From the NCBI GenBank assembly GCA_037367355.1, contig CM074699.1, positions 372,001 through 436,000 of the forward strand: a stretch of DNA of 64,000 nucleotides, read 5' to 3'. Below the pieces are notes generated by a model. The model had not been told where the DNA came from. It did not search any database and worked only from the letters and a program-made list of their open reading frames with translations. The stretch is from Neoscytalidium dimidiatum (taxonomy: Eukaryota; Ascomycota; Dothideomycetes; Botryosphaeriales; Botryosphaeriaceae). This document shows, piece by piece, positions 1 to 64,000 of this stretch. The position numbers were made by a program, and so were the translations under genes. Positions within the stretch are counted from its first letter, which is position 1. Every line of letters starts with the position of its first letter.

Positions 1-1
1 C

Positions 2-3000
2 CGCTACGAAGATCTCGCTCGCGATCTCACCACGTCAATAGACACGCTATACGACTTGTCGAGGGCAAGAAGGGTCTCAGCTTTTGGCGGCCTCTCCCAC
101 GACGCTAAACCACACCTTACCAAGTCCGAGTCCCTTCCATCCACTCCGTTCAAAACTCCCTTCTTGGATGATGAATACAACGAATCTTCACTCACTCTTG
201 TGAGCCCTCCAACTATGTCAGCTTCTTCAACAGTTGACACAGAATCCATTCCAAGGATCGACCCTTCTTCTCTCATTCTCCCTGAAGAGGAACCTCCGCC
301 ATACGAGAGCATCGGAGTGCCCTCCTGTACTCGTCTCATAGGCCATCTACGTCGAAGTCAGCCGTCCACTAATCCATGGAGATTCGATACAGGGGAAGTT
401 CAAACGGTCCCTGTCCTCATCGAGTATGCTGGATTTGATCCTGTCTACCGCATGACAGGTGTACCGCCACCCTTGGAAAGGCTGGAGAGTCTACTTGACG
501 TACTGTCTCGAGGCGTGGGGCGTTTCGGGGACGGTCCGGATGCTCCTGCTTTCGGGACTTTGAAGTGCGTGGGCTATTTCGAGGATCCTAATCAACCTCG
601 TTTTGGGCTCGTCTTCGAACTACCAAGCTTCATGCGCACTGGGGGATCCCGCCCGCTATGGCCGGCCGACCTCCATGCACTACGCCCTGTCACTTTGCTG
701 AGTGTACTGCAGTCCAGCGCGAAAAACAACGTTGCTGTGCCAAATATCCCCGCTCTTGAAAAGCGCTTCCGCGTGGCTTTAAATCTCGTTCTTTCTTTCA
801 GCAAACTTCATGCTAGCGGATTCGCCCATAAAGATGTCAACAGCAGCAATGTTTTGCTTTTCCGCAAATCGAAGCCAGTGGGCCAATCTGGGAGCCACAA
901 GCAACCCCAATTTGAGCTACAGTCACCTTATGTCTGCTCTTTTGACCTCTTCTCAGAATTCAATGTTGAAGTGCAACCCTCTGGCACAAACATTTATCGC
1001 CATCCTCATGATCCTAGCACACAGAACCCAGCACAGTCCAGCTACGGTCCTCGGTTCGACATGTATGGTCTGGCTCTGATCCTACTCGAAATTGGCCTGT
1101 GGATCCCTCTCTCCGACATTTTCAAACAAAAGTATACTCTTGCGGATTTCAAAGTTCGACTTGAAGATATCTGGATCAGGAGATTGGCAGGAAAGTGCGG
1201 TACTGCCTACATGCAAGCGGTGCGAGAATGTTTTTCGGCTGCAGACCGGAACCTCTCTGGCACGGACATCAAAGTGGTCTACGATCGCGTATTAGGTAGA
1301 CTCCACAGATGTTCTCTCCTGGATGACGCCGACCCCTATCCTTTCGATTTGGGACACCATGCGGCAGCTTCTCCGTCTCCAAGTGCAAGTCTCCTGAAAC
1401 GCTCACAGGACCACGGTTCAGGCCATAAACGAGCGAAACTTCAGAAAAAGAATGCGCCCGATATCATTGAGCATCTGGATCAAGAATTCAGCAAGTCATT
1501 GTCATCAAAAGCTGTTGCTGACTCGGAGAGGGCTGAACTTAACTCCTGGCTAGAACTTGGGCGTGCGCACGATCCAGGACTGCATGGTGGTCATGCAGCT
1601 CGTTCAACGAAAGGAGAAGGGCACCATGGTGGGACCCACGCCAGGGTAATTCCTGAGTCTCCGCACGTTGATAGTATGGTAGAGGCTGCAAGAACCATTC
1701 AACGTGCGTGGCGCAGATCCCGGGGGAAGATAACCTTCCAAGAATACAAAAAGAAAGTCGTCATCATACAGAACCAATGGCGCCAGAGAACAGCTCGAAA
1801 GTTTTTGGATTCTTCTGCAGACCAGCCGCAGATACTGGACCGGGCAATCACAGAATGTCATACCGTCCCGGATCCCGATATCACTATCGACGAGATGCAC
1901 GTACGGACATCTATCAAGTTGAAACAACAAAAATCTGCTACGAAACGAAAGCTCCTTGTCCAGCCCCTCTGGAAGCCAAGTCCAAGCATGGCTGCTGAAT
2001 GGGACCAAACAATCCTGCCACGACTTATGCGTATATGTGAGAAAGCCTTAAGAGATTCCCCGGAAAGCTCTAGTATTGATCTCTTTGGAATTGGGCCATC
2101 TCCTTTGGATGCCAAAGCCACGATCGTCGTCACTTGTGCCAGCACGGCAAAAGTGAAGGCAGCCTTGGCAAAGAAATTCAATTTTGACCGCGCCATGTAT
2201 GACCTAAAGGTGCACAAGGGGAGAATTAAGCGGTCGAAGTTGACGAGGCCAACCCGGAGACGCAGAGCACCATACCGATCTATGATGGATGAAGAAGAGG
2301 TGCCGGCACTGAATGGTTGCTTCCAACAGCGCCCTGTCTGTGGAGCTTCGATAGGCGCATACAACGGGGAGCATCTGCCTCCTGTCTCCTATGGAGGAGT
2401 CGTGCTTGTCGACGATGAACCGTTTGGGATGAGTGTCCATCATATGTTGGATATCCCAAGTGAAGACGAGAGTGAGTACGATGACGGGTATTCAGATGTA
2501 GAGTAAGTATTCTCTTTGGAGATCTCAGTGAAAATTGCCCACATGACCCTTTGTGCACTTAACGTGCTCCAACCCCCTTGGTGGATCTTTCTTCCTCGGT
2601 AACTATCTCATTCTCTGAAAACCCAATCCTTGATTAACGATGGCTTTTACTAACGCTACAAGCAGAAGCGAAGAAGCCTTGCGTTCAAGCGCGAGATTGA
2701 ATAGCTACCCGTGGACTTCTCAAATAGGCTCTCAGCCTTTGCTACAGGATCTTCCAGAAACACCAGAAGCATTCGAGATCTCGGACGACGAGGAGGATCT
2801 GGACGATGGCGCCAGCTATACCTATGACTCTGCAGACGAGGCGTACACCGACTCTGAAAGCGAGGATGCTTGTTCTGAACCCGGCGACATCCCAGGTATT
2901 GAAGCAGGTGATGGCGATGAGATTCTCATTACTCAGCCCGCTATCGACGACGTGGAAGACGACTTCTTCCCTTGCGAAGAAGACCGCGATGAAGACCATT

Positions 3001-3841
3001 TGGATTCTCATCAGCTTGGTCACGTCCATGCCTCATCTGGGATTCGGCGCTGGAATCGGAACGGTATTGTCCATGAGATCGATTGGTCTCTACTGAAGTT
3101 GAAGGAAGAGCGCCTCCAGCCTTACAACCTTGTACAGGGTGGGAAACGATTCTGCTCTCGTCAGGGGAAGCTTTGCCCGAAGCTGGTAGATCCGGTAGAC
3201 AGGAGGCTCTTCAAGCCTGAAGAAGATGAATATCCGAGTCAGGTACGTGTTTTGCTAATACAGTGAGAGTGCGTGGTGTTGATCTAATCTTCAATCAAGG
3301 TCGCTAAGGCAGAGGACCTGGGTAGTCTTCAAGTTCACAGTCTAGGAAGAACAAGCGGGTTGAAGGGCGGAGTCATTAGCCACACAATGACTGCTGTCAA
3401 GATACACGGCCGAAAATCTTACGCGCGGAGCTGGCATGTCTCCGGTGGACTTGGTGGTGAGTCAGAGTACGATGTAATTTCGGGTTTGAAATGCTAACTC
3501 AATGATTAGTCGGCGGGGACTCGGGTGCCTGGGTCATTGACAACGAGCAAGGCCGCATCTGCGGCCACATATTGGCTTGGTGCGATAGGAATCATGTGGC
3601 ATACATTGCCCCAATGCAAGTGCTTCTGGAGGATATCAAGCGTACATTGCGAGCCAAGAAGATTGCCTTACCTGGACAGGAGGACGAAGAAGCAATTACA
3701 GCTACTGTGAAGGGAGGATTCGAGCTACCTGATATTAAACAACTGAACATTGGCGATGTGGACGGAGATATCAAGAGTCGATTCATGGAGAGCCCCAGCA
3801 GGCTCGAGATGGTGAGAGGGCGTAGGGGGCAGATGGCTTGA
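2..3841 (+). CDS. Pseudokinase-like / IQ / trypsin-like protease protein, 5' end outside window
   Basis: Spliced model: <2..2502, 2666..3242, 3300..3456, 3510..3841. The frame is open to the window edge, so the N-terminus is missing. The first part is protein-kinase-like: a catalytic-loop variant HKDVNSSNVLLF near 829-864, SFDLFS where DFG is expected, and a helix-F-like RFDMYGLALILLEIG. It is therefore probably a degenerate kinase. Two IQ-type motifs follow (IQRAWRR and IIQNQWRQR, about 1697-1800). The C-terminal part is a chymotrypsin-fold protease: His in SVHHML (2438-2443), Asp in EIDWSLLKL (about 3077-3103), Ser in GGDSGAW (about 3512-3532). The stop at 2504-2506 overlaps a perfect GTAAGT donor. 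An ACTAAC branch site and a CAG acceptor ending at 2665 restore the frame, uniting the His with the Asp and Ser. Kinase-like proteins of this kind are common in fungal HeLo/NLR-type repertoires; the role here is unknown. An alternative is two adjacent genes, which would leave the protease without its His. Confidence 0.75.
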
Positions 3842-4466
3842 AGCATTGCATTGTGATACCCATTAGTTATCGAGTAACAATTTCATTTCTTTTAGATTTC
3901 TATGCTCCACTTTTAGGCGCCGTGGTGACTCTTTTTTCTTGAGAGTGCACATTGCCCAATACGTTAGAGGTATCCGTCCCTTCATATGAAGTTATCAAGC
4001 ACTCACCCGCCGCGCCGTCTTCCTAGTTGGAACGAGGTCTACGCGGGAGTCTCTGCTCAAGTTCTCGTTCGTATACATACACACCAGTAGACAGGCAATC
4101 GCAGCATTAATTCTCCGATAGGGCTCGTATCGCGCGCCTTATCGGGATGGATTGCGAGTAAGCAAAAGCCGCCCGGCAAAGAACGAGGCTGGGGTGCATG
4201 CCAAGCTCCCGAGCCATGACGTCTGTCTGACCGCGAGAGCTAGCTGGCTGGACCTCGGGGAAAACCCCCCATTAAGCTCCAAAGGCGTCATCACCGCCCG
4301 TGGCATGTGAAAGCACACGACAAACATCTCTCTTCATTCTTCAGCTAAGAATTTTTACGAATATATACTTTTGTTTGTACATGTAATTGCCTTTTCGCTC
4401 ATCTGTCGGATTCCCTCGCCGCCCCGGTCCTTTTTTTGTGCACCCTAGTGAGAGCTTGACGCGACC
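3842..4466. other. Intergenic, no gene seen
   Basis: Terminator region of the protease gene and promoter of the carrier gene. Several short open frames exist on both strands but none has splice sites, composition or motifs of a gene. A pyrimidine-rich stretch (about 4380-4440) precedes the carrier start. Confidence 0.6.
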
Positions 4467-5509
4467 ATGGCGGACGACGACGGCGGGGAGGGCAGTTTCC
4501 TGTACAACAGCCAGCTGGTGCGTTTAGTTCTCTCTACTCGAAACGAGCGTTTCTTCATGCTCAAGTCGCTCTGCTAACGTGAACGTGCGTGCAGGACGCA
4601 TTCGACCTCTACCACATCGTCCAGGAGGAAACGCGGCCGCGGCGCGCACCGCTCGGCCCCGCGCTGCCCGCGCTCGGACACGCGACGTCCGGCGCGCTGG
4701 GGTCCGCGATATCGAAGCTGTTGATCTACCCGCTCGACCTTGTCATCACGCGGTTGCAGGTGCAGGCGCAGTTCAAGAAGGACGGCAAAGGCGGCACGGA
4801 CGAAGGGGGCACGGACGACGACGACGATGGCGATGACGACGGGGAGTACAGGGACATCGTCGACGCGGTGAAGAAGATCTACGCGCGGGAGGGAGGGCTG
4901 CCCGCTTTCTACAGCGGCGTCGCGCAGGACCTGGCCAAGAGCGTGGCCGACTCGTTCCTGTTCTTCCTGGCGTACAACTTCGCCAAGGCGAGCCGGCAGC
5001 GGCGGCAGGAGAACCCCCGGCGCGCGCTGCCGGCCTTCGAGGAGATCGCGGTCGGCATGGTGGCCGGCGCGTTCTCGAAGTTCTGGACGACGCCGGTGCA
5101 GAACGTGGTGACGCGCATGCAGACGGCCAGCATGGTGGCGGCGCGCGACCGCAGCAGCACTGTCGGCCCGCAGCTGAGCGCCAGGGGCATCGCGCTGCAG
5201 ATTCGGCACGAGAAGGGGCTGGCGGGCTTCTGGTCGGGTTACTCGGCCGCGCTGATACTGACGCTCAACCCGGCGCTCACGTTCCTGCTGCACGAGTCGC
5301 TGCTGAGGGTGCTGCTCCCGCGCGCCAGGCGCGCCGATCCGGGCCCCAGGCTCACGTTCCTGATCGCGGCGCTGAGCAAGGTGGTCGCGTCGACAATTAC
5401 CTATCCCGTGTCGCTGGCGAAGACGCGCGCGCAGGTGTCGTCGTCGTCGGCCGCGGATGCGGCGGCAGAGGAGCAGCAGGAGCCGCTGCGGGAGAAAGAT
5501 GGCAATAGT

Positions 5510-5543
<34 letters not shown>

Positions 5544-5956
5544 AGCGAGCGAAGAAGGCGGGGCGGGCGACGATCTTCAGCTCGATTCTGGAGATTGCGA
5601 GGAGGGAGGGCGCGGGCGGGCTCTATCAGGGGTTGGGCGGCGAGGTGCTCAAGGGCTTCTTCAGCCACGGGTTGACGATGCTGATGAAGGAGCGCATCCA
5701 CGTGCTCGTCATCCAGCTGTACTACCTCATCCTCAAGGCGCTGCGGCGCTACCCCGGCCCGCAGGAGCTCGCGGCGCAGGCGCAGGAGGAGATGAGGGAG
5801 GCGGTGGAGGCGGGCCGAGAGCTGGTGGGGAGCGCGTCCGAAAAGGTGCAGGCGGCCATGGAAAAGACGTCGGCGCAGGTGGGCGACGTCTATGGGAAGA
5901 GCGTGGAGAGAGCGGCGGAGCTCGTCAAGCGAGAGGGCGGTAAGCGCGAGGATTAA
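4467..5956 (+). CDS. Mitochondrial-carrier-family protein, Pmp47/Ant1-like (peroxisomal adenine nucleotide carrier)
   Basis: Exons 4467..4517 and 4595..5956, one phase-0 intron, about 470 residues. Three carrier repeats are visible through their signature positions: YPLDLVITRLQ (about 4728-4760), a second TTPVQNVVTRMQ (about 5089-5125) and a third TYPVSLAKTRAQ (about 5398-5436). The repeat spacing and the TRLQ/TRMQ/TRAQ tails match the Pmp47/Ant1 group, which exchanges ATP for AMP across the peroxisomal membrane to fuel fatty-acid activation; the substrate is an inference from the family. The first matrix loop carries an acidic Asp/Gly tract. Between repeats there is a long alanine run encoded by a GCG repeat (about 5511-5542). 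The C-terminus is a long Ala/Glu/Lys amphipathic helix. The short first exon was chosen because its ATG and donor give the in-frame acidic N-terminus usual for the family. Confidence 0.85.
5511..5542 (+). repeat. GCG trinucleotide repeat (poly-alanine)
   Basis: About eleven consecutive GCG units inside the carrier gene, encoding an alanine run between the second and third carrier repeats. Its length is likely variable between strains. Confidence 0.9.
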
Positions 5957-6863
5957 TTAAACAAGGAAAAAAATTCAGAGCGAAATTGGAACTGAGGGTC
6001 CCCATCGGCGGTACTCTTTTTTTTTTTTTTCCTTTCTCTAGTTGATAGGTTTTCGTCTTGTCACGATCAAGTCATGTGCGTGGTGGGCTGGCACCTGCAG
6101 GCGGGCTGGGCTGGGCTGGGCTGGTACCTACCTACGCACCTGGGCTGCAGCTTTAGAGCGATCGCGGCATCGGCAGCGGGATGGAACGCGCTGGTGCGGG
6201 CAGCAAGGGCGGCGTTGCGTGCCCACGCAACGTGTCCGGGCACGCAGTGTGTTGAAATCTGCCGCCAGTGGGTTGCGCGCCGCTGCAGCACAAGATTTGA
6301 TAAGGATGCCTGCCGCGGTTCTGGGCATGCTCGAGGAGATCGGCCGTGTGGTTGGCTCTCATGCAGGTGCAGGGATTGACTGCCCGTTGCTGCGCGACAC
6401 GTCCGAGCGCCGCGCTGCTTGCCAGAGCCACTCCCGTATCCTGCGTCAACATCCACCACGCCCAACCCACTCCTCCGACGACAACACCCCCCCACCGACG
6501 CGCGCGCCGCCGCGACGAGACATGGACGCAGGTCCGCGCCAGTAGACCCCTACCGATCACCTGCGCCTGCACCCTCGACGAGCGCACTCCCCCAGCTGCC
6601 GTGAAACACCCCAGTCCTTCACCTCACCGCTCGGGACGACCTGCGGCAGGCACTCACCCAGCGCCCTCCGCCAAAGGCGCCTCCACCGCACCGGACGACG
6701 ACACTCACGAACGACATCCCCCGCCGCCACGACGACCTCACGACCACCGCCACGACGACTCTTTCACGACGCCTCCCTCCCACCGTCGCGCAGCCGCCGC
6801 CGCCAGGACCACTGCGCCCCTGCGTAGCGCGAGCCGACGCACACCACCACCACCACCACCACT
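5957..6863. other. Intergenic / long C-rich leader of the NudE gene
   Basis: There is a T-tract near 6018-6031, a short GGGCT tandem repeat (about 6104-6123), then 400 nt of C-rich, ACC/CAC-rich sequence running up to the NudE start. Long frames occur here only because GC-rich DNA has few stops; none looks like protein. Confidence 0.6.
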
Positions 6864-8919
6864 ATGACATCGACACAGGACCGCCCCCCATCGAGCCCCG
6901 CCCCGGGCGGCTCGCTCGAACAGGACCTCGCCTACTACAAGCAGCAGTATGAGCAGCTCGAGGTCGAGCTGCAGGAGTTCCAGGCCTCCAGTCGCGAGCT
7001 GGAGTCCGAGCTGGAGAGGGACATCGAGGCTTCGGAAAAGCGCGAGCGCCAGCTGAAGGAGAAGGTGGAAGCTCTGGGCTTCGAGGTCGAGGAGTGGAAG
7101 GTAAGTCGCCGCCAATGTCTCGCCTGCGCATCGCCGCTGGCTTCCTGCCGTCGCCGTGCCCGAGCGGGCCGTCGTGCCCCGTTCCAGGGGGTCGCCGTCG
7201 AAGACATCTGAATGGCTGCTAACGCGCACCTCTTCCGCGTGCCAGGCCAAGTACAAGCAGTCCAAGACCGAGGCCAATGGAGCGCAGAACGCCCTTCAGA
7301 AGGAGATCACCACCCTCCGCGAGACCAACCGCTCGCTGCAGCTGCGCCTTCGCGACATCGAGGTCGCCAACGATGACTTCGAGCGCCAGGCACGGAACCA
7401 GACCTCGTCGCTGGAGGATCTCGAGCAGAAGTACAACATCTCCATCGAGCGCGGCGTCATGCTTGAGGAGGAGATCAAGGCAGGGGAGCAGGAGCGTGAG
7501 GACCTGAGGATAGAGAACCAGCGTTTGCGCGACGAGCTTGCCGACCTGTCCATCGAAGCCGACATCGTCAAGGAGAAGCTACGCGTCGCAGAGGATACCA
7601 TCGCCCGGCATCGTGCAGAGAAGACGCATGCCCTCGTCACCGCCGACCACGTCAGGCCACGCTCGCCCGTGTCAGAGACTTCGACCTCGGCCACGACGGT
7701 GTCGTCACCCACGACGTCGACGCCCCCGCCCACCAAGTCTAACCGCACCAGTGCCACGACTCCACCCTCCCCGAACTTTGCGGAGTTCATGGATCGCTCC
7801 AAGGATATTCGTGGCGTCACGACCCAGCGTAAAGGCTCCATCGCCATCCACGACAACACGCCACGTCCCAGAGACTATGGCCCACAGCGCACGCGGCACA
7901 ATCGGGCCCCGTCCATCCCATGGAGTTCTGCGAGTGGGCGCTCATCACCTACAAGGGCACGCAGACCTACTCATGGTCACTCGTACAAGCCTAGTGGTGA
8001 TGGGGCTCTCCCTCGCTCGGGCTCGCTATACCAGATTCGTGGGCTGATTGGCAAGATGCAGAAGCTCGAGGCCCGCGTCCACAACGTACGCAGCAAGCTA
8101 CCTGCACCTACCCACACGCCTCCACGAGCAAGCCCTCGCGGCGGCAGCGCTCAGAGCAACCACTCATCCATGCCGTCTAACGTCACCGTCCGCTCCACGG
8201 GTCGGAAACGGACGAGCGCCAGCACTGCCAGCTCTGTCAAGGACGGTGAGGACAACAACACTGGCATCTCGAAGCTGAACTTCGGTGCATCCGTCACCAA
8301 GAATGGCAGCTTGTCTGGGTTCATGAGCGCTCCAAGTGACACGCTGAGCGCGAGCAGCCGGCCTACCAGCCGTGCCAGTGAGCGCAGCGGAGTTAGCGGT
8401 ATCAGCAATGGCTACGGTCGCCCTGTTTCGCGAGGCAGCGGTCGGCCTCCGTCACGCAACAGCAATACCGGTCGCGGCACTCCCCTGGGCCACTACTCGA
8501 CGAACAACACCACCGAGGCCCGCCGCCCTCGTACCAGTGCCGCTGGGTCCAGCAATTTCTACAGCAACGACCGTTACGGCGGCCCCACCCGCCCACGGAC
8601 GCGTACTAGGGCCAACACGCGCTCTCAGTTCGATGACTTGGACGAGCCCGGTTCAGGTCGCGACACCCTGAGCGCTCTTTCCACACCGGTCACTCGCACC
8701 AAGCCTGACTTCAGCCGCAGTGTCGGTTCCAACAGCTCGGGCATCCCGACTCCGAACGGCCTTGGAACTGGCATTCCCACACCGTCCGGGCTGCCGAGGC
8801 GGATGAGCAAGACTCGCAGGGCAAGCGTGGACACTGGTGCGGGTGCCGGCATCCCACCTCCTCCCGTCCTGCAACGCAACCACAACAGGAAGTTGAGCGA
8901 GGTGGGAGAGACCTGGTAA
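6864..8919 (+). CDS. nudE: Nuclear distribution protein NudE (dynein regulator)
   Basis: Exons 6864..7100 and 7246..8919, phase-0 intron, 636 residues. The first about 200 residues form a continuous heptad coiled coil starting with LAYYKQQYEQLEVELQEFQ, the hallmark of NudE/Ndel1/RO11. This segment binds LIS1 (NudF) and dynein and controls nuclear migration and hyphal transport. The remainder is Ser/Thr/Pro/Arg-rich and low in complexity, as usual in fungal homologues, and probably disordered and phosphorylated. The intron sits inside the coiled coil. The ATG follows a CAC-rich leader directly. Identification rests on the N-terminal coil; the tail is not diagnostic. Confidence 0.9.
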
Positions 8920-11550
8920 AGGATGAGAAATATGATTGCGCGGCGATCCGGTCAATCTGGGAAATCGAAGTGCTCGGCCAGATCGGAGATGGAGATTCCA
9001 GGGGGATTGTGGAGCATAGAGTGCCACGAGGCGTGGGGCTACGAGGCGCTGTCCCTGCCCCCAGACCGGACACCGCTCGCGCGTAACACGACAACCATGA
9101 CTTAAAAAAGCTTTCATGCTTTTCCTACCATCATATCGTTTTCGAACCATCGCAGCAGAGTTCACCCGTTTTCAGCCAGGAAGGAGAAAAAGACGGGCTT
9201 GAAATTCAAAAACTCCCTCCGCCTTTTGTAAGGAGGGGATTTTTCGGACGGGTTTCAAGGCGTCTTTGGAGTCCTGGCGTTGCATGTTTCTGGGTTTGGG
9301 TTTTATTGGAACCTGGGGCTGGCGCTACTTCTGCTGTTGCCATTCACTGCTTTTTGCCGTCTCTTTTTTTTTTTTTTTTCCCTCTTTTGCGTCCGCGCAC
9401 ACAACCTACACGTCTCACACACACAGACACACTTGCTCATGTTTTTGAGTTGCAAATTTTCCTTTTCCCTCTACACAAACAACAAATTATTGGGCCGACC
9501 CTTTGACCTTTGCACCCCTTGCAATTCCTCTCTCGGTTGTCGTTCTGGCTTCTAGGTCAGCGGCGATTCAACCGGATTTCTTTGCTACATCTTTTTTCCG
9601 GGTACATAAGATCATCAGTTCATCCGCATGATACCCCTCCTCTTTCTACCTTTTCGAACCTTTTTCTAAATTGCTACTGCTATTACGCATCTCTCTACTA
9701 CCCTCAAACCGACCCACTGGCCAAGCTTTTTTGCGCCTTTGTTACGACAAAACAAACTTTACGGCCAGCGACAAGACAAACGTTCGATCATTCAAACCTG
9801 AATATCAAAGAAATTTCCTTTTCACACCAAATCAAATATCACCGAATCCTACCGAAAACAAATTGCCTGAGACACTTTTTTTTCTTTCCCCCACCTTGTT
9901 GGAGTTTTCTTTTTTGGGAGATGCTGGGCCTTGTTTTTGCTCAACTGCCTCCGTTATCGTTTCTCCTCTTCTTCGCGCGCTCTGTTGCTCAGATTGATCA
10001 CTTTCGGTTGTACAGACTTTGATGGCTGGTAGGCTTGTGGCTTGGGGAGGAAGCGGTTTTTTAGTACTGCGTGGATGGGTAGGGGAGGAGAGCGACGAGC
10101 CTGGGAGATAAGAAAGTGTGAGGGGGGTCTTATGAAGGAGAATGGGGTCCCTCCGATGCATCACTTCTATGATGGGAGGGCATATGCGGAATGCGCGTGG
10201 AAGAGGCAGATAGCAGATAGAATGGATGTGAAATGTGACTGACAAAAAAAAATTTGATTGATGAAAAGGCGTGTCTCTTTTTTGTCGTGTGGTGTGATTT
10301 ATGTGATTTGTAATATGCTTGTCGACTAGGGTGAGAAGTGGGAAGGGGCTCTATATCCTGCTGGGACTATTTTTAGTAGATGGATGCCGTCTTTTCGTAT
10401 TTGGAGGCGGAGTTTAGTCTGAATGAGAGGGACCCCGGTGTCCCTACGCCTTTACTCAATAAAATATGGGCATTGATGAAGTAGAGAAACTTCTTTCTTT
10501 GTGGCACTATCGTATTTTCCTGTGAAGGTGCCGATCAGATTCTGCGGCGCTCATCCTGCCCTTGGGCTGTGTATCCGAATTGTTCCAGCCGCTCTTCTTG
10601 GTTGTTTTAGGCGGCTCGCTCGGATAGCTCAATTCCAGGAATGGGTGGTAGCGCAGTAGCTTGATCAAGGTAACCTGGATTTTTCTTCTCGGAGAGAATT
10701 CCCTCTTTTGTAGCATACATGGGACTGCTGTAGAGCACGAGCCTCATCTCAGCCATCGCCGCACTGAACTCCTCGTCAGCAAGGAGTCGTATGGGCTGCT
10801 TGTTCGATGCTGAGAAAGCTACGTCCCTTAAGGATCTGGTACGTATCCGGGTTCAACGCGAAGAGTTGGCCGGGAGTGTCTGTCTGACAGTTGTCTTTCT
10901 TGTGCCAGTGCGTTCGGACTTGGTGACGCGCACCTCGGCTGTGATATCGGCATCGACGTCGATGTGCGGGGCTGCACCTTCATCTTCGGCCTCCGAGACT
11001 GTGTGCTGGAAGGAAGAGAGATTCTCCAGCACAACCCTCCTAATATTATGGCAATTAAGCTATAGTAAAGTTTGTTCAAGCGTCGTAGACACCTCACCTT
11101 GACGCCGAGACGCGGGTGATCATACTTTGCTAGGGCCTCGCTCTGACTGAGGACGACCTCATGGCGCTCGTACCAATACCGTGGGGGCTGGATGGCTTCG
11201 ATACTCTCGTACGGCTCCGAGTCAAAAAGGCTATCCCATGTTCGCCTCCGGCCGAAGCAGTTGGCGGTCGAGGACGTACTTCCATATACGGGTACGGGCC
11301 GAAGCTCAATGCTTAGGCGGAAGAGGCACGCAGTTGACAGATTGATTAAAGCTGTGATTTATGCTGCCACCGAGACAAGCTAGAGAATTCGGTGAGGTGC
11401 TCGATTATGGAATTAGCATACCTGTTGAAATTTGGTGAGCTGAAGCGAGATGGCCGTCATTGAATGTTGTTGTCTAGACAGGACAGCAGCGGATAGAGAT
11501 TAGGAGAAGACCATGAGTCGTGCCTAGGTATCTTCAAATCTGCCTTTCCA

Positions 11551-11572
11551 GGCCTGTACCATTGTACAGGCC
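11551..11572. repeat. Perfect inverted repeat, 9-bp arms, 4-nt loop
   Basis: GGCCTGTAC and GTACAGGCC flank the loop CATT. It lies in the AT-rich island about 375 nt upstream of the secreted-protein start. It could be a protein-binding palindrome or a remnant of a mobile element; there is no further evidence. Confidence 0.7.
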
Positions 11573-11852
11573 ATGGGTTAGAGCAGGATAGCCGTCAGTA
11601 GATAACTAAGACGAGAGCTGGACATAAGGCTATACCTTGACAACCTTCCAAGAAATGCTAAATTTTATGCAAAGTTCGAAGATATATTTAATTACATAAA
11701 GTCTAGATCGTACAATGGCACCCAATAAACTTGGATTCCATAATACGGTACTTCACGGGTACCAAAAATATTTGGTAGTGAGAGCCGAATCTGTGGCAAC
11801 ATAAAGACATCATATTTAATGGCGTACAAGCTCGAAGGAATAGACAAGAAAT

Positions 11853-11861
11853 TATAAAAAG
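11853..11861 (+). promoter_or_regulatory. TATA box of the secreted-protein gene
   Basis: TATAAAAAG lies 94 nt before the ATG at 11947, a normal distance for a fungal TATA promoter once a leader of 50-60 nt is allowed. Confidence 0.55.
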
Positions 11862-11946
11862 GGCACTGCGTCGATGCGTTATATCCAACATTAGCCGCTC
11901 ATTGATTACAACTTCAACAGGGTACAACGTGAAAGACCAAAACAAC

Positions 11947-12558
11947 ATGTTTTTTACCTCTATTTTCGTCTACCTCCTACTGTCTTCCCCTATTGTGAAG
12001 GCTCAGATAGAGGACCCTCCACCGCTTGGTACACCACGGCGAAAACTTTCTTGGCCTGCGCAGTCATGTCCAAACCCACCGACATCACTTGTCAGCCGCG
12101 ACACCTCTACACCTGACGATGACCCCGGAAATTGGGCTGTGAATAATTTGGAAGCGCGGCAGATGCGTCGCAGGCCCCCTTCGTTTTGCAAAGTTGAACA
12201 GGCCCCTCAGAATGGAGTCGAATGTGCCAGGGCCGACATTGAGATTGGCGCAGGAACTTATGGAATTGTAACGCCTCGAGGGCGCTCGATCGATGTGCGG
12301 ATGGATGCACTTCGATATGCCCCTGGCAATCCAGACAGGAGAGTCTACACCCATGTTCGGAATAACGCGCAAGTTCCCTGTATCTTCGAGTTCTCGACGC
12401 CCGTCATCGTGGGGGGCACCCAACGTGGTCCTGGCCAGCAACATCTCGAGCCTGGCGAGGAATGTGAGATTCCCGGTCTCGTCGTCCCCACCTCAAGCAC
12501 AAATCCCAACAACAGAATCATCGGTGTCGTGGTCAGGCTTCTGGGCTACGGAGGATAG
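11947..12558 (+). CDS. Small secreted protein, unknown family
   Basis: Single exon, 203 residues. I chose the ATG at 11947 because it begins a clean signal peptide (MFFTSIFVYLLLSSPIVKAQ, cleavage likely after KA). The upstream in-frame open sequence lies in the leader. The mature protein is Pro/Arg-rich at first, with RR/RRR sites that a Kex2-type protease could cut. It then has a more ordered C-terminal half with five cysteines in total, ending in a glycine- and valine-rich strand-like segment. I do not recognise the family. Its size, secretion signal, lack of introns and position in an AT-rich gene-poor island next to a decayed gene are typical of effector-like secreted proteins, but this is only context. 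Confidence 0.6.
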   Translation: MFFTSIFVYLLLSSPIVKAQIEDPPPLGTPRRKLSWPAQSCPNPPTSLVSRDTSTPDDDPGNWAVNNLEARQMRRRPPSFCKVEQAPQNGVECARADIEIGAGTYGIVTPRGRSIDVRMDALRYAPGNPDRRVYTHVRNNAQVPCIFEFSTPVIVGGTQRGPGQQHLEPGEECEIPGLVVPTSSTNPNNRIIGVVVRLLGYGG

Positions 12559-12957
12559 ATCTGTTGACGAGCACTATCGCCAACTATCAATGCAAAAGGT
12601 GTGCCGTTGATTTCATTTACCTTCACGGTCGTTACTGAGGCAAGCCTTGCTGAAGGGCACTTTATTTCTTATTTACTGTCTTTACCGCCTATTCTCTCTA
12701 CTTGTCTGTATAACACATGGGCTACACTCATTATTGTCCCTATATAGCCTCTGTACTTGACCATATTTACACTCATTATTAAACTTCTACATTCAAGGTG
12801 CCAGCGAATCCAAACAGACTGACGGAACCAAGACCGCGATGTGGAAAATAGCTTAAAGTTGTTCACACTCAATCATCACACTTCTAGACTAACAATTTTG
12901 CTGTGCGATGGCAGAAAGAGATCAACGATCCAGTGTCTCGCAATCAGTCCAGAAGTT

Positions 12958-14712
12958 TCAGGTGTCTGGGGCCGGTGATACTTTATACTGTTTGGGACTT
13001 AGCGTTGACTGTTGCGCTCTGACTTTTCTCTTTATCCTATTCTTCTTCTTCTTTGCAGGTGATTCTGTGTCGTTATGTCCTTGATCAAGGCGTCCGCTTG
13101 GGCATGCGTTAACTTCCGTGGTTTCTGCTACATGCTGCTCGCTTGGTGAGTCAGATTGGATTATGATTCCCTGTTTCAGTGGATTATCTGCCCGTTCTCC
13201 ACTCGGGATGAGACGTCTTTCAGAGTCGTCCCGCACCTTGTACTCTCCTTTAAGCTTCCCTGTCCATCGTTTGGCACCCACTCTACACCATATTTTATGC
13301 GTTCCTGTACTGTATCAATTGTCTCGTCAAATGTCCAATGCTCTGGTTTTATGGCTTGAAGGAAATCGAATACATCGGGATCGAAGTGCAGTTCCTTGAT
13401 GTCATATTCCTTTTTGCACCGTGCGTTTCTGTTTCTGTTGGATCAATGACTGTTGCTGCTGAGGCTCTGGTAGGCATGATAACCTCCGTCAGTGTCGTGG
13501 CTACGCTTGACAAGGTCATTGAAAGGATGCCATTCATCGGATGAATTGGGCTTCGCTTGGTTCACGGCTGCCTCAAAGAAATTCTGCCAGTGCTTCGTTG
13601 CGCTCACCACCTCCTTCGTACCATCAAACCGGTGACTCTGATCTGAAAGTGCTTCGAGGAGTCCACGGAAGGAGAGGCAGGAAATCGCTTTCTGGTAGCT
13701 GCTGAGCTCTTCCCCCAGCCGCTCCACCTCTGCTCGCTTCTCGTCGAACTAGGTCTGCAATTTCCAAGAAGTGGTGTGTCTCAAAGCCGCCAAGTTGTAG
13801 CTGCGGAGTGCGGAGATGCCGTGAATCGCGTCGTTACCCGCATCAGGACGTCCTAAGAACCGGCGAAATGCTCCAACTCTCCTGGCCCAAACGTTTTCAA
13901 TTCTCACTCTCTTCTACTGCCTCCAAGCATCTGGAGTACTTGTTTCTCCACTCATGTATCGAGTGTACATCCTTCAATTGGCGGACTATTCACCGGTTGA
14001 GCTTCTGCAAAAATTCTTGCGTATGACTGGCGCTGGAGGGAGTCTTTCCGGAGTCGCTCGACCGCCGGGTTCTTCCACATTTCTCAACCTTCAGATGGAA
14101 CCTGTTCCGTAATAGGGTGAAGAAGTAGAAATTGACGAGATCCGCCAGCTGTGTTGTCATGCGACGTGGGACTCTTTCGTACGCGGCTCTTGAGGTCTCT
14201 TCAATGAACAGACCATCAGAAACACTCTCTCGTCCATCTTTGGTGAATTATTTAGCCCGGGGTATTTCTTTCTTGCGGTGAATGATCAAATGTTTCCACG
14301 GTATCTCCCGCGTCATCTGCTTCAAGAGATTCCTCGTGAATCTTACATCCCGAGCTGACTCTCTGAAGCGCCAGTCATCGGGAGTTGAACCAGTAAATTC
14401 TTCAAGAAACTCGTCAAAATCATCATCAGGCTGTTCGCTATCCGAGACATCTCTCTGGGCTGCGTAAGGGATCATACTCATGTTCTGTTGTTCCGTCATC
14501 CTGAAAGTACATCCGTATCAGCGTTTGATATCTTCACGAAAGAGCGTAGGTAGATGATATTTAAAAGCCAGATGGTGGAGGTGTAGTTGACCCCACGGTG
14601 CGGCGAGGCTGAAGTGGAGACAAGGCTCTGGGGGGATACCTTGCTTGGTAAGCTGAAGGATTCCAATGAGCCCCGGGCCACAATATGCAAGAAAGACCCA
14701 CTTCGGCGGCAC
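12958..14712 (-). pseudogene. Decayed gene of unrecognised family with in-frame stops
   Basis: Reading the minus strand from 14712 downwards gives long protein-like text in one frame broken by stops: TGA near 14520, TAA near 14251, TGA near 13992 and TGA near 13893. It then shifts frame, continues through 13840-13443 with one TAG near 13750, and ends in a basic tail at 12958. The conserved-looking text includes an acidic DDDFDEFLEEF segment, a block around LADLVNFYFFTLLRNRF, and a block around SCLSFRGLLEALSDQ. Most stops are of the kind made by C-to-T change of CGA, CAA or CAG codons, which suggests repeat-induced point mutation or simple decay. I cannot name the parent family. Confidence 0.6.
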
Positions 14713-15386
14713 ATCATTAGTCTGCTAATCTGATATGCTATTTTGTCCTTGAAACGTTACTTCTCTAATTTTAATGAGAACAGATTTTATATCGAAGAAA
14801 ATCACCTGCATCCATGTGAGAGGAGCTTCATAAAGTCTTTCTTCCTTCCGCCAGACTTGTTTCTCTGTGCATATTCAATGCTCTTTGACAGTCACTTCCT
14901 TAGCAGCTGAGGTATATTCAGTTTGTTGAAGTTTCAACACGCGTATTAATGCTTCCCCGTTCTCGCACATGGGTGATGCCACAGGTAAAGCTATCAAAAT
15001 GCTGCATTTAGTTCATTCTGATGGATTCTGGGTGCATGAACTCTGGAATGTTCGTGTTAGTTGCGAATTAAGGTGCTGTTGCATGTTGAAAACGGCACAG
15101 GGAAGACGATACGTAAAGACGAACAATTGGCATCATAGGATCAAACACATATATCACATCACTATAAATCATCGGTGCATCGTGTTTAGAGTTTGCATTA
15201 CTTGGGTATGCAAGCAAGGGAGGTGCTTCTTCTCTCCCCATAATTCATGTAACTAATCGCCATCGCCATCGTCTTTGGAATATTTGAGCAAACCTGAAGA
15301 ATAGCCTCCAGTATGATTAGCAGAGAAGAATGCCGGAGTTTCAGCCGGGGCTATGACGGGCTTCTATTCAGACATAAGAGTGGCGC
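14713..15386. other. Intergenic, AT-rich, no gene seen
   Basis: End of the AT-rich island. Short frames only; nothing with coding character on either strand. Confidence 0.6.
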
Positions 15387-16334
15387 TTACTGGGCCCATC
15401 CATCGCCCGGCTTGCCGTGACGGGTGCCCATCCACTTCTCGTTGTCTACGGCCTCGCCACAAGAAGGACAGTGCGTCTTTGCATTATCAGCTAGCTCATC
15501 CCAGAGGAGAGTCGCGTGCAACACCATGCTCACGTAGGCGCGGCAAACCGGGCACTTGTAGTGCTCGCGTGAATCGCACTGGGCCTCGAGCACATTCTTC
15601 TTGCTGACCAGCGACCTGATGACGGTGAGGTAGAATCCGTCAGGGTTCTCAGTGTTCTGGATGAAGTCGGTGTCCTGGATGACCTTGTCGAGATCCTTGG
15701 AGATCATCCTGACCATGAGCATGCGCAGTGGAACATCCGACTCCGGGGTCTTCTCAAAGGCGGCGCTGACGATGAGGCCAAGAACCTCCATCGAGACGTC
15801 CCAGCTGGGATTGTCGATGATCAATTCAATCTCGTGCGAGGCATACTTCTTCAGGTGGCCGATCTGATACTTGTCGGCGGTAGCGTAGAGCTCGATGTGA
15901 AAGAGCACGCGGTCCTCGAGGCGGCCGCCGAATCCAAAGTCGTCATATCCGTCAGTGTACATGAACTCGAGCATAGCCTTGACCGCGGCGGGGTGATCGT
16001 GGAGTTCGACCATCTTGGTGTGGGCCTCCTAGAGAGAGAAGATTGCACAACGTTTGAGAAGAATTGGGCCGGATTCTCACCTTAAAATTCGACCTTTCCT
16101 CCATCGCGTTGGCAAAGAAGCGACTCTGACCGCAGACGATGATGCGGTGAGCAGCGTAAACCACTTCACCACATTTGATCTTCATGTCACTGAACTGACC
16201 GCTAGTAAAGTACCTAGGTGAGATCCAATGGTAAGCTTGTGTTGGTGGAGCATCGAGCTGAACTCAACTCACTTGGGGAGGCTCTTGTAGAGCGTAGGGT
16301 TGGTTTCCGGGCCAAAGAGCTCGTGGGGCGGCAT
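15387..16334 (-). CDS. BTB/POZ-domain protein with C-terminal Cys4 motif
   Basis: Minus-strand exons 16334..16273, 16213..16081 and 16028..15387, all junctions in phase, 278 residues. The BTB fold begins at SDMKIKCGEVVYAAHRIIVC (about residues 28-47), followed by SRFFANAMEE and a KAMLEFMYTDGYDD segment, the standard fungal BTB pattern for dimerisation or Cullin-3/partner binding. A helical region follows. The tail has two CxxC pairs (CPVC and CPSC) about 30 residues apart, likely one zinc site. It is divergently transcribed from a paralogue at 16720, with 385 nt between the starts. There is no kelch or other C-terminal domain. Function is unknown; it could be a ubiquitin-ligase adaptor. Confidence 0.85.
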
Positions 16335-16719
16335 CTTGTGGAGAGTGTGCGTTGGAAACTTGTAGGACGAGTGGTGTGTGGGACGTGTTTTCGAGGAGGA
16401 AGAAAGAGGACGACCGGGGGGGTTTAATAAGGCGGACGAACCACGCTAGCCGAAAAATGACACGTGAACCTGCAGGTTGGCTGAAAAGGCAGGCGCTGGA
16501 ATATCTGAAGCTACTGCAGTCTCTGGGGTGACGGCAGCTCAAATGCTATTCGCCGCCAAACGCTTACCCTTTTAGGCCTGCCGGTAGTTCACCGATTTTT
16601 TCCACACTCGCTTGCCTCTGTCTCGGCAGCTTGAAAGTGACGCCTGTAAAGCCTTTCCGGATCCGCCATCTCACTCTCTCTTGCTCTGTTTCTGCCTTGC
16701 CACCCTCACCCAATCAGCA
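16335..16719. promoter_or_regulatory. Shared divergent promoter of the two BTB genes
   Basis: A region of 385 nt lies between head-to-head starts. It contains CACGTG-type sequence (about 16460-16466) and a pyrimidine-rich tract before the right-hand gene. Co-regulation of the pair is likely but not shown. Confidence 0.45.
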
Positions 16720-17648
16720 ATGGCTTGCCCAATCGCAGGCCACTGTAGCAGCGACTGGCATTTGCCGGCCGTCAGTCAAGGTCTACAACGGTGAGGCACT
16801 GCCATTTACTTCCAATTATTCCTTCATGTCCAACTAACAGTCCTGGAAGCGACTACGAAACCGGCGATTACAGCGACCTCCAGGTCATCGACCGAGCTGG
16901 CAAAGTCTACAACGTCCACAAGGTGGTGCTATGTCACCAAAGCAAGTGGTTCGAGAATGCCGTGAAGGAGGTACGGACACAGAAGATGGCAATAACACCC
17001 GGATTTTGTCACTGACATTGCTTACAGGAGGGCCACGATAAAGCCATTCGCCTTGTCGAAGAGGATCCTCTCATTGTGAAGGCAATGATTGACTTCTTCT
17101 ACAAGTGGGATTACGGATCCGACCGAAAGACTGCCGAGGAGTATATGCTTCTTCAGATCGACATGGTCGTCGTTGCAGACAAGTACATGATCCACACCGC
17201 CGACAACCTCCTCATTACCTTTGAATTCTTCCAGATCAAGTGCATCATGGAAGAGGGATGGGATCGGGTCAAGAAGGCAGTTCCGCGCATACTCAGGGCT
17301 GTCTACGAGAAGACCAAGGACTCCGACTCTCCTATGCGCAGGCTCTTCGTAAGATGGGTGTCGGAGAATGCTTCCGAGCTCCTGATAGAACCGGACTTCC
17401 AGGACCTGCTCATCAGTCACGCCGCCTTCCGATCGGAGTTCTTCACGAGCGTCGCTGCCAAGCTTGAATTCTTCGCTCAGATCGAAAGCCTTCACGAGGA
17501 CCGCAGTGTCCATTCATGGACGTGCCTTGCTTGCAACAAAGCCTTCATCGGATCGCTTGAGGAGCGCAATAGCCACAAGAAGTGTGATGAGTGTGGGTTT
17601 GACTGTTCCAGTGGTTCAGAGACAGATTCTGTAGGTGGTACGGCCTGA
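16720..17648 (+). CDS. BTB/POZ-domain protein, paralogue of the divergent neighbour
   Basis: Exons 16720..16790, 16841..16970 and 17028..17648, phases closing exactly, 273 residues. The BTB core reads SDLQVIDRAGKVYNVHKVVLCHQSKWFENAVKE and then KAMIDFFYKWDYG, parallel to the neighbour's core. The intron after the KE/FK helix lies at the equivalent position, supporting duplication. The C-terminus again carries two CxxC pairs (CLAC and CDEC), 19 residues apart, so a zinc-binding end is a shared trait. The start at 16720 was chosen because it is the only ATG giving an in-frame short first exon with a good donor. The first 23 residues are poorly conserved and this exon is the least certain part. 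Confidence 0.8.
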
Positions 17649-18145
17649 GGACGGTGCGTTTGAGAACAGTGCGCCCCAAGGCAATGCGGCTGCGGATAAT
17701 GCGGAATGAGCAGGTGGTCTTTTCACCGTAGAGCTTTGCCGCTCGCGGATGGCGTACTCTAGCATTGGTATAGATATATCAAGCGAGTGTATGAAACTGC
17801 TCTCAACTTACAATAGTATCGTAGGCCTCTAAAACCTTTCTCCATATGAGTTTTCTATCGCAAGTGACAAATTCATGATTCGAGGATAACCTACGCTTTA
17901 GCCAAAGCATAAAAAATCTTCATCAAAAATTCGCTACCGAGATTTTGTAATGCAGCTCTACATCAGTCTATTAAACTCCGTGAACCCGCTGCTCAGCACT
18001 CTGGATCCGCATCATCACGAGCAACCAAGCCGGACCTCTACTTGACCCGCTGATACAGAGCCGCACGCACTCCCTCATCCCAGCCCTTAATTTTATTGAA
18101 AAAAAAGTAAAAAAAAATAAACCTCCCCACTCGGCCTCCACACAC
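17649..18145. other. Convergent intergenic region
   Basis: 3' flanks of the BTB gene and the P450 gene. AT-rich with an A-tract near 18100-18120; nothing else seen. Confidence 0.6.
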
Positions 18146-19828
18146 TCACGCCTCCGCCTTCCCCCCGCCCTCCTCCTCCTCCTCCCCAAACGGCTCGAAC
18201 TTCCCCAGCACGCCCATCGCCTCCCTCGCCTCCCTCCTCACCACCTCCTCCCTCTCCTTACTCCTCGGCCTGATCACGCACTCGAACGGCTTCGGCCGGA
18301 TGTTGAACCCGTCCGTGTACGCCAGCGTGTCGTACGCCCGCCCCTCCACGGGCAGCACGTCGAAGGCCCACAGCAGCTTCGCCAGCACGACGAACGCGCT
18401 GTTCTCGGCCAGGCCCTGGCCCGGGCAGATGCGCCGGCCCCAGCCGAAGCTCGAGTGGCCGGTCCGGCTCGGGTGCCGGCTCGGGCCCCGCAGCGCCGGC
18501 GGCCGCATCGCCTCGTCGTCGTGGAAGCGCAGCGGCTCGAACGCGTGCGGGTCCGGGTAGAAGGCCGCGTTCAGGTTGATCGCCCACGAGTTGCCGAGCA
18601 CGGTCGTGCCCTTGGGGATGAACCAGCCTTCGTACGCGTCGTCCGCGGTCGACGCGTGCGGCGTGCCGCCCAGCACCGCGACGGGCCGCCAGCGCAGGAC
18701 CTCCTTGACGAGGGCGCGCAGGTAGGGCAGGCCGGGCTCGTCGGCGAAGGTCGGCGAGCGGGCGGGCCCGACGACGCGGTCGAGCTCCGCGTGCGCGGCG
18801 GCGAGGGTGTGCGGGTGCGTGACGAGCGCCAGCAGCGCGGTGCAGAGCGTGCTCGCGGTGGTGTCGGAGCCGGCGCCGAAGAGGGAGGCGGGGATGAAGG
18901 CGAAGTCGCGGTCGGTGAGGTGGACGCCCTCTGTGTCCGCTTTGCCGCTCTCGCGGAGTTCGAGCAGCATCTTGCAGAGAGAATCGGGCACACGGTCCGG
19001 CTCGCCGGCTGCACGCGCGCGCGCGATGTCGCCCCGCACGACGTCGACGAGGGCCATGTTGGCGGCGGCCTCGGCGCGGCCGTGGCGCTGGATGTCGGCT
19101 TTCCAGGGGGCGAGGCGGGCGGGGACGTGCTTGAGGAAGGGGAAGGTCTCGACCATGTACTTGCCGGGCACGTTGAGGCTGGCGCTGTACTGCATGAAGG
19201 CGAAGCGCTGGCGGATGACGGCGGCGTGCAGGCTGTCGATGCGGTGGCCGTAGGCGACGCTGAAGACGACGCTCGCCGTGAAGCGCTCGATCAGCTTCTC
19301 GAAGTTGGCCGGCGCGTCCAGCAGCTGCGCGCAGAGGCGCGAGGCCTCGGCTTCTTGGAGCGGCTTGTACAGGCGCAGGGCGCGCGGATGCAGGGCTTGG
19401 TGCAGGAGCTTGCGGCGTGCGGACCACGGTTTGCCGTAGGGTTGGACCAGGATGCTGCTGTTGGCCCAGAGCAGCTCGCCCATGGCGACCATGCGCGGGC
19501 GCGAGGAGTACTTGTTGCTGCGCTTTTCGAGCAGGTCGGCGGCGATGATTGGGTCAGAGATGATGATTGTCGGACGTCGGCCGATCCAGAGGGTGTATAT
19601 GGGCCCGTAGCGCTGCGCCCAGGCGGCGAATTGGTGCCATGGTTGGGTTTTTGGGAGCTGGTGCTTGTTGCCTATGAAGGGGAGCGGGCGGGGGCCTGGG
19701 GGCATGCGCTTCCAGAGAGTGATGTCGTAGAGGAGGGTGAAGATCGGAGAGAGGATAAGGAGCAGCAGGAGGGACGGCCATAGGTAGGAAGTTGTGAGGA
19801 CTGCGGGGATGAGGGTGTTGAACGCCAT
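18146..19828 (-). CDS. Cytochrome P450 monooxygenase
   Basis: Intronless, 560 residues. An N-terminal membrane anchor (about residues 15-35) precedes the proline hinge PPGPRPLPFIGN. The I-helix oxygen-binding motif AGSDTT, the K-helix ExxR (EVLR) with the following RWRPV, and the haem loop FGWGRRICPG with ligand Cys468 are all intact. The pattern, including GGTPHA, IPKGTTVLGNSWAIN and ICPGQGLAENS, is that of fungal class-II (CYP2-like clan) enzymes acting on secondary metabolites or xenobiotics. An unusual acidic Glu/Gly tail extends past the normal end. It is divergent from a FAD monooxygenase 953 nt away and near an MFS pump, which suggests joint action on one substrate. The substrate cannot be told from sequence. 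Confidence 0.92.
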   Translation of the reverse strand: MAFNTLIPAVLTTSYLWPSLLLLLILSPIFTLLYDITLWKRMPPGPRPLPFIGNKHQLPKTQPWHQFAAWAQRYGPIYTLWIGRRPTIIISDPIIAADLLEKRSNKYSSRPRMVAMGELLWANSSILVQPYGKPWSARRKLLHQALHPRALRLYKPLQEAEASRLCAQLLDAPANFEKLIERFTASVVFSVAYGHRIDSLHAAVIRQRFAFMQYSASLNVPGKYMVETFPFLKHVPARLAPWKADIQRHGRAEAAANMALVDVVRGDIARARAAGEPDRVPDSLCKMLLELRESGKADTEGVHLTDRDFAFIPASLFGAGSDTTASTLCTALLALVTHPHTLAAAHAELDRVVGPARSPTFADEPGLPYLRALVKEVLRWRPVAVLGGTPHASTADDAYEGWFIPKGTTVLGNSWAINLNAAFYPDPHAFEPLRFHDDEAMRPPALRGPSRHPSRTGHSSFGWGRRICPGQGLAENSAFVVLAKLLWAFDVLPVEGRAYDTLAYTDGFNIRPKPFECVIRPRSKEREEVVRREAREAMGVLGKFEPFGEEEEEGGGKAEA

Positions 19829-20781
19829 GACGGCGGAGCGGCGTGCGGAGCGCCTGCAAGGAGAATTCTGTGGATGAAGGAGAGGCGATTGAAGGAAGAG
19901 ATAGGCCTACGGTGGGAAGCAGAAAGACATCGGTATGGAGAATTGAGGTCGCAGGCAGGCTCGGCAGTTAGACCAGCCCCACCGTGGTGCGAGGTACAAG
20001 TCAGGGTGCATATCCGACGTCGCTGTCCGTGCGATGGAGAGAGCGTTTACTCAAAGCAGGCAAGTGGCAGATGCGGCTGCTCGCCGAGACCAGCCACGGC
20101 CGGGCTCTCGCTGGCGTCGGTCTGTTTGTAAGCCGAACCACGGCGGGTGCATTAGTCGTCGCAAGATGCACGAGTGCAGGCGGGCTGTCGTCGTCCGGAT
20201 AAGAAGCAAGCGGTGGGGCAGGGACTGGTGGCTGCATGGCTGGAGCTGGTTGTTGGTGAAGTTATGCTTCCCCGCAACCTTTTCCCCACAGACACTAAGA
20301 CACTCAGACACTCTCTCCTCTCAGCGGTCCGAGCTTCCCCAGCTCCAGCTCCAGCCCTCGGCCTCTCCGACCTCTGCCCCCGGATGGATTCATCCGATGG
20401 CCTAACGTCCCCCCGTCACCGTCAAGTGACGACTTGCCCTTCCTCATTACCATAACGCCACTGGTGCAGCCCTGCAATCCAGGCCACCCTGCATCGGCAC
20501 TTCCGCATCGGCAAGGACCATCCCTCCTGGTCCTGCGTGCCACCAGCTCTCCAACATGCGGGGCTCCACATTTTGTATGAAGTCGGGTCGAGAGGAGAGG
20601 GAAAAAAAGAAAGGTCACGACCCGACTTCTTTTTCCTGCGCTCGCATCATCCCGCGCTGGCTAACTGACTGACTCGCAACCCTCACGACCACCACATCCC
20701 GTCACCTACACCACCCAGCGTTGAAAAGTGGATCTTTATTTCGCACCCGCGCGCCGTTGAACTCGTGCCTCCCCAGTCGCA
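19829..20781. promoter_or_regulatory. Divergent promoter region between P450 and FAD monooxygenase
   Basis: 953 nt separate the two starts. C/T-rich leader sequence precedes the monooxygenase (20290-20780). Open frames here are compositional. I see no clear palindrome of the Zn2Cys6 type that I could defend. Confidence 0.5.
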
Positions 20782-22126
20782 ATGGCCTCCACCTCCTCAG
20801 GCACCACGAAAGTCATCATCATCGGCGCCGGCTTCGCGGGGCTGACCGCCGCGATCGAATGCGTGCGGCACGGACACGCCGTCACGCTGCTCGAGTCCTT
20901 CGCCGAGCTCAAGCCGCTCGGCGACATCATCTCGTTCGGCCACAACGCCGGCCGCATCTTCAAGCGGTGGCCGGGCGTCGAGGCGCAGCTCGACCCCATC
21001 TGCCACAACTCGGCGCAGCTGGTCTTCAACCGCTTCGACGGCGCCCACCTGATGACGCAGGTGTGGGAGGAGGACGGCCTGGTGCGCGCCGGCGGCAAGA
21101 AGTTCAACGGCCATCGCGGCGAGATCCACCGGATCGTGTGGGAGCACGCGAGGAGCGTGGGCGTGGATATCCGGACGGGGCAGAGGGTGAGCGAGTACTT
21201 CGAGGACGAGCGGGAGGCCGGCGTGGTGTCGAACGGGCAGAGGTACGTCGCCGATGTGGTGCTGGCCGCGGACGGCGTGCGGTCGACGGCGCGGACGATC
21301 GTGTTGGGGTATGAGGATAGGCCTAAGTCGTCGGGCTACGCCATATGGCGGGCCTGGTTCCCGTCGGACGAGTTGGCGAAGAATCCGTTGACGGCGCATC
21401 TGGTGGTCAATGGGGATACGCATACGGGCTGGCTTGGTATGTTTTGACCAGCGCTTTGGCCGTGATTCTCGTTAACCCCGTGACGCAGGCCCGGACATCC
21501 ACTTCCTCGCAGCGTCCATCAAAGACGGCAAGGACTTCAGCTGGGTCTGCACCCACAAGGACGAGGCCGACATCGAGGAGTCGTGGTCCGCGCCGGGGAA
21601 GATCGAAGACGCGATCGAGTGCCTCAAGGACTGGTGTCCCGAGGTCCACGCCATCGTCCGTGCAACGCCTCCGGATCGGCTCGTGGACTGGAAGCTCGTC
21701 TACCGTGACCCTCTACCAACTTGGATATCTCCCAAGCGCCGCATTGCCCTAATCGGCGACGCTGCGCATCCTTTCTTGCCCACTTCAATCCAAGGCGCCA
21801 GTCAGGCTATGGAAGACGGCGTGACTGTTGCCATTTGTCTAGAGCTGGCTGGCAAGGAAAATGCGCAGGAAGCGTTGCTTGCTTATGAGAGGATAAGATA
21901 CGAACGCGTGAGAGCTGCGCAGAAGACTGGCGAATCCACTCGGGATCGGTGGCACAAGGCCGACTTTGATAAGGTGAAGTCCGAGCCGAAGGCCATCAAG
22001 CTTCCGAGAGAAGAGTGGTTGCTCGGCCACGATGCTGAAGCACATGCATATGCAGTATACACCGAGACGGTGGAGCAGATACGGAAGGAGAAGAAAGGAG
22101 TTCCGGAGGTTAGATCATTGATTTAG
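20782..22126 (+). CDS. FAD-dependent monooxygenase, salicylate-hydroxylase-like
   Basis: Exons 20782..21436 and 21489..22126, phase-1 intron, 430 residues. The Rossmann motif GAGFAG (residues 15-20) binds the ADP part of FAD. The DG motif appears as AADGVRSTAR, and the GD motif as ALIGDAAHPFLPTSIQGASQAMEDG, which contacts the flavin ribityl and NAD(P)H. These three in order define group-A flavin hydroxylases (salicylate hydroxylase/6-hydroxynicotinate monooxygenase type), which hydroxylate aromatic rings using NAD(P)H and oxygen. Full length for the family. Its partner genes are the divergent P450 and the MFS transporter downstream on the same strand. Whether it degrades a phenolic compound or tailors a secondary metabolite is open. 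Confidence 0.9.
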
Positions 22127-23320
22127 ACAGTTGAGAGAGTAATGGTAGAAATTGCCGCCAGCCTGAGCTTGTGGTGAATATCCCACTTCAAAGAATCGGT
22201 CATGCACGACTGAGTACCGAGTGAGACATGCATCGGCAAAGATGGTGGATTAGGCATGCAGCGCAGCATTCCCTGTTTTTCCAGTCTCACCTGAATGGAG
22301 ACATCCGCTACCGCTCAAGGAGCTCCACCATCGGCACGTACCTGCCGGTAACTTGGAAGCGAGAGACCCAGTTTCTGGGAAACTCCGTTTGAGGTCGCGA
22401 GAGGGATAAGCCACCAAGAAGAGCAAGCTTTCTCCAATCCCTGGCACCACGAGACATTGCCGGCTGCCGACGACCCATGCTCCCTCCTTCCTCAGCTACC
22501 GCCACCCCATCCAGCTGCCCATAAAAATCCAGAAGAGTCTTAGGGAGCGGCGAAAAGCACTTTTCGGGTCCTTCGACGCGGTAAATCGGACGATCATCTC
22601 AATGTCAAATCAGCAAGAAGCAAAAGCAGGGGGAGGCTGGACGAAAACCAGCATGTACGAACACTCAAAGAGAAACCAACACATTCATGCCTGAACAAAC
22701 AGCTCAATAGCCCACCGCAGGACCATGAATCGCAACTCGTTCGTGACCTCCCATACCCGCCCCATTTGACGCCTCTCATCCCCACAAACGGCGACGGTAA
22801 GATCCACTTTCTTACCCCACGGTATTTCCCCCCAAACCCCTGCACCTTCCCAACCCTCCCCCGCATACGCACGCCGCTAAAACATTCCCGCGCCTTGGCA
22901 CCTCAGCGCTTGACGCCACACACGGGCTGTCGCCAATCCATGCACGACCCGCTTGCAACTCGGACGGGGCAAGTGATGCGCAAGAGCAGCAAGCGATCGC
23001 GAAACGGCAGTGTTGCAGGGTTCCAAGTGCCGGGCCTCCATGTGGTGGTGCGGCGGCAGTTGTTTTTTTTTTTTATGCTTTTAGACTTAAGCTAATGCGC
23101 GGCTGCGATGGCAGGTAGATGCCTTTTTAAAAAGGGTGTTGTGGGTCCCGAGGATTTCATTTTAAGAAGCAAGGCATCCCAGGTATCTATCTCTGCCCTT
23201 CGGGTTCTGCGCTCGTCGAGAAAGGGGGATTCCGGACTTCTTCGCAACCGACACCCCGGTCGGGAACTACACTGCGGAAATTGTGGTTGACGGACTCTCT
23301 TTGTTTCTTTCCTGCCCAAC
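22127..23320. other. Intergenic, no gene seen
   Basis: 3' flank of the monooxygenase and promoter of the transporter. It holds a T-tract (about 23060-23075) and no frame with coding character. Confidence 0.6.
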
Positions 23321-25191
23321 ATGCCTTTCGGGATCCTAGATTGTCGGAAGATGGAGGTGGTGCCGGGGACGGGTGCGTATTCGCCCTGCTGATGTTAGCA
23401 CACGAAGCAGGAGAGACTTGCTCACGAGCTACGCAGCGTTGATGAACGATCAGTCCGACCTGCCTCCCGAACTGCAAGACGTCCCCGCCGAGCGCTTGAA
23501 GCACGGGACGGGCAAGTTCTCGCACATCCTGCTCGTCCCACAGCCCAGCGACTCGCCCAACGACCCGTTGAACTGGCCGCTCTGGAAAAAGGACTGCATC
23601 CTGCTGATCGTCGGCTTCGCGGCCGCCGTCGTCGGTGCCTACGGTCCGATGCTGGGCCCTGGCTTCGTGCCCATTTCCAAAGAGCTCGGGATTTCTGTGA
23701 ACACGCTCTCGCAGGCCACGGCGTGGCTGATCTTGACGCTCGGACTCTGCGTGTTTTTGATCAATCCGGTTGCGAAGATGTATGGGAAGCGGCCGGTGTA
23801 TATTGTCGCTATCATCCTGCTGTTCATCGTAAGCATCTGGGGAGCCGTGGCCGACAACTATAGCTCCTTCCTCGGCAGTCGTATCATCGGTGGAATAGGT
23901 AAGAAAATGCACGAAGAACTCGAAGAGAGAAGAGATTCAGAGCTAACAAAAACACAGGAATGGCACCATACGAAGTCCTGGTCCAAGCCACCATCTCGGA
24001 CATCTACTTCGTGCACGAGCGCGCGACGCGGTTGGCAGTCTGGAACCTGTTCCTCCTGTGCGGAATCTGCGGCGCGTCCTTCGTGTCTGGCTACATCATC
24101 GAGGACCTGGGCTATAAATGGACCTTCGGCATCTGCGCCATCCTCTTCGGTCTCTGCATGTTCGGCATCGTCTTCTTTGTGCCTGAAACGTCATACATCC
24201 GGGACGAGATTCCACGCAGCGTCCTGACGGAGAAGAACAGCGACGAAGAGCTTGCACAGGGTAAGAAGGAGCGCGGTGTGCATATCGAGCAGGTCGCTGG
24301 AGCCGACGAGCCGAAGTTGTCGTATTGGCAGTCAATGCGGCCGTGGACGGGCAGGAAGTACTCGAAGGCGCCCATGTGGAAGATCATGACGCGCCCTTTC
24401 GTGATGTTCTTTTACCCGGCGGTCCTTTGGGGGTTCCTCATTTACGGAACGACTCTCACGTGAGTGAACGCCTCCTCTTCAACTTATTCAAAGAGAGTAG
24501 GCTGATTAGAGTAGCTGGATCGTCGTCTTCTCGGTCGTCAACGGTGTCATTTTCGTGGAGCCTCCCTACAACTTCACCGTCGCTCAAACCGGGCTGACAG
24601 GCCTCTCGCCTTTCGTCCTGACCATCATCGCCGAAGTCATCTCCGGCCCGCTTAATGATTGGATCTGCGTCAAGCTGACCAAGAAGAACCACGGAGTCTA
24701 CGAGCCGGAGTTTCGCCTCGTGCTGATGATCGTCACCGTGATCCTAGGGACCGTGGGGTTTTTCGGTTTTGGTCTGACCGTCCACCACGTCACGCACTGG
24801 ATGGGTCCCGTCATGACTTACGGGCTCGCCAACGCGGCGTTGGGATTCGCGGCAGTTTCAGTGTTTGGTTACGTGATTGGTAGGCCATTTTTCTTTTGGT
24901 CGAAGAACACGTGAGGTAGAAGCTAACGTCTGCGCAGACTCGTATCCCAGTCTCGCAGAAGAGGCGTTCGTCGCGATCAACGCCCGGAATCTACTTACTT
25001 TCGGCCTAACATACTTCGTGAACGACTGGCTGGCCAAGGATGGTCCGCTGAAGGTGTTCAATACGTTGGGAGCGGCTTTCCTGGCTGTGTGCGCTTTGAC
25101 GATCCCATTGTGGATCTTTGGCAAGAGGATCAGAAGTTTTATTGCTCGTCAGGATTGGCTGGTCCGGTTCATGTCGGATTCGGAGCCCTGA
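23321..25191 (+). CDS. MFS transporter, drug:H+ antiporter type
   Basis: Five exons: 23321..23372, 23437..23898, 23958..24459, 24515..24879 and 24938..25191; 544 residues with every junction in phase. The start MPFGILDCRKMEVVPGT is the typical N-terminus of this fungal subfamily. It is followed by the motif DPLNWPLWKK just before helix 1. Twelve hydrophobic segments can be followed, with the loop 2-3 region NPVAKMYGKRPVY as motif A. A long cytosolic loop separates the two halves (PETSYIRDEIPRSV onward), and a C-terminal half follows. The family exports drugs or metabolites, or imports small organic substrates (Hol1/Flr1-like). Proximity to two oxygenases suggests export of, or tolerance to, their substrate or product. 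Confidence 0.9.
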
Positions 25192-26385
25192 GAGGTCTGC
25201 CGGATGTTGATTTGATACACTCGTGAGACTTGACTAAAATACCAGTTCTTCTCTTTGAGTCCCATGTCCATGGGTGGTTCGTGCGAGTCGCAGGACGAAT
25301 GCCATGCGGAGTGGTAGCCTTGAGATCAGAGCGGGGCGGCGGTCGCCGGGTGAGAGCTGGGTGCTCGAGCAACGGAAATGCCAGAGCAACGACGTTGCCG
25401 ATTAGCAGAGATCGTGGACAAAACAACGGACGCCCCTTTCTCCAGCCAGTGTGACTCCTCCGTATTTTCGTAGGTGGTGTCATGGTGTTGAAGAGCGCGG
25501 AGCTCAGGGCGTTGTCTTGGCCGGGTTTCGCCCGCGTCGCCCGAATTCTCCCGCCCTCTCACCTTCTCCGTCTCCTTCTCCTGTGCATCCACCACCATCG
25601 TCACTTGCGCGTTGGCTGCCGATCATTTTTCTACGCCGCAGTCTGTCCATCATTGCGACATTCGGCCCCCTCCTGTGGCCAGGTTATCAGACGTGTCACC
25701 CCGCTACCTATCGACGATCCTTAGCCCTTCGGCAGCCCCCGGCCGGTGCAGGATGGCGCTGGGATGCAACAATCAGGAGACTTTGCGTAGAAGTTTCTGC
25801 GAACCCCAGATTCTCCACGAACATGTGCGCTGCCGTCTCCAACCAGCTCGCGGCCGCCTAACCTGAAGAGGCAACCGAGAGCTGGGCAGCCCAGTCGGTG
25901 CGCGCCGAAAGGAGCTGACTCGGTCGGGAGACGCTTCTCGATTGAGGCTGAGGGGTGGTGTGAGCATCACCAGCTTCACACGCTGCCGCCAATCCCTCGC
26001 CCACCAAAACCCAGCCGCGACCTCCTTCGAGTCATGCTCCGTGTTCCGCATCGCCGTTCGTTCTGTGAAACTCTCAGCTGACATCAGGTCTGCAACGCGA
26101 TGAATCTTCGCGCATCCCAAAATCCTGCCTCATGCTCATCGCTTTAAATATGCCGCCCAGACTTGCCAGTATCGCCCCTGTTCCCAGCCCATCATCATCA
26201 CCACCCATTCTTATTTGAGCCTCACCCCCTCAAGTAGCTGTACATACGGCGCACCCCTCTCCTTCCTGTTAATACTTCCAAGGCATCGCCTTTAATCCTC
26301 CTCTCTCCACTCCACACGAAAAAAAAAGGAAAAATCACCACTCTCCAACCCATCTCATCTCCATAACTTAATACAAACCACAAAA
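25192..26385. other. Intergenic, no gene seen
   Basis: GC-rich then pyrimidine-rich leader with an A-tract (about 26320-26330) before the small mitochondrial gene. Open frames on both strands lack motifs. Confidence 0.55.
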
Positions 26386-26864
26386 ATGTTCGCCGCATCC
26401 CGCGCGACAACCATGCTCCGCGCTCGCCCCGCAGCAGAGCTGCTCGTCAGAGCCCGGCCCTCCTCCTCCGTCCGCCTCTTCCATCAAACCCCCAAGCCGC
26501 GCGCTATGCCCAAGGACCCTCACGCTGGTACGCCCTCGCTAACTAACACTCTCCTCACCAACCTCTTACCCCGCCTCTAACAACCCCTCCAGCCCACACC
26601 GTCTCCCAACGCGTGCGCCAAGCCATCAAAGGCATCCCCGTCGAGATCTATCCCCTGGGTAAGCGTGCCCATCATACCTCCGCATCCGCCGTGGCGACCG
26701 CGCCATCGCCGCGCATTCCGAGAGAACAAGAGATTGCTGAGTACGTCGAATGCGCCACAGTCGCCGTCATCTGCTGCGGGCTGAGCTTCGGCATCTACTC
26801 GTTCGTGCGCCCGTGGCGGGAGGACCCCACGCTTCGCCTGCACCGGAGGGGCGGTTCCGAATGA
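26386..26864 (+). CDS. Small predicted mitochondrial membrane protein
   Basis: Exons 26386..26527 and 26593..26864, phase-1 intron, 137 residues. The N-terminus is rich in Arg, Ala and Ser without acids (MFAASRATTMLRARPAAELL), a mitochondrial presequence, ending near the RLFHQT cleavage-like site. One hydrophobic segment lies near the C-terminus (ATVAVICCGLSFGIYSFV) and is followed by a short basic tail. This is the layout of small inner-membrane proteins such as respiratory-chain accessory subunits, but I do not recognise the family. The GTAAGC at 26659 could act as a donor, but the frame stays open through it, so I kept the exon intact. Confidence 0.6.
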
Positions 26865-27700
26865 TCCGCTTTGAGTTGGTAGTCGAGGATTGAATCAGCG
26901 TTGCGGGAAAGATTAGGGATAGGTGTTTTCGGCTTTTTGGTTAATTTTTTTTTTTAACAACTCTTGTTGCGTTTGGGGGGGAAAGTGATACCATTGGTGT
27001 AGGAATATGAAGTGTGAATCGAAATTTCATTTTATTGACTGCAAATATGCTGCGATTTGCAAACACTTGACGCGCTACCGTGGGCTAGCAACCGAAGCCG
27101 AACCTTCTAATTGTGAAAAACGTTGACTTTCCAGGTCTTGCGAGAGACCCCCGTCTGTGGAAACAATTCCGACTCTTGCGAGACATCGGAGCTGATGTCG
27201 GGAGGGATCTCGTCGATGGCCGAGCAAATCCGCTTAAAGTGGTCGGGCATCCACTTTGAGTACGCGGATAAAAAGAGCATGACCAAACATGCAGCGTGAT
27301 GGAAGGAAAACACGCGGACCATAAGGTACTTGGATATAGAAAAAAGGTGATCGTATGGACATCTCTTCCCACTGAAGAGAAAATTCAGCATGATGCAACT
27401 GGACAAATCGTAACAGAGTTAGAAAACAACATTCAAGTTCGAAAAAGTTATAAATGAGTGCAAACTGCCGTTCTTCGCCGACGGCAAACATTCCGGCGGA
27501 ATCGGGATCGGCAGCGGAAGAGAGGTGGGCGGAAGCGGGAAGTATGAAGCCGGGATTAGAGCGGCGATAAGATATGTCGAGAATAGGGCGGCTTGCAGCG
27601 GGCGTCATCGGCGAACATTCCCGTGCGGCGGCCAATTTTCCCCACGGGCATCTCGCGCGACAGTGACTCCTCCGCAACAACAATCCATTGCGCCACCGAC
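26865..27700. other. Intergenic, no gene seen
   Basis: A T-tract at about 26945-26955, then mixed sequence. Minus-strand frames between 27085 and 27683 are overlapping and have no recognisable motifs; I consider them chance. Confidence 0.55.
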
Positions 27701-28637
27701 ATGACCGCCACGAACGCCAGCCCGAAGCGCCAGATAACCGTGGGCGTGCTCGCTCTCCAAGGCGCCTTCAGCGAGCACATCCAGCTTCTTCGCCTCGCCA
27801 TCGCGAGCCTGCGCGCTCGGAAAGTCAACGACGCCGCGCAGGCTGACTGGTCATGCATTGAGGTGCGCACCCCGGCAGAGCTCGCAACGTGCGATGCTCT
27901 GATTCTGCCAGGCGGCGAGAGTACGACCATGTCCTTGGTTGCTGAGCGTTCCGGCATGCTGGAGCCGTTGCGAGACTTCGTCAAGTGAGCATACTACCCG
28001 CCCGTGGAGTACCTATGACTAACAAGTCGCGACTTGTAGGGTCCAACGAAAGCCCACTTGGGGTACCTGCGCCGGCCTTATCCTACTTGCCGAGTCCGCG
28101 AACAGGACCAAGAAGGGTGGACAGGAGCTCATCGGCGGCTTGGACGTCCGCGTATCCCGCAACCATTTCGGTCGCCAGACCGAATCCTTTACCGCCGATC
28201 TCGACCTTCCCTTCCTGCGCGACGCTCAAGGAGTAGAAACCCAAACAAACGAGAAGCCTTTTCCCAGTGTGTTCATTCGAGCCCCGGTGGTAGAGAAGCT
28301 TTTACCGCACAAAGAAGGCATACAGACCGAGGAGGCAGCCAAGGATGAGACAATTGTTGCGCCCTCCAAGGTGCCGAAAGACGATCTTGCGCGTGTCGAT
28401 TTCGATGCTCATGTCGAGATCTTGGCAAGGCTCCCTGGACGCGCCAAAGCTTTGAGTAAGGAAGGTGCGACCGCCAGCGAGGAGGGTGAGGCTGGTGACA
28501 TCATTGCGGTAAGGCAGGGAAATGTTTTTGGTACAAGCTTCCATCCCGAGTTGACCGGTGATTCGAGAATCCATGTTTGGTGGTTGGAGCAAGTCCTCGC
28601 GTCATTGGACAGGAGGCAGGCTCTAGCGCTACGGTGA
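27701..28637 (+). CDS. Pyridoxal 5'-phosphate synthase glutaminase subunit (Pdx2/Sno)
   Basis: Exons 27701..27984 and 28040..28637, phase-2 intron, 293 residues. It is a class-I glutamine amidotransferase: [13 protein letters not shown] at the start, the oxyanion strand LPGGESTT, nucleophile Cys105 in [10 protein letters not shown], and the His263/Glu265 pair in FHPEL. It releases ammonia from glutamine and passes it to the Pdx1/Snz subunit, which builds vitamin B6 from a pentose and a triose phosphate. It is longer than the bacterial enzyme (about 200 residues) owing to a charged insertion around residues 180-240, common in fungi. Pdx1 is not in the window. Confidence 0.93.
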
Positions 28638-29047
28638 GGTGTTGCACAATTCCTAAGAAAAGAACAGACATGATTGGACTTGCGGCGTTAGAGATAAAGA
28701 CCGGAGCAGGAGTCGTAAGAGCATAGATTATTGAGAAGCTTTCTTTCGCCTCTTTGGTACTTGCCGCCCCTTCTTTCTTTCTGGGGAGGAAACCCATCGT
28801 GGCCATCCGGATGTTCACCTGCAGCATCAATACATGGCACGGAATTCGCCTTTCGGATGCAGTCCGAATCTTCGGTGAATGTGACCGAAACTCCTGGCCG
28901 AGGTATATACGCACATGTTCCAAGCGCAGATACTCAATACCTCCTAAGAGCGATCGACCATTAGATAATCTTAGCCAATCATGAATAATTGACCTTGAAC
29001 TATCCCCATCTTCCCAAGACCCGTTGTTATTTCAGTACCAGCGGTCC
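28638..29047. other. Convergent intergenic region
   Basis: Shared 3' flanks of the Pdx2 gene and the cap-binding gene; nothing else seen. Confidence 0.6.
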
Positions 29048-29788
29048 TTACCTATAATCATCACGATACGGGTCGTTGGCTCGGCCCCAGCCACCACGGC
29101 CAGGATCATACTCGTCTCGGTATTCGTCACGCACTTGACCACCGGACTTGCCACGTCTGAGAGTGTATCAGCTTCAGCCATAACCATTAGGAAATCCCCA
29201 CACGCACCCATATTGACGGCCTTCCGAGAATCCCTCATCCAAGTCCGTCCGGATGATGCGCTCGTCGAGCTTCGTGCCACCGATGTACTTCATGCAGTCG
29301 AGTGCGTCCTGGTGGGTGTAGTATTCGACGAAGCAGAAACCGCAGGGTGTCTTCTGGTACCGGTCCAAGCCCATGACAAGACGCTTGATCTCGCCGCACC
29401 TTGTCATTTACGTGAGCTTGGTTGTCGCAAATGGTACAGGTTCTTACTCACTTCGCGAAGAGCTCGTGAATCTGCTCCTCGGTGGTGTAGAAGGACCTAG
29501 GCGCCTTTAGTTCCTCCGCGCACAAATGCAATGCCGTCGTCAATTGCTTACAGGTTGCCAACGTAGAGGGTAGTTGCATCCTTGAGCTTCTCTTCGAAGT
29601 CTGGAGTCTTCTCGCGCTCCTCGTGCTCGCCATCTGCGTGAACATATCTTCGCTTGCGCTGCTACGGAGCTTGTGAGCTGACATGCCCATGCACAAGGCG
29701 CGATTGAGCGCATGCTCCTTACCTTGCTTGCAGCGTAAGAGCTCGGTTTGTCGAGGCGGTCAACGGTGTTGCGCGTAGTCTGGCGCAT
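29048..29788 (-). CDS. cbc2: Nuclear cap-binding complex small subunit (Cbc2/CBP20)
   Basis: Five minus-strand exons: 29788..29723, 29661..29552, 29496..29452, 29399..29208 and 29156..29048; 173 residues with all phases closing. One RRM with RNP2 LYVGNL and RNP1 CGFCFVEY. The flanking cap-stacking segments [13 protein letters not shown] and the C-terminal [42 protein letters not shown] are diagnostic of CBP20. With the large subunit Cbc1/CBP80 it binds the m7G cap of nascent transcripts and aids splicing and export. The small, many-intron structure contrasts with neighbours. It shares a 335-nt divergent promoter with the nucleoporin gene; both products serve mRNA export. Confidence 0.95.
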
Positions 29789-30123
29789 CTTGCCGTTGCT
29801 CTTCGTGGTGGTGTAAGGGAAGGTCGGCGGCGCAAGCTTGAAGAGGCGCGGGAGCTTCCTGTGTTTGATATGCACGGGCCACATAGCCGCAGAACCGCGC
29901 ATCACTGGAACTTTCAGTAGGCGCGACCCGTGAAGCTCCCTCCACCGCATCTTGTGCACCCGACCCGTCGCCGGTATCCATTGGATTCAACCATCCGTGT
30001 CGGGCTCCTCCCGAAGGTGCGCTCGAGCTTCGTATACCTTGGCGCGTTCCGAAGGGTACAGCTGGATCTCGCTCAAACGCGCCGCATTATTGACGCCCGT
30101 CTCCCAACCGTCACGTCTCCGCC
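29789..30123. promoter_or_regulatory. Divergent promoter of the cap-binding and nucleoporin genes
   Basis: 335 nt between two starts on opposite strands, with no TATA-like sequence that I can defend. Likely a housekeeping bidirectional promoter. Confidence 0.5.
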
Positions 30124-32883
30124 ATGCCTAGGGTCCTGAGCTACACGCCGACATGGCTATCACGCGGCGCCCCCGGCTTCGATGTCTTTTCGCAGACGTC
30201 ATCGAAGGGGAAATCTCCGCGCAAGTTTACCAACGGCACGACAAAACAACAGAAACCGGGCCCCAAGCGGACAATTGCTCACCGCGGCAATGAGATATTC
30301 GTGGTGGCAGGTAGCGAGATACGATGGGCGAATCTACTGCATCTAAGGGAGCGTGGACTACCCAAGGACAGGCGCGATTTCGGTCGTAGCTGGAGGAGCA
30401 GTCGCGGTGGCCGCGAGCCGTCGGAGGAGTTGGATGAGGACCAAGCTTACAGGGTAATGTTCCTCCTATGCGCGCGCTCTGCCTCCACTCACACTTTCAG
30501 CAGATTCTGAAGACGAATGTCTCTGGAGAAATCACCGAGCTCTCTGTTTCGCCCGATGAAGAGTACATGGCCATTTGCACCTCTCACACCGTACACATCG
30601 CTCTTCTTCCCGATTCGGCACATCTCGCCGCTGAAGATACTGGGCCTATTAGACTCAAGACCTTCCAGCTTGGACCTACTGCTCACGTGCTGGACCAAGC
30701 TCCCCTGGCTTCCGCGCTTTGGCATCCCCTTGGAAGGCACGGCCGTTGCTTAGTCACTGTGACCGCTGATGCTAATGTCCGTCTCTGGGAATTCAATCGG
30801 GAAAATCGTGTTTCTTTCAGCGAACCCGAATTGGCAATCGATCTCAAGAAGTTGGCCAGTGGAGTGGATAGCATGGAAGACTTCAGGGCTTCCAGGATTG
30901 GCGACAAGACCGGATTCACTCCAGATTCGTTTGAGATGGCAGTTGCTGCCGCCAATTTTGGTACGAGCGGGAAAAAGGCAGAGCGTGGGTGGGGCCCCAT
31001 GACGCTCTGGGTTGCTATGAAGAATGGTGATATCTATGCGCTTTGCCCTCTCCTGCCGAAGAAGTGGCAGTACACTACGCAACATACAGCACCACAGTAC
31101 TTACGCAGCCTGGCCTTACCCATTCAGGCTCGTGTGGAGACTATAGGAACCTCTGAGGATGAGGAGTTTGAGCAGCAGACGTTGGATCAGCAAGCTGAGT
31201 GGTTCGAGGGCATCCGGTACGAGCTGGAAGATGACCCCAAGACTGGTGAGATTATGGAGGTCTACACTCGTCCTGCTGCTCCTGGTCCTATTCCTAGACT
31301 GCAGGGCCCGTTCATTCCGGATCCAGATTTAGATATCGATCACGAGGTCACGGATATCATTGTCATCACACCAGGAGAAGGCCATCACGATGAACCTGAC
31401 CAGGTTGATTCAGCAGGTGATAGGGAAGACCCCAATGTCACTGTCATCTGTATCGCCACCAGCCAGGGAAAGATGCACATTTTCATCGACTTTGACGGAG
31501 TAGAGGGGCAATGGCTACCTAGAGAAAAGGTAAATGATTATATTGGCGACCCGACTGAAATTCTGTCTTGCTGACTCATCAGGATAGGCTACCACGATTG
31601 TGCCCAATTATGACTGTCCGCAACTCCTGTTCTTCGAGACTGTTGAATTCCAAGCTTCTGACAATGGAGAGCCGGCATCTGCTCCGATCTTTACAGGCGA
31701 TGCCAAGGGAGGCTCATCTGTGTTCATCTCTACCGAGACCGGTGTTTATTACGTGAGCATGACGGGGTGGTTCCGACCTTTGCAAGATGAGCTCAGCAAC
31801 CCCGAGTCCGAAGGTGCTGGGATGAGAATTGATGCAATCATGAGGGGCTCAGGAAGTTTGCTTGAGAGCATCATCCAGTACCGTCAAGATCAGCATGGCG
31901 ACCTCTTACAGTCCACATCAGCCAGCATCACGATCGCCAACTCGGAGCTAGGGTATTTCTTGCTTACGTCTGAAGGGTCTCAGCCACATGCCGCAGTGCT
32001 CGACTCGCCCGAATCGGACTACTACGGAGACGGGTACGGTTTGGTGCCGTACGGGGACCATGAGGCAGAAAAACTCAATATCCCGGAGCCTTGGCCGGCG
32101 TATCAGCCTCCCCAATCACTATTCGACTACCAATCACAGCTCCCAAGGATGCTTGAGGCTATCCCTGAACGCCACAAATTCATGCTTAAGCAGGAAATAC
32201 GCCTCTCGACCGCCACTCTAGAAATCCTGACAAAGGCTCACCGCGTGCTCGTGAAAGAGACTCAGCAACTCGGTCAGGCCGCGTCAAGCTTGTACACGCG
32301 TTGCCAGCGCCTCCAGGATGAGCTAAGAGATCAGATCCGGAAGGCCAATGATGTGGCGCAGCAGATTGAGAGCATCACGGGGGAGGACGAAGAGTATGCA
32401 CAGGACAACGCGGGTAGGGCGGTCGGCAGCGCCAAGGTGGATAAGAGGATTGAACAGGTCAAAGCCAAGCAGAAGGAGCTGATTGAGCGAACGGAGCGGC
32501 TGCGCAGCAAGCTCAACAAGGCCGGCACTAGAGAGCTCAGCGACAAGGAGAGGGCTTGGTTCGCCGAGGTGGACAAGATGAAGCGGGGACTGATCAATGG
32601 CAGTGGGGCAGAGCGGAACGGGGCTGACGAAGACGATGTGGAGCCGACGCCAGTGAAGCGCTTGCAGCAGGTGAAGGAGCTCAAGGACGATCTCATACAG
32701 CAGGCAAACGAGCTGCAAGACACAGTGGCGGAGGAACAGCCCGAGACGGGAGTCAAGGTGCCTAGTGAGTTCCGCAAGGCCAAGGTGAAGCAGATCATGG
32801 AACTGCTGGAACGCGAGACGGCCATGGTAGAGGCGGCTACGAAGAAGCTAAGGAAATTGACGGTAGGCGTGAGTGGATATTAA
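30124..32883 (+). CDS. nup82: Nucleoporin Nup82 (Nup88 family)
   Basis: Exons 30124..30453, 30501..31529 and 31588..32883, all phase 0, 884 residues. The N-terminal half is a beta-propeller-like region (for example ITELSVSPDEEYMAICTSHTVHIALLP and ASALWHPLGRHGRCLVTVTADANVRLWEF). The C-terminal about 250 residues are a long coiled coil with KEIRL-, QLGQAASSLYTRCQRLQDELRDQ- and KVKQIMELLE-type heptads. This propeller-plus-coil layout and the propeller text are those of Nup82/Nup88, a cytoplasmic-face nuclear pore subunit that anchors the mRNA export machinery (Nup159 and Nsp1 in yeast). The acceptor of the second intron was set at 31587 because only it keeps frame. Confidence 0.85.
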
Positions 32884-33933
32884 GGGGAGATGTCGTCGTT
32901 GTCTTGAAAGGATTTGAGGCACAGCAGTTGGATGTGCGGCGTAGTCTTCGGTTGGAGTAGAGGGGCAGGTCGAGATACCTAAAAAGGAAATAATACCAAG
33001 CTCTTCGAGCGCACTCTGGGCGATGATTCGACAGGGGCGGGCGAGAGATATGCGGAGTTGACGACACGTAGTCGGCCAATGCAAGGGCAGAGCGATCGGA
33101 AGCAGCTTCTCCGAGCTTGGCCTGTGGTGGATGCTGGGATGTGCAGGCGCTTGGCCGAAGCTTGCGCGACGGTGGTGTCGTGCCCTGGTGTCGCGATGCG
33201 TGGGACCAGCGCGATGCAAGATCACATCACAGTACCGTGACACAGCGCAAACCGCGCGGTAAGGCGAAGTCAAAAGGTGACGGCGGGCGGAGAGGTGCTG
33301 GCGGGAGGCGAGAGGCGGCGCGCAGATAGGTGCGGATGGGGGTGCTTGGGTTGCACGCGGGCAGGCAGGCCGAAGCGCCGGGCGCTTAGAAGAGGCACGG
33401 ACAGCGGCACGTCCAGCTACCATCACACTTCCCCGTCCGCACGCAGCGAATCAGCACGCAGCATGCCGCTGCTCGGCGAGCACTATGCCAGTCTGCGCAT
33501 GGCGCTCCCGCCCGTTCGTCACGGCGTTTCCAGGCTCGTCCCGCTCGTTGGCCACCGTCCCTGTATCGGCACTATGCAGGGAGTGCGGCTATTCGCCAGC
33601 GCCTGCTCCGCTCTGCTCACCTGCACCGTGCTGACAGCTGCAGAACAGCGTGCAGCCCTCCCAATGGCGCGGCCCCCGGGGCCTGGACGCTCTCTGCACT
33701 GCGAATCGATGCGCAAAGCTTGTTGCACACGCCCGACTGCCGGCCGTCTCCATTAAGGCGCTGAGGTCCACTGCCCGCGCGCCCAGCTTCCTCATTTCTT
33801 CTCAGCTGCCACCTGCGAGTCCGAGTCAAAAGCCGGCCGTCTGCTTTTCAGCTGTCAGGATTCCGCCTTCCCGCCTGCGGATCGCCCGCCTGAAACCGTC
33901 TTCTCTCGTCCCCCAAGCTCTTCAAAGCCCGCC
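32884..33933. other. Intergenic, no gene seen
   Basis: GC-rich with open frames on both strands that overlap each other and have no motifs. Promoter of the BIM1-like gene at its right end. Confidence 0.55.
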
Positions 33934-34783
33934 ATGCTGCAAACATCGCTTATCGCCGTCGCCGCGGCGCTGTGGTGGAGCAGTCTCGTCGCCGCCCACA
34001 CCGTCATCACATACCCGGGCTGGAGAGGGAACAACCTCCACACCAACGGCACAAATCCAGATGGCTCCATTCCTGCTGGATCCATCGGTATCGACTACTC
34101 GGACAACGGAACTATTGGGTTTCCTTATGGCATGCAGTGGATGTACCCATGTCAGTGCTCGCCACCCGCGCAATTGACGACTGGTTGCTGACTTCTTGCC
34201 CAGGCGGCGGCATGCCCACGACGACTAACCGAACGAAATGGCCGGTGAGCGGCGGCGCAGTTGGCTGGCAGCCTGGATGGTTCTCCGGGCACAAGACCGC
34301 GCTCATGTATGTTAACCTGGGTCTGGGCACGGAGCCCCTCAACATGTCGCACAACATGGTGCCTGTCTTTTCCATCAACGGCCCCACCAACAACATGTAC
34401 CCCGGCTCGATTTGCCTGCTGCAAGTGCCACTACCCGCGAACATCTCCGTGAACGTGGGCGACAACGCGACGATCCAAGTCGTCGAGATTGCGCAGCACG
34501 GTGCGGCGTTATACAGCGTACGTTTCTCTTTCCGATATTTTCAGTGAAGTCGGTCTGACGAGAAGAATAGTGCGTCGACATTACATTCGCCGAACCGCAC
34601 GACGTGCCCGAGGTCAACGAGACCAACTGCAAGAACACCACAGACCCTGATTCCCACATCACCTTCGACCTCGTCTTCACCGCATCGAGTCTCAATAACG
34701 CAGGCTCGTTCGTCGCCGCGAACAGCGTGATGGCAGCGTTACCCACCTTTGCCGCGCTCGTCTTCGCCTTCCTCATGCTATAA
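33934..34783 (+). CDS. BIM1-like (X325, LPMO-like) copper-binding GPI-anchored protein
   Basis: Exons 33934..34150, 34204..34517 and 34571..34783, phases closing, 247 residues. A signal peptide of about 21 residues ends in SLVAA, so the mature protein starts with His (HTVITYPGWRGNNL). An N-terminal histidine is the copper brace residue of lytic polysaccharide monooxygenase-like folds, and this YPGWRG start is characteristic of the X325/BIM1 family. Four cysteines (YPCGGG, GSICLLQ, YSCVDITF, ETNCKN) would give two disulfides. Several N-glycosylation sites are present, and a hydrophobic C-terminus after an SLNNAG-like site indicates a GPI anchor. Family members are cell-surface copper-uptake or cell-wall proteins rather than oxidases; that is known for Bim1 and inferred here. 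Confidence 0.85.
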
Positions 34784-36244
34784 TCGGCCTATATCATACC
34801 TCCATCCCAAGGCGGGATCTACCAGAGGCGAAGAGATGTGGATAAATCGATTTCTATTATCTATTAAATATGTTTGGGTTAAAGAGAGAGCCGATTGGGC
34901 TCCTGGATGCAGTTTTTGATACCTCTTTTCACGTGGAACTTTTCTGTTTTGTTTGGCGACAAGCGGCCATATGGGGAAGCTGTCGAAAATACCCGGCTCC
35001 GATTGTAAATATTTTTTAAGGGTGGGGGGGGGCGTCAGGGTTTTGCAGGATACAACACGAGTGTACGATCTTTGCGATCGGGCGAAGAGCAGCAGCGGCG
35101 TCTTGAGGTATCACGACATCTCGTTACCAAGCGGCTTTTCTTAATTGATGTGGCGGATACTACTTCTGCTGGTTTGAACAAGAAAGATCAACACAGAGTT
35201 TAGCTTAAACGTTCACTTTTTTTTTCGCGAAGCCAATTCCACGATTAGGGTTCGCTGTAAACGCGCATCTTCTCAGGCAACGCTCCTCCTGCGGCAGTCA
35301 ACACCTAATCTGGAGCTGTGGCACCAGAGCTCGGACATGCCGCGGCAATCAATAGACTGCCGGTGACCAGTCCGGCGGTGAAAAGGGCCTAAGGTACGAC
35401 TCGAGGGCAGACATGGTGGTACGTCATGGGCCACTAATTCGGTCGCCATGGCCTCCGCAACTTCACAGCTCTGCACATGCACCATTTTCGGGCTGAAGCG
35501 ACTATGTAGCTCAGCTTCGGCGCTTCTTCGCCGCCTCTCCCTCCACCTACGGCCGCCCATCACCAAACCTTCCTATTCCCGCCGCCAACAGAAAAAAAAG
35601 GCACCGGCTCTCCTCCACTCGCCCCCGCACTTCACGAAAACCGACGGGCGGCCTTAAAATTTCGCCCTTTTTCGCGCGCGGCCTACGAGGAACAAGAACG
35701 CGACATTATCCCACACTTCGCGCCTTCCTTTGCTTCCTCTAGCACCACCGCCAACTTCCGCAGAAACCGCGGGGAAGTCGGCGGACAGAAGGAAGGAAAC
35801 ATTTGCAAACGGAACAACGCTGAAACTCGGGTTGTCACCACCGCGAAAGACTAACTTCAACGTCCCGTCACGCGCGCCAATCTCACCGCTCCCCGCGATC
35901 TACCTTGGAGAAGTGACCTTAAAACCCCCCGTGCGGAGGAAAAGCACAATACGCGCACGGGTTCTTAGCAATTACTGACCGGACGACCGGGCGGGCAACG
36001 CCTTCCGTCCCATCCTGAGGCCACTACTACAAGTGTTGCTCTCTTCCTCCCCTCTTCCCGCAGCTCTTTCCTCGTCGAGGCCGATTCCCACCCAGGCCCG
36101 CTCACGCGCACGTACCTTACCCGTTCATTAGTTTCCCTTTCCTTCCTTCCTCGCCGCGCCACGGCCGCTGCAGACAAGCAGCAAGATCGTATCACTTGCC
36201 CGTTTCCCGTTCATACGCCGCGCTATTTCTTTCGAACGGCTACG
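34784..36244. other. Intergenic, no gene seen
   Basis: A G-run near 35023-35034, a T-tract near 35217-35226, and from about 35430 C-rich leader-like sequence. Open frames have no motifs. Confidence 0.55.
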
Positions 36245-37423
36245 ATGCCGCACTCGACCACCGCGAGCACCACGACCACCACGACGAGCACAACGCCGAG
36301 CAACAGTAGCAGAGATCCCGCCAGCACTACCGCTTCACCCCGTTCCACCCGCAACGAAACCACCCCGTCATCAACACACTCTCACCGCACGACGAGCACC
36401 GCCACCCCGGCGCCCGCCAAGAACATCCACGCACCCCACGGGCCCCCAAAGCGCACGACCGTCCCCCTCGCCGACGGCTGGACCCTCGTCAGCACCACCC
36501 GCACGCACAACCCCAAAAACAAGAAGAAGAACAACAGCAGCAGGGCAGCAGCAAACATGCCAGCTGGTAGCGGCTACAGCGGCCTCAGCCCCGCCGGCCT
36601 ACGGGCGGCGCACGAGCCGGCCGGACCCGCGCGCATCATGCCGGGCACGAGCAAGGAGAGGCTGCTGGAGCGGCTGGCCAAGTTCCGGGAGCGGTGGCTG
36701 GAGTGCGGGTGCCGCGTCGGGATTCGGGGGGTGTTGGGGGGCACGGGGGCGCCAGAGGAGAGTGAGGGTGAGGGTAAAGCGGAAGGATACGGGACAGGGG
36801 AAGGGGAAGGGCTGAGGATCAAGAACGCGGTGTGCATCGGGCTGGGCAGCCTGAGCGTGGACAACGTCGCCGCGGGCGTGCGCAGCATGTGGCAGCTGGT
36901 GTGCTTCCTGGACGTGGTGGAAATGCTGGGCGCCAGCACGCTATACGCAGAGGATCCAGTTTTCAACGCGTTGGATGAAGAGGTGCTGGCCGAGTTGGGC
37001 GTGCAGGTCGTGCAGGGCAGGCGCTCCGCGGATGGCAGCAGGCAGGAGGGCGCGGCACAGTTCATCGAGCGCGAGAGCTTCGTGTTTGCGCCGTTCATGC
37101 CGAGTTTCATGGTGCTGGAGGACTTTTTGGCAGAGAGAAATCCGGCGGTGTATATTGGGAATGATGTGCAGGCGACGCTGGAGCTGGCGAGGAGTCAGGT
37201 GCGGTATAGGTGAGTTAGGTCTCCTCTACTTGCAGTGGATCAAGGGAAGTGCTGACTTTTATCCAATAGTGGAGATGTTGATGAGCGTACGAGGAGGTGC
37301 ATTCGCGTTGCCGAGGAGTTTCTGGCGCAAGGTAGGGAGGTCGTCACACTTCCGGAATTCGACCTCCATGAGCATGCTCTGGCCGGTCAAATGATCTACT
37401 GGAGAAAGCCCGCCGGAGAATAA
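36245..37423 (+). CDS. SRR1-like domain protein
   Basis: Exons 36245..37209 and 37270..37423, phase-2 intron, 372 residues. The first about 130 residues are Thr/Ser-rich and low in complexity. The rest matches the SRR1 domain: ICIGLGSLS-like text (NAVCIGLGSLSVDN), a helix LVCFLDVVEML, YAEDPVFNALDEEVLAELG, then FVFAPFMPSFMVLEDFLAERNPAVYIGND. In Arabidopsis SRR1 links light signalling to the clock; in yeast the relative Ber1 affects microtubules. In filamentous fungi the role is largely undefined. The terminal exon supplies the final helix and strand expected of the domain, which supports the intron. Confidence 0.8.
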
Positions 37424-37780
37424 GCAAGCAAAGCAAGCCGATAGCAACAGCATTCCGGATGGTTTTTGGCAGGTTTGTACAGACAAGTTGTGCAAGCATG
37501 AACGTCAATGTCTTTAGTTCCGCTCCATTGCAGATACCCCTGAATAGCACAAAGGTAAGGTGATCTTCGTTACTTCGTTTAAACCTCGCTGACGTGGATG
37601 AATAGGCAACGCCGACATAACAGAAGGCTAAGTCGATACACACAAATATAGCAATTGTCCAACCGCAGCCAGTATGAATCGGGCTCTTCTTAGCCCTTTT
37701 TACATGGTAAATATCTTTTAATGTGGATCAAAAGATTAACTTCTGCACATGCATGTAGCGTCAGCCATTAATGAGAGACA
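37424..37780. other. Convergent intergenic region at the left edge of module A
   Basis: AT-rich 3' flank between the SRR1-like gene and the DUF6594 gene. No gene. Confidence 0.6.
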
Positions 37781-39328
37781 TCAGCGCGTCGGCGGCCCCT
37801 CATTCGAACCGTTAAAGTTCGAAATGAACACGACAAGCACAGCACAGTAAGCAGCTGATGCGGCGAACAACTCATGGCGCTTAGCTTTGGTGAGCGAGGA
37901 CATGGCTGCCGAGAAAAGGAGGGTGAAGACTACCAGGACTCCGATAGCGGTGAAAGTTGAAGAGCGGGTGCCGATGCTCGTCAGCTCGTACATGAGGACG
38001 ACCGGCAGCACGAGGAGAATGAATATTATGACGGTAATGATCAGCGCGACGAAGGCTTCCACCCTCTTGGAGTCGTAGTAGTGGAGATGCTTTTTGTCCT
38101 CGGTCTTTCCGAGCAGGTCGCGCGGCTGGAAGATCCACTATATTGCAGGATGGGTCAACCACTATAGGGCTATGATGGAGATCGTTGCGCTGTCGATTCT
38201 ACTCACCCTGAGCGGCTCGCAGTCACACTTGCTCAGCATCCTCTCGACAAAGCCGTCGAACCCGGCCCACTCTCTCCCTTGCCGCAGGGTGAGCATGTCC
38301 TGCCACTGCTGCAGCGAGTACCACTCCTTCTTCACCAGCGGCTTCCAGTTGTTGAACCACGTGACGACGCTCTTGTAATCGCGCTTGCTTGGTCGCTGGA
38401 ACGAGCCAGTCTCGCGCGCTTTGACGAGGACTTCATCTATTTGCAGAGAAGAAAAGTCACTATGTCAGATAAAACTATCTGCACGAGAAGATACAGCAAA
38501 AAAGAAAAAGAAACGAAAAGAAAAAAAAAAGAGAGTAGAAGGTCACAGGGACGCAGAGAGCACTCACCATATTCGACGAGCTTCTGCCGTATGTCCGCGA
38601 GGATGTGCTTCCTCGTCCGCACGCCCTCGTTCCTCTTCGCCTCCTTCCGCCCGTCGATGTCGTCGCGCTTCCGCGACCTGAGGCGGCGCGCGTTCTTCTC
38701 GTCGTCGCCGTCGCGCGCGTCGGCGCGCTGCAGCTCCTGCTCGAGCTCGGACAGGTCGTACTGCAGGTCCAGCAGCACGCGCGAGTGCAGGTACTCGTAG
38801 CGCCGGTAGATGCCGAAGCTCTCGTCGCTCGCTTGGAAGGCGGCGAGGCGCGGGTAGCCGGTGGGGTATTGCTCCACTGCGCGAAGGCCGTAGCCTTATT
38901 AGAGAGAGGTCTTTCTAGCGTGATGTTTCGAGAACTGTTGGTTTGAAATATTGCCGCAAGTTTCCAATGTGCCTTTTCTTTTTGTGAAAAGAATAACGAT
39001 GTGAAATAGACATTTAGAAGGGAGGGCAAGGCGCGCTCTGCTCACGTACATGAACGAGTGGGCGCTGGTACCAACTCGGGCTCTTCTGGTGGTTCTATTA
39101 CAGCCTTTTGTTACAATGATGTCACGTGAGAAGCCTCCCGATCAGGGATCATTCACCAAATCCTTCTCCGATAGGCGAGTTGACGGCCGTGGTGGCTCGG
39201 CTGGGGATGTTGATGTAGAAGTCTCCCTCGGAGGAGGTCGTGTTGGTGGTGGCGACGGGGGCGGATGGCCTGCACAGTTCGAAACTGCAATTGGCAGCAT
39301 CATCCGCCTGGCTCGTCTTCTCGTTCAT
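37781..39328 (-). CDS. DUF6594 membrane protein, module copy A
   Basis: Minus-strand exons 39328..39157, 38876..38568, 38436..38207 and 38137..37781; 355 residues, phases 1, 1, 0. A Thr/Ser-rich N-terminus (residues 1-57) leads into VEQYPTGYPRLAAFQASDESFGIYRRYEYLHSR, the entry signature of the fungal DUF6594 family. A charged helical region (YDLSELEQELQRAD) and the block DMLTLRQGREWAGFDGFVERML follow. Three membrane helices lie at the end (about 265-287, 299-319, 327-345). The first exon was assigned because its last base plus the acceptor rebuilds the conserved Val before EQYP. No function is known for the family. It is the left gene of a three-gene unit repeated at 43439-47597. Confidence 0.82.
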
Positions 39329-39651
39329 GCTGGGAACATCGAGGCAAGCAAGCAAGGCTGAGAGGAAGGCGTCAAGAACAAAAAGGAAAGGTGGTGTGGA
39401 TGAGGGGAGGGAGCCGATGGATTTGCTAATGGGTGGCAAGGCCTTAGGTATTTACCAACCCAGCCCTCGCGTTCTATCGGGGCGGTCCGCAGGATTTCGT
39501 CGTGTTCCCGCATGACACACGGCTGAGCGAGGTGAGCAACACGGCTGCCTTGGACTGCTTGTGCGATGGTGGGCGGCGGGGCTTGCGCCACCACGAACGA
39601 AAAGAAAGGTTACGCGGCGAGAGAGGGGGGTGGTCCTCGCTGCGTTGTTAT
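39329..39651. other. Spacer between the two minus-strand genes of module A
   Basis: 323 nt separating the SH3/tudor-like gene (upstream on this strand) from the DUF6594 gene. Likely terminator and promoter; nothing else seen. Confidence 0.5.
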
Positions 39652-40128
39652 CTACACTGCTTCGAGACTGCTTTCCGGAAACCATTCCCTTCTCGTGCCA
39701 TTTCTAAGCCGCTGGACGTACGGCTGTCCCTCGCACTCGACCCTGTACTCCCACCTTCCGTTCATCCAATTGTTGTCCTCCAAAACCACCGCTTTCAGCG
39801 GAGTCATGACTCCGTTGACGTTCACTGTCAAGATTACTTCGTCGCCGGTGTCGAACTCGGCAGGAGGTGGCTGTTTCCACCGGTCAAAATGAGACTCTCC
39901 TAAGGCTGTTTCTGGCAATAAGCTCACCGGTCTACTACGCCTTCTTACGGCAAAAGATTTCTGGGGGCCATCTGATTCCTGGTCAAGAAGATTTGCATCA
40001 GCCGATTGCGCCGCCCCCGGCTCCCGCACAGCATTTCAGAAGCGAGCAGAGCAAGGATTGAGATGACATACAAGGTCCGAAGTTTCTGGCATAGTGTTCT
40101 GCGGAGGATCCTGAGGAGAACCGTCCAT
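39652..40128 (-). CDS. Small SH3/tudor-like protein, module copy A
   Basis: Minus-strand exons 40128..40072 and 39978..39652, phase-0 intron, 127 residues. The N-terminal half is polar and basic. The C-terminal half has the look of a small beta barrel: EFDTGDEVILTVNVNG, then a strand pair ending NWMNGRWEYRVECEG, then REWFPESSLEAV. The pattern GDEV...W.Y.v...W..ES.L is shared with the protein at the same place in module B, although other residues differ greatly. This spacing resembles tudor/SH3-type barrels that bind peptides or methylated residues, which is an inference from pattern only. It is the middle gene of the module and is transcribed away from the caspase-like gene. Confidence 0.65.
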
Positions 40129-41289
40129 TCTGCCGATAAGTGGGTCTGAGAGGTCTGTAAAACCCCTCTCTTTCTCCTGACGTTCGCGTGAAGCCTTTCG
40201 TCCGCCGAGTACGAAAAGGAAGGAGCACTAGCTGTTCTGTTCTTCTGGTTCACTATCCTTTTCGGGATATATGTGCGGGTGTCTTTAATCGTTGTGCATT
40301 GGTAAGAGAGGTACGAGAATAGACTTACTGGACCGTCATCCATCTTTATAGCACGTTGCGCACGCAGAGCGGCCTCTTGAGGCTCAAATTCTGTGCAAAC
40401 GGCAGGGTAGAAAGAAAAAGGAAAAGTTACTACACGTGGGTTTGAGGTAGGGGTGGTTCGCCGCTGGCTGCTTATCGCGCTGCCACAAAGCAGAGAGGTG
40501 TGCATGCAGACAAACGGGAATAGTGCGCTGGATGCTACGCTGCAATGGCTACCGATTGGCCGGGGGGTCGCATCAGGCAGCAAACGCTGACGGACGGCGA
40601 GGCAAACGAGGCGCAATCAGCCTCCTTTGGGGGGCGGAGTCGACTGCCACGCCCTCATACTCATGGAGCAGAGAGGGGGGATGAGGCTCGCATGTGTCGG
40701 ACCATTCTACCATCTTCTTCTGCATCGCATCGAACGCACCATCTCGATCGGGATCTTGCAAAGTTTTTTTTTTTTCGAACCTCACCTGGTGGGGTCCCTT
40801 TCTGGCCGAGAGCCTAGAGCTCTCAGCCTTGTGGTTCGGCCCCCAGCCGGCCGAGGTGGAAAAAGCAAGAAAGGACGGCACGCGTCCAGCGCCCTCTCCG
40901 CAATATCGAGCAACGCGCGAAAGCCATGAGAGGCCGTGTGCGAGACAGAAATTGCAAGAGACAACTTTAGATCGTGGGAAGAGCCCCGTTTGGAAGCCAT
41001 GAGTTGAGCAGCCAGGCAGCGTGGCTGGTGGGGGGCCGCTCTCGTGGTCAGCGACGGAAACAGCTCGCGCTCTCAACTTAGCATCGCCCGCGCCTCCACA
41101 AACCAGGGGTCTTTGAAGGAGGGGTACTGCGGGCCGCTGCGGGAGAGACAGCTTTGCCTGTGCCCGTTAAATAAAAACTTTGGCGGGAGACGGGAATGCT
41201 TCCCACACGTAGTTCGTGGTTGCTCCTTGGTGGACAGCCTCTGTACTTGACCTTTATTCTTTGAGCTTTCAACGCACATACCAAAGGCT
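40129..41289. promoter_or_regulatory. Divergent promoter region of module A
   Basis: 1.16 kb between the small SH3/tudor-like gene and the caspase-like gene. A T-tract lies near 40766-40775. Long frames on the minus strand are overlapping and have no motifs. Confidence 0.45.
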
Positions 41290-42983
41290 ATGGCCTCAAA
41301 GAGCCACAGCGGAGAACCCTCGCCGGTCTTACAGTCCACTGTTCCGTCGACAGCGGGCCGGCACCAGTCGGACGAGGAGCCTGCCAGAGGGGAGCGGCAG
41401 CCTGCAGCCGCTACTCGCGCCCCGCAACAGGCAAACGCAGACTCACCAACCGGAAACGATCTGCAGGATACGGCCGCAGAGTTGCAGGACCAATGGACCG
41501 ACGCGATACACCGGAACATGAGAGTGCCGGAAGGTTACGCGCAGGCTGCCGTGCTCATCGTCAAGTGGGCCTTGCACCTCGACGATCTCAAGTGTCTGGA
41601 GGAGGTAGATATTGAGCCTCGCCGATGGCTTTGTTCGAGGGTCTGACAAATATATTGTACAGGTCGTTGAGCTGGACAAGCTTTTCCGCGAAAGATTCCA
41701 TTACAAGACGGTCGTTGTGTCGTTGGACGAGAAGGCTCCGCACTACCAACTAATTCAGGCGATCAGCGGCTTTTTACGAGAATTTGACGGCCCAAACAAC
41801 CTGCTCATAATCTACTACACCGGTCACTCTGCATATAACACAACGACCGAAGAGCTGGAATTCTATGCGTGAGTGTGTACCTAGCCAGCAAAGGTCGCCT
41901 ACTGACACCGCATTCAGTAGGAACAGGCCTCTGAAAATACGCGGTGATGCACAGAATAGCCAGCCATCCACAAGCTGGAATTTCGCTGAGTCCTTACTAC
42001 TAAGGGGTACACAAGCCGACACTCTCGCGATACTAGACACCTGTTTCGCCAGCAACGTAAATAAGGGTGGAGCGTATTCGGGGAGGGCATACCAGTTACT
42101 TGCTGCAAGTGGCCCTGATAGGCCAACAGCCGCCCCTGGGCCGAAATCATTCACCACTGCCTTAATCCAGGTGCTGACTGAGTGGTTGGATGAAGACCAC
42201 CAACGCATGACGCTATGGGGACTCAGCTCAAGAATAAACGAAAAGGTTTACCGACGTCAGAATCCATGCTTCGTTCAGGACCGGCTTAAGCAACATGATC
42301 GCCTGATCTACCTGGCTCCTCTGAAGAAGGACAAAGACGCGCGCGAAAAGAAAGAGAGGGCACTCAGCCATAAGACTGGCGTCACAGACCTTACACTTCG
42401 TTTTGGTCTTGGTGTCAAGTCGTTGACCAGGGAGCAGATCGAAATCCTGACGAAAGAGCTGCCAAAGGCTTGCAAGGCTGCTGATGTGAAATTGCAAAGG
42501 ATCGATTGGGTGAGTTTCGAGGAGCGCCCACCCAGCTTCAAAAACGCAGTCAACGCGTTCAGCTATGCGCAACACTGGCTCCGCGAAACTCGAAGGAGGC
42601 GGAACCACTCAGTTCAAGGACAACTTGAAGTTAGCCAAAGCGACACTCATGAGAACCAACCCTACACAAAGCCTGCTAGCACGACGATTACTACTGGAGT
42701 CATCAACATGAAATCTGAAAACACCGAGTCCGTCAACGTGCACGCTGATACCGCAGTCATTGAGAACCCAGTGCCGTCGAGCTCCGAGAGACAAAAACGA
42801 GATAACGATCGATCTGATAATGGCAGATCACTACCCCTCGCCACCCACAATCCTCTGCAGGGGGAGAATGTGATGTCCGTCCACATCGGGAACATGGCTC
42901 CACTTACATGGGCGGTGGTAGGGATGGGCGTTCTGTCTTGTGCAACAACAATTATTTGTAACTGGAGAACACTGCAAGCTTGA
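41290..42983 (+). CDS. Caspase-like (C14) cysteine protease with C-terminal membrane anchor, module copy A
   Basis: Exons 41290..41604, 41663..41868 and 41918..42983, intron phases 0 and 2, 528 residues. A disordered N-terminus (about 65 residues) precedes the protease. Catalytic His160 lies in LLIIYYTGHS and catalytic Cys216 in LAILDTCFAS, each at the end of a hydrophobic strand as in caspase, metacaspase and CHAT folds. FLREFDGPNN before the His strand and SFTTALIQVL after the Cys strand complete the core. A second conserved block (LTLRFGLGVKSLTREQIEILTKELPKAC) follows. The polar linker ends in one hydrophobic helix (MAPLTWAVVGMGVLSCATTI) with a short tail, so the enzyme is probably tail-anchored. 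Substrates are unknown; the DUF6594 neighbour is the obvious candidate partner. Confidence 0.85.
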
Positions 42984-43438
42984 GCTGGTGATGCCTGATG
43001 TTTCTCAGACGCAAAATTGGCGTGGTTTGGGATCTCTCTGTTCCTTTGCCTCCTGTTATATGGATACCCCGTTTCAATTACGGTTTTCTTTTTCATCAGT
43101 CTGGGTTAGTGGAGGCGTTGGGCACCGGTGCCTACTTTTCATAGAACGCCGGCACATTATCGGACAATGTTTTGCCTTAGGCGACCAAGTCACATTCCTT
43201 ACTTTGGCTACAACTAATCAATGAAAACAAATGTATATATACGCATATCCGTGATACCCCAGATTAAACCCAAGGCTGTCAAATAGAAAAATAGCCTGAC
43301 TGAATAGTGTCCATGCTAACCAGTATTTTCGTATTCACAATCGATTTCCTGTCACTTAGTACTCCAAATAGAAGAATCTCGACATCCCTACCAATCAACT
43401 CAGTACATTCCGAAGGCAAGAGCAATTGATTTGACTAC
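42984..43438. other. Convergent intergenic region between modules A and B
   Basis: AT-rich, 455 nt, separating the end of the copy-A caspase gene from the end of the copy-B DUF6594 gene. It holds the boundary between the two duplicated units; no transposon ends or target-site repeats seen. Confidence 0.55.
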
Positions 43439-44736
43439 TTATTGAGAATTGTCAGAAGCATCGTTGAAGTTTGAAATGAATACCACCAAGACCGCGCAGT
43501 AAGCCGCCGATGACGCAAATAATTCATGCCGTTTGGCCTTCGTAAGCAGAGACATAGCCGCAGAGAAGAGGAGAGTGAATACAACTAACACACCAATTGC
43601 ATTGAAAGTCGATGAGCTGCCACCAAAACTGGTCAATCTATACATCGCCACAACAGGCAGGATGAGAAGAATAAAAATGATCCCGGTAATGATGATGGCA
43701 ACGAATGACTCCACCCGCTTCGCAGAATAGTAGTGAATGTTCTCGTCAGTCGTCTTCTTTGACAGTTCTCGGGATCGGAAAATGGACTGCAGGATGTTAA
43801 TCAAGCTCCCATGTGTTGTCAATAAGCACATACGCGGATGGGCTTGCAATCAAGCCTTCTCAGTAACGCTTCCACCATGCCATCAAATCCGGCCCACTCT
43901 CTTCCTTGACGCAAAGTAAGCATATCTTCCTTACACTTTATTGCGCGACACTCGTGTTGGGTCAGAGGTTTCTCATTGTTGAACCATGTTCGTATGCTGT
44001 TGTAATCCCGGTCTGAGGGGCGCTGAAACATTGACGTTTTTCGGGACTTGATCAGCAACTCATCTATAATATCCGTCAGAATTGTGTGATACCAAGGATA
44101 AGAAACTTATTACCATATTCTACAAGCCTACTTCTAATTTCTGCAATCACGTCCCGACGGGTCCTTTTTGAGCCCTGTTCTTTTGCGTACTTTTCATCTT
44201 GCAATCTAGACTGAAGTCGATGCCGGCGTAGATTTGAGTTATCCAGGGCATCGAAGTCGTCCAGCTCCAGCTCAAGCTCTGTGAGCTCTGATTGGAGATC
44301 AAGGAGTACGCGGGAATGAAGATAATTAAAGCCGCGGTAAACGCTAAAGCATGGCTCACTTGACTGAAAAGCAGCAACCCGTGGGTATCCCCTTGGGCAT
44401 TGCTCTACTGTATATTGAAGTAAGTGGATGATATCATTTGACACAGAGATCATTGCATACACGTGCGCACAGTCGTCTCATGTATTCTCCTGCGGCGTAC
44501 TTGCGATGCCGAAGGTGTCAAGAACCGTGAGATGGGGCACCGTCTAATCCAACGCTCTAGATCTCGTTAGAACTCTCTTCACAGTTTTTCTGGCTGAGCT
44601 CACTCTGCGTCGTTGAGGTATTCTTATTCATCTTGGTATCATCTTTGATGTCGATGATGGCCTCGCCACTGAAGAACGCAGTGCTGCTGGGAGACACCGT
44701 TGGAATAAGGTCCGATTTTTCTCCCTGTGAACTCAT
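43439..44736 (-). CDS. DUF6594 membrane protein, module copy B
   Basis: Minus-strand exons 44736..44583, 44407..44114, 44063..43834 and 43786..43439; 341 residues. The middle exon of 230 nt has exactly the length of its counterpart in copy A, with the same phases. VEQ-type entry EQCPRGYPRVAAFQSSEPCFSVYRGFNYLHSR, block DMLTLRQGREWAGFDGMVEALL, and three terminal membrane helices match copy A nearly residue for residue in the membrane region. The N-terminal 51 residues differ apart from a short SGEAIIDIKDDT-like match. The first donor (T|GTGAAG) is the least certain junction; the total closes in frame. Function is unknown; it pairs with the small gene at 44918 and the caspase-like gene at 46188. 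Confidence 0.78.
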
Positions 44737-44917
44737 ACTATCGAGATGGAAGTTGAGCAAGAGATAGTAGACGGATATCAAGCGCAAGCGCAGCGGAGGG
44801 CTGTAAAGATGTTTGGGTATTGGGATGCGGGGTTTGGAGTCTATTTATGTATTGCTTATCGACTACGTCTAGTTTCGTATGCAGCAAGCATCCCAGCCTT
44901 GCATGCCCTCTTGCCTA

Positions 44918-45370
44918 TCATCGAGCGTGGCGCAACTCGGACTCCAGAAACCATTCGATGCCATCACTCTCGTAAACGATGTCGTCGTTCTTAAGCTTGT
45001 ATACCCATCCCTCATCATCCTCGTCCGCTTTCCACATTCGCTGTTGGACCTTGAAGTGCTTGGGTTTCTTTATTAATTCACCGTCCTCTATTTCTTCAAC
45101 CGCCATTATAACTTCATCGTCTTCATTGAATTCAGCTGGTGAGCTCTCACAGGGTGTCAACTTTCTGGGCCAGTGTGAACTTTGAGGCGTCCACTCACCA
45201 TTTCTGGATCGAGACTGGGATCTACGGTCGATTTCTTCGGGGAGTTGGGAAGGACTGCCGTACGGGACTATTCCATGTCAGTGAGTAACCCGACAGAAGG
45301 GTTGAAATGCTAGAACACGCGTCCTTGCTTACTTGTTTCGGCATGCTTGGTAGCCTCGTGAAAATCGGAT
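44918..45370 (-). CDS. Small SH3/tudor-like acidic protein, module copy B (5' end uncertain)
   Basis: The secure part is the minus-strand frame from about 45255 to 44918. It reads a Ser/Arg-rich segment and then PAEFNEDDEVIMAVEEIEDG, a lysine-rich strand, EGWVYKLKNDD and IEWFLESELRHAR. This parallels copy A (PAEFDTGDEV...RWEYRVE...EWFPESSL). The start is probably the ATG near 45358 followed by a GTAAGC donor, giving a tiny first exon as in copy A, but I found two possible acceptors and cannot choose. The protein is about 115-130 residues and more acidic than copy A. Role unknown; the barrel-like fold is inferred from pattern. Confidence 0.55.
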
Positions 45371-46187
45371 GATAACAATGAAATCCTGAGAACCCAATAC
45401 AACAATTGGCTTCTTAACGTACGTGGTGGTGGCTCTGAGCAGTGCTGCGTGCGTGCTCTTCTGTGATGGGCCCATTGGCTTTGAGGTATTTATGTACGTG
45501 TGATTCTCAGTGAACTGAACTTGAACTCAGCCTCGCACCCAGCCTTGTGACAAGCACCTCGCTCGATTCATGATATGGTTGACTGGACACTGTGTTCAAT
45601 GAACGCCAGGTGGCGGGCTGTGCGGGGAGACTGCTTGGATGACCGCAGCTGTGGCGCCGCCCACTGCATATCTTATTGGTAGAATCATTCAGCCTGGCAT
45701 CAACTACGAGAAGGCAAGAAAGCAGGCAGACACGTAAATCAGCCTGACCGGAATATGGTGTTTCTGGAGGACTGTTGAAGGTCGCTTGCTGGATACCAGC
45801 CACGTTTTGATGCTGTAGAATTCTCGGTGGGGGGGCTATGTTATGACTAATGAGCAGCATATGCAAAGGGCGACGACCTCTAACAGTTTCGATTAATTGG
45901 CTAAAGCACCCTAGCAAGGCAGCATGTGATAATTGTTGATCGTCGATGATGAGGTCTCACGCATGTTTGGCTCGCAAGGCGCAGATCCTGGCACGACACA
46001 CAGTGATGGAGGCTGGTGAAGCGGGAGCGCTGGCAGAACCGCGCCTTGCAGAACCCTGATCACTTGATCAGACTGATATTTAAACCAAGTGGGGCGCTAT
46101 ATGAGTGGGAATTGTGTATTTTGAAGAAAGCCTACTCGTGTTCGCAAAGAGCGTCCTGGAGAGCTCGGTTACTTCATTGACAGCACC
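45371..46187. promoter_or_regulatory. Divergent promoter region of module B
   Basis: About 0.8 kb between the small gene and the caspase-like gene. An AT-rich element GATATTTAAA lies at about 46076-46085, some 100 nt before the start at 46188, and may act as TATA-like sequence. No further gene seen. Confidence 0.45.
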
Positions 46188-47597
46188 ATGAACAGTCAAA
46201 ATAATCCGAAGCACCACGGGACCTCAAGCCGAAGGCGTCATTCTGAGACAGACGTAACATGGAGAGACAGGTTTTGGCTCCCCACCACGGACGATCTTCA
46301 TACTTCACTGCCCATCAGCCTTCGGCACGAGATCAGAAATCAGGAGCGGGCCTCAGAACTCCAGCTCCGGTGGAACGAGGGCATAGCAGAGAACATAGGC
46401 TTCTCCGACGGCTATGACCAGATTGCCGTGCTAATCATTAAATGGCATGATGACTTGGATAGTCTCAATACCAGGCAAGAGGTATGTCTAGGAAGATGGG
46501 AGCTTGAGATGTCGTTATCTGATGAAAAGTAGGTCGATGAGCTGGAAAACGTGTTCAGAAATGATTTCAACTACATAACCACCAAAATCGATCTACACGT
46601 AGATAAACCTCCGCAACAGCAGCTCAATTCAGCGATGGCAAATTTTGTGCTCGAATTCGACGGACCACGAAACTTGCTGATCGTTTATTATACTGGTCAT
46701 TCTCAATATCGCGAGATATCAAAGAATGATGGCGTAGATGACGGGCTTTTGGAATTCTTTGCGTCAGTGCTGTCACCAACGATAGATTGAACAGGAAATT
46801 GAACTAATGTAATATGCAGTGATCAAGTACCACGAAGTGCAGAATCCAGAGAGGCGATTGGACGCAGAGGGAAGGAACCCGCGCGTGCGATGTGGCACCA
46901 AGCAGAGAAAAGCCTCCTAGAGGGCTTGAGGGCTGATGCTCTCGCAATTCTGGACACTTGTTTCGCCGCACGCGCTCACAAGAGCGTGATGGATGGAGAC
47001 AGAGCTTACCAGCTTCTCGCTGCGTGCGGACACAGCATGGTAACGTCGGGTCCAGGCCAGAACTCATTCACAGCGGCTTTGATCAAAGCGTTACGAGAGC
47101 TCCGAGAGCTTGGTCGGCCCTTCACGACATACAAACTGTGTGAGAGGATCAACGAGCATCCGCCAAGGCACAAAAGTCCCTCGCATGTCTACAACAGGCT
47201 CAAGCAAAACGATAGATTCATCGCTCTCAGCCCACTGGACAGCAGCGAGACCACAAGGGAGCAACGGACCAAACGTGTCAACAATGAGCAACTGATCGCA
47301 TCATTCCTGACATTGCGGTTTGCGTTCGGAGAAGATTGCAGGATCCTGACAGATGCTCATGTTGATGCTTTGACTAAGTACCTCCCAGAAGCATGCAAGA
47401 GGGCCGGCATGGACTTGCACGATATTGAATTCAAGGACTTCCGGCAGCGTGAACAGAACTTGCGCACTTCCGCGAAGGTTGGCCCTGGAGTTCCCCGTTT
47501 TCAGCCACTTGGAAGGCTCAGGACCGATACTTCGCTGCTCAACGAGACGCTCTCTCCTCTGGAAGAGGTGTCAGGTGCCAAAAGAGAGAGCATGTAA
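46188..47597 (+). CDS. Caspase-like (C14) cysteine protease, module copy B, no membrane anchor
   Basis: Exons 46188..46481, 46533..46762 and 46820..47597, phases 0 and 2 as in copy A, 433 residues. Catalytic His154 is in LLIVYYTGHS and catalytic Cys222 in LAILDTCFAA. The flanking FVLEFDGPRN, AYQLLAACG and SFTAALIKALREL, and the later LTLRFAFGED...HVDALTKYLPEACKRAG, align with copy A. Unlike copy A the protein stops about 30 residues after the last conserved block and lacks the hydrophobic C-terminal helix, so it should be soluble. The second exon is longer by a polar loop between the His strand and the intron. The intron positions show that the two genes arose by duplication rather than by separate capture. 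Confidence 0.85.
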
Positions 47598-49453
47598 TGC
47601 TCATCCTTTTCGAGGGCCTTCAGTCGCGATGTGCATACTCTCTTTGAGGTGCGTTAGACTTGAAGGAGGGGACGGTATGAGAGTTTTGGGATAGAGTTGA
47701 TGTTCGAGCATGATATTCTTATTACTGCACTTATGAGCTTCGGTCTTCTTCAACGGCTAGTGATGACTTTATTCGAGCCCAGACCGTACCAATGACGAGG
47801 TTGGGGATGGGAGTCTAGTACTCTTCGTAACTCTTATGTTTTGGCCTGTTTTTCTCATCTAGCATCCATCGTTTTGAGTGTCTTATCTGCATGGTTATGG
47901 ACATAAGGCATGTCATTTCGCATCACAGTAGTTGGCTATTACTGAAGGGATCTCTGGATTGAATACCCGTTGTCTTCGAGTGGGTCTGAGAGAGTTTGAT
48001 CTTCTTTCTGTTTGCCCCATTGGGATACTTGAGCAAGGATACCTTTTCTTCTCCTGAACGAAGCATTGGAGGAATGGGCAATTGGCGTCTGCTTTGGTCA
48101 TTCCGTTCTTCCCACGACTGGCTAACGGAGTCCATGCCTTGGTTCTTCTCCCGGTGGGTCTCGTCTCAGGTCTCCCATATCCGTGCTTTGCTGGCATCAA
48201 GTATCCGGCAAAAGAGGGATCGCCGGGTCTTCTTGTACATGTTCGGTTAGCAACGAAGGCTATTAAAAGGCCTTGCGTTGGCGTGTGTACTTGCTGTACG
48301 CGTTCCTGATGATAATCTTCCGGTTTGTTCCTGCCTTGAGATTCGCGGGTCGGCGAGACTCGTCTCAGGCCGATTTTCTCATCCGTGCTTCGTTGGCACA
48401 GGGCCCTTCCGCGCGGGCCACCTCGTGCTGGAGCGCGACGGATGCCGCGCTGACGCTGTGACCGGCGCGCTGAGGCCATGCCAGACAATCTCCGTCTACA
48501 ACGGTATCCTGACAGCATGTCATGTGAGAAGGGCAGAAAATGCTGCCGGAGAGGGCCTGGGCCAGCTGGTCGTTGCAGATGTTCTTTTCTGGAAGGAGGG
48601 ATTGACTCTTCTGTGTTGATCCAGCGGCTCAGGAGAACAGCAGACGTGTTCATCGACCTGGATGGTTCCCTGACGGCATCGAAGCCGGCGGTGCGCACTA
48701 CTATCAGCGCTAGCAGATGCCGTCAAGTGCGGAGAAGAGTGGCGCAGCGGCCACTCGGGATCCGGTCTGGAGTGGGTGGTGGCCGTCATCAATGAGCCTT
48801 GACGGCGATCACCTTCCTGGGTTTCGTTTCGACTCGGCGGGTCTGTCTCAAGTGGAAGAGAGCGCAGGCGCTTTGTTGGCGCTGGAGGCCGCAAAGTGGG
48901 TGAAAGTGTGGGGTCGGTGTGCTTGGAGAAGCTATGGCGCGCACGAACAAATCATCAGGCTGTTGACTCACACTTGCCAGAGAGCGGAACTAAGAAGCTT
49001 GAGGCGTTCATGCAGACCCCTACAGGGAGGCAGGTTATCGGGGACAAGGCTGGGACTGCAATCTTAAGGCCGTGTTGACGGTTGCCCTTAAATGATTAGC
49101 GTTATGACGCACTGGCGGGAACTTTCGGACCTGGTCCGTGAGCCCGGCCGACGAGAAATCCTTTGCCTTCCCTTCTCCGCGCGCACTGTCTTGTCGTCAC
49201 ACCACAACATCCTCCTCTCCCCATCCCCAGTCATCCGGCCCACTGAGTCGCTTCTCGGCCTCAGCCCTAGCTATATTAGTTGTCCTGGCTCCCACGTTGT
49301 CTCGAATTAACCCACACCCCGATGTCCAGCTGATGGCATAGCTCCGATCACCCGGCACGCGACCCCGTCCACCAAACTTTCGCCATCCGCGCGCACTGCC
49401 TTCGACGCGCGACAACAATCAGCTTCCGCTGCGCTTAAGCATCGCGATCGACC
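47598..49453. other. Gene-poor stretch, possible relic sequence
   Basis: About 1.9 kb before Mdm34. Long open frames on both strands between 47913 and 49067 overlap and none has motifs or splice sites. Two similar short segments (about 48159-48197 and 48357-48402, sharing CTCGTCTCAGG and TCCGTGCTT) hint at an internal duplication or a decayed element. The Mdm34 leader occupies the right end. Confidence 0.45.
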
Positions 49454-51205
49454 ATGGCCTTCAACTTCAACTGGTCGCCGCTCATTGCGGACACCTCGCG
49501 GGCTCGCGAGATGCTGACGGCCGCGCTGAATAAATCGCCGAAACCTCCCATCATCGTCGACGACATCATCGTCACCGAACTGAACCTGGGAGCTGTTCCA
49601 CCAGAACTGGAAATCCTCGAGATTGGCGACCTGGCAGAGGATCGCTTTCGCGGTATCTTCAAGATGACATATTCCGGCGATGCTTTTCTCACCCTCAAGA
49701 CGCGCGTGCAAGCAAATCCTTTGAATACCTATCTATCAACAAAGCCGGCCTTCGCATCTCCCCAACCTCTGGCTGCCGCCGACGGCTTGACCATCCCGCT
49801 ACAAATCACCCTCTCCGATATCCGCTTGTCCGGCTTCGTCATCCTAGTATTCTCCCGCCACAAAGGTCTCACGCTGGTCTTCCGAAATGATCCTCTCGAG
49901 TCGCTCAAGGTGTCCTCCACTTTCGATTCGATACCGTTCGTGCGGGACTATCTACAAAAGGAAATCGAGAAGCAGCTGCGGGTGCTGTTCATGGAGGATC
50001 TTCCGGCAATTCTCCATCGATTGTCGCTCCGTCTCTGGTCTCCAGAGTATCGCGAAATGGATGAGATGGTGAACAATCCAAAGCGGAGCGGAGCTGAGAC
50101 TCCCGCCCCTGTGGATCCGTTTGCGAGCCCTCCGCAGGACCCTGTCGATCTCTACGGCAACCCGCTCGATGACAGCCAGATCTCGTCTTTCTCACTGGAC
50201 TCGTCTCCAGAAATCCATGCGTCTTTTTCACAGAAGAATCTTCTCCGACTCGCTGCCTTGAACGATTCACACAGAACCCTTTCTCTTTTCACTCCTTCTA
50301 TCCGCGACACCGTCTTTCGTGCCTGGGCGAGCAGCGCCGATCGGGCCGAGTCTTCTGGCGCGCACACATTCCATCCGCTCACATCGTCCACTCTTTCGCG
50401 CGTTCATTCGGCTTCCGGGGTTACATCGCCAAGCACGTGCAGTGTTTCTGAGGGCACTGATAATGGCAGCGTGTTGTCGCGCCCCACTCTTTCGAGCTCG
50501 AACTCAACGTATTCCAGCCTGGGCTTAGGAGGAGGCAGGTCCCGTGCACATGCACAGCGGAAGAGAAAGAGGAGGGTCGTGAATTTGCGCCGCAACAAGG
50601 AAAATGCGGATGCCGAAAGTGTCTCTACCGATACAACAACGCCCGAGCCGAGCGTCGAGGCGTCGGAAAACTCGTCGGTCATCCCTGAGGAACGCGAGGA
50701 AGATCTGATGACGCCCCCGACTACTCCTCCCCGCGAAACCGGTCGGCGTACGCGGAAAAACAGCATCGGAAAATCGCCAGCGCCAGCGACTGTCTCGTCA
50801 GCCGCGGCGCTGTCAAAGTTTCAGGAGAGCGAGCATGAATGCGAGTCCACTGCTAACGCTCCATCGTTCTCTCGCCCGCAGACCCAGCACTCGGCTACGT
50901 CTTCGCTCCCGCTCCGATCTTTCCCGAGAGATGTCAAGCCACCCTTCGCGCACTCCTACAACTCGTCTGCATCGTCCAACGTCCGGCTACAGGGCTCTGC
51001 TCTTCCTTATAGCGAGGCGGCAACATCTGGCGGCATCTTGGAGCAGGCGTGGATGATGAAGATGGCGACGGAGATTGCGCGCAAGGTGCGCGACGAAAAG
51101 GAGCGTGAGGCTCGCCAGGGCGGCCGAAGTGCCGATCCGATGGCCAGCTTCTGGGACCGGCGCGAGGAAGAAGAAATGGAAGCACCACCGGCCTACGCCG
51201 CCTAA
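49454..51205 (+). CDS. mdm34: Mdm34, ERMES complex subunit
   Basis: Intronless, 583 residues. The N-terminal about 200 residues are the SMP lipid-binding domain of Mdm34: [79 protein letters not shown] and the strand [21 protein letters not shown] (Mmm1, Mdm10, Mdm12, Mdm34) tethers the ER to mitochondria and moves phospholipids; Mdm34 sits on the mitochondrial outer membrane. The C-terminal two thirds are Ser/Pro-rich and variable, with a basic patch [18 protein letters not shown], as usual in filamentous fungi. A short amphipathic end contains [13 protein letters not shown]. Full length for the family. Confidence 0.95.
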
Positions 51206-52282
51206 TCTCTTGTGTATATTTTCCCGCCCGGGACTCATGAGTTACGATCGTTTCTTTACTGTTTGTATTCTACTGTTTAAAGGACAAGAGGAGGACAGAC
51301 CGGCTTGTACAGGACAAAAGTTTGGAGCGGGATTTTGATCGACATGCAGTTGGTGGATGGTTCGACGCGCAAGCATTCTTCTTGGCATTGCGCGATTGGC
51401 GTTCGTTTGCAAGTTTCCTTGTTATTACTTGATACCCTTTGGAGAACAGCGGGAAAGGAGGTGGCGGTCAATAGCGCCCAGGCGGAGAAGTGGATAGCGG
51501 CGGCACATAAGCACCTAGACTGTAGATACACATTCTTTTGGATTCTCTGCTACGAGGATAATGACAAGGTTGCCTTGAGTCAGACGCAGATGCGATCAGT
51601 GATCTCCGGGTGTTTGCCATGCAGCTGGGCGACGGGAGAGACTCGGCGAGGTCACACGGACGGGCGTTGGGCGTGCGGCAGGCGGAGATCTGCGTCGTGT
51701 AGAGCACGGCGGGAGCATATCGCAGTGACCAAAACGCGGAAAACTGTGCGGATCGACGGCGCGCGCACGCCGCGCCTACTGCATTCTGGGCGTGGTGCGG
51801 TGCACGAGGGCGCTTGCGCGGGCACAGATTGGCTGGCGGGGGACCCTGCAATTGCTGGCTCCGCGGCCTTGCAGATTTCCCAGAGCGCACGGCGGCCAAT
51901 TTTCGCATCTTGAGAGGGCTCAGTCCACCGCCGACGAGCGCAACAGGTGCCAGAGCTTCCCCGCAACACCGCCCGAGTCCTCACCAGTGCCCGCGACTGC
52001 CATCACGTCTTCGCCCTCACGCCTCACGCCCACTGCCGCCCCATTGACCCCGAGCGCTGCTGCCAGCGAGGTCCCCGACACGTCTGGAGCTCTCAGCACA
52101 GGACAGGTACACCGCCTCGACGTGAAACAGCGAGCTCCCCACTCAATCTTCAAAACCGCAGCTCTGCGCATGCCAGTGCGGGCTTGCTTCTTTCGAGCTC
52201 CCCCCCAACACTCTGCACCCCTCCACCGCTCCATCCCTCCTTCAAGACCGCATCGTGCGGTCCTGATATAGCTTCCTCCGCC
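51206..52282. other. Intergenic, no gene seen
   Basis: 3' flank of Mdm34 and C-rich leader of the ceramide synthase gene. Open frames overlap on both strands without motifs. Confidence 0.55.
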
Positions 52283-54038
52283 ATGGAGCACGCCGCTGCC
52301 TCGCCTGCAACCGAGACTCGCGTTCTGCTGGACAAGAACTCGAACGGTGTCCCGACCCTCGCGCAGAAAACCCAATTGCTCTCTGGCGTCGCCGGCGACG
52401 GGAGCAGCCACCTCGTCAAGGTGCGCAGGAAGAAGGCTCGCGACGACACCCTGTTCGGTGCCTTCTGCGCCTGGCTCGAACAGCATCAGATCGGTATGGC
52501 CCTAACCTCGGAGCTTCATTGCGAGTTTCAACCTGACGGCATCTGATCCCAGGTCTCTCCGTCAACCTGCTGCTCCTGCTTGCGCTCACCCACATCTGCT
52601 TCCCGCGCGCTCGTACAACCACTCGCAAGTTCTTCGAGCTGTCCTACTACGATGCCGCCAGCGGCAAGTACACGCAGGGCTGGGATGATCTTCCCTTCGT
52701 CTTCTTCGGCGTCATCGTCTTCACCGCGCTGAGGGCTGCGACCATTGACTACGTGCTGAAGCCGCTGGCGCGCATGGGCGGGATCCAGAAGAAGAAGGCG
52801 GCCGTTCGCTTTGCCGAGCAGGGTTGGTTGCTGATCTATTGCTCCATCTTTTGGACGCTGGGCATGGTGAGACGTTTTTCGTTACTGCATCCTCAGCGGC
52901 TGCCCACCACCTCGCATGGTGGCTGCCGCGTTTAGCTGCGCTTGTGCTGACGCGATGCCGTGCGACCGCAGTACATCAACTACAACTCGGAGTACTGGCT
53001 GAACCTCTACGAAATGTGGAACCACTTTCCGACGCGTGCGATGAGCGGCCTGATGAAGGGCTACTACCTCCTGCAGTTCGCCTTCTGGCTGCAGCAGATC
53101 CTCGTCATAAACATGGAGGAGAGGCGGAAGGACCATTGGCAGATGTTTACGCACCACATCATCACGAGCGCGCTCGTGTCCATGAGCTACAGCTACTACC
53201 AGACCAAGGTCGGCAACGTGATTCTGTGCCTCATGGATGTGGTGGACGTCTTTCTGGCGGTAAGTGGGATCCCGCATCGTGTAATTCGCGGAGGCGAGGG
53301 CACGGCGTCCCAAGGTTACGCAGTCGTTAATTTTCCGTCTCCTCCGCACAGGGCGCCAAGCTCCTCAAGTATCTCGGCTACCAGACCGCCTGCGACATTG
53401 GGTTCGGCATCTTCATCGCCAGCTGGGTCATTGCGCGCCACGGGCTGTACATCATGGTGTGCTGGTCGATTTACGCGACGGTCCCGATCGCGATGCCGTA
53501 CGGATGCTACAATTCCGTTTCCGGCGACCGCCTTCCCGATTCCCCGCGAACGCCGGCCGATGGGGGCAATGAGATTATGCGCGAGGTCCTGCAGCCGTTC
53601 CGCGATCCGGAGGGCCCTGTCTGCTTCAACGCGCGCATTCGGTGGGCTTTTCTCGGCCTGCTCGGAGGTCTCCAGGTCATTACTCTGGTGTGGCTGTGGA
53701 TGATCTTGAAGGTTGCCTACAAGGTCCTGAGTGGCCAGGGTGCCGATGACACGCGCAGCGACGACGAAGGCGACGAGGAGGAAGAGGAGACGTTCGATTC
53801 CGAGAAAGACATTGGTGGTAATGGCAAGCCCAAGGGCGGCAAGGCTGTCTTGTCGGTCGCACCTCTTGAGGAAGAGGTCGGCGTGGAGGGCCTGCACTTC
53901 GGTACTCCGACCAGGAGGAGGAGCGAGAGGCTCTACAAGCGTAGCAGCAGCCGCGCCAGTGGTATCAGCATTCCCGGCTCCAGCGACCGCAAGGAACTCC
54001 TTGGCAGGATTGGATGCGAAAAGCCGGTGAAGGACTAA
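52283..54038 (+). CDS. lag1: Ceramide synthase (Lag1-type, TLC domain)
   Basis: Exons 52283..52493, 52553..52866, 52972..53259 and 53352..54038, phases closing, 499 residues. It is a multi-pass ER protein with the TLC (TRAM-LAG1-CLN8) domain. The Lag motif is intact: catalytic pair His236-His237 in MFTHHIITSALVSMSY, then YYQTKVGNVILCLMDVVDVFL with Asp264 and Asp267. It joins a fatty acyl-CoA to a sphingoid base to make (dihydro)ceramide. Fungi usually have two types, Lag1 for glucosylceramide precursors and Lac1/BarA for GIPC precursors; I cannot decide which this is. The C-terminus has an acidic run (DDTRSDDEGDEEEEE) and a Ser/Arg-rich tail, typical phospho-regulated ends of fungal homologues. 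Confidence 0.9.
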
Positions 54039-55771
54039 AAGACCACGGCGAAGATGTCGAAACTGCTGGAACCGGATTTCGACTGAACGGCGATTTAGGA
54101 AGGGGAAAGGTTGATCCTATTGCCTCAATGGTCCTCAGCGTCGCTTTGCTCCCGTTTCCCCTGTTATGAAGTTGGTGTACGGTACGGCGCGAGAGCAGTT
54201 CCTGCCGGGCCCTCAAGGCAAGGAAGACGATATGGCGTATATAGGTTGTGTATGTTGCTGACCCGGTACCATTGGTTTTATCATTATCCTTCGTCATCAT
54301 CAGATCATGGCATTATTATTTTTTTTTTTTGAAAAATGGGGGGAAACGGCAGGACAGAAAAGGTTCATCATCTGGTTCTCGGAAAGAAACACTCGAAGCA
54401 TTTACTAGAAAATACCCCCAGCACCAGTCCCCCTCACATCCAGTTCTTATTTGTTGCGATAGACCGTTTCCTTGGGACGTAATGGTGACTTTGAGGTGGC
54501 ACAATGGAAATTAAATTCGCAAAAAAAAAAAAAAAAAGGATGGCATGGGAATCAAAAAAGAGGCGCGGGTTGACAGGAAAGAGGAAAGGAAAGAGGAGCA
54601 GGGATAGGGTTTTCGGGATATGCAAATTCCAGTCAAAGGGATTGAAATGGATGTACATTGGTTTGACTCTTCGATCCCATTCGTTCTCTTCTTGTCCAAT
54701 TGTTGATGCTGTGGATGGACTTGAGCCGTGGACGTAGGGTTCGTGATGATGACAGCTTTAGCGATGGGGACGTCTTGAGCATGATTGCCGACGCGAATTC
54801 GCTAGAGGAACGTGCTGGTTCTTATCTGAGCGGCGGATAGGACGGTTAGATCCATGGATAGGCATCGGAGGCGACCCTCAAAGGATCTGGCTGCCTTTTG
54901 TTGGTCTGCGGGGAGGCAGCCGTCCATTTGGGTGCTTCCGGTTGGATGTTTGTCAGCATGCCAGCCAATGACGCACGCGGCTCGTCGGCCGGGCAGTCCT
55001 TGGTGCGGCCGTGCTCGCCGGCCTCTCTCGCCGTGTTGCTTACCTCATGTTAGCACATGCCATTAACCGCTCGCTCGCCTGCCCGCCCGTCTCAGGCCTC
55101 ACGCTTCACTCAAGCCTTCAGTCCGTCGCAGAATCCCCTCCTGCTGAGGAGCGATGCGGCAGTCAATCACAACACTGACGCTTCGGTGTTAATTAGCGCT
55201 CAAGCCGGCCCAATTCGACGCGTTCCCACAAACACAACTGAGATCGTCCATTCACCTCGCTCGCAGGAAGATCCTACGGACACAGCCCCAATGAAAGCTT
55301 TGGGGGCCAAAAATGCCACCTCCAGCCTATCACCACCGTCGATTTCTGCCGCGCCCCAATTAAATCTCAGCATTCTATTTCAGACCCTTGTGGCTTGCTC
55401 GTGCAGATTGGCCCCGGTCCCGTCACAAGTGAGCTTTCTTTCCCCCTTCCTGTCTTTCTTCAAGCAATTCCCTAGCTTACATTCGTTGGTAGTGCAAGGG
55501 TTTGGCGACACACGGCGAGCGCCTTGAGCTTGTTCTTTTCTTCTTTCGGGTCTGACAAAAACCCGAGCATCGCGTCCCTGGGCGCTGCTTTAATTTTGAC
55601 CGCTTTTGCTCGCCGCTTGTCTGACGTCTTGTTGCCTGCTAGACGTTTTTGACCGCTGGGTCGCCTCGTTGCAGACCCCTCCTCCGTAACTTCGACGCTG
55701 CTACGCGGTTGCGGTTCCGTCTGATCAACTTTTCTTACTCTTAATAATTGTACGGGTGTGCTTGGTGAAAG
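54039..55771. other. Intergenic, no gene seen
   Basis: Contains a T/A tract near 54317-54331 and a long A-tract at about 54521-54537. From 54860 it is C-rich leader-like. Open frames lack motifs. Confidence 0.55.
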
Positions 55772-56562
55772 ATGCCCGGCTCGTGGAGCACATCATTATG
55801 GCTGTCGTTAGCCCTGCAGCAAGCGTCTGCGCATCCGCTCGAACATGGCGGCAAGCTGGAGCGCCGCGCTGATGGGGATCTTTGCTACATCAACAACCAG
55901 AAGAGTGAGTCGATCGATCTCGTTACCGTTGCGTTGGTTCCTCGCTAATCAGCTTCCAGTGGCCTTAATTGATGACCGCTTATACTTCATGGGCGGCGAT
56001 TACCACTTCGACGGCGATGCCTCTGGCCAGACCTTCTCTAGTATACCAGCCCAAGCTCCCACAGCCCTACAACGATAGCTCATACGAAGCAGACGACAAC
56101 CTCTTCTACTTCGACCTCAGCGGCAGCGCGAGCATCCAAGCCGAAAGCATCATTTCCTCATCCACCCTCAACCAGATCTCCGTCCCCTTCGACACCGTCT
56201 CGACGCTCGAGAACCAGACGCACGCGCAAGGTGGCGCGCTCTTCCAGGCCGACGACTCCTTCTACGTCTTCGCGGGGCTGGGCGAGGGCTCGACCACGGC
56301 CAATAACGTGCTGGCCATGTACAACACCACCAGCAACCAATGGTCCAGCCACTCCGTCTCCGGCGGCAACTACAACCGCCTCAATCGCCTCTTCCCCGGC
56401 GCCGTCAGCGTGCCCGACTCGGGCCTCTCCTTCTTCTCCGGCGGCGGCAACTCGGGCGTCTTCAAGCCGGGCCAGCCCACCGGCATGCTCCGCTTCGACG
56501 CCTCCAACACCGACGCCCTGTCCTGGCGCAACGAGACCGCGACAACGAGCGGCTCCGGCGTG

Positions 56563-56666
56563 GCCGTGCCCGCGCGCGTCGCGGGTAACATGGTCTACGT
56601 GCCCATGGGCGAGCGCCGTGCCCGCGCGCGTCGCGGGTAACATGGTCTACGTGCCCATGGGCGAGC
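56563..56666 (+). repeat. 52-bp perfect tandem duplication inside the kelch gene
   Basis: Copy 1 is 56563-56614 and copy 2 is 56615-56666. The unit starts GCCGTGCCCG and ends GGGCGAGC. As 52 is not a multiple of three, one extra copy changes the reading frame; removal of one copy restores kelch text across the site. Confidence 0.92.
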
Positions 56667-57389
56667 AGGGCGTGCTGCTTGTCTGGGGCGGCTACAACGG
56701 CGCCGAGGTCAACGCCACCACGGGCGGCCCCGCCTTCTCGTACCAGCTGCTCGACAACGAGCAGATCTACGTGTACGACATCGCGAGCGCGAGCTGGTAC
56801 ATCGTGTGGGCGCAGGGCGACATTCCGGGGCGCAGGTCGGAGGCGTGCGCCGTCGTGTCGGCGGCGCCGGATGGGTCGTCGTTCAACGTGGCCATGTATG
56901 GCGGGTGGCATTTGTATCAGGGTGAGTTGGCTGCCATTCAACTTTGAAGGAGGAAGAAAAGGAGAGAAGGGAAAACACCTGCTGATCGAAGGGAAAAAAA
57001 AAATAGGCACGGCGTACTCGGAAACCTGGGTCCTCAGCGTCCCCAGCTTCCGCTGGGTCAAGATCTCGAGCTCGAACTACACGGGCTCGAACACGGAGGC
57101 GCTGGCCGGGAACAACAGGGGCCGCCACCAGCACAAGTGCGCGGTGCACGACGACGCGCAGATGATCGTGCTCGGCGGCATCGTCAACGAGAACGGCACG
57201 GACTCGGACCACGTGTGCGACTCGCAGCTGCCGCCGCTGCGCATCCTAAACCTCGCGACCATGACGTGGCAGAAGAGCTTCGACGCGGGCGCGGCGTACA
57301 GCGTGCCGGAGGAGGTGTCGGGCGTTATTGGCGGAGAGTACGTCCTGATCTCCTTTTCCCCCAAACTCATTTTATTTCCCACTACTTCA

Positions 57390-57424
57390 CGCGCGCGCGC
57401 GCGAGATATATATATATATATATA
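57390..57424 (+). repeat. Compound (CG)n-(AT)n microsatellite in an intron
   Basis: Alternating CG, then GAG, then alternating AT, lying within the 57338-57444 intron of the kelch gene. Alternating purine-pyrimidine sequence of this sort can adopt Z-DNA or cruciform structure. Confidence 0.9.
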
Positions 57425-57994
57425 CATGCTAACACCAACCCAAGCGGCTCCGGCGGCGCGACCATCAAACAGCCCGACGGCGGCTTCAACGACACGGCCG
57501 TCGCCTCCATCTTCGCCACCACCGTCGCCCGCGCCGCGTCCACCGCGAGCTCGACTTCTTTCTCCGCCGCCACGTCCTCCCCGTCTTCTTCTTCTTCCGG
57601 CTCCTCCGGCTCCAACGCCGGCGCCATCGCCGGCGGCGTCGTCGGCGGCGGCGTCGGCCTCGCGCTGATCGGCGCGATCGCGTGGTGGTTGCTGCGCCGC
57701 AGGAGGAACCGGGGCAGGGGCGTCGCCGTGCCGCAGAGCGACGACGGCAGTTTTGTGCATGGGCAGGAGCAGGCGCACGGGCAGGCGCATCAGATGGGGG
57801 CGTACGGTTCGGAGGGGTATGCGGGATATGGCGAACAGCAGCAGCAGCAGGAGCCGGAGAAGGGGCCGGCGGCGGAGTTGGATCCCGGGACCGGCGTGAG
57901 CGAGGCGGATGGGAGGAATAGGGTGATTGGCGAGGTGGAGGGGAGGATGATCGCGGAGATGGAGGGGGATGGGCCGAAGGTTGGGGGGAGGTAG

Positions 57995-58479
57995 TGGGGG
58001 GGTTGGTTGTGGAGGGAGGAGGTGGCTTTTGAGATACCCTGAGGATGAATAAGTAATGCATAAGATCTTTCTTCTCGTGACTAGATTTGTCCAGTTTTGG
58101 GACGCAGAATAAGCGATGTTCGTGGAGTAATGACATTGTTGTTCCATCGGATTTCTCTTGGGTCTTAAATGACACTGGAAGGAAAAATGGAAGGTGAGCC
58201 CGAAAGGAAAAATAGCCTGAAACTCCTGTATCCAACACCAAAGCGGTCCAGGAAGGATTGGACATACTAGTAATGAAACCGCAAAAAGGCTTTAAAACCC
58301 AACCCCACAACACACACACACACAGAGAGAGAGACTGCACTGAAACGAGATGAGACAGAAGCGCTCAGTGCGCAAGATAAATGAGATAACGAGTGATGAG
58401 CCACTATTTTGAGAAGCTGTTAAGGGTCGTTATGACAGATTGCATGCATTTGCGCATAACGTCCCCTATCAGGTCTCGT
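57995..58479. other. Convergent intergenic region with CA/GA microsatellite
   Basis: 3' flanks of the kelch gene and the NLR gene. A (CA)n(GA)n repeat lies at about 58307-58333. No gene. Confidence 0.6.
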
Positions 58480-61400
58480 CTAGCCGTTGATTGCAACTTC
58501 GAGTATATTGGTGATCTTTTCAAGGCCAAGTCGATCCGCGAGAAGTGCTGCTTCCCTCAGAGACTCCACGCCGACCTTTCCAGTATCGACCAGACGTTGA
58601 ACCATCGATTCTCCCAATATTGCTACTGCTGTGACAATGGGTGGAAACCGCTTGTAATCCTTAATGATCGTGTGCTGTAAATCACGCCATGGGTTGGGGG
58701 TTGTGTTAGTAGCAATAATCTCCTCGAAAAGCCAGGCGGGACAATGTGTAGGATAGTCAACCTTGGAGTTTTTGGTCTTCAGCAGTGCTGAGATGAAATT
58801 GAACGGGTTGATCAGTTCCAGGTCCTCCGGCAGTAAGATTTGTAACAGATCGTATCGCTTCAATTCGTGGGCGTAGCTTTGCGCTTGATCGAGTGAATCC
58901 CTTGACAAGAATTCACCACCTTCTCTGATTAATATCCGGACAATATCTGCATTTCCACTGAGGACAGCGTGTGCTAGCGCAGTCTTTCCAGATGAGTCCA
59001 TCATGTTCAGTGAATGCGCAGTCCACTTATTGATAAGAACCCCTGTGAGCGTTTTATATCCAGAGCGTACTGCGTGCATCAGAGCAGTCATTCCGGAATC
59101 GTCTACTCTGCAAGGGACTGTCTTCGAGTCCGGACCAACATCTCCGGAAATAGGTGCGAGATCGGTGATCTTTTGAAGAAATTCTCCAGCATCCTGGTCT
59201 TGTAAGGCGCACTCAATAGTGGGGAAACCCATAATGTTCGAGTATGCTAGCCTCATCACGGATCGGTTATCAAGGCCCGACACGGGATACCCTCTGTCCT
59301 GAAAGATGATTCTGAGGGTATCAGAAAACCCTAATATTGCTGACATTTCGAGCGCACTCCTTCTTTTGGAATCGACACCAGTTACAGCACTGGAGCTTGT
59401 CTTGACCAGGCGGAGACAAATTTCCTCGTCAGTTTTTTCGAGTGCGTATGTCAGTGCTGACATTCCTCCCATATCCGTGAAACTGATCGAAAGCACATCC
59501 TTTGTGAGTACGAGATTCAGGCATTCCGTTAAGCCCCGTTCTATTGCCAACATGAGCGGGGTCCGCCCTCTGTAGTCTGTTGCATTGACCGAGGCATCCC
59601 ATTTCGTGACGAGACTCACAGCAAAACCTTCGTCTCCATTCCTGATAGCATGCATTAATGCAGTCATACCGTGGAAGTTGAAGTCGTCCACTAAGGATTT
59701 GTCTTTCATGAGGATTGATTTTGCCAAGGAGGTCATACCATTTTCGGCAGCATCTGAGAGAATGAAGCCGGGGACGTGACATCCTCTATCAAGAAGGTGA
59801 AGTGCCATTTTCTCGGCGCCAGTCGAGATGCATGTTTGCAGAACTCTTGACCTAGAGAAATATCCAAAATTCGTTATCCTCGGATCCTTGTCGATGACTG
59901 CGTTGACAATTGTGTAGTCTCCACTGGATGCGGCCTTACGAAGTAGTTCTTCTAGGACTCCCTTGCGGGCTGAGAAGCGGCCTTTCGTAACAAGCAGCAT
60001 GATAAGACTGTGCTGATTAGTGCCAAAGAGGTCATCTAATACTTGCAAAAAACCTCTATCTAATGTCCGAACAACACGATCCACAACCGTGGGGTCATTC
60101 TCGAGAAGGGCTTCAATGACTTCTTCATGAGCGCTTTTTAAGGCAAGTAGGAACGGGCGATCACCGTCCCTATTCGGAACGTGAGGGTTAGCGCCATGCT
60201 GCAAGAGAAGCCTGACGATGGCCGCTTGTCCGGTTCTTGAAGCTATGTGTATCGGATCATCAGCTGGATTGCTATCAGGCTGGTCGCAAAGCTCGTCGTC
60301 GCTTCCTGTCTCGGAGTATTCTTCCAAATCCATCAGTTCCGATGGTTTGTTCATAGGTGCCCCAGCTTGAAGCAATTGAGATAGTATCTCAAGACGTATT
60401 TGGTTCTCTTCCATCGAGTATACTCCTCTGACTGTGGAGTAAATAGCTCCTTCCAAGTCCAATTGCTTCTGGATTAGCTTTTTCACGAGCAACACATTTT
60501 TGTTTCGGATGGCGTAGAACATGAGCTCCCGTTGTGGACCAAAAGCCTGGAGCTCTGCACCACACTCTATCAATGCAAGAATAAGAGAGTCCGCTCTCTC
60601 TGTAAAGGCCACCGTCATAGCGGTGTCACCGTCGTTGTTCTCCGCATTGACATTCACCGAGGTCCTCGTCCACGGGCCTTCGTCTTCACTTTCGTCGTCC
60701 ACGAGAGAGAGTTTCTGGTCGAGAAGTCCCCGATTATCCCGATCTTCCTGGCCTAAACTTAGGAGCATTAATGCCATGTCGTGATGGCCTTCCCGAATGG
60801 CTAGGAGTAAGGGCGTGTTGCCGTCCAGATCTTGTGTACCAACTTCGATATCCTCGTTCTTCAGATACTCAGTGAAAGTAGTCTTCGCGCCAAGAGCCAC
60901 CAGGACGTGAAGCACAGTAGCGCCAGAGAATGGCCAACCCATCGGACAGTGAGCACTGTCGGGATCCAAGGCCTTCCACAATGCGGCGACCTTGTGCAAG
61001 AATTCCGACTGTGGAGCCCAATGAAGAATGTCCAAGAGATCAAATTGAGTGACGCCTTCCTTATCCAGCTGGTGGATATGGTGGAAGAAGAACCGTACTG
61101 CGTATGGCGCCAACGGATATTTCGCGGAAAGTGAACCGCGTGGGAGATTGGCTCCGTCCAAAACTTCTCTGAGAGCCAAGTATTTTAGGCAAGACCGTGA
61201 AATTTCGAGGTGGCCAAGTCCAGCAGGAGATATCGAGATCTGTGGATCAACCTGACCACAATTAATATAGTGCTTGATCAAGAAATCTGGGACGGATTGG
61301 TGGATGAACTGAGCCTCTCTGTTGAATTCTTCTCTGTCGGGCTCATATTGCTCCCACATATCGCGTGTCTGGAATTCAATTAGGCCTCTGGAAAGATGCC

Positions 61401-63974
61401 TGACGCGTATTTCGAATCTCTCAACAGAATCAGACCAGTCCTGGTGGTTCCTGAGCTCAGCAACAGTCGTAAGCTCCATGTCTTTGTCAGCAGCAAGCGC
61501 ATCTCGCAGTTCCTGGACTGAAAGAGGTCTTTCGGCAAACAAGATCCACAGGAAGAGTTTCGTTGCTTGCCGTTTCTCGGAGTCATTCATGCACCCTAAG
61601 ATATCTGTGTAGAGTTGCTCAAGTGCTTGTGGAGTGGTCTGAATCTTGTCGAGGATCCTTTCACGGTTCATGCCCATCGTGTTCTCCTCAATGACCATTG
61701 CGACAACTAGAACAGCCCACTGAAATCCTCCTCGAACCCTCATCAATATCTTTTTTTCAAATTCACGTCGCTCTGATTCCGGCTGAATGTTTTTTGAGTG
61801 CTTCTGTACGACTTGTCTTATGTCCTTGTCGTTTTTATCCTCAACAATGACCCCAGGAAAAGTGTGGACGCCAAGGACCGGATAATGTCTGGAAGATATG
61901 CACACTTTCAATCGCCCTCCTGCTTGTGCTGCCTTCTCCATTACATCTCTGAGATACGCCAATAACTGCCTGGCTTCGTCATCTCCGCACTCATCAAGCG
62001 CATCGATAAGGATGACTACAGATTTTTCCTTGGTTTCCTGAGTCAGGAGCTGGGTCATCGAGTCCTGAAGCTCTGACTCTGTCCATTGCCACCTGTTCTG
62101 CATGCAAGATCCAAAAGATCTTTCCCGATGCTGGAAATTCAAGAGGAGGTGCGACAGAGAGCCAGGGAAGTGGACGAGAAGACTACCCAGGAGCGCGCGA
62201 AAGAGACCGAGCGGCGTTTTTTGCAATGGAACGCCGCGACCATGAAAGAAGAAGGACGCGATGATTTCCCCAGAGTTCCGCTTTTTCAAATTCTCGAAAG
62301 CGTATTTCATAAGGCATGACTTGCCGGATCCCGGGTTCCCCTCTATCCAGAAAAGTCCTTGAGGCTTACTGGTCCAACCTTGGAAGCCGGCATCGTTTCG
62401 TAGCCATTCGCAGGTCCCTTGGTCAAAGCGGATTTCATTGCACCTGTGATCTCGCTCGGGGAAATTGAGAGATCTGATACAGTCTTCGTTTTATTAGACC
62501 AAATTTTAACGTTCGACCTAGATACTAACCTTCTTGCTGGTCTGTAAGAAAAGGTGGTGCTGGATCGAAATATCAAAACTTGTATTCTTTTGTAGTCAGA
62601 TTGTCTACACACCGTCATAGCCATCAGAATGGTTCCTTGAGTCTGCCATAGATCCAGCACCACTGACGAGACTGTCCAGCATTACTTGAACACGCGTGTA
62701 TGCCTCGTCATAATAAGAGGTATACTTGACTATCTCTGAGTGGCTTCGGTTGATGGGATGCTGATCCTTACTTCCGCAGATTGCAGATGCAGGATCGACT
62801 AAAATATCCAAATGCCCGGATAGCTCCCATTTATCTCCACGCTACAATTTTTGAGCTACGGCTGGTCCTGTAGAGCATGGGCGGGCTCACCTTGCGGGCT
62901 GTTCGGGATTTCTCTGTCTCAAAGTACGAGACTATTTTCGGGGGTTTCGAGCCGAAAGCTTTTTGGAAATTTCTCTGTAGGTTCGAGAGAAGATCTGAAT
63001 TCTTGCCCAGGGACTCCAATAGAGCTCGATTTGGTTGATCTTGAACCAGAGGTACCAGTGATTCCGTTGCCATCCCTTCGTGCGGTACACCGAAGAATAG
63101 AAATGCAGAGGTGGATTTCAGTGTCGCCAAGTCCTGTTCATCGCCATCCTCTTTCAATTTTACGACGACCTAGATTGCGATACGTCAGGGAGAAAACTTT
63201 CTCAGTGCCAGGATGGACTGACATCTTTGATGAGAAGACCACCCAAACTATGCCCAATAAAGATTAATGGTCGGCTTCTGTTCAGCTTCTAAGATGCACT
63301 TTTAGCAGATGTAATTTACTTTTTTTAAAAAAAAAGATAGCATACCCTGATAGTCCTTATGTGTATTTGAAAGGATCTTCCAAGATTCGCCAAGCTTTGG
63401 AAAGAGCTACTCTGGACCATTTGTGTGTCATAACCATAGATGAGAATCCTCGCGGCAGGAATATCGAGCGGTAGCGCATCACGAAGCCACATAAAGGGGC
63501 CGTCCCTTTCTTTGAACGATCCGAAAGCGTGGCCACCAAGACCGGAGAGAGCGATCAGGCTAAGGCCATATATCAGCAAGATGGATCACTTGTTGCGAGA
63601 TACTGGATATATTACTCGACATGGCAGTCATCCTCATCGGTGAGCTGGAGAGGCGTAAAGCCCCCAAAATGGGTATCAAAGACGAGCGGCTTTCTCAGGC
63701 TGTGGGACTCTTCATCCGCAGTTTCGGCCATCGGTAGGGGGATGATCCATTCTTTCTTTGAGCTTTCCGTTAATAGAGGCGGTATAATAAGAAAACTTAG
63801 CGTTGCGACTCTACTATTGCTATCGACCGGATTAATAGCAAGCGAATGCACGGTGAAATTGGCTCTAGAAGAGATAGATAAGGCATTTGTGACGAGGTTC
63901 CGAACATCGCTTTTCCTTTGGTAGTTATGCGGGATCCCTCGTAATCGGAAGTTTAAATGACTATCCGGAGCCAT
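58480..63974 (-). CDS. NLR-type protein: lipase-like N-terminus, NACHT, ankyrin repeats
   Basis: Minus-strand exons 63974..63616, 63559..63346, 63288..63223, 63169..62891, 62841..62609 and 62473..58480; 1714 residues. After an N-terminal FRLRGIP segment comes an alpha/beta-hydrolase (SesB-like) domain: ALSGLGGHAFGSF, then the nucleophile elbow GHSLGG with Ser205, then FLFFGVPHEGM. The NACHT core has P-loop GNPGSGKS with Lys435, Walker B VVILIDALDECGD (about 536-548) and the arginine-containing ISSRHYPV. About residues 920-1600 are ankyrin repeats (for example DGNTPLLLAIREGHHDMALMLL, DSGKTALAHAVLSGNADIVRILI). Such proteins sense non-self through the repeats and fire through the N-terminal enzyme. 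The junction 62609/62473 is the weakest; the rest are clear. The ATG at 63974 follows an in-frame stop. Confidence 0.85.
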
Positions 63975-64000
63975 CGCGATAGTTTGATAGCTTGCTCATT

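What the first reader, a model, noticed from the sequence alone, without database searches (positions are those of the whole stretch)
37781..47597. Tandem duplication of a three-gene module: DUF6594 membrane protein, small SH3/tudor-like protein, caspase-like protease
Seen: in both 37781-42983 and 43439-47597 the order and strands are identical (two genes on minus, caspase-like gene divergent on plus), and intron phases match gene by gene. One internal DUF6594 exon is exactly 230 nt in both. All three genes were kept together through duplication and then diverged, which suggests they work as a set. Known: fungi carry linked protease and membrane-effector genes that act in regulated cell death (HET-Q2 subtilisin-like protease with gasdermin HET-Q1). 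Inferred: the caspase-like enzyme may process or gate the DUF6594 protein with the small protein as adaptor or inhibitor. I know of no description of this trio.
Basis: partly seen in the sequence, partly recalled or inferred. Interest (0 to 1): 0.88.

Follow-up and report, generated by a model that had tools for sequence, protein, structure and literature searches.

The report
Fungal caspase and membrane-protein gene module
A fungus carries, several times over, a set of neighbouring genes for a caspase-like protein-cutting enzyme, a three-span membrane protein of unknown function and a small third protein; the enzyme and membrane protein also occur together in related fungi, which suggests an undescribed enzyme-controlled membrane switch.

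Summary
In detail: two tandem trios (DUF6594 membrane protein, small protein, divergent caspase-like gene) share order, strands, intron phases and, in the best gene models, a 230-nt DUF6594 exon. The linkage goes beyond this window. All 6 caspase-family genes found in this 43.8-Mb genome lie 1.2-5.9 kb from a DUF6594 match (controls: HET 1 of 147 within 7 kb, other C14/CHAT places 0 of 6). Two more trios with the same layout lie elsewhere. Caspase and DUF6594 sit on contigs of equal length in 13 of 19 species listing both, have neighbouring locus tags in two (one beyond the 13), and form one predicted protein in Coniosporium. The gene trees branch alike and suggest an old duplication. The enzyme model has a caspase fold (MALT1, caspases, metacaspases tied) and the His-Cys dyad, but a DxC[F/Y/M] motif, neither metacaspase DxCH nor paracaspase DxCR. 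DUF6594 has three C-terminal hydrophobic helices and no convincing solved relative. I read it as a protease-gated membrane module, analogous to fungal gasdermin-protease gene pairs but built from other proteins. Cleavage, pore formation and cell death are inferred, not shown.

The parts
37781..39328 (-). DUF6594 membrane protein A (exons 39328-39157, 38876-38568, 38436-38207, 38137-37781)
   Evidence: PF20237, 222 bits; spliced model phases 1,1,0; three hydrophobic stretches between residues 267 and 345
39652..40343 (-). small protein A (exons 40343-40329, 39978-39652)
   Evidence: splice model; family profile. 5' exon tentative
40344..41289 (.). head-to-head intergenic stretch between small A and caspase A (946 bp), perhaps a shared promoter
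   Evidence: from the gene models; promoter role inferred
41290..42983 (+). caspase-like protein A, 528 aa, His160/Cys216, C-terminal hydrophobic stretch 503-521
   Evidence: model; dyad and tail; PF00656 E 3.2e-4, 20.9 bits, just under the cut-off of 21.4; fold of its Macrophomina relative
43439..44736 (-). DUF6594 membrane protein B (exons 44736-44604 or 44736-44583, 44407-44114, 44063-43834, 43786-43439)
   Evidence: splice model phases 1,1,0, 230-nt third exon; PF20237 exon matches
44918..45344 (-). small protein B (exons 45344-45333, 45214-44918)
   Evidence: splice model; family profile. 5' exon tentative
45345..46187 (.). head-to-head intergenic stretch between small B and caspase B (843 bp)
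   Evidence: from the gene models
46188..47597 (+). caspase-like protein B, 433 aa, His154/Cys222, no hydrophobic tail found
   Evidence: model; dyad and hydropathy; 44% identical to A; no Pfam match at E<=1

Best explanation
An old, repeatedly duplicated fungal gene module in which a caspase-fold cysteine protease controls a three-span DUF6594 membrane protein. Shown: the three gene families sit together in a fixed layout (DUF6594 <- small <- | caspase ->) at four places in this genome; the caspase-DUF6594 pair is linked in other fungi and fused in one predicted protein; both gene trees branch alike for the window copies and their nearest relatives; the enzyme family keeps the His-Cys dyad. 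Inferred: (1) small gene and caspase are co-expressed from the 0.8-0.9 kb head-to-head region between them; (2) the enzyme, perhaps tail-anchored in the A lineage, meets DUF6594 at a membrane; (3) on an unknown trigger it cleaves DUF6594 after a basic residue, predicted from the invariant Asp two residues before the catalytic Cys, the place that Asp462 holds in MALT1 (MALT1 Cys464 recalled); (4) cleavage changes the activity of the C-terminal three-helix unit, plausibly permeabilising the membrane; (5) the small protein holds the pair together or inactive. Regulated cell death or a non-self response is the likeliest setting, by analogy with fungal gasdermin-protease pairs.
Against: No cleavage, expression or localisation data. 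By the same coordinates only 5 of the 24 DUF6594 places have a caspase within 7 kb, so most of that family works without one or with other partners. DUF6594 rows with no link seen lie inside clades of linked rows. Caspase B lacks the hydrophobic tail, as does P0021. The DUF6594 model is modest (pLDDT 70.8, pTM 0.51) with no solved relative, so pore formation is a guess. The C7 DUF6594 copy has an in-frame TAG in its first conserved exon and may be dead. The small protein was not found in other species and has a match away from DUF6594. The fusion could be a gene-prediction merger of two neighbours on one strand. Equal contig length is weaker than adjacency. A review warns that caspase homologues outside animals often act outside cell death (PMC5756287, passages).
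Confidence: 0.48

Rival explanations
1. Same physical module, reversed roles: DUF6594 is the membrane anchor, sensor or inhibitor that recruits and gates the protease, and the protease cuts some other protein. The small protein is a scaffold.
For: DUF6594 has a long N-terminal helical region before its hydrophobic helices, typical of anchors as well as effectors; it has no recognised pore fold. The enzyme's dyad is intact in both window copies, so the enzyme could be the effector.
Against: Most DUF6594 places have no caspase near (5 of 24 do), which fits a membrane effector with various partners better than a caspase-specific anchor.
Confidence: 0.27
2. Linked for co-regulation in an ordinary cell process such as membrane-protein turnover or stress response, not cell death.
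For: Head-to-head genes suggest co-expression. Caspase homologues outside animals have roles outside cell death (PMC5756287, passages).
Against: Strong divergence between tandem copies (44% and 57% identity) and several copies per genome look more like recognition or conflict genes than housekeeping ones (inference).
Confidence: 0.17
3. No functional link: neighbours by chance or by shared duplication of a gene-family-rich region.
For: Tandem and segmental copies carry passengers; A/B and C7a/C7b are not independent events, and the four places may descend from one ancestral cluster.
Against: Four separate places in the genome, linked rows in many species and a predicted fusion, fixed layout and parallel branching.
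Confidence: 0.04
4. A selfish or self-killing pair in which the small protein is the antidote.
For: The small protein is fast-evolving (about 30% identity between A and B) and sits between the other two genes in all four trios.
Against: Nothing tested here separates an antidote from an adaptor; one small-family match stands without DUF6594 or caspase.
Confidence: 0.04

Closest known systems
Fungal gasdermin-protease gene pairs (HET-Q1/HET-Q2; CHAT-gasdermin pairs)
   Different: Protease has a C14-type caspase fold rather than S8 or CHAT; membrane protein is DUF6594 with three hydrophobic helices, with no gasdermin match in Pfam; extra small protein; no repeat or NLR sensor part seen on the window proteases
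NLR/HeLo effector pairs (NWD2/HET-S)
   Same: Neighbouring genes act as a set at a membrane (PMC10197012, passages)
   Different: No NLR within the trio and no HeLo part found by Pfam in the five trio proteins scanned
Metacaspases and paracaspases (family C14B)
   Same: Caspase fold, His-Cys dyad, Asp two before the Cys (PMC4357240, passages)
   Different: Motif is DxC[F/Y/M] in 41 of 42 rows, not DxCH or DxCR; the C14 matches that Pfam finds in this genome are other genes elsewhere
DUF6594 (PF20237)
   Same: Both window membrane proteins belong to it
   Different: None of 5.39 million held papers has the name or the accession, so there was no described function to compare

Membership tests
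Peptidase family C14 (caspase fold) | Caspase/hemoglobinase fold | tested here: met
Peptidase family C14 (caspase fold) | Catalytic His-Cys dyad | tested here: met
   A: H160/C216, B: H154/C222; His in 40 of 40 ungapped rows, Cys in 42 of 42
Peptidase family C14 (caspase fold) | Pfam PF00656 score | tested here: inconclusive
   A 20.9 bits against cut-off 21.4, B no match; 22 of 42 relatives match at E<=0.01; the exon-level genome search with PF00656 did not find the six genes
Peptidase family C14 (caspase fold) | Proteolytic activity | not testable with these tools
   needs an enzyme assay
Metacaspase | DxCH around the catalytic Cys | tested here: not met
   DTCF in A and B; H in 1 of 42 rows; motif rule from PMC5756287 passages
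Type II paracaspase | DxCR around the catalytic Cys | tested here: not met
   R in 0 of 42 rows; motif rule from PMC5756287 passages
CHAT protease | PF12770 match | tested here: not met
   0 of 42 relatives match at E<=0.01; window A and B none at E<=1; CHAT matches lie elsewhere
DUF6594 | PF20237 over cut-off | tested here: met
   A 222.3 bits; B exon matches 89.8, 69.6 and 35.7 bits against 30
Fungal gasdermin-protease cluster | Protease gene within 10 kb of a membrane-effector gene | tested here: met
   1.2-5.9 kb, 6 of 6; that DUF6594 is an effector is inferred
Fungal gasdermin-protease cluster | Membrane protein is a gasdermin | tested here: inconclusive
   No gasdermin match in Pfam for DUF6594 A at E<=1; no solved fold matched the modest model
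Fungal gasdermin-protease cluster | Activation by proteolytic cleavage | not testable with these tools
   needs co-expression and blotting
SH3/tudor-like (small protein) | SH3-like beta barrel | tested here: inconclusive

The most novel reading that the evidence does not exclude
A third type of fungal protease-driven membrane pathway, beside S8-gasdermin and CHAT-gasdermin: a separate lineage of caspase-fold enzymes, predicted to cut after Arg/Lys and in one lineage tail-anchored, that switches on a three-span DUF6594 protein, making the large orphan DUF6594 family a reservoir of membrane effectors.
Probability: 0.27. Interest if true: 0.86.

Novelty: new variant of a known kind. Interest (0 to 1): 0.7.

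Why it matters
DUF6594 is a large fungal family (24 places here; 498 database hits at E<=1e-10) with no paper naming it among those searched. Tying part of it to a caspase-fold protease gives it a first testable role. If the enzyme gates the membrane protein, fungi have a protease-controlled membrane pathway made from parts unrelated in sequence to gasdermins, which bears on how often such pathways arose. It also points to a fungal caspase lineage distinct from metacaspases and CHAT, and predicts a cleavage preference (Arg/Lys) that one peptide assay can check.
Full report
What is in the window. Two trios stand head to tail. In each, a DUF6594 gene and a small gene lie on the minus strand, and a caspase-like gene starts on the plus strand 946 bp (A) or 843 bp (B) from the small gene's start. 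In the best-scoring models intron phases agree gene by gene: caspase 0,2, DUF6594 1,1,0 with a 230-nt third exon in both, small protein 0. For DUF6594 A this is the best of 10 compatible models; one lower-scoring alternative shown would make that exon 224 nt. Identity between copies is 44% for the caspases and 57% for DUF6594, about 30% for the small protein.

Linkage inside this genome. The window lies in an unnamed 43.76-Mb fungal genome, G000. The 41 PF20237 matches fall into 24 places (grouped by hand). Caspase queries A and C7b each returned the same six genes; query C4 returned four of them; none returned any other gene. These searches score only the best candidates, so further distant members are possible; Pfam's PF00656 does not find the six at exon level. 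All six lie 1.2-5.9 kb from a DUF6594 match (for caspase A the nearest is DUF6594 B, its own DUF6594 being about 2.7 kb away). The 7-kb surroundings of all DUF6594 places cover 0.76% of the genome; for the three places outside the window the product is about 4e-7, but these places may share ancestry, so this is a guide and not a formal probability. The same measure gives 1 of 147 for HET-domain matches and 0 of 6 for the C14 and CHAT places found by Pfam. Seen from the other side, only 5 of the 24 DUF6594 places have a caspase within 7 kb (same coordinates).

The layout recurs. A profile made from four small proteins (A, B, C7, C3), run against 5701 six-frame reading frames of the window and 11 fetched loci, found a fifth at C6 (E 2e-4) between the caspase and DUF6594, and a sixth at C3 (E 0.001); the best reversed-sequence control was E 2.7. 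A genome-wide single-sequence search with the C7 small protein found the C6 copy independently (E 2e-4). So four trios share one layout: window A, window B, C6 and C7. C4 has caspase and DUF6594 on one strand without a detected small gene. C3 has DUF6594 with two small-family matches but no caspase match. Against a strict trio: one small-family match at C5:1319725-1319901 has neither partner near, and the C7 DUF6594 has an in-frame TAG. The searches with A, B and C3 small proteins found few or no others. C7 also carries a second caspase 5.9 kb from DUF6594, beyond a HET-domain gene and a kinase fragment.

Linkage in other fungi. The caspase profile found 76 proteins, 32 of them named fungal rows, mostly Dothideomycetes (class recalled). 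The DUF6594 profile gave 498 hits, of which only the best 120 are listed. I compared the 32 caspase rows with the 31 of those 120 DUF6594 rows that belong to the same species. For 14 of 32 caspase rows a DUF6594 row of the same species sits on a contig of identical length; among 955 cross-species pairs there was no such coincidence. Of 19 species listing both families, 13 share a contig in this sense. The six others are Ascochyta lentis, whose locus tags are neighbours (EKO04_007775/007776) although the reported contig lengths differ slightly; Coniosporium apollinis, where W97_08941 is one predicted protein with PF00656 and PF20237; and Alternaria alternata, Botryosphaeria dothidea, Lasiodiplodia theobromae and Paraphoma chrysanthemicola, where no match was seen among the listed rows (in at least Lasiodiplodia the tags come from different assemblies). 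The 13 caspase rows without a listed DUF6594 row of their species could not be judged. Same contig is inferred from equal length and is weaker than adjacent: these contigs reach 3.4 Mb. The tight cases are Glonium (18-kb contig), Ascochyta and Neocucurbitaria (neighbouring tags) and the fusion. The fusion may be a merged gene prediction; even so it needs the two genes to be neighbours on one strand.

Shared history. In the caspase tree window A joins Macrophomina (100/98) and four other Botryosphaeriaceae rows (100/99), then Aplosporella (93/83, below the tool's starred level), then window B (97/88). The DUF6594 tree repeats the order: A with Macrophomina (100/99), then Diplodia (100/98), Aplosporella (100/94) and B (100/97). 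Both trees are drawn with a midpoint root and no B-type row from another species was identified, so the reading that the tandem duplication predates the split of these Botryosphaeriales, with both genes staying together since, is likely but not proven. Caspase-linked DUF6594 rows cluster on the tree (8 changes against a shuffled mean of 15.6; 0 of 500 shuffles as low), but the rows were chosen by a search seeded with linked members, and some rows with no link seen fall inside.

Reading. The best-supported part is that caspase and DUF6594 are an evolutionary unit, with the small protein as a regular third member in this genome. The mechanism offered, protease-gated membrane effector with a small regulator, follows from the pairing of an apparently active protease with a membrane protein and from the gasdermin-protease precedent: about 63% of fungal gasdermin genes cluster with S8 and 19% with CHAT proteases (PMC10197012, passages; also PMC12881547, passages). 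Every step after linkage is inference. The chief rival is that DUF6594 controls the enzyme instead.

Literature. Searches for DUF6594 and for PF20237 or IPR046529 (the InterPro number is recalled and unchecked) found 0 of 5.39 million held papers. Searches joining caspase, C14, fungal, NLR, gene-cluster, gasdermin and metacaspase terms matched 23 to 486 papers each, of which the best 10-15 were listed; by title and start of abstract none of those listed describes this pairing. I read passages of PMC12881547, PMC10197012, PMC11138114, PMC4357240, PMC5756287 and PMC9815663, none whole. PMC9815663 starts from 19 effector families that include CHAT and S8 but neither C14 nor DUF6594. Preprints and most subscription papers were not searchable.

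Noticed in passing
window 58483-62490 (-): NLR-like reading frame of 1336 aa: NPHP3_N match (NACHT below its cut-off) followed by ankyrin repeats, about 11 kb from module B.
   Followed up: no
window 2-2503 (+): Open frame of 834 aa with a borderline DUF7580 match (26.7 bits, cut-off 27).
   Followed up: no
window 35969-37210 (+): Open frame with an SRR1 domain just before module A; ordinary-looking neighbour.
   Followed up: no
L036:3086-4924 (+) (G000 C7:2717086-2718924): HET-domain gene inside the C7 cluster, between DUF6594 and the second caspase, with a kinase fragment beside it.
   Followed up: partly
L035:9002-9607 (+) (G000 C7): C7 DUF6594 copy has an in-frame TAG at a position that is Tyr in its paralogues; may be a pseudogene or an assembly error.
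   Followed up: partly
G000 C5:1319725-1319901 (-): A small-family match (E 1e-6) with no DUF6594 or caspase match near.
   Followed up: no
G000 C11:512414-513788: CHAT and Peptidase_C14 matches lie within about 1.4 kb of each other.
   Followed up: no
protein P0068 (584 aa, metagenome): Starts with a short stretch like the caspase family (68% identity over 8% of the query), followed by a long extension ending in what looks like a kinase-type region; possible receptor-like fusion (kinase impression by eye).
   Followed up: no
G000 C12:1284816-1285544: DUF6594 match with 13 stops inside, probably a decayed copy.
   Followed up: no
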